Shown: in pieces, positions 1-34,878 of the stretch
Layout: every line of letters begins with the position of its first letter
Numbering within the stretch: position 1 is the first letter of the stretch
DNA from: Bacillota bacterium
GTDB taxonomy: Bacteria > Bacillota_I > Bacilli_A > Erysipelotrichales > Erysipelotrichaceae
Direction of reading: 5' to 3'
NCBI GenBank assembly: GCA_021847325.1
Contig: JAJZTY010000005.1
Location: 1-34,878 of the forward strand
DNA: 34,878 nucleotides
Notes under the pieces: model-generated
What the model saw: the letters and a program-made list of their open reading frames with translations, nothing else
What the model was told of the DNA's origin: nothing
Databases searched by the model: none
Position numbers and translations under genes: made by a program

Positions 1-560
1 CCATAAGTTGATAATGGTGCTGGTAGTTTATTAACACGAATTAAGTCAATTGCTGCTTTAGATATAAAATTTTGTAAATATAAATCTTTTGCCTGTTCAA
101 AGAGTTCAATACTCTTAACATAAATAAAGGCTCCATTCGAGAATTGAATCTTATCTGCTTCAACAGAAAACAAATCTTGATTCGATAAATAGTTAAAGAT
201 CGCTTCATCTTGATTTTCATAGATAAAATTAGTCTCTACTTCAGATATAAAGATATCTTCCCCAAATCCTAACTTTGTATTCGGAAAATCTGCTTGGTAT
301 CGACTTAAATAAACACTCTCTAAAAATGATTCAGTATCCGCATCATCACTTAAAACACCTATAAGTTGTTCCTTCTGGTATACCTTTTGAACTTTTGTAT
401 AGGTTGTATTAATGGATAATATCGTTTGAGGAATAATTGAATCTTCTTGAACTACATCAAGATTCAAATTGGCATATGTGTTATATTCAATTGTTTCATT
501 TAACGAAACAATCCCAATAGCGATAATGAGTGAGAAAAGTATAGGTAAAATCTTACGCAT
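1..560 (-). CDS. Partial CDS (5' part; 3' end outside the window), putative secreted/membrane-anchored protein, possibly N-terminal part of a cell-wall peptidase
   Basis: Reverse complement from the ATG at 560 is open for 186 complete codons to the window edge: MRKILPILFSLIIAIGIVSLNETIEYNTYANLNLDVVQEDSIIPQTILSINTTYTKVQKVYQKEQLIGVLSDD...; hydrophobic N-terminus; overlaps the dnaB stop (TAATG). Product guess is weak. Confidence 0.7.
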   Translation of the reverse strand, partial: MRKILPILFSLIIAIGIVSLNETIEYNTYANLNLDVVQEDSIIPQTILSINTTYTKVQKVYQKEQLIGVLSDDADTESFLESVYLSRYQADFPNTKLGFGEDIFISEVETNFIYENQDEAIFNYLSNQDLFSVEADKIQFSNGAFIYVKSIELFEQAKDLYLQNFISKAAIDLIRVNKLPAPLSTY

Positions 561-1912
561 TAAGATCCTCCTTGAGTTGTACTTTCAGAGAAATTATAGA
601 ATGCGTTGATATTAGATTCAAACGCTAACTCAACTTGACCAATAGGTCCATTACGATGTTTAGAGATTAGAACTTCTGTTTTTTCAGTAGAAGGTCTTTC
701 TTCATCCTTTTCATAATAGGCATGACGATATAAGAAAATAACCAAATCGGCATCCTGTTCAAGTGCACCAGATTCACGTAAGTCTGAAAGTTGAGGACGT
801 TTATCAGCACGTTGTTCAACACTTCGAGACAACTGAGATAATGCGATTACAGGAACATTCAACTCACGCGCTAATGCTTTTAATCCACGCGAGATTTCTG
901 ATACTTCTTGTTGACGATTTTCACCACTGCTCTTAGAACTACTTGTAATTAATTGAATATAGTCAATTACAATTAAACCCAACGGGTGTTCAGTTTGAAG
1001 TTTTCGACATTTTGAAAAGATTTCTGCGACACGAATAGTTGGTGTGTCATCGATATAGATCTTAGTTTGTCTTAAATCAGCTGCAGCTTCATTTAAGGCA
1101 TTCCATTCATTATTTGAATTTAATTGACCCGTTCTAAGAATCGAACCCGTAATTCTAGATTTAACTGATAACATACGTGTGATTAACTGTTCAGCTGGCA
1201 TTTCCAATGAAAAGATAGCAACCGCTTGTTTAGTAATCTGAGCTGCATTTAAACCAATGTTCAACGCAAATGCAGTCTTACCCATAGATGGACGAGCCGC
1301 AAGGATAATCAAATCTCCACGTTGGAAACCATTCGTCATACGATCGAGTGCTCTAAATCCACTAGTTGTACCTGTTACACTGCTGTGCTGTGTACTCATT
1401 TTTTGGATGTTATCTAATACATCTTTTACAACATCACGTGCTGCTCTAAACTCAGAAGTGCGACGTGTACGTGTTACATTCAATAATTGTTTCTCTGCCT
1501 TGTCCATGACATCATCCAAACTGACGGATGTATCATAACCATCTTGAGCAATTTGTTGAGCTGTAATAATAAGATTACGTAAATACGCTTTATCTTGAAT
1601 TAACTCAACATAGTATTTTGTATTCGCAGATGAAACAGAAGTATCGGATAGTTCTAAAATAAAACTCATTCCACCTACTGCATTTAACATCTTCAAATCA
1701 TTTAATCTTGCTAATAATGAAGGAGGATCAATTGGTTTTCCTTCTTCAAACATCGTCATCATTACCCCATAAATACGTTTATGAGCTTCCACGTAAAAAT
1801 CATCGGCATGTAAACCGAGTTCAATTGCAGTCTGTACGCTATTCGGATACGACAACATACTAGAAATTAAGGCTTGTTCAGCTTCTGTACTATTCGGTAA
1901 TGTTTGATTCAT
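560..1912 (-). CDS. dnaB: Replicative DNA helicase DnaB
   Basis: Walker A GLIILAARPSMGKTAFALN-like (DLIILAARPSMGKTAFALNIG), IVIDYIQLI, LSQLSRSVEQRADKRPQLSDLRESGALEQDADLV; adjacent to rplI. Confidence 0.97.
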   Translation of the reverse strand: MNQTLPNSTEAEQALISSMLSYPNSVQTAIELGLHADDFYVEAHKRIYGVMMTMFEEGKPIDPPSLLARLNDLKMLNAVGGMSFILELSDTSVSSANTKYYVELIQDKAYLRNLIITAQQIAQDGYDTSVSLDDVMDKAEKQLLNVTRTRRTSEFRAARDVVKDVLDNIQKMSTQHSSVTGTTSGFRALDRMTNGFQRGDLIILAARPSMGKTAFALNIGLNAAQITKQAVAIFSLEMPAEQLITRMLSVKSRITGSILRTGQLNSNNEWNALNEAAADLRQTKIYIDDTPTIRVAEIFSKCRKLQTEHPLGLIVIDYIQLITSSSKSSGENRQQEVSEISRGLKALARELNVPVIALSQLSRSVEQRADKRPQLSDLRESGALEQDADLVIFLYRHAYYEKDEERPSTEKTEVLISKHRNGPIGQVELAFESNINAFYNFSESTTQGGS

Positions 1913-1916
1913 AGGT

Positions 1917-2363
1917 TTATTGTGCTTTTAGTTGAATTTTTATTGTCGCAATTACTTGTTTGTGAAGTTCAATCTTAACATTGTAGAATCCTACTGTGTT
2001 AAATGGTCCTTCATCTAAAATCTTGCGTTTATCAATAGTTAATTTATGTTTCTTAAGTAATTCTTCCGCAATTTGTTTAGAACTTACAGATCCGAATACT
2101 TTACCATTTTCACCAGTCTTTACTGGAAAGACTAAGGTTAATTCAGATAATTTAAGCTTTAATGCCTCCGCATTACGAATATCTTCTTTTTCTTGTTCAA
2201 TCTTTTGTTGTTTTTGTTGTTCAAGAATTAATTTACTTTGTTCAGTAGCCGCAACAGCAAGTTTATTACGAATCAAGAAATTACGTGCATAACCATCCGC
2301 TACTTCTAAAATATTTCCTTTTTTACCAACATTCTTTACATCTTCAAGTAATATTACCTTCAT
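1917..2363 (-). CDS. rplI: 50S ribosomal protein L9
   Basis: [36 protein letters not shown] is the L9 N-terminal signature. Confidence 0.97.
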
Positions 2364-4321
2364 TGTTCATCCTCTTGTGCTAACCATTGTTCAATAACAA
2401 GTTCTAATTCAACAAGTACTTGTTCAACACTGGTGTTATCTCTTTGTAATGCAGCTGCGGTAAAGTGACCGCCTCCACTCATTTTTTCCATTATAACATG
2501 AACATTAATATTCCCGTTCGAACGAGCAGAAATACCCACTGTTTTTTCACTAATTTTTGATACGACGAAAGATGCTTCTATATCTTTAATAACAAGTAGA
2601 CTATTTGCGACTTGAGAGATTAAAGCACGATCAAGAATTGTATCATCTTGCATAGACGCAACCACAATACCTTTCTTATATCTTCTTAAGCTTTGCATTA
2701 ATTTTGTTTTAAGTATGAATTCTTGATAATTATCTTTTAAGTAATTATCACACACACTCGGATCTGCTCCAAACTGTTTTAATAAGGCAGATACTTCAAA
2801 TGTACGACTACCGGTTCGAGTACGGAAACGATTCGTATCGATTAATATACCAGTTAACGCAAAATTAGACTCATTCTCCGTTAACTCAACACTATTTTGT
2901 TGATAAGGTATTAATTCTGTTACCATTTCTGTTGTACTTGATGCGGCTGTTTCCATATAAACTAAAATTGGATTGAAACTAAAGTCTTGATTTCTACGAT
3001 GATGATCAATAACTACAATCTTCTTAACTTTCTCAAGAATTTGAGGTAAGGATGATTGTGAAGCTAAATGATGATCTACCATAATTAACAACGTTTTATC
3101 ATTGATTAATGCATATGTTTCATGTTCTTTTATAAAATGATGATCTTTATCAAAACTATCTCTCTCTTTGGCATACGCCATAGATAGTTTATTCTCTAAT
3201 GCACCATGCATAATAATTGATACTGGAACATGATAAGAATGTATTATCTTACTAAGTACTAATGCAGACCCGAAACAATCAAAGTCCATATCTCTATGTC
3301 CAAGAATAATAACATTCCCAGCATTCACAATTAATTCTTTTAATGTTTGAGCAATCACTCGAGCACGTACTTTACTACGTTTCTCAACCGCTTCACTACT
3401 ACCACCCATATATACAACATCTTCACCATACGACTTAATCGCAACCTGATCACCACCACGACTTTGTGCAAGCGCAAGCGCTCCATTTACCATTTCCTCT
3501 AACTCAGGAAACTCTAATGAACCTCTCGCAAACGCCATAGACAGTGTTATCGCCACATCCAATTGGCTTGATGCTTCACGTATATTCTTTAATATTGAAA
3601 ATTGTTCGTCCATCATCTGCTTAAATAACAACTCATTCAATACTAACAACATTCGATTATTTCTTAAACGTTTGATAAATATTCCACGTTCATTTGCCCA
3701 ATTATAGACCGATTGACGAATCTTACTATCAATTAATGAAATTCTTTGTTCTTCTTCGTACTGAGTCGTTTCATCATAATTATCAAAATGAATAAGTCCT
3801 AAAACAATTTGTTTATCATCACTAGCCATCTTAGTAATGGTTAAATCAGTCACATCCTTAAAGAATAATGTCTGTCCATTTTCTTTACGTCGAATTTGAT
3901 AGATATGATCATTAATCGTAACTTGAACCATATCTGCTTCGTTATTAAATAATAACTTGGTTTCTGGTAACCAATTCATAATCTTTTGGCCTATGACATC
4001 ATACATTCGTTTATGTAATAACTCACTGATCCAAGTAATCTCATAATTGTGATCAATTGTTAATAAGCCTAATTCTCCAAAAATAAATGCTTCTTGTGAA
4101 TCTTTACCTAATATTTTAGATATAGTAAGAATTCTTTCGTTATGATATTCCTCTGAATATTCCATAAACACAATGAGTAATACGATATTCACGATCACAA
4201 AGAATCCATCGACAATAGAAAAAGGCAGTCTAAATAATGTGTGACTGGTAATTAAAGCGATAACTTCTATGATTAAAACTAACCATACAAGACGTTTTAC
4301 CTTTTTATATTGATTAAGCAT
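2360..4321 (-). CDS. gdpP: Cyclic-di-AMP phosphodiesterase GdpP (DHH/DHHA1, degenerate GGDEF, PAS-like, membrane anchored)
   Basis: Two N-terminal TM segments, [38 protein letters not shown]; upstream of rplI as in other Firmicutes. Confidence 0.93.
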
Positions 4322-4323
4322 AT

Positions 4324-5232
4324 TTATAGTGTGATTAATTCAATTCTCTTACGAATATCCGTAAAACAATCAAGAAGTCCTAAACCAATAAAACCATAGA
4401 TTAGAACCGTTGGCAAGAGTATAAGTGCTAACATCGCAAAAGTTGGAAGATATTTACGATTCGTTCTTTTACCATAGATTGCGATTAGGATAAATGCATC
4501 TCCAATAATGATAAGAGCAGATACAAATAATATTAATGAAGCTACGATTTGAAGATTCTGATCACCAGATTGATATAAGATCGTGCTACTAAATAAACCC
4601 AGTAACGCAATAAACCCTAACCACTTTGGTAATTGAATATGTTGTAGAGGTTTCATTTTTCGAACTACTATATTTAATCGTTTTAAAAGTGTAACAGATA
4701 AAAGATGTGTCATGAGTGCTTGTAAGAATCCTGTTAACAATAAAATAATTGGAGTGATCGCAAGTACTTGTGCCATAAAATTATCAGGTAGAACTAAACC
4801 CTCTATTCCTTTTAAGGATTCAATCAGTGCTTCTGTATCTTTATATAAATCATATCCAATAAATGCGGCTAATACATACGTCTCAACAAACAGACTAATC
4901 GCATTAATAAGTGTTGAAACAAATAATAACCAATCATTACTTTTGTTTGAATTAACACCATAACCATACGCTAATCCAACCAATAATCCTCCACCAATAT
5001 AAAATAGAGTAATGATATTACCTAGCATGATGGATAGAAACACAGCCCCAAAACTCACAACTAATCCACTTTTAAATCCATAACGTATTGTATAAATAAG
5101 AATGGGTAAAGGTATAAAGATAATAAAATAGGTTTGTAGGATTCCTGCAAACTGTAAATTTAAAAATAGGAATAATCCTATGATGGCTAACATCATGGAT
5201 CCTTCAGTGATTGTTCGTACTTGTTTTTTCAT
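4324..5232 (-). CDS. DUF2232 / YybS-family multi-pass membrane protein
   Basis: About 300 aa, multiple TM helices, located between rpsR and gdpP as in Firmicutes. Confidence 0.8.
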   Translation of the reverse strand: MKKQVRTITEGSMMLAIIGLFLFLNLQFAGILQTYFIIFIPLPILIYTIRYGFKSGLVVSFGAVFLSIMLGNIITLFYIGGGLLVGLAYGYGVNSNKSNDWLLFVSTLINAISLFVETYVLAAFIGYDLYKDTEALIESLKGIEGLVLPDNFMAQVLAITPIILLLTGFLQALMTHLLSVTLLKRLNIVVRKMKPLQHIQLPKWLGFIALLGLFSSTILYQSGDQNLQIVASLILFVSALIIIGDAFILIAIYGKRTNRKYLPTFAMLALILLPTVLIYGFIGLGLLDCFTDIRKRIELITL

Positions 5233-5243
5233 ATATAAAGATA

Positions 5244-5268
5244 AACCTCCACCGACAGTGTGGAGGTT
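5244..5268 (-). promoter_or_regulatory. Perfect 9-bp hairpin between rpsR and the DUF2232 gene; includes the GGAGG ribosome-binding site (or a weak terminator)
   Basis: Minus strand AACCTCCAC-ACTGTCG-GTGGAGGTT followed by TATCTTTATAT-ATG. Confidence 0.6.
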
Positions 5269-5275
5269 ATAGTTT

Positions 5276-5506
5276 TTAGTCGGCTACGTAAGGTAGTAAA
5301 GCCATTTGACGTGCACGTTTAACTGCAGTTGCTAATAAACGTTGGTACTTAGCTGCTGTGCCAGTTACACGTCTTGGTATAATCTTGCCATTAGAAGAAA
5401 TAAAACGTTTTAATAATTCTAAATCTTTATAGTCAATGACAGTGATATTGTTTTTTGTGAAGTAACATACTTTTTTACGTGCTACTCTTTGTTTTTTGAA
5501 TGCCAT
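5276..5506 (-). CDS. rpsR: 30S ribosomal protein S18
   Basis: [62 protein letters not shown]. Confidence 0.97.
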
Positions 5507-5521
5507 GAGACGCTCCTTTCG

Positions 5522-5968
5522 CTAAAATGGAAGATCATCGCTAGAAATATCTAGTAATGGTCCTGTGTTGAAATCATCATCAGAAACATCGTTATCCGCA
5601 AAGTAACCTGTGGACTTCGGTGCTTGTTGATATGTTTGTTGTGTTTCGCTAGAATTGCGAGATCCGATAAGTTGGACATTATCTGCAGTCACATCCGTCG
5701 TATAGACTTTCTTGCCTGTAGTTTTATCATCATAACTTCCCGTTGTAATATGACCTTCAACACCCACAGTATTTCCTTTTTTAGCATATTGATTTAAGAA
5801 GTCAGCTGTCTGACGCCAAGCAATACAACTAATAAATGAAGTTTCTTCGTTCTGTCCATATTTACGATTTACTGCAACAGTAAAGCGTGCATAGGATATT
5901 CCGGATTGGGTCTTAAAGTATTGAGGATCTCTTGTAAGATTGCCTACCAATACAACACGGTTAATCAT
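5522..5968 (-). CDS. ssb: Single-stranded DNA-binding protein
   Basis: MINRVVLVGNLTRDPQYFKTQSGISYARFTVAVNR; C-terminal tip DISSDDLPF. Confidence 0.97.
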   Translation of the reverse strand: MINRVVLVGNLTRDPQYFKTQSGISYARFTVAVNRKYGQNEETSFISCIAWRQTADFLNQYAKKGNTVGVEGHITTGSYDDKTTGKKVYTTDVTADNVQLIGSRNSSETQQTYQQAPKSTGYFADNDVSDDDFNTGPLLDISSDDLPF

Positions 5969-5980
5969 AATTTCCCCTTT

Positions 5981-6271
5981 TTACTTTTCGTCTAAGTTTA
6001 ATACTAAGAAACGTACAACATTTGTGTTAATGCGTGCTAGACGATCGAATTCTTTCACCGCTGCTGGTGTAGCTTCAACCTTAATAACACTGTAATAACC
6101 CTTCGTCATATCATCGATTGGGTACGCAAATTCGCGAAGTCCCCACTCATCAACATGCTTAACTGATCCGCCTTCTACTGTTAATAGTGCGTGTAAGCTT
6201 GTGACAAGCTCTTGACGTGCAGCTTCTTCTAATGAAGCCTTGACGATGTACATGATTTCATAATTTCTCAT
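5981..6271 (-). CDS. rpsF: 30S ribosomal protein S6
   Basis: MRNYEIMYIVKASLEE...VDEWGLREFAYPIDDMTKGYYSVIKVEA; start of rpsF-ssb-rpsR. Confidence 0.97.
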   Translation of the reverse strand: MRNYEIMYIVKASLEEAARQELVTSLHALLTVEGGSVKHVDEWGLREFAYPIDDMTKGYYSVIKVEATPAAVKEFDRLARINTNVVRFLVLNLDEK

Positions 6272-6279
6272 GTGTTCAC

Positions 6280-6314
6280 CTCCTTGTGGTCAATTGGCCT
6301 TTTCAGGCAAGGAG
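6280..6314 (-). promoter_or_regulatory. rpsF leader stem-loop sequestering the Shine-Dalgarno sequence (candidate S6:S18 autoregulatory element)
   Basis: Minus strand CTCCTTG (6314-6308) pairs with CAAGGAG (6286-6280), which contains the SD AAGGAG upstream of rpsF; inner CCT-GAAA-AGG stem. Confidence 0.6.
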
Positions 6315-6343
6315 TAAATAATTTTTATCTACTCGTGCTTAAG

Positions 6344-6372
6344 ATTATACCATTCTAAGATTGAAATGTAAA
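6344..6372 (-). promoter_or_regulatory. Sigma-A-type promoter of the rpsF operon
   Basis: Minus strand TTTACA (6372-6367), 17-nt spacer, TATAAT (6349-6344). Confidence 0.7.
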
Positions 6373-6384
6373 CAATAAGCTTGA

Positions 6385-6410
6385 CTTAAGATTTACACTT
6401 AAGATTTACA
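6385..6410. repeat. Tandem 13-bp direct repeat upstream of the rpsF promoter
   Basis: CTTAAGATTTACA at 6385-6397 and 6398-6410, exact. Confidence 0.9.
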
Positions 6411-6491
6411 CTGGAAATCATAGTCTAATCTCTCTTATATTATACGATTATTGACACTAACTTTCCTCTTTTAATGGTTATAACTTAATCA

Positions 6492-7304
6492 TTAAATTTC
6501 GAAATAGTCTAAAACATACTTCCCAAAACCAGATTCATTATGATCCAATGCTATATAATCTGCTTTACTCTTTAAGAAATCATCCCCATTCTCCATAACA
6601 ACCCCAACCTTACAACCAACTATCATTTCTAAGTCATTTAGATTATCACCAAAAGCCATCACATTCTCGAGCTTTAATTGAGCATAATCACAATAGGTTT
6701 GAATTCCAGCACATTTATTTACGTGAATATCCATAAATTCAAATAAATGTTCTTGCGATCTAAATCCTCTATATCTTGGATCATTCATCTTTAGACAGAA
6801 TTCTTCAATTGTTTTCATATTCATTGGATCACAAGCCAGCAATAATTTCTCCACATCATGTTTAATAAATGTATAGAGATCTTCTACACACGCTTCGATA
6901 TTATTCTTTTTACTGACTCTGTTCATGAAATCATCCAACTTTTGTCCGATGAGTTTTCCTTCATAATATAAACAAAAGTTCCCAGGCATTTCTTTATATT
7001 GGTCTAAAATATCAAATACTAATTCTTTTGATATAAGGTTCGACATGAACATAGGCCCTGAATTTACCGATACTTCTAATCCATTATTCGCAATAATTAC
7101 ATCAACATATTCTTTTATCCCCCATAAATCTAGAAAGGGTTCTATTGAGAAATAAGGTCTTCCTGTTGCCAATCCAAATTGAATATTATTTTTTTTCAAC
7201 TTAATGATAGCTTCTCGATTTATATTACTAAGTTTTCCTTGTTTGTCTAAGAGTGTTCCATCAAGATCTGAAACTACAAGCTTGATTGAGTTTAATTTCT
7301 TCAT
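6492..7304 (-). CDS. Cof-type HAD-superfamily sugar-phosphatase-like hydrolase
   Basis: LVVSDLDGTLLDKQGKLS, GLATGRPY, CAGIQTYCDYAQLKLENVMAFGDNLNDLEMI. Confidence 0.88.
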   Translation of the reverse strand: MKKLNSIKLVVSDLDGTLLDKQGKLSNINREAIIKLKKNNIQFGLATGRPYFSIEPFLDLWGIKEYVDVIIANNGLEVSVNSGPMFMSNLISKELVFDILDQYKEMPGNFCLYYEGKLIGQKLDDFMNRVSKKNNIEACVEDLYTFIKHDVEKLLLACDPMNMKTIEEFCLKMNDPRYRGFRSQEHLFEFMDIHVNKCAGIQTYCDYAQLKLENVMAFGDNLNDLEMIVGCKVGVVMENGDDFLKSKADYIALDHNESGFGKYVLDYFEI

Positions 7305-7306
7305 TA

Positions 7307-10303
<2,997 letters not shown>

Positions 10304-10313
10304 TTTTTGCTTA

Positions 10314-11636
10314 TTAGTTAGATTCTGCTTCTTTTGATTGCTCAAGTTTAACGTTTTCAGCATCCATTTTCTTAATAAATGGATAATAACCAACAATTGA
10401 CCAAACAATAATAACTGCTTGAAGTAAAGCGGCTCTCCATCCACCAGTAATGAGACCACTGATGATAGGTGGAGTTGTCCAAGGAACTGTAATACCACCA
10501 TAATAAGGAACCAAACCAAATTGAATTGCTAAGTAACTACCAACCGCTGCTACAACAGGTACGTAGATAAATGGCAACAATAAGTATGGATTCAATACAA
10601 TTGGTGTACCAAATAAAATTGGTTCATTGATATTAAAGAATGAAGATGGTAACGCTAATTTCCCTAAAGTCTTAAATTGTTTTGATTTAGCCAATAACAT
10701 CGCAATTACGATGCCGAATGTAATACCTGAACCCGTAATTCTCCAAATAGCATCGACTTGAGTTGTATAAACTACTGCGCCGTTAGCTGCAGTCAATGGT
10801 AAACCAGCATCTAAGATAGCTTGATTCGCTAACATATTAGCAGTAACAATACCACTTGTAATACCACCAACTAATGATGCTCCATGAACACCAAACCACC
10901 ACAACAATGAAACCATAGTTGAGAAGACAATAACGCCAGGCAATGAATCTGTAAATCCAGATAATGGTGTCTGAATCATTTTATAGATCCAGTCAACTGC
11001 AGTAGTCCCCATAACATTCACGAAGAATGCATTAACTAAGAATGCTGCTGTAAATAATACTGCACCAGGTATTAATGCTGCAAATGAGTTCGCAATATTT
11101 GGTGGAACACCTTCAGGCATTTTTACTGTGTAACCTTTTGATAAGAAGAAATCATAAACAGCTCCAACGATTACCCCAATAATTAACGCTGAAACCATAC
11201 CTTTAGAACCGGTATAAGACATTGGTAAAATGTTTGACGCAACTAAACTAACAGCTTCTTGACTTGTTGCAGCAACCCCACTTACTGTTTGTGTATGAGG
11301 AATTAGAGTAAAAAATACAACTTCTGCTAAGATACCTGCTGCTAACCCATCTTTACCTGAGTGTTTTGCATATTGAAACGCAACCGCAAACACCGCAACG
11401 AATGATAAAATGTTGAAGGATGCACGATATACTTGCATCATGTGTTGTTGTAATCCGATCGTAATGAACAATTGTTTAATTGGTTCATACGGGAAGTTTG
11501 CTAATAGTAAGAAAATCGCTCCAATAACTGTTAAAGAAATCGTTGCAATCATTCCATCTTTAATTGCAGTAATTGGCTTTGAGGTTACGAAATTCATAAC
11601 CGCAGGAAATACTTTATCATTAAAATATTCTTTCAT
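10314..11636 (-). CDS. PTS lactose/cellobiose-family transporter subunit IIC
   Basis: 440-aa membrane protein, FNINEPILFGTPIVLNPYLLLPFI and TVPWTTPPIISGLITGG motifs typical of Lac-family EIIC. Confidence 0.93.
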   Translation of the reverse strand: MKEYFNDKVFPAVMNFVTSKPITAIKDGMIATISLTVIGAIFLLLANFPYEPIKQLFITIGLQQHMMQVYRASFNILSFVAVFAVAFQYAKHSGKDGLAAGILAEVVFFTLIPHTQTVSGVAATSQEAVSLVASNILPMSYTGSKGMVSALIIGVIVGAVYDFFLSKGYTVKMPEGVPPNIANSFAALIPGAVLFTAAFLVNAFFVNVMGTTAVDWIYKMIQTPLSGFTDSLPGVIVFSTMVSLLWWFGVHGASLVGGITSGIVTANMLANQAILDAGLPLTAANGAVVYTTQVDAIWRITGSGITFGIVIAMLLAKSKQFKTLGKLALPSSFFNINEPILFGTPIVLNPYLLLPFIYVPVVAAVGSYLAIQFGLVPYYGGITVPWTTPPIISGLITGGWRAALLQAVIIVWSIVGYYPFIKKMDAENVKLEQSKEAESN

Positions 11637-11661
11637 TGAGTTCTCCTCTCCTTTAAATAAG

Positions 11662-11991
11662 TTAATCTTCTACACTTCCATCCCTTTTTTGAAATAATTC
11701 TAAAGCATAATCCAAAACAACTGCTCCATTTACCATGCCATAGTCTTGCATTCGAATTATGGCAACTGGAATTTTCAGTGGATCCGCAAATCGCTTTGCA
11801 TCTGACATTAGGTAAATAAGTTGTGGACCTAATAACACCACATCTGCTGACGGAACTTCTCTTTCAAGTGTATTGGCCGAGTACGCCTTGATAAAACAAG
11901 AAATTCCACGAGCTTGAGCCGACTGATTCATTTTATGAACCAACAATGAAGTAGACATACCAGCTTGACAGAATAATTTGATGATGACCAT
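11662..11991 (-). CDS. PTS lactose/cellobiose-family subunit IIB
   Basis: MVIIKLFCQAGMSTSLLVHKM phosphocysteine loop; VVLLGPQLIYL. Confidence 0.93.
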   Translation of the reverse strand: MVIIKLFCQAGMSTSLLVHKMNQSAQARGISCFIKAYSANTLEREVPSADVVLLGPQLIYLMSDAKRFADPLKIPVAIIRMQDYGMVNGAVVLDYALELFQKRDGSVED

Positions 11992-12013
11992 ACTTCCTCC
12001 ATTTCACATTGAT

Positions 12014-12349
12014 TTAACGAAACGTTTTATAAATGTGTAAAATCTCTTCGGCAACTTCTGACATCACAATCGCCATCCCAAGATGATCTTGAGCATGAAC
12101 CATAATGATATTCATATCAACTGGTTCACCACAAATTTCTGCTTGACTTAATGTCGTCTGAATTAAGTGAGCTTGATTCAGATCTTCATGAGCTAAAGCG
12201 ATAAGTTCAACCGCTTCATCCATCTCACCTGCTCTTGCCTTCTTCATCGCTATCATTGATTTTGACTTAGAATTACCCGCATGTAAGATGATTTGAAAGG
12301 CTAATTGATATCGAGTATCATCCATCATTTCACCTAGCCTTTCTAACAT
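12014..12349 (-). CDS. PTS lactose/cellobiose-family subunit IIA
   Basis: IILHAGNSKSKSMIAMKKARAGE, MVHAQDHLGMAIVMSEVAEEIL (phospho-His region). Confidence 0.93.
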   Translation of the reverse strand: MLERLGEMMDDTRYQLAFQIILHAGNSKSKSMIAMKKARAGEMDEAVELIALAHEDLNQAHLIQTTLSQAEICGEPVDMNIIMVHAQDHLGMAIVMSEVAEEILHIYKTFR

Positions 12350-12390
12350 TAATCTGAATTAAGACTTTGTTGGTCATTAACCTATTTCCT

Positions 12391-12418
12391 ATTCTATCTA
12401 ATATAGATTTTATTTCAA
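12391..12418 (-). promoter_or_regulatory. Promoter of the PTS operon
   Basis: Minus strand TTGAAA (12418-12413), 16-nt spacer, TAGAAT (12396-12391). Confidence 0.5.
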
Positions 12419-12430
12419 TTTGTACTTTTT

Positions 12431-12444
12431 CCATAAGGTTATGG
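12431..12444. promoter_or_regulatory. Candidate operator for the divergent LicR-type regulator
   Basis: Perfect inverted repeat CCATAA-GG-TTATGG immediately upstream of the PTS -35. Confidence 0.4.
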
Positions 12445-12470
12445 TATTTTTGCAAATCAAAACGACTTGT

Positions 12471-12499
12471 TTGTTTAAAAATAAACTCTATACTATAAT
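12471..12499 (+). promoter_or_regulatory. Promoter of the LicR-type regulator
   Basis: TTGTTT, 17-nt spacer, TATAAT at 12494-12499. Confidence 0.55.
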
Positions 12500-12545
12500 A
12501 AGTCGGATAAATATTTTAATATGCATAATATAACGAAAGAAGTTT

Positions 12546-14447
12546 ATGAAAGAAACTAGGATTAAGAAAATATTTGATCTTCTAAGTGAACATCACACCT
12601 ATATTACAGGCGAGAAATTAGCTCAGCTTCTTTCAGTTAGCACAAAAACAATTCGTAATGAACTTAAAACACTAGACACTATTTTTAGTAAGAATGGTGG
12701 TAGAGTGGATTCTAAATCAGGCTTAGGTTATCATTTTGAAGTAACCGACATGGAAATGTTTCGTACATTTATCGCCAATAAATGGCATGAGTACGCTTTT
12801 GAAGAAGATACCTTAGTTTATAAATCCAATCGAGTTATTTTCTTATTAAAAATTATGTTATTTGAGAAAGATTATATTAAGGCCATTGATCTCTGTGATC
12901 GCCTTCAAATCTCGAAATCACAACTTAGTACCGATTTACAATTACTCCGACAAAAAATAGAACCCTTCCAACTCCATTTGGATGTAAGACCCCATCATGG
13001 AATGAAGATTATTGGTAAAGAATTAAATCTTAGATTATGCATCGCAAATGTTGTATACAATGAAAAACAACTTCTTGATGAAGAAGAGTTTGAAACTCAA
13101 TTTATTTTGAGTGAAATTCGATCTAACATCTTACGAGTCTTTAATCATTATCACTATGAAACCAGTGAATTAGTTTTCCATAATCTTGTGATTCATTTAT
13201 TTGTCGCATTAGAAAGAGTTAAGATTGGTGAATCCATTGTGATGGAATCGCAACTCCTAGAAACATTAAAACAAGATAATGAGTACCAAATAGCTCATGA
13301 TATTATTCATGAAATAGAAAAATTATTTGGTTACTCATTCCCAGAAGATGAAAAAGGTTATGTTTCTATGCATTTATCGGGGAAACGTGTCTTTGGCCAA
13401 TCTGAACAAGAATCCAATGTCGTAAGTAGTGAAGTTGATGAACTTGTAATGAATATGTTGGATCGAGTACGAGTTGTGATGGATATCGATTTAACCAAAG
13501 ACTTAGATTTACGTATTGCTTTAGGCTTGCATTGTGTTCCTTTAGTAAAACGTATTAGTTATAACCTTATGATGAAGAATCCCTTATTGGATGACATCAA
13601 GAAACATAAACAAGCTTATTTAACGGCTGAGATTGCGTCTGAAGTCATCGAACGTCGCTATTTGATTAAACTCAGTGAAGATGAAATTGCTTACTTTGCG
13701 CTTCATTTCTATGTCGCATTAGAGCGTCATAAAGTTACGATTAATCGAAAAAAAGTATTGCTGGTTTGTTCTACCGGTCATGGGACCGCAAAATTATTAC
13801 AGTTTAGATTCAAACAAGAATTTGATCCATTCTTAGAGAATATTGTGACGAAAGACGCATTATCACTCAATCAAATCGATCTTAATCATTTCGATTTAAT
13901 TGTTTCAACAGTACCCTTATCCGTTAAAACAATCACACCAATTATCTATGTATCAACTTTATTAAGTGATCATGATTTACAAACCATTCGTCATCGTTTT
14001 AATCAGAATGATATGTCAATTGCAGAATACTTTGATCGTAAATTATTCTATAAAGATATTGTGGCAAATACTAAGGAAGATGTTATCTTCTTTATGTCAA
14101 ATAAGATTAGTGATTTATACAACTTTAGACCAGGTTTCTATGAATCCATATTGCGACGTGAAGCATCCGCATCTACAGAGTTTGGGAATTTGATTGCGAT
14201 CCCTCATCCAGACCAAGCCTTTAGTCATACAACTTTTGTATCGGTTGCGGTATTAAAAAAACCAATCTTATGGAATGAAAGAATGGTTCAATTAGTCTTT
14301 ATGTTGTCCTATGGTGATAATGAGAACGATAATTTGGATGTCTTCTTTGCGAAGAGTGCACAGTTCTTAACCAGTGCTAAAGATATTCAAGCTGCGATTG
14401 ATGCCAGTGATTACGATGATTTTATTCGTTTAATCGATAAGACTTAA
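12546..14447 (+). CDS. LicR/BglG-type PRD-containing transcriptional regulator (HTH, two PRDs, EIIB-like, EIIA-like)
   Basis: N-terminal HTH (YITGEKLAQLLSVSTKTIRNELKTLD), two PRD-like segments with conserved His (HLFVALERVK; ALGLHCVPLVKRI, ALHFYVALERH), EIIB-like LLVCSTGHGTAKLL, EIIA-like AIPHPDQAFSHTTFVSVAVLKKPILW. Confidence 0.9.
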   Translation: MKETRIKKIFDLLSEHHTYITGEKLAQLLSVSTKTIRNELKTLDTIFSKNGGRVDSKSGLGYHFEVTDMEMFRTFIANKWHEYAFEEDTLVYKSNRVIFLLKIMLFEKDYIKAIDLCDRLQISKSQLSTDLQLLRQKIEPFQLHLDVRPHHGMKIIGKELNLRLCIANVVYNEKQLLDEEEFETQFILSEIRSNILRVFNHYHYETSELVFHNLVIHLFVALERVKIGESIVMESQLLETLKQDNEYQIAHDIIHEIEKLFGYSFPEDEKGYVSMHLSGKRVFGQSEQESNVVSSEVDELVMNMLDRVRVVMDIDLTKDLDLRIALGLHCVPLVKRISYNLMMKNPLLDDIKKHKQAYLTAEIASEVIERRYLIKLSEDEIAYFALHFYVALERHKVTINRKKVLLVCSTGHGTAKLLQFRFKQEFDPFLENIVTKDALSLNQIDLNHFDLIVSTVPLSVKTITPIIYVSTLLSDHDLQTIRHRFNQNDMSIAEYFDRKLFYKDIVANTKEDVIFFMSNKISDLYNFRPGFYESILRREASASTEFGNLIAIPHPDQAFSHTTFVSVAVLKKPILWNERMVQLVFMLSYGDNENDNLDVFFAKSAQFLTSAKDIQAAIDASDYDDFIRLIDKT

Positions 14448-14815
14448 TTTGATTGTTTCTCTAACTCTATTTCTTCAATAATGAGGGAATAGAGTTTTTT
14501 ATCGATTGTTGTCTGATAGAAAATATCTTTAATTTGATACGTTAATATTCCTTCTTTATTGATGAAATATGTTTCATCTTCCTTATTTTCAAATTGAAAG
14601 TTAATCAGAACAGAATCAATCCCGAAAAGTAAATCATCACTTATCCTACGATTAAACTTTGCATTATCAATCGCATCATAGACTGTTTGACAGATATCTT
14701 GGTTCGACTGTCCAATATAACTTGATATCAGTACTCCATAATGACAAGACTTTATATCCGGTATTTTTGCGCAAGAGCTTAACACTATAATTAATCCAAT
14801 GATTAGCTTTTTCAT
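14444..14815 (-). CDS. Small putative lipoprotein of unknown function
   Basis: MKKLIIGLIIVLSSCAKIPD: lipobox-like LSSC. Confidence 0.65.
   Translation of the reverse strand: MKKLIIGLIIVLSSCAKIPDIKSCHYGVLISSYIGQSNQDICQTVYDAIDNAKFNRRISDDLLFGIDSVLINFQFENKEDETYFINKEGILTYQIKDIFYQTTIDKKLYSLIIEEIELEKQSN
14463..14500 (+). terminator. Intrinsic terminator of the LicR-type gene, located inside the 3' end of the convergent lipoprotein gene
   Basis: AACTCTATTTC ... GGAATAGAGTT TTTT: 11-bp stem with one G-U pair and a U tract. Confidence 0.6.
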
Positions 14816-14837
14816 TCAACTTCCCCCAAGTTAAATA

Positions 14838-15479
14838 TCATCGAACATCTTCTGGTGTTGTGATTTTAATGTTGTCGTATGATCCCTTTACAACTTTAAT
14901 TGGTACATTACTATAACGTTCGATAAGTTGAGCATCATCCGTAGCCTTGAAGTTATCTTCTTGAGCTTGGTGAATACAATCTAATAAAAGACTCGTCTTA
15001 AAAGCTTGTGGTGTTTGTGCATTCTTTAAACACTCACGATTAATGGTCTTTACCACATAACCATCTTTAACTTCTTTAACTGTATCTTTCACATCAATTG
15101 CTAAGAAAGCAGCTTGTTCAGTCTCCATCGCAAGTAATAGTTCATCAATTAATTCAATCGTACAATAAGGACGAGCCGCATCATGGACTAACACAATATC
15201 TTCAGTGACACACATTAAACCGTTATAAACGGAATCTTGACGTGTTGCGCCACCTCCAACATTTACAATTCTTCCCATTTCATGGGTTTGTGTTACCTTA
15301 TGTAAATCGTGTGGATTGGTCACAATTACAAGTTGTTTACATCGCACATCATCCACGAATAATTTAACAGTCATATCTAAAACGGTCATTCCATCTTTTA
15401 ATGGATAAAACACTTTATTATATCCAAGCCCCATCCGTTCGCCTTTTCCGCCTGCTACTATAAGTACCGAATAGTTCAT
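14838..15479 (-). CDS. ispD: 2-C-methyl-D-erythritol 4-phosphate cytidylyltransferase
   Basis: SVLIVAGGKGERMG, GGATRQDSVYNGL, VLVHDAARPY, TPQAFKTSLL, IKITTPEDV. Confidence 0.92.
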   Translation of the reverse strand: MNYSVLIVAGGKGERMGLGYNKVFYPLKDGMTVLDMTVKLFVDDVRCKQLVIVTNPHDLHKVTQTHEMGRIVNVGGGATRQDSVYNGLMCVTEDIVLVHDAARPYCTIELIDELLLAMETEQAAFLAIDVKDTVKEVKDGYVVKTINRECLKNAQTPQAFKTSLLLDCIHQAQEDNFKATDDAQLIERYSNVPIKVVKGSYDNIKITTPEDVR

Positions 15480-15551
15480 AATGTCCCTCTTAATTTATTC
15501 TATTCTATCAAAATTCAAAGCGTTTTCACATAATTAATATCTCTATTAACA

Positions 15552-15580
15552 TTGTTTATGCACAAAAACTAGCCTATAAT
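15552..15580 (+). promoter_or_regulatory. Promoter of the cobalamin-riboswitch operon
   Basis: TTGTTT (15552-15557), 17-nt spacer, TATAAT (15575-15580), directly upstream of the aptamer. Confidence 0.7.
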
Positions 15581-15586
15581 GAAATT

Positions 15587-15736
15587 GCTTAGATTGGTGC
15601 TAACGCATAATAGGGAATTCGCAATAAACGAAGCTGTCCCAGCAACTGTAGATCTGGACAAGAGGAAGTATCCACTGTAAAACGGGAAGGATCCTTGAGG
15701 ATGAACGATCAGCCAGTAGACCTGCCAATGATAAGC
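15587..15736 (+). ncRNA. Cobalamin riboswitch aptamer
   Basis: P1 GCTTA-ATTGG pairs with CCAAT-TAAGC; core TAGGGAA...GCTGTCCCAGCAACTGTA...CACTG...AGCCAGTAGACCTGCC (B12 box-like). Confidence 0.93.
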
Positions 15737-15740
15737 GTTG

Positions 15741-15812
15741 TTTTATCTTCTGGGAACAAGATAAAAAGACATTAGCCTGTCTTTTTTGTACACATCCAGA
15801 TGTGTATTTTTT
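15741..15812 (+). terminator. Riboswitch expression platform: three successive hairpins, two with U tracts
   Basis: H1 TTTTATCTT/AAGATAAAA (15741-15766), H2 AAAAAGACA/TGTCTTTTT + U tract (15763-15787), H3 TACACAT-CCAG-ATGTGTA + TTTTTT (15789-15812). Confidence 0.75.
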
Positions 15813-15833
15813 ATTGTAAAGGAGGCTTAGTTC

Positions 15834-16277
15834 ATGAAGAAAAATTTAGTTCGTATTGGTATAGCAGTTGTCTTATTAGTTGGTTCATTATTTGTATATA
15901 ATCAATTCTTTAGACAAGGAAATGAAGGTTCAAAAGAAGTACAAATCATCTTAACGGTTGATCAAGATGGTCAAGATGTGGTTATTCTAGATGTGACACA
16001 ACGCACAGATGATGAAATGTTAGGCACATTCTTGGAAACTGTACTAAAAGATGAAAATCTAGAATATAACTTTTCTGGTAGTGTATCTGATCCATATGGA
16101 CGATATATTGTCGGAATTGGGGAATATGAGACGAAAGATAGTGCTGTAGGTCCTTGGTGGTTATTTAATTCCACAACCAATAAAGATTGTGTGAGTGCTG
16201 GTTTCTGTCCTGGAATCGATATTACTCCACTTTACGATAAAGACGTATTTACATTTGAATTTACAGCGAGTTACTAA
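15834..16277 (+). CDS. DUF4430 (transcobalamin-like beta-grasp) domain protein with N-terminal membrane anchor; candidate B12-binding protein
   Basis: N-terminal TM segment without lipobox Cys; C-terminal GPWWLFNSTTNKDCVSAGFCPGIDITPLYDKDVFTFEFTA resembles DUF4430; directly downstream of a cobalamin riboswitch. Confidence 0.75.
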   Translation: MKKNLVRIGIAVVLLVGSLFVYNQFFRQGNEGSKEVQIILTVDQDGQDVVILDVTQRTDDEMLGTFLETVLKDENLEYNFSGSVSDPYGRYIVGIGEYETKDSAVGPWWLFNSTTNKDCVSAGFCPGIDITPLYDKDVFTFEFTASY

Positions 16278-16280
16278 TGT

Positions 16281-16784
16281 ATGTTTAATGTCCGTAAACT
16301 CGTTTTATTAGCCTTACTTGCGGCAGGTGCGCTTGCCTTACAAGTATCTCTTTCTTTCTTACCGAATGTGGAGTTAGTCACATTATGGTTTTTAATCATT
16401 GGATTAAGTTTAAGTTTTAAGGAGAGCGTCATTGTGGTATTTGTGTTTACTCTTCTTGAAGCGTTAGTCTGGGGATTTGGAGATTGGGTATTAGGTTATT
16501 TATGGATATGGACAGTTTGGATTATCATGATTCGTTGTTTTAAACCAATCTTAAAAGACAAAACACATTTATGGGCGCTGCTGGGTGCGTTCTATGGTTT
16601 TGTCTTTGGTTTTCTATTTGCGGCTCAACATGCTCTCCTATATGGCCTTAATATGGGGATAGTTTATTGGATTCGGGGCATAAGTTTTGACATTATCCAC
16701 GCTTTCTCGAATTATAGTCTTATACTAATTTTATTTACACCGATATTAAAGGTGTTTAATAATTTAATAAGAAAGTGGGGTTAA
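16281..16784 (+). CDS. ECF transporter S-component-like membrane protein, candidate cobalamin/corrinoid specificity subunit
   Basis: 167 aa, about six hydrophobic segments, size and topology of an S component; position in a cobalamin-riboswitch operon. Confidence 0.7.
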   Translation: MFNVRKLVLLALLAAGALALQVSLSFLPNVELVTLWFLIIGLSLSFKESVIVVFVFTLLEALVWGFGDWVLGYLWIWTVWIIMIRCFKPILKDKTHLWALLGAFYGFVFGFLFAAQHALLYGLNMGIVYWIRGISFDIIHAFSNYSLILILFTPILKVFNNLIRKWG

Positions 16785-16785
16785 T

Positions 16786-17250
16786 ATGCCAGTCACAACT
16801 AAAACAGGAGATCGTGGTTTTACAAGTATTAAAGATGGACGTGTTTCTAAGGATGAACCCGTTATTGATGCGCTTGGAAATTTAGATGAGTGCAGTAGTT
16901 TAATCATCCATATGCAAGCTCAATTGGAGCTTGATAAAGAACCTTGGGAAAAGATTGTCAAGGAATTGTATGATATATCCGCTTATGTCGCAGGCTATAA
17001 GAAAACGATTGATTTAGAGGATAGTATTAAACGTTTAGAGACGTTTATTGAAGCCAATCAATCTCGTTATTCTAACTTTATTTATCCATTTAACCAAAAG
17101 AAAGCTGCTTTCTTACACTATGTTAGAACGGTTGTAAGAAGAGCTGAAAGAAGCTTAGTTAAGGTGAACGAAACACAGCTTATTGATACAGCTGTTTTAC
17201 AATATATTAATCGATTATCTGATTATTGTTTTGTGAATGAATTAGTTTGA
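16786..17250 (+). CDS. PduO-type cob(I)alamin adenosyltransferase
   Basis: TKTGDRGFTSIKDGRVSKDEPVIDALGNLDECSS and VRRAERSLV...YINRLSDYCFV. Confidence 0.9.
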   Translation: MPVTTKTGDRGFTSIKDGRVSKDEPVIDALGNLDECSSLIIHMQAQLELDKEPWEKIVKELYDISAYVAGYKKTIDLEDSIKRLETFIEANQSRYSNFIYPFNQKKAAFLHYVRTVVRRAERSLVKVNETQLIDTAVLQYINRLSDYCFVNELV

Positions 17251-17332
17251 TGAAATATTGAATGTAAACAACTTTCAGAAATTGAACTTAATTTTGTATG
17301 TTAGAATTGAAATTACAAAAAGGGGTGTTTTT

Positions 17333-19849
17333 ATGAGCTATACACAATCAACCATAGAAAAATTGAACGCGGATATCCGACATAACTTTCATCATATCTT
17401 TCCAATAGAGAATGAATTTAAATTAACTCATGCAGGTGTGAGTCGTTTAGTTATGTTAGATCGATATTCCCAAAAGGATCGTAGTTTAAAAACACTGGGT
17501 GTAAATGATATTGTCGTAACGATTGTTAAGGAAGATCCAAAATTCCCATCACGTGGGATTGGTTTAGTTCTTGATGTCGATTATGAACATGAGTATGTCA
17601 CGCTTAAACTTGAAGAAGAGTTTAGAGCATCATTAGAGAACGAAGTTGAAGCAAGTACTGGAATTATTACACGTCCATTTAAACAAGTGGATAAGCCATT
17701 AGAGATATTTTATGAACAAATAGCGAAACGTGTTGGTAAATCATTAGCTTCGACTGAATTATCAGAAGATTTTAGAGATCATTATGGTAAAGTGTTTGCG
17801 GAAGAATTAGCTGAAATGAATGTCATTCCTGCAGGTCGTGTTTTATATGGTGCAGGATCTCAAACTCAAGTAACGTATTTTAACTGTTTCGTTATGCCAT
17901 TTATTCATGACTCTCGTGGTGGTATTTCCAATCATCGTAAAGAAGTTATGGAGATTATGTCACGTGGGGGTGGTGTTGGGACGAATGGTTCTACACTACG
18001 TCCTAAATCAGCGCCTGCTAAAGGGGTTGGTGGTAAGTCTAGTGGTGCAGTGAGTTGGCTAAATGATATTGCGAATCTAACGCATCTTGTGGAACAAGGC
18101 GGTTCACGTCGTGGTGCACAGATGATAATGTTAGCGGATTGGCATCCAGATATTATTGAATTTATTATCTCGAAGATGCAAAATCCTAAAGTATTGAAGT
18201 GGTTAATCGAAAATTCAAAAGATGAACAAATCAAATATGAAGCAGAGAAGAAATTAAAATTCGTACCTCTCAGTCGTATTGATAAAGAAATATATGAATC
18301 ATTAGCAGACAATAAGAACGTACCAGTTCATGTATCTGATTATGCTCGTGAACAATTGGCAAATGGTGGAACCTTAAGTGTATCAAATCCTGAATTCTTA
18401 TCAGGTGCTAATATATCCGTTACATTGACTAAAGATTTCATGGATGCGGTTAAGAGTGATTCTAACTTTGATTTACGTTTCCCTGATCTTGAACATTATA
18501 ATCCTGAACAGAAGGCTACTTATGATGAACATTGGCATGAAGTAGGTGATGTTCGGGAATGGGAAGCTCTAGGTTATCCTGTTAAAACATATCGCACTAT
18601 TCGTGCACGTGATTTATGGGATTTAATTAGCTTCTGTGCAACCTATTCTGCAGAACCTGGTATCTTCTTTATCGATAATGCGAATGAAATGACCAATGCG
18701 AAAGCTTATGGACAAAAAGTTGTCGCAACAAACCCTTGTGGTGAACAACCATTAGCGCCATATTCAGTATGTAATCTAGCTGCGATAAATCTTGCGAACT
18801 TTGTGGATCGTAAGACAGGTGAAGTTTTATATGAAAAACTCAAAACGACCGTTGCGGTTACCGTTCGTATGCAAGATGATGTTATTGATGATACACCTTA
18901 CTTCCTAGAACCTAATAAGAAACAAGCTCTTGGCGAACGTCGTATTGGTTTAGGGGTTATGGGTTTACATGATTTACTTATCTGGGCTCGTAAACGTTAT
19001 GGTTCTCCTGAATCGATTGAAACAATTGATTTAGTGTTCAAGACGATTGCGGAAACTGCTTATAGTACTTCCGTAGAACTTGCTAAGGAAAAGGGTTCAT
19101 TCCCATTCTTAGAAGATCGTGAAGCATTTATTAATTCTGGATATATGAAGACATTAGATGAATCTATACGTCAAGATATTCTAAAATATGGTATTCGTAA
19201 TTCTCACTTATTAACAATCGCTCCTACTGGTTCTACTGGAACCATGGTTGGGGTTTCTACAGGTCTAGAGCCTTACTTCTCCTTCTCTTACTTTAGAAGT
19301 GGAAGACTCGGTAAGTTTATCGAAGTTAATGCGAAGATTGTGGAAGATTGGTTGGAACTCAATCCTGGGTATACTAAACAAACACTTCCTGATTACTTCG
19401 TAAGTGCTATGGAATTAACCCCAGAGGAACATGCGGATACACAATGTGCCATTCAACGTTGGATTGATTCTTCCATATCTAAAACAGTCAATGCGCCTCG
19501 TGGATTCTCTGTTCGACAAGTCCAAAAGATTTATGAACGTCTCTATGATGGTGGCGCTAAAGGTGGTACCGTTTATGTGGATGGTTCACGTGATTCTCAA
19601 GTTCTATCGTTATCCAATGATGATGAAAGCAACTGGGCTCAAATGGACATCGTTCATGACTTTGGTATTAACGTAAAAGAAAAACAAGTAGAAGAGAAGA
19701 AAACGGATTTAAGAGCTGACCGTCAAGATCGTAATATCGGTGTTGAGGTTGGGGATATCTGTCCGATCTGTTTAGAAGGTACTGTTGAAGAAATCGGTGG
19801 ATGTAATACCTGTACCAACTGTAATGCACAGTTGAAATGTGGTCTATAA
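17333..19849 (+). CDS. nrdJ: Adenosylcobalamin-dependent (class II) ribonucleotide reductase
   Basis: NCFVMPFIHDSRGGI, RGGGVGTNGSTLRP, NPCGEQPLAPYSVCNLAAINLANFV, APTGSTGTMVGVSTGLEPYFSF, C-terminal Cys-rich CPICLEGTVEEIGGCNTCTNCNAQLKCGL. The ORF track opens at 17258 with a TTG; the ATG at 17333 has an SD (AAAAAGGGG) and is preferred. Confidence 0.95.
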   Translation: MSYTQSTIEKLNADIRHNFHHIFPIENEFKLTHAGVSRLVMLDRYSQKDRSLKTLGVNDIVVTIVKEDPKFPSRGIGLVLDVDYEHEYVTLKLEEEFRASLENEVEASTGIITRPFKQVDKPLEIFYEQIAKRVGKSLASTELSEDFRDHYGKVFAEELAEMNVIPAGRVLYGAGSQTQVTYFNCFVMPFIHDSRGGISNHRKEVMEIMSRGGGVGTNGSTLRPKSAPAKGVGGKSSGAVSWLNDIANLTHLVEQGGSRRGAQMIMLADWHPDIIEFIISKMQNPKVLKWLIENSKDEQIKYEAEKKLKFVPLSRIDKEIYESLADNKNVPVHVSDYAREQLANGGTLSVSNPEFLSGANISVTLTKDFMDAVKSDSNFDLRFPDLEHYNPEQKATYDEHWHEVGDVREWEALGYPVKTYRTIRARDLWDLISFCATYSAEPGIFFIDNANEMTNAKAYGQKVVATNPCGEQPLAPYSVCNLAAINLANFVDRKTGEVLYEKLKTTVAVTVRMQDDVIDDTPYFLEPNKKQALGERRIGLGVMGLHDLLIWARKRYGSPESIETIDLVFKTIAETAYSTSVELAKEKGSFPFLEDREAFINSGYMKTLDESIRQDILKYGIRNSHLLTIAPTGSTGTMVGVSTGLEPYFSFSYFRSGRLGKFIEVNAKIVEDWLELNPGYTKQTLPDYFVSAMELTPEEHADTQCAIQRWIDSSISKTVNAPRGFSVRQVQKIYERLYDGGAKGGTVYVDGSRDSQVLSLSNDDESNWAQMDIVHDFGINVKEKQVEEKKTDLRADRQDRNIGVEVGDICPICLEGTVEEIGGCNTCTNCNAQLKCGL

Positions 19850-19852
19850 CAT

Positions 19853-19880
19853 AAAGTGTTTCGAAAGAAACACTTTTTTT
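19853..19880 (+). terminator. Intrinsic terminator after nrdJ
   Basis: AAAGTGTTTC-GAAA-GAAACACTTT-TTTT. Confidence 0.9.
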
Positions 19881-19945
19881 AACGCTAACTTAATTGACTT
19901 TAAAATCAACTAACCTTAAAGTAAGAACTAGAGATTGGAGGATTT

Positions 19946-20860
19946 ATGATACTAGAAGTAAAAGGAATTAATAAGAGCTTCTCTGGTAAACAGATCTTAC
20001 ATGATGTTTCATTCACAGTCACATCCGGTAAGGCAATGGGATTTCTTGGAAGAAATGGAGCAGGTAAAACCACTACCATACGTACTTTAATGGATGTATT
20101 CAAAGCAGATAGTGGTGAGTTTATTCTTGATGGAAAACCATTTGTGCCCACTCATTATCGTGTTGGATACCTTCCAGAAGAAAGAGGCTTATACGGTAAA
20201 GAAAAGATACTAGACCAATTGATTTATTTCGCTACCTTAAGAGGTGCTAACCATAAACAAGCTAAAGAAAGTGCAGAATATTGGATTGAAAGATTCGAAT
20301 TAACCTATGCCAAAAACCATAAGTTAGAAACTCTTTCTAAAGGTAACCAACAAAAGATTCAGATTGCACAATCCTTATTGAATGATCCTGAGATTGTGAT
20401 ATTGGATGAACCCTTTAGTGGATTAGACCCTGTTAACTCACAAATCTTAAAAGAAGTCATTGTGGAATTGATACAAAAAGGTAAATTGGTGATTTTCTCA
20501 AGTCATCAAATGAATTATGTCGAAGAATTCTGTGATGAAATTACGTTGATTGATAAAGGTAAAGTTATCTTAAGTGGTAACCTTAAACAACTTAAATCAG
20601 ATATGGGCCAAAGTCGTTTAAGACTTAAGGCAAATCATGTAAGTCAAAATGAATTGATTTCTACACTAAAAGAACATGTAAAAGATATATCCATTGATTA
20701 TGATAAGCATTCACTCATTATTGAATGTTTGAATCATAAAACTAAACAAGATTTATTAGAAGACATTGTTCGATTAAAAATAGATGTTGAATTATTCACC
20801 CATTATGAACCAAGTCTTAATGACATATTTGTGATGAAAGTAGGTGAAGAACATGCATAA
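19946..20860 (+). CDS. ABC transporter ATP-binding protein (NatA-like)
   Basis: GFLGRNGAGKTTTIRTLM Walker A, LSKGNQQKIQIAQSLL signature, IVILDEPFSGLDP Walker B. Confidence 0.95.
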   Translation: MILEVKGINKSFSGKQILHDVSFTVTSGKAMGFLGRNGAGKTTTIRTLMDVFKADSGEFILDGKPFVPTHYRVGYLPEERGLYGKEKILDQLIYFATLRGANHKQAKESAEYWIERFELTYAKNHKLETLSKGNQQKIQIAQSLLNDPEIVILDEPFSGLDPVNSQILKEVIVELIQKGKLVIFSSHQMNYVEEFCDEITLIDKGKVILSGNLKQLKSDMGQSRLRLKANHVSQNELISTLKEHVKDISIDYDKHSLIIECLNHKTKQDLLEDIVRLKIDVELFTHYEPSLNDIFVMKVGEEHA

Positions 20861-22094
20861 TGTATTCAAAGTCTTAAAGTTTGAACTGATGAGTATACTA
20901 AGTAAGAAATCCGTACAAGTTACTACGCTAATTATGTGTGTTGTGGTAGTACTAGCGACAAGTATTCCTACTGTTATGAATTTCTTTGATGATAAAAGTA
21001 ATTCGGATGATGAAACCACAATCACATATGAAGATCTTGGTTTTATGTCTAAATCAAGTGAAGTATCAATTGATTCATTAACGATATACTTTGGGAATGA
21101 TTTAAATGTTTATACGGATGAATCAAAACTAAGAGAAGATGTTCAAAGTGGTGTTATCAATAATGGTTATATTATAGAAGATACTCAAACAATTCGTAGT
21201 ATCGTTCAGAATAAAGGAATGTATAGTTCTACAGACCAAATGATGATCTCTATCTTACAACGTATTCAAAGAGATAAAGCATTCACTGAATTAGGGATTG
21301 ATCCAATGGTTGTGGATACCTTATCCAATACACCTATTACCATTAATGAAGAAGTACTCGGTAAAGATGCACAGTCCAGTTTCTTAATCTCTTATATCTT
21401 GATGTTTGCGGTGTATATGTTAGTCATTATGTATGGATCGTTTGTATCTACTTCTGTTGCACGTGAAAAAGATAACCGTACGATGGAAATACTCATCACA
21501 TCCACTCAACCGAGTGCTTTGATTGTTGGTAAAGTACTTGCGAATGCGATTGGTGGATTAGCTCAGTTCTCAGTGATATTAGCTGCAGGATTTATTGGGT
21601 ATTTTATTAACCAAGCAAGCTATCCAGAGTTTATTAGTCAAATGTTGTTTACGGGATTATCCTGGGATTCTATTCTTATTTTCTTAATATTTACAGCGAT
21701 TGGATATTTATTATATCTATTCCTATATGCATCTTTAGGATCACTCGTATCTAAAGTTGAAGATGTTGGTACATCTGTTACACCGATTACATTACTGTTC
21801 ATGGTTGCGTATATTACCGCATCGATCGGAATTAATGCGCCAACAAATATATTCGTAAAAATTGGTTCATTTGTACCATTTGTCGCAATCCTAGCGATGC
21901 CGATACGTTATTTCCTAACATCTGTTCCATTCATTGAATTGCTTATATCTATGGTATTAATGATTCTAACCAGTATTGGATTAGCTTATTTATCGATTAA
22001 GATTTATCGTTTAGGATCACTCAGTTATGGAAATAAGTTAGGATTTGTGAAGGCACTTAAGTTAATCTTTGCGAAAGATAATATTGATATATAA
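20844..22094 (+). CDS. ABC transporter permease (NatB/ABC-2 family)
   Basis: N-terminal TM, large extracytoplasmic domain, then SVAREKDNRTMEILITSTQPSALIVGKVLA; overlaps the ATPase gene. Confidence 0.92.
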   Translation: MKNMHNVFKVLKFELMSILSKKSVQVTTLIMCVVVVLATSIPTVMNFFDDKSNSDDETTITYEDLGFMSKSSEVSIDSLTIYFGNDLNVYTDESKLREDVQSGVINNGYIIEDTQTIRSIVQNKGMYSSTDQMMISILQRIQRDKAFTELGIDPMVVDTLSNTPITINEEVLGKDAQSSFLISYILMFAVYMLVIMYGSFVSTSVAREKDNRTMEILITSTQPSALIVGKVLANAIGGLAQFSVILAAGFIGYFINQASYPEFISQMLFTGLSWDSILIFLIFTAIGYLLYLFLYASLGSLVSKVEDVGTSVTPITLLFMVAYITASIGINAPTNIFVKIGSFVPFVAILAMPIRYFLTSVPFIELLISMVLMILTSIGLAYLSIKIYRLGSLSYGNKLGFVKALKLIFAKDNIDI

Positions 22095-22119
22095 AAATGG
22101 AGACTTTCTCTCCATTTTT
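22093..22119. terminator. Bidirectional intrinsic terminator between convergent genes
   Basis: AAAAATGGAGA-CTTTC-TCTCCATTTTT; A and U tracts on both sides. Confidence 0.85.
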
Positions 22120-23289
22120 TTATTTTTGAATTTTAGGCAATCCACTAAAGTTATTCTCAATATAATAATTACCATTACTGCCATTCCATACTATGGATAA
22201 ATCATTGAAATGCCACCATTCTGAAGCAATAGGAATTAATCCAGAATTAGTCGCATATTTTTGAAGTTTTATAGCATATTCATTCATGTGATCAGATAAT
22301 TCTGATTCTAGCCATGCAGTTGTTGATTTTGAATCGACAGGCATTTTGAATGTTACTGCATCAACACTTAGTTCATGAATTTCTGTAGGCATATCATACT
22401 CAGTGTAGTCTGTTACAACTTTATACTCGTAATCTCCTGCCGTTCGAACTTCGATGTTATTGACTTTGCCTAAACTCATATCAACAGCCAATCCTTTTTG
22501 ATGGTTTGAAACACTTGTAGAGATAAACCATCCAATGTTCCAAGGATATGTTGTAAGGCCTTCTAAAACCTTACTGTTATCTATAGAAAGTTGTCTTAAA
22601 TTATCCACAATTCTTTTTTGGACTTCGAGAGGTCTAAAGGCTTCATAAACAATAAGAGTATTCCCTTCTTTTAATGCTAATTGTTGAGTTTGAAATATCT
22701 TTGGTGCCATCTCATATAATATAGGCACAATATACATGTCTTTATTAAACCGTTTACTATATTCTTGAGCATCATAATGAGAGAGATTTGTTACATTAGG
22801 TATATCCAAATAAGATGATTTTAGTTTAGACGAATAAGAGTTTGAAATATCATAAACAATAGACGGAATTATATCAGGTAGATTGATAAAACAATTATCA
22901 TGCAACACCCACCCTAACTCATTTTCAAAGTTAATTTGCCACCAATCTCCTTGTTCAGATAAGATAGTAAATCCATAACCTGGATTAACTCTATAAATAA
23001 TATCCGAACTTGTATTAGGTTGGGAATAGATAGTTAGTGGAGCTGACGCAAATCCACTTGATCCATTAATCGGTAATTCAAGTTTTCCACCTTCATCAAG
23101 ATAGTTAATATATACTTTTTCTTTAACTGGATTATCCACTATAATTTTCTCATTATCAAATTCATTATTTTGAAAGTAAATCTTATACACAATAAAAGAC
23201 AAAGCAAAAATAATTATTAGACTTAAAAGACCAATAATCCATTTTAATTTATTTCGCTTTAATCTTTTTCGTTTCATTTTAGTTTCCAA
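22120..23289 (-). CDS. M15-family D-Ala-D-Ala dipeptidase/carboxypeptidase-like (VanX/VanY-like) protein with SH3b-like segment and N-terminal TM
   Basis: SH3-like APLTIYSQPNTSSDIIYRVNPGYGFTILSEQGDWWQINFENELGWV; EAFRPLEVQ, SNHQKGLAVDMSLG (metal ligands), ASEWWHFND. Confidence 0.83.
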   Translation of the reverse strand: METKMKRKRLKRNKLKWIIGLLSLIIIFALSFIVYKIYFQNNEFDNEKIIVDNPVKEKVYINYLDEGGKLELPINGSSGFASAPLTIYSQPNTSSDIIYRVNPGYGFTILSEQGDWWQINFENELGWVLHDNCFINLPDIIPSIVYDISNSYSSKLKSSYLDIPNVTNLSHYDAQEYSKRFNKDMYIVPILYEMAPKIFQTQQLALKEGNTLIVYEAFRPLEVQKRIVDNLRQLSIDNSKVLEGLTTYPWNIGWFISTSVSNHQKGLAVDMSLGKVNNIEVRTAGDYEYKVVTDYTEYDMPTEIHELSVDAVTFKMPVDSKSTTAWLESELSDHMNEYAIKLQKYATNSGLIPIASEWWHFNDLSIVWNGSNGNYYIENNFSGLPKIQK

Positions 23290-24016
23290 ATAGTTGAGAT
23301 AATGTAGTAAATTTGTCTATAAAATATAAAACTAATAAATGTAAAGGATAGAAAACATAAAAGAATAGTGATGAAAATTTTGATTTCTTTCCTAATTTCC
23401 CATTGTACATAGCAATAAATGGAATAGCAAGTACAAAAGCCATTTGGTACCAATGTGGGTATACAGAGTGATTGAATCCATAATTTACAAATGTTGGGAT
23501 TAAATGAAATATCAATCCAATAATAACAAACGAATAGATTTGGTATTTAAGATTATTGCGAAACACTCCAAACCCTACAATCCAAAGAACCGCTACATAG
23601 TTCCAGTTCGCTCTTAGAGAAAAGAAACAAGCAAGTAACAATACAATGACTTTAACAAACCTATTATACCGATCATCCTTTATCACGATTAATGCGATTA
23701 ACCCCATTGCTAGACTCCAAATCACACTAGTGGCTTGAAAGAATTCAAAACCGAATAGCAAGTTATAAGGTATATGCGACACTAGTGCGAAGAGAAGTAA
23801 TCGTGATGCATATCTGTACTTATTTGACGTATAAAAATAACCTTCAGCAATAAAATAACAAATAATTGGTGCAGATAATCGTCCTGGAACTCTTAATAAA
23901 ATTCCTAGGATTGTATCATGCGGGTAAAAAACTGCAATAAAATGGTCAAAAAACATAGCAATTATAGCAATTGTTTTTAGTTTATTTGCAGTGAGTAATT
24001 GTGGAAGTTTCATCAT
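23279..24016 (-). CDS. TraX-family membrane protein
   Basis: LTANKLKTIAIIAMFFDHFIAVF...LLRVPGRLSAPIICYFIAEGYFYTSNKYRYASRLLLFALVSHIPYNL matches TraX-like proteins. ORF track opens at 24067; ATG ATG at 24016/24013 follows an AAAGGA SD. Confidence 0.85.
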   Translation of the reverse strand: MMKLPQLLTANKLKTIAIIAMFFDHFIAVFYPHDTILGILLRVPGRLSAPIICYFIAEGYFYTSNKYRYASRLLLFALVSHIPYNLLFGFEFFQATSVIWSLAMGLIALIVIKDDRYNRFVKVIVLLLACFFSLRANWNYVAVLWIVGFGVFRNNLKYQIYSFVIIGLIFHLIPTFVNYGFNHSVYPHWYQMAFVLAIPFIAMYNGKLGKKSKFSSLFFYVFYPLHLLVLYFIDKFTTLSQLFGN

Positions 24017-24032
24017 TATTGAATATCCTTTG

Positions 24033-25925
24033 TCATCTAAATTTTCTATCATAGAGCAAGGCTGCATTTAATACAATTAATACAGATCCTGCATTGTGAA
24101 CAAGTGCTCCTGCAATAGGATTAAGTAAGCCAAGAACAGACATGCTTACTGCAATTACATTTATTATCATAGACATTGTAATATTAAACTTTATCGTATT
24201 TATCGTAGCCTTAGATAATCTTTTTAAATAGGAGATATTTGTTAAATCATCATTCATCAGTGCGATATCTGCAGCCTCTATCGCAATATCACTTCCCATA
24301 CTACCCATTGCGACCCCAACGTGTGCTGTTTTTAAGGCTGGCGCATCATTAACCCCATCTCCAATCATACAAACAATATGACCTTCTTTTTGAAGCAACT
24401 CTATTTTACTAACTTTTTCATCTGGTAATAAATCAGAGTACACAGAACTTATCCCAACACTTTGTGCAATATGATTTGCGGTAATCGTATTATCACCAGT
24501 TAACAATATAGTATTAGTCCCTAACTCTTTTAAATTGCGAACCATATCTAGTGCATTTAATCGAATAGTATCAGCTAATGAAATAACTCCAACACAATTA
24601 TTATTTATACCAACGAGAATTGTCGCTTTGCCCTCACTTCGATATTGTTCCAACTTATCGTAAACTATTTGTTCAATAGTAATACCTAAACTTAATAAGT
24701 ACTTTTCATTACCGCAGATTACATTATATTCATTTACTTTTGCTTGAACACCTTTTCCTGGTATCATTTCAAATTGAGTTGAACTTAAAACATCGATTCG
24801 TTGATTTCGAGCATACTCAACAATTGCTTTAGCAATCGGATGTTCACTTTTTGATTCTGCAGATGCTGTTAAGGATACTATATCTTCAATCAACACGTTG
24901 TTAAATGAAGTTATTTCATCAACGGTTAACTTCCCGTGAGTAATGGTACCAGTTTTATCAAACGCTATCGTATCTACATGTCCCATATTCTCTAAAGCAA
25001 TACCTGATTTAATGATGATACCACGCTTTGTAGATTGACCGATTGCAGCAACTATTGAAGTTGGGGTTGCTAATGATAACGCACATGGACAGAATACAAT
25101 TAACACTGTTACAGCACGATTAAGGGCACCAGTTGCATTTACTCCTAGAAATAATGCAATAAAATAAGCACTTATTGCTATTAGCAATGCAATTGGTACT
25201 AACCAAATTGCCCACTTATCTACAATTCTTTGGGTAGGAGCTTTATTATTTTCAGCTTCTTTTACTAAATTTATAAGTTTTTGCAAAGATGAATCTTGCC
25301 CAACATTGGTTGCTTCAATATCAATTGATCCAAAACAATTAACAGTTCCACAGAAAACTTTATCACCAACAGATTTATCAATAGGTAATGATTCACCTGT
25401 CACAATTGATTGGTCGACAGAAGTATTTCCATTCACAATAAGACCATCTACAGTGATAGCTTCACCTGGTAAAATTCTTATAATATCTTTAACTTTAATT
25501 TCATTAAATGGGATAATTTCTTCAACTTCTTTTCCGTGTATTACTTTAATGCGTCTTCCTTCTGTTGGAGTTAATGAGATTAAATTCTCTAACCCTTTTT
25601 TAGCACGATTGATGGTTAGATCTTCTAGGATTGCACCAATAGCCATAATAAAAGCTACTTCACCGGCAGCGAATATTTCACCAATATAGATTGATGCTAT
25701 CATTGCAATAGAAATCAGAAGCGCAGAAGATATCCATTTTTTATAAATTAATCGTGTAATTGCGAGATACAGTAAAGGGTAACCTGAAATTAATATTGTG
25801 ATCCAGGCTGGATCAAATGCTAATTTCTTTCCGCTAAGTAATAATAATAAACTTACAAGCAAACTGATTCCTGATACAATAGTCATCTTTAATCCTGAAA
25901 AATAATCACTAATATTTAATAACAT
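24033..25925 (-). CDS. P1B-type heavy-metal translocating P-type ATPase without N-terminal metal-binding domain
   Basis: CPCALSLATP, AFDKTGTITHG, MIGDGVNDAPALKTAHVGVAMG, HP motif SEHPIAKAI, last TM GALVHNAGSVLIVLNAALL. Confidence 0.94.
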   Translation of the reverse strand: MLLNISDYFSGLKMTIVSGISLLVSLLLLLSGKKLAFDPAWITILISGYPLLYLAITRLIYKKWISSALLISIAMIASIYIGEIFAAGEVAFIMAIGAILEDLTINRAKKGLENLISLTPTEGRRIKVIHGKEVEEIIPFNEIKVKDIIRILPGEAITVDGLIVNGNTSVDQSIVTGESLPIDKSVGDKVFCGTVNCFGSIDIEATNVGQDSSLQKLINLVKEAENNKAPTQRIVDKWAIWLVPIALLIAISAYFIALFLGVNATGALNRAVTVLIVFCPCALSLATPTSIVAAIGQSTKRGIIIKSGIALENMGHVDTIAFDKTGTITHGKLTVDEITSFNNVLIEDIVSLTASAESKSEHPIAKAIVEYARNQRIDVLSSTQFEMIPGKGVQAKVNEYNVICGNEKYLLSLGITIEQIVYDKLEQYRSEGKATILVGINNNCVGVISLADTIRLNALDMVRNLKELGTNTILLTGDNTITANHIAQSVGISSVYSDLLPDEKVSKIELLQKEGHIVCMIGDGVNDAPALKTAHVGVAMGSMGSDIAIEAADIALMNDDLTNISYLKRLSKATINTIKFNITMSMIINVIAVSMSVLGLLNPIAGALVHNAGSVLIVLNAALLYDRKFR

Positions 25926-26075
25926 AATGATTTTCTACCTATTTATGATACACTCTATTCAGTATCTTATATATTGTACCTTATTTATAGTATGTTTATT
26001 ATAAATTATGAAGAGTCAAAAGTATTAATATATACAGTATTGAACATTATTTAACATTTGTCTATTGGAGGATAT

Positions 26076-26645
26076 ATGGATCGAAGACAATTAAAAACCA
26101 AACAATCTATACTTAGTGCTTTTAGCCAACTTTTGTCATATAAGAATTATTCTAAGATAACGGTTCAAGATATTATTGATGAAGCTAACATTGGTAGAAG
26201 TACTTTCTATTCACATTTTGAAACTAAGGATGCATTATTAAAGTCTATTTGTGAAGAAATATTTGAACATGTTTTCTCTGATAATCTTGATAGTGAAAAA
26301 ACACATGATTTTTCATATTCAAATGGCGATATTCATTCGATGATAACTCATATTTTGTATCACTTAAAAGATAACAAGAATAATATTATAGGAATACTAA
26401 AAGGCGAGAGTAGTGAGATGTTTATATTTTTCTTTAAACAATATCTTAATGAAAGAATTATTTCAAAAATTCTCATTTCGCAAAATAAACAAAATAGTAT
26501 ACTACCCTTTGATTTTTTGACGAATCATATTTCGGGTAGTTTTGTAGAAATGGTTCATTGGTGGATCACAAATGATATGAAACAAAAGCCAGAAGATTTA
26601 TCCTTTATGTTTATGAGTGTTATATCCCCAATATTTAAGGGTTAA
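26076..26645 (+). CDS. TetR/AcrR-family transcriptional regulator
   Basis: MDRRQLKTKQSILSAFSQLLSYKNYSKITVQDIIDEANIGRSTFYSHFETKDALL. ORF track opens at a TTG (26058); ATG at 26076 follows GGAGG. Confidence 0.92.
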   Translation: MDRRQLKTKQSILSAFSQLLSYKNYSKITVQDIIDEANIGRSTFYSHFETKDALLKSICEEIFEHVFSDNLDSEKTHDFSYSNGDIHSMITHILYHLKDNKNNIIGILKGESSEMFIFFFKQYLNERIISKILISQNKQNSILPFDFLTNHISGSFVEMVHWWITNDMKQKPEDLSFMFMSVISPIFKG

Positions 26646-27066
26646 TATGTGACATTTGCTTAAAATATGAATAAAGAGCATCATATAAATGAAATTCGCG
26701 CTCTAAAGTTACATTATCATTTTCAGCGTTTAAACGATAACCTGTTGCGAAAACATCTAATGCATATGCTAATGCATTTTCATTCCCTCTATCTGTATCC
26801 GCAAATCTAACAATTTCTTGTAGTTTTACTAACGCTATATCATTTGTTAAATTATATTTTTTTACGATCGCATCAAATGAACAATCATCACCATGATGCC
26901 CAAGTTCTACACCTTTCATGTCAAATGGTATACCGTCTAGTATAGTCAGTGGATCTGTATCTTTTGGTACAAATACAAATTCTGCATCTTTATCCACAAA
27001 ATTCTTAATCAACCAAGGACATGCAACTCTATCCACATGTACATGTTCGCGTGTTACCCATTTCAT
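26635..27066 (-). CDS. Stand-alone ChrB-like (chromate resistance protein) C-terminal domain protein
   Basis: MKWVTREHVHVDRVACPWLIKNFVDKDAEFVFVP; ATG at 27066 follows AAGGAG. 11-bp convergent overlap with the TetR gene. Confidence 0.8.
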   Translation of the reverse strand: MKWVTREHVHVDRVACPWLIKNFVDKDAEFVFVPKDTDPLTILDGIPFDMKGVELGHHGDDCSFDAIVKKYNLTNDIALVKLQEIVRFADTDRGNENALAYALDVFATGYRLNAENDNVTLEREFHLYDALYSYFKQMSHINP

Positions 27067-27200
27067 TATTTGGTTCTCCTTAAAGGAATCTGAGTTCATT
27101 TAAGTATAAACACTATATTTCAAATTATACAAACTATTTGATAATTATTTAAATAGTTACTCTTTATTCTACTTACATATTTGATATTATTCCAAGTAAT

Positions 27201-27226
27201 AAAAAACACGTTGTTTATAACGTGTT
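27201..27226 (-). terminator. Intrinsic terminator after lysS
   Basis: Minus strand AACACGTT-ATAAAC-AACGTGTT-TTTT. Confidence 0.85.
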
Positions 27227-27240
27227 GATTAAATTAAATA

Positions 27241-28731
27241 TTAATCTCTATGTCTCATGTGTGGGAATAGGATAACTTCACGAATGGTTTCTGAGTTCGT
27301 TAACAACATAACCAATCGGTCAATCCCAATACCTAATCCACCCGTTGGAGGCATACCATATTCTAGGGATTCTACGAAATCGACATCCATTTCATTGGCT
27401 TCATCGTTTCCTAGATCCTTTTCTTTCATTTGTTCCTCAAAGCGTTCTCTTTGATCAATTGGATCATTGAGTTCTGAGAAGGCATTAGCGTATTCACGTC
27501 CATCTATAAAGAGTTCAAAACGATCAGTGAATCGTGGATCTTCTTGGTTCTTCTTCGCAAGTGGAGAAATTTCAATTGGATGACCATATACGAATGTAGG
27601 TTGAATCATTGCCTTTTCTGCATAGTGTTCAAAGAATAGATTCAAGATATGACCAAAGGATTGTTGGTGTTTAAGAACTTCAATGTGATGTTCCTTCGCA
27701 ACTTTGAGAGCTTCTTCAATCGTATTGATTTTGAAGAAATCTACTCCACTGGTTTCTCTAACCGCATCGACCATATGAATTCTGCGGTATGGTCCTTTTA
27801 GTTCAATCATTTTATCTGCCCATGGAACTTCAGTTTTACCTAATACTTCCATAGCGACAGATTCTAAACAGTTTTCAATAACTTCCATCATACCTGGCAT
27901 ATCTGAGTAGGCTAAGTACGCTTCTACGGTCGTGAATTCAGGGTTATGTTTAGGACTCATACCTTCATTTCGGAATAAACGTCCAATTTCATATACACCT
28001 TCTAGTCCACCAACAATTAATCGTTTGAGAGGTAATTCTGTAGCGATTCTTAAGTAAAAATCCATATCTAAGGTATTATGATGGGTCACGAAAGGACGTG
28101 CAGCAGCACCCCCTAGAATCGGTTGTAGAACAGGTGTTTCAACTTCAATCATGCCTAAACCATCAAAATAGTGTTGAAGAGCACGAATGATTCTTGGACG
28201 CAACATCGCAACACGACGAGCATTTTCATTTACGATAAGATCGACATAACGTCTACGATAACGTTCTTCCACATCAGCTAAACCATGGAATTTATCTGGT
28301 AATGGTCTTAATGCTTTAGTAAGATGCGTTAATTTCTCAGCTTTAATAGAAATCTCACCATGGTTTGTTCTAAAGACATGGCCTTCAATCCCAACAATGT
28401 CTCCTAAATCTGCTTCAGTAAAAATTTCAAACTCTAATTCTGATACTGAATCTTTACGAACATACACTTGAATTTGACCATCACGATCTAATAAATGCAT
28501 GAATCCTGCTTTACCCATTTCACGTTTGGTCATAATACGACCTGCGATAATCACATGCTCATTGACTTCCGCAATCTCTTCTTTTGTGTTATGTTCATAC
28601 TTATTTAGTATTTCTAAACTATGATGCGTCGTCTTAAATGCAGAACCAAAAGGATCAACTCCCTTATCTTTTAATGCCTGCATTTTCTCGCGTCTTATAC
28701 GCTCATACTCATTTAATGTGTGTTCTTCCAT
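27241..28731 (-). CDS. lysS: Lysyl-tRNA synthetase (class II)
   Basis: [77 protein letters not shown]. Confidence 0.97.
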
Positions 28732-28733
28732 TT

Positions 28734-29717
28734 TTACCTCGCAGACTCACCAATTTGTGAGTCATAATAATCCTTCAATATTCTATCAAATTCTTGAAAA
28801 CTTTTCATCTGTGATATTCTATCTTTTACTTTATGACTATTAGGCAATCCCTTAAGATACCAACTTAAATGACTCCTCATCTCTTTTAAGGCAATATCTT
28901 CACCCTTTAATTCTATCAGTTTTAATGCATGTTTACGTGCACTATCAAATCGATCTATCATAGTAAGTTCAGACACAGGATTACCATTTAATCCTTCTAT
29001 CAATTCACGCACTAGCCAAGGCTGCCCTAAGACACCTCTACCAATCATAATCGCATCACATTTAGTATACCCAAGAACCCATTTAGCTTGTTCAACGGTA
29101 GTAATATCTCCATTCGCAATAATTGGGATATTCGCATTCTCTTTAACTTGCTTGATTAAATCAAATGTCGCATTTCCACTATACATTTGAGCTCGTGTAC
29201 GACCATGAATCGCAATTGCGCTCGCACCTGCAAGTTCTAATCCTTTTGCCATATGTAGAACATTAATTGATTTATCATCCCAACCTAAACGTATTTTAAC
29301 CGTAACAGGTTTCTTAACATTCTTGACGATTTCTTCTACGATTCTAAAGGCATGTTCAGGTGTTTTCATTAAAGAAGCACCACCAGAACCTTTCACAATC
29401 TTTGGGACTGGACATCCCATATTGATATCAATGATATCGCATTGGGTTTGAGTATCTAGATACTTTGCGGCTTCTACCATTGATTCAATATCTTCCCCAA
29501 AAAGCTGTAAAGCGATAGGATGTTCATCCTCAAACACTTGAGTCATTTCTATTGTTTTAACATTCTTATATACAATCGCTTTATCCGATATCATTTCACT
29601 GTAAATTAATGCCGGTTTATATTGAGCCACAATCGAACGAAAAGCTGGATTACTTACTCCAGCCATTGGCGCAATTACGATAGGATTACTAAACTCTATT
29701 TCTCTAATTTTCCACAT
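28734..29717 (-). CDS. dusB: tRNA-dihydrouridine synthase
   Basis: [62 protein letters not shown]. Confidence 0.95.
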
Positions 29718-30586
29718 TAACTCTTATTAAGAATTGACTTCAATTCATCCTCACTAAAATGGTAACTTTCATTACAGAAATGACATGTTATTTCTGTTCC
29801 ATGATCTTCATGAATCATCGCTTGAATTTCAGTCTTAGAAACAGTTGAAAGAGCTTCAAACATACGATCACGACTACATGAACATTTAAATTGTACTGTA
29901 CTCATTCCAAGTACTTCTACATCTTGAAACAAACTCTCAATTAATGTATTAGGCGTAAATCCTTCATGAATTAATTGTGAGATTGGTTTTAAATGCTTGA
30001 TGACATCTTCGGCAATTAAAATATCTGTCTCTGTCGCATGTGGCATCATTTGAATTAGTATACCGCCTGCCGCAACTACTTCACTGTTTTCGTTAACCAA
30101 TACACCTAAGGATACTGCAGATGGAGTTTGTTCACTTAGTGTAAAATAATACGCAAAGTCTTCCGCTATCTCCCCTGTTTGAAGTTGTACAGTTCCAGTG
30201 AAATCATCTTTTAAACTTAAATCTTTTATAACTCGTAATGTCCCATCACGCCCTACTGCAGCCCCAACATCTAATTTCTTTGTTTGTTCATTCATAATGT
30301 GAACTTCAGGATTAGCAACAAATCCACGAACTTCACAATGACTATTTGCGTCAACTAAGATTGTGCCTAAAGGACCACCACCATTAATCTGAATCATTAC
30401 ATTTTCTTTCTCAGACTTTAACATTGAACCTAAAATAGCACCTATGGTGAGTGTTCTTCCTAATGCGGCTGAAGCGGTTGGAAACGTACGATGTCTTTCA
30501 CATGCTTCTTTAACCGTATTGGTTGAATCAACAACAATTATTCTTATAGCTCCTTCATGAGCTAAACCCTTAATTAAAGTATCCAT
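29717..30586 (-). CDS. hslO: Hsp33 redox-regulated chaperone
   Basis: C-terminal zinc-binding CSCSRDR and CHFCNESYHF; ATG at 30586 (MDTLIKGLAHEGAIRI) preferred over the GTG at 30601. Confidence 0.95.
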   Translation of the reverse strand: MDTLIKGLAHEGAIRIIVVDSTNTVKEACERHRTFPTASAALGRTLTIGAILGSMLKSEKENVMIQINGGGPLGTILVDANSHCEVRGFVANPEVHIMNEQTKKLDVGAAVGRDGTLRVIKDLSLKDDFTGTVQLQTGEIAEDFAYYFTLSEQTPSAVSLGVLVNENSEVVAAGGILIQMMPHATETDILIAEDVIKHLKPISQLIHEGFTPNTLIESLFQDVEVLGMSTVQFKCSCSRDRMFEALSTVSKTEIQAMIHEDHGTEITCHFCNESYHFSEDELKSILNKS

Positions 30587-30601
30587 ATGTTCTCTTTCCA
30601 C

Positions 30602-30625
30602 AAAAAACCCCTGTTATCAGGGGTT
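30602..30625 (-). terminator. Intrinsic terminator/attenuator between ftsH and hslO
   Basis: Minus strand AACCCCTG-ATAA-CAGGGGTT-TTTT; overlaps the ftsH stop codon. Confidence 0.85.
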
Positions 30626-32474
30626 AAACTCCTTCAACAGGAGCAGATTCGTTATAAGCTCTACCCTCAACAATATTCTGAATATTTTCAGCTGTTAAAG
30701 TTTCGAATTCAAGCAAAGCATCCACAAGACGATCCATCAATTCACGATTTTCCTGAATTAATCGTTTCGCATGATCATACGCTTCATCAATAATACGTCT
30801 TACTTCTTTATCGATTTCAAACGCAATTTGTCCTGAATAATTACTTGAATTACTATAATCTCTTCCTAAGAATACATTTCCACCACTATGTTCATATTGA
30901 ATAGGTCCTAAATCAGACATACCATAAGACATAACCATTTCACGCGCAATTTTGGTTGCACGTTCAATATCAGAGGAAGCACCTGTCGAAATTTCATTGA
31001 ACACGATGTCTTCCGCAACACGTCCACCTAATAAACCAGTAATACGAGCAGATAAATCTGTCTTCGTTAACATGAATTTTTCTTCACGAGGTGTCATTAA
31101 GTTATATCCACCAGCTTGTCCACGAGGAATGATTGTGACCTTTTGAACCATATCAGAAGATTCAAGTTTTAAACCAATAATAGTATGACCCACTTCATGA
31201 TAAGCAACTAAACGTTTTTCACGGTCGCTGTATACCTTTGATTTCTTAGCTGGTCCACCCATAACACGATCAATCGCTTCATCTAAATGATTCATCGTGA
31301 TTAAGTCAGCACTTTCACGAACAGCTAGAATCGCAGCTTCATTTAAAACATTCTCTAAATCAGCTCCACTGAAACCAGGGGTACGTTTAGCCAATGCGTT
31401 TAAATCAACTGTTGAATCTAACTTTTTATTACGTGCATGTACTTTCAAGATAGCCTCACGACCTTTACGATCAGGTAAGCTAACTGTAATTTGTCTATCA
31501 AAACGACCTGGTCTTAATAAAGCAGGATCCAATACATCTGGACGGTTAGTCGCAGCGACAATGACCACTCCAGAGTTATCTTGAATACCATCCATTTCAA
31601 CTAATAATTGGTTAAGTGTTTGTTCACGTTCATCATGACCACCGCCTAAACCAGTACCACGTTGACGACCTACCGCATCAATCTCATCAATAAATATAAT
31701 ACAAGGCGCTGTAGCTTGAGCACGTTTAAACATATCACGTACACGACTTGCTCCAACCCCAACAAACATTTCAACAAAATCAGAACCTGAAATGGAATAG
31801 AAAGGAACCTCAGCTTCACCCGCAACTGCTTTTGCCAATAAAGTCTTACCTGTACCAGGAGCCCCTACCATCAATACACCCTTTGGAATACGAGCACCCA
31901 TTTTCGCAAATTTCTTTGGATTCTTGAGGTACTCAATGAGTTCTTGCATTTCTTCTTTTTCTTCATCACATCCAGCCACATCTTCAAAACGCACTTTAAT
32001 CGCGCCTTCTAAACGAGCTTTAGATTTACCGAATTCGAATGCTTTATTGTTATTTCCACCATTCATACGGGATAACATAAAGAATGCGAAAGCTCCAAAA
32101 ATAAGTAATGGTAATACATTAGACACAATATCCCAGAATGGATTTGTTTCATATGCATCAATAACCTTTACTTCTTTACTCTTTTCATTAATTAACTCAA
32201 TGATGGTATTGTTTTGAAATTCTGTATTAGGAACTGTTAAAGAATATACATTTTGTACTCCTTTAGAATCCGCATAAATACCTTCAATTGTTAATACGAC
32301 TTCACTCACTGTCACATTACTTGTGACGACTTGTTCTTTGTTTAATAAATCGACATACTCTTGATACGTAATATCCGTTTCAGTATTTCCGATATTCATA
32401 AACATTAAACTCATCACCGCTACTAACACAAAAAGATATGGAATTAATGCGGCTAACTGTTTATTGTTTTTCAT
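30624..32474 (-). CDS. ftsH: ATP-dependent zinc metalloprotease FtsH
   Basis: [24 protein letters not shown] region, HEVGH zinc site. Confidence 0.97.
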
Positions 32475-32491
32475 TTAAACACTCACTCCTT

Positions 32492-33031
32492 TTATAAATA
32501 ACATTCGTCTTTTAATACACCTACATAGGGTAAACTACGATATTTTTCATTAAAATCTAAACCAAACCCAATCACAAACTCATTTGGAATTGTGAAACCT
32601 ACATAATCCGCATCAATCTTTACAACACGTCTTGAAGGTTTATCTAAAAGACTTACGATACGAAGTCTTTCACATCCTTTATTCTCTAATAATTCTTTGA
32701 CAGAATTTAATGTTCTTCCTGTATCGACTATATCTTCTACTAGAAGAATTGATTCACCTTTAATCGAACGATCCAAGTCTTTGATAATTCGAACATCACC
32801 AATTGACTCTGTTCCTTCATAACTTGATACATCCATAAAATCAATCTCTACATCTAACTCGATATAAGGCATTAATTTTGCTAAAAATGGGACAGATCCT
32901 TTAAGCAAGGATACTAAAATAGGAACTTCACCAAGTTCTAAATAATCTTTTGTGATTTGAGCACCTAGCTCTTTACAACGTTGTTCAATTTCTTCGCTTG
33001 ATACTAATACTTTTTTTACATTTTTATGCAT
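32492..33031 (-). CDS. hpt: Hypoxanthine(-guanine) phosphoribosyltransferase
   Basis: ILLVEDIVDTGRTLNSV PRPP-binding motif; ATG at 33031 (MHKNVKKV) follows GGAGG. Confidence 0.94.
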   Translation of the reverse strand: MHKNVKKVLVSSEEIEQRCKELGAQITKDYLELGEVPILVSLLKGSVPFLAKLMPYIELDVEIDFMDVSSYEGTESIGDVRIIKDLDRSIKGESILLVEDIVDTGRTLNSVKELLENKGCERLRIVSLLDKPSRRVVKIDADYVGFTIPNEFVIGFGLDFNEKYRSLPYVGVLKDECYL

Positions 33032-33050
33032 AAACGCCTCCATAATACGC

Positions 33051-34259
33051 TTATTTTAACATATAACAATCCATTGTGTCAGTCGAAACACCATGTTCGT
33101 ATCCAACATCCAAAATGTATATTAACTCATTTTTATGATTAAATACAAGTGGCCACATTTCTCGATCTTGAATTGGTATTTTATTCTTTATAAACCAACG
33201 GGATAGTTTTGTATAGATATTTGACTGTAAACTGTTTCTACATGATCTTAAATTAGTTATTGTGAGCGGAAAACTATCTTTGGAAATCTGAACTTTTGTA
33301 TACCCTGATTTCTTTTCGTAACTTAATTTAATCCGTTCATCTAATGTTTGGTTTATATTTACCCTGTATTTATAATCCTCCATCTCTTCGATAATCTGAA
33401 TCATATCATATTGTTTAATTAGTCTGTATTGTTTGCTTAATCTAAGCTTCACACTCTTAGCATGCACTAGTTGACGATCCAGTTCTAGAATAAATTTATC
33501 TGATAAGGCTTTTACATCTGTCTGATACCTTAACCATTCTAAAAGGAACCAGTTTCTATTATGTGACAGACTTATGTAAATATTATGTGATATTGATGTT
33601 TGATTGAGTAATTTTTCAAATGTTTGAATAAAGCTATCTCGTTTTTGGTTATATTCATTTTTTATTTTATATAGTTCATCTATCTCATTTGGTTTTAATT
33701 CATTAAGTTCAAAACGAATCTTATTTCGTGTATAGACAAGGCTATGATTGCTTTCATCAATTCCATAGTTAATTGAATTATTATGACAATAATCAACTAA
33801 CTCTTTTTTTGTATAACTTAATAAAGGACGATCGACTCTAATCCCAAAAATATAGGTCGAGTGTGATAAACCATAATAAGCTACTTTAGAATTACGTTTA
33901 ATCTGAAAAATCAATGTCTCTAAATCATCATCTTTATGATGTGCAACTAGGACTCCTTGTGCACTAACCTGATTAACCAATTCTTTTATTTTGGTATATC
34001 TAAAAATTCTTGCGTTATCTTGAAAATTACCCTTAAAATCTGGAGAGTCATAAACAAAACAAGGAATATTATTTTTTGCACAATACTCCTGCACAATCAT
34101 CTGATCTCTTAGAGCACTTTCTCTTTTATGATAATTTACATGTAAAACATAGATATCAAGATTAGATTTAAAAGCTAGATCTAATAAAGCCATAGAATCA
34201 GGCCCACCAGAAACAGCAATTACCCATTTTTGATTTCTATACTGAAATAAGTTTTCCAT
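33051..34259 (-). CDS. tilS: tRNA(Ile)-lysidine synthase
   Basis: AVSGGPDSMALLDLA PP-loop; VAHHKDDDLETLIFQ; upstream of hpt-ftsH. Confidence 0.92.
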   Translation of the reverse strand: MENLFQYRNQKWVIAVSGGPDSMALLDLAFKSNLDIYVLHVNYHKRESALRDQMIVQEYCAKNNIPCFVYDSPDFKGNFQDNARIFRYTKIKELVNQVSAQGVLVAHHKDDDLETLIFQIKRNSKVAYYGLSHSTYIFGIRVDRPLLSYTKKELVDYCHNNSINYGIDESNHSLVYTRNKIRFELNELKPNEIDELYKIKNEYNQKRDSFIQTFEKLLNQTSISHNIYISLSHNRNWFLLEWLRYQTDVKALSDKFILELDRQLVHAKSVKLRLSKQYRLIKQYDMIQIIEEMEDYKYRVNINQTLDERIKLSYEKKSGYTKVQISKDSFPLTITNLRSCRNSLQSNIYTKLSRWFIKNKIPIQDREMWPLVFNHKNELIYILDVGYEHGVSTDTMDCYMLK

Positions 34260-34274
34260 TGAATAAAGTATACC

Positions 34275-34847
34275 TTAGCGAACTCCTTCTTTAAATAGAC
34301 AAAACCCAACACGCTTTTGAATCTTCAAAAAGAAGTTATCATTAACATCTAAATGTCCAACTATTTCAATAATTCGAGTCGGATTGATAAACTTACAATC
34401 ATTGATGAAAAGTACTGATTCTCGATTCAAACCATTTCTTTGGCCAAAACGCATTAAGTGTTTTCTACCATTTGGATTCTCATACCGATCATATGCTTGT
34501 GCATATGTGTATGCATTAGATGTCATAGGTACGACAAATACTTTTCCATTCAATTTAGACAAGACTAAACCAAAATGTTGAAATCCAGATTCATTCAAAT
34601 AGGCTTGCCCAAAATCAATATAACAAACATCTCCCACATGAACTTCAAAAGTTTCATGTATCTTTAGTGTTGAGCGTTGAATATAATTTTGAGTACTTAA
34701 TAGTATTTTAGCCGCATCTTTACCATTTAATTTTGAGATGTGTTTTTGAAACTCTTGAATTGTTTCTTCTATAATATCTTCTGTAAATTCTGTATTCTCT
34801 TCTTCCTGCAAAGTATCAATCAATGTATTAATGAGATTAGAACGCAT
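34275..34847 (-). CDS. PemK/MazF-like domain protein with N-terminal helical extension
   Basis: VHVGDVCYIDFGQAYLNESGFQHFGLVLSKLNGKVFVVPMTS resembles MazF/PemK fold; SD GGAGG before ATG. Confidence 0.72.
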   Translation of the reverse strand: MRSNLINTLIDTLQEEENTEFTEDIIEETIQEFQKHISKLNGKDAAKILLSTQNYIQRSTLKIHETFEVHVGDVCYIDFGQAYLNESGFQHFGLVLSKLNGKVFVVPMTSNAYTYAQAYDRYENPNGRKHLMRFGQRNGLNRESVLFINDCKFINPTRIIEIVGHLDVNDNFFLKIQKRVGFCLFKEGVR

Positions 34848-34878
34848 AAATCCTCCTATTCCTTTTTATGCATTCAAA

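Follow-up and report, generated by a model that had tools for sequence, protein, structure and literature searches.

Genes predicted to acquire and activate vitamin B12 share a locus here with the gene for a B12-dependent enzyme of DNA precursor synthesis. The locus lies in a window of 34,878 nt (the whole stretch of DNA that was analysed) from an incomplete Erysipelotrichaceae MAG (1.8 Mb, 81% complete). An earlier note had read it as one promoter, one cobalamin riboswitch and one terminator bracketing a complete path from extracellular corrinoid capture through import and activation to use, possibly dedicated to DNA precursor synthesis. After the riboswitch, four genes and a terminator follow on one strand:

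15834-16277, + strand: cbrS-like gene (provisional name), predicted membrane-anchored DUF4430-type protein, 147 aa
16281-16784, + strand: cbrT-like gene, ECF transporter S-component, 167 aa
16786-17250, + strand: PduO-type cob(I)alamin adenosyltransferase (PF01923, 1e-37; TIGR00636, 114.4 bits, cut-off 108.45)
17333-19849, + strand: nrdJ, AdoCbl-dependent class II ribonucleotide reductase (RNR), 838 aa (NF005991, 1382 bits; TIGR02504, 553 bits)
19853-19880, + strand: intrinsic terminator of the operon, 10-bp hairpin at 19853-19876 (-11.3 kcal/mol, z -3.2) and a T run

The two enzymes are what the note had taken them for: PduO matched both family models, and the NrdJ scores exceeded cut-offs of 854 bits (NF005991) and 400 bits (TIGR02504). 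Intergenic gaps are 3 nt between the first and second genes, 1 nt between the second and third, and 82 nt between pduO and nrdJ. The closing terminator was likewise confirmed, and hairpin-plus-T sequences, judged by eye, also lie 3' of nrdJ in relatives. A generic promoter and terminator scan reported fewer promoter-like sites than in shuffled sequences and missed A+T-rich hairpins; it was not counted as evidence. The ORFs seen in the window agree with the view that it holds no other B12 gene.

The case for the import step was strengthened. The S-component protein, searched singly, gave no useful Pfam or NCBIfam match; a profile of 23 relatives had CbrT (PDB 6FNP, E = 2.3e-20) as its sole PDB match, and PF12822 was matched by five members of the same alignment. 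CbrT, within the ECF-CbrT complex, imports cobalamin and cobinamide (PMC5997447). This corrinoid-type match supports placing the protein in the CbrT family and, as judged from sequence profiles, supports the uptake role that had been proposed for it. Import also needs an EcfA-EcfA'-EcfT module, which is encoded on another contig (G000:C20; TIGR04520 and TIGR04521 ATPases with a CbiQ-type T component), a separation from the S gene as in group II ECF transporters. The path called complete is right in outline, but it draws on components from outside the window. Because searches of the genus did not detect CobS and gave FecCD matches too weak (19-34 bits) to be accepted as BtuC, no other B12 route was identified there. 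One MAG carries two S-component loci (G140:C47 and G140:C61), possibly reflecting strain mixture or duplication.

The gene set itself is already known: because a similar cluster, nrdJ-cbrS-cbrT-pduO, has been published for Lactobacillus delbrueckii (PMC5997447), the locus belongs to a known kind. Both clusters unite a CbrT-type S-component, PduO and NrdJ and share the use of a group II ECF module, whereas the order here is cbrS-cbrT-pduO-nrdJ, and it is for the Erysipelotrichaceae locus that we describe a riboswitch and a promoter-like element, P2, in front of nrdJ.

Across relatives, the first two genes form the most constant part of the arrangement. Among named loci fetched by their S-component, all 80 have a DUF4430-type gene as the immediate upstream neighbor of the S gene. 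Of the 22 closest family loci (L003-L024), all but L017 show the full four-gene order, bearing out the co-occurrence on which the earlier note depended. PduO and NrdJ also followed in 18 of the first 19 named loci (L062-L080; exception L068), and NrdJ was not found within roughly 6 kb on either side in the other 61. In some other genera an adenosyltransferase (PF01923) adjoins the S gene instead (L041 and L059). Because the DUF4430-S pair is widespread and is followed by PduO and NrdJ only in Erysipelotrichaceae-type loci, gene neighborhoods indicate that the predicted capture and import functions are a widespread core to which activation and use were added in Erysipelotrichaceae. Individual loci depart from this plan: L017 and L068 are close relatives with DUF4430-type and S genes and without adjoining PduO and NrdJ, while in L029 the DUF4430-type, S and NrdJ genes are adjacent without PduO, with a short gap before nrdJ.

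What the constant partner of the S-component does is less certain. Taken singly, the window protein reaches no family model, and no match to DUF4430 (PF14478) was found even at E = 10; in its alignment, 38 of 53 members match PF14478 at E <= 0.01. An AF2 model (pLDDT 90.7) has a helix at residues 3-26 followed by a beta-rich domain, and on this model the protein is predicted to have one N-terminal membrane anchor and an extracellular domain. The 53-member profile matched 3U7Z (5e-37), transcobalamin-1 (1.2e-4) and intrinsic factor (about 1e-3), where 3U7Z is an uncharacterised DUF4430-like structure from Ruminococcus labelled as a putative metal-binding protein. With the predicted model as query, Foldseek matches at E < 0.1 were limited to 3U7Z and the beta domains of intrinsic factor and transcobalamin, the latter at E values of 8.8e-5 to 2.6e-3, and TM-scores by query length were 0.41-0.57. 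The likeness to carrier domains thus comes from the alignment profile and the predicted fold, as distinct from the sequence of the single protein. In human B12 carriers two halves hold cobalamin, and the matched beta domain supplies just one of them. The bacterial protein resembles the beta domain of intrinsic factor, transcobalamin and haptocorrin in predicted fold and, weakly, in sequence profile, and differs from these carriers in having one membrane anchor and no alpha domain.

Extracellular corrinoid capture, as first suggested, is plausible on these fold relationships, with corrinoid as the predicted ligand. Alternatively, the same protein could be a metal binder, or it could assist the S-component by stabilising or gating it. 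In favour of such a reading are the label on 3U7Z and the finding that L. delbrueckii ECF-CbrT supports cobalamin uptake in Escherichia coli, so that the partner is seemingly not obligatory for transport (PMC5997447). Such non-corrinoid roles appear rather unlikely to us given that, 3U7Z aside, every significant fold match is to a cobalamin-carrier beta domain and that the gene accompanies a B12-type S-component in every named locus. Returning to corrinoid capture, a broader proposal can be made, to which we give slightly less than even credence. On this view the DUF4430-type protein would catch B12 at the bacterial cell surface, would share ancestry with the beta domain of the human carriers, and would accompany CbrT-type S-components almost without exception across Firmicutes; in Erysipelotrichaceae it would form part of a circuit of two promoters and two riboswitches that keeps vitamin supply apart from ribonucleotide reduction. 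A literature search found no paper connecting DUF4430 with CbrT. If the protein binds corrinoids, ECF-type B12 import includes a partner dedicated to surface capture, one that shares its fold with the human B12 carriers.

Control of the operon was examined through its leader, which comprises the following elements:

15552-15580, + strand: P1, putative promoter read from the sequence, -35 TTGTTT (15552-15557), 17-nt spacer, -10 TATAAT (15575-15580)
15579-15743, + strand: cobalamin riboswitch aptamer, RF00174, 76.5 bits (E = 2.4e-17; gathering score 31.5)
15743-15812, + strand: expression platform, probable attenuator, with P13 hairpin (15743-15764), H1 (about 15763-15786), H2 (15789-15806) and T run (15807-15812)

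The riboswitch reported earlier is thus well above threshold, and a TATAAT-like -10 sequence immediately 5' of the aptamer also occurs in relatives. Operon leaders share a common plan in which a P13 hairpin with loop CUGGG is followed by two hairpins, the second of which precedes a T run; H2 and the T run were present in all 12 leaders examined by alignment. The L5 sequence CCCAG (15638-15642) is able to kiss L13 (CTGGG, 15750-15754), and both were kept in 17 of 17 operon leaders examined. Kissing between L13 and L5 is a feature of repressing AdoCbl riboswitches. From these features the leader reads as a repressing attenuator, with the OFF direction deduced from its sequence. An activating riboswitch, with NrdJ induced by AdoCbl, would suit a consumer gene, yet we regard it as very improbable: the same leader also governs the uptake genes, the downstream hairpin and T run resemble a terminator, L13 and L5 could form the kissing contact known from repressing riboswitches, and no computed result favours the ON direction.

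A repressing leader would leave nrdJ in an awkward position, and the gap in front of it (17251-17332) contains a further element:

17297-17307, + strand: P2, putative promoter, extended -10 element TATGTTAGAAT, conserved in front of nrdJ

The core TGNTANAAT occurred in 19 of 21 distinct pduO-nrdJ gaps, compared with 0.63 expected in shuffles, and the remaining two carry TGNTATTAT. It sits 34-65 nt 5' of nrdJ and was found in none of 39 pduO genes. These 21 gaps are related and so do not represent independent cases; the block is nonetheless conspicuous, as the rest of the gap sequence has diverged and aligns poorly. No -35 was recognisable for P2, and we take the element to fit a Gram-positive extended -10 promoter. 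Given this conserved element, nrdJ probably also has its own promoter and, with it, transcription that bypasses the riboswitch.

The earlier note's promoter was recovered as P1, while its claim of a single promoter and transcript is not supported in that form. A single riboswitch-controlled four-gene transcript, with nrdJ wholly under B12 control, would account for the shared strand, the 1- to 3-nt spacing of the first three genes and the position of the terminator after nrdJ, with none before it. We consider it unlikely, because relatives keep the pduO-nrdJ gap at 52-100 nt with TGNTANAAT in nearly all distinct versions, and because a single transcript under an OFF switch would let AdoCbl shut off its own consumer. 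The cost would be high where NrdJ is the only RNR found: the genus yielded no class I small subunit, and nrdD (encoding the B12-independent class III RNR) was found there only in G000 and G100, so that NrdJ is the only RNR detected in G025 and G073 (99% and 98% complete, respectively). A second promoter at P2 would account for the presence of an essential AdoCbl-dependent enzyme in a supply operon that AdoCbl represses.

Elsewhere in the genome, a second cobalamin riboswitch (100.6 bits; G000:C46:2651-2823, equivalent to L001:1501-1673; also L156) lies about 70 nt before nrdD, a pairing also seen in G100, G034 and G026. Its leader differs from that of the operon, and no clear terminator was seen there. 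A B12 riboswitch before nrdDG has been described in delta-proteobacterial genomes that also have NrdJ (PMC545781); the present case is alike in placing a class III RNR under a cobalamin riboswitch alongside NrdJ and differs in occurring in Erysipelotrichaceae and in adding a riboswitch-controlled supply operon. The genome also encodes an AdoCbl-dependent glutamate mutase (GlmS, GlmL and GlmE) and a 210-aa protein with a B12-binding domain (PF02310; L153:2054-2686) and no NCBIfam match, a possible corrinoid user or sensor. The supply is therefore not for NrdJ alone, and the idea of a line dedicated to DNA precursors is not supported.

Overall, we think it likely that the locus is a CbrT-type B12 salvage-and-use operon, repressed from P1 through its riboswitch, with nrdJ also transcribed from P2 and nrdD under the second riboswitch. 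Its computed components are the gene families, their order and conservation, the riboswitches and the conserved P2 element. In this model, the membrane-anchored DUF4430-type protein would catch corrinoid outside the cell and pass it to the CbrT-like S-component, which would bring it into the cell by way of the shared EcfA-EcfA'-EcfT module, whose genes lie on another contig; PduO would then convert it to AdoCbl for use by NrdJ and also by glutamate mutase. Binding of AdoCbl to the leader riboswitch would end P1 transcription early, such that supply genes would be made only when AdoCbl is short, and transcription from P2 would keep nrdJ from being lost when it is plentiful. Under the same plentiful conditions, the second riboswitch would lower nrdD. 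Most likely, then, AdoCbl turns off both supply and the alternative RNR while nrdJ retains basal expression, where we infer the DUF4430-type ligand, the OFF direction, promoter activity and transcript boundaries.

Two further features were seen in the window outside the operon. Upstream and divergent lies an IspD-like cytidylyltransferase ORF, recognized by eye (14838-15479, - strand), which recurs as a neighbor in many relatives (L005, L006, L011, L015, L022 and others). Further downstream (24033-27099, - strand), a protein with a ChrB C-terminal domain (26635-27099) is encoded near a P-type ATPase (24033-25925).
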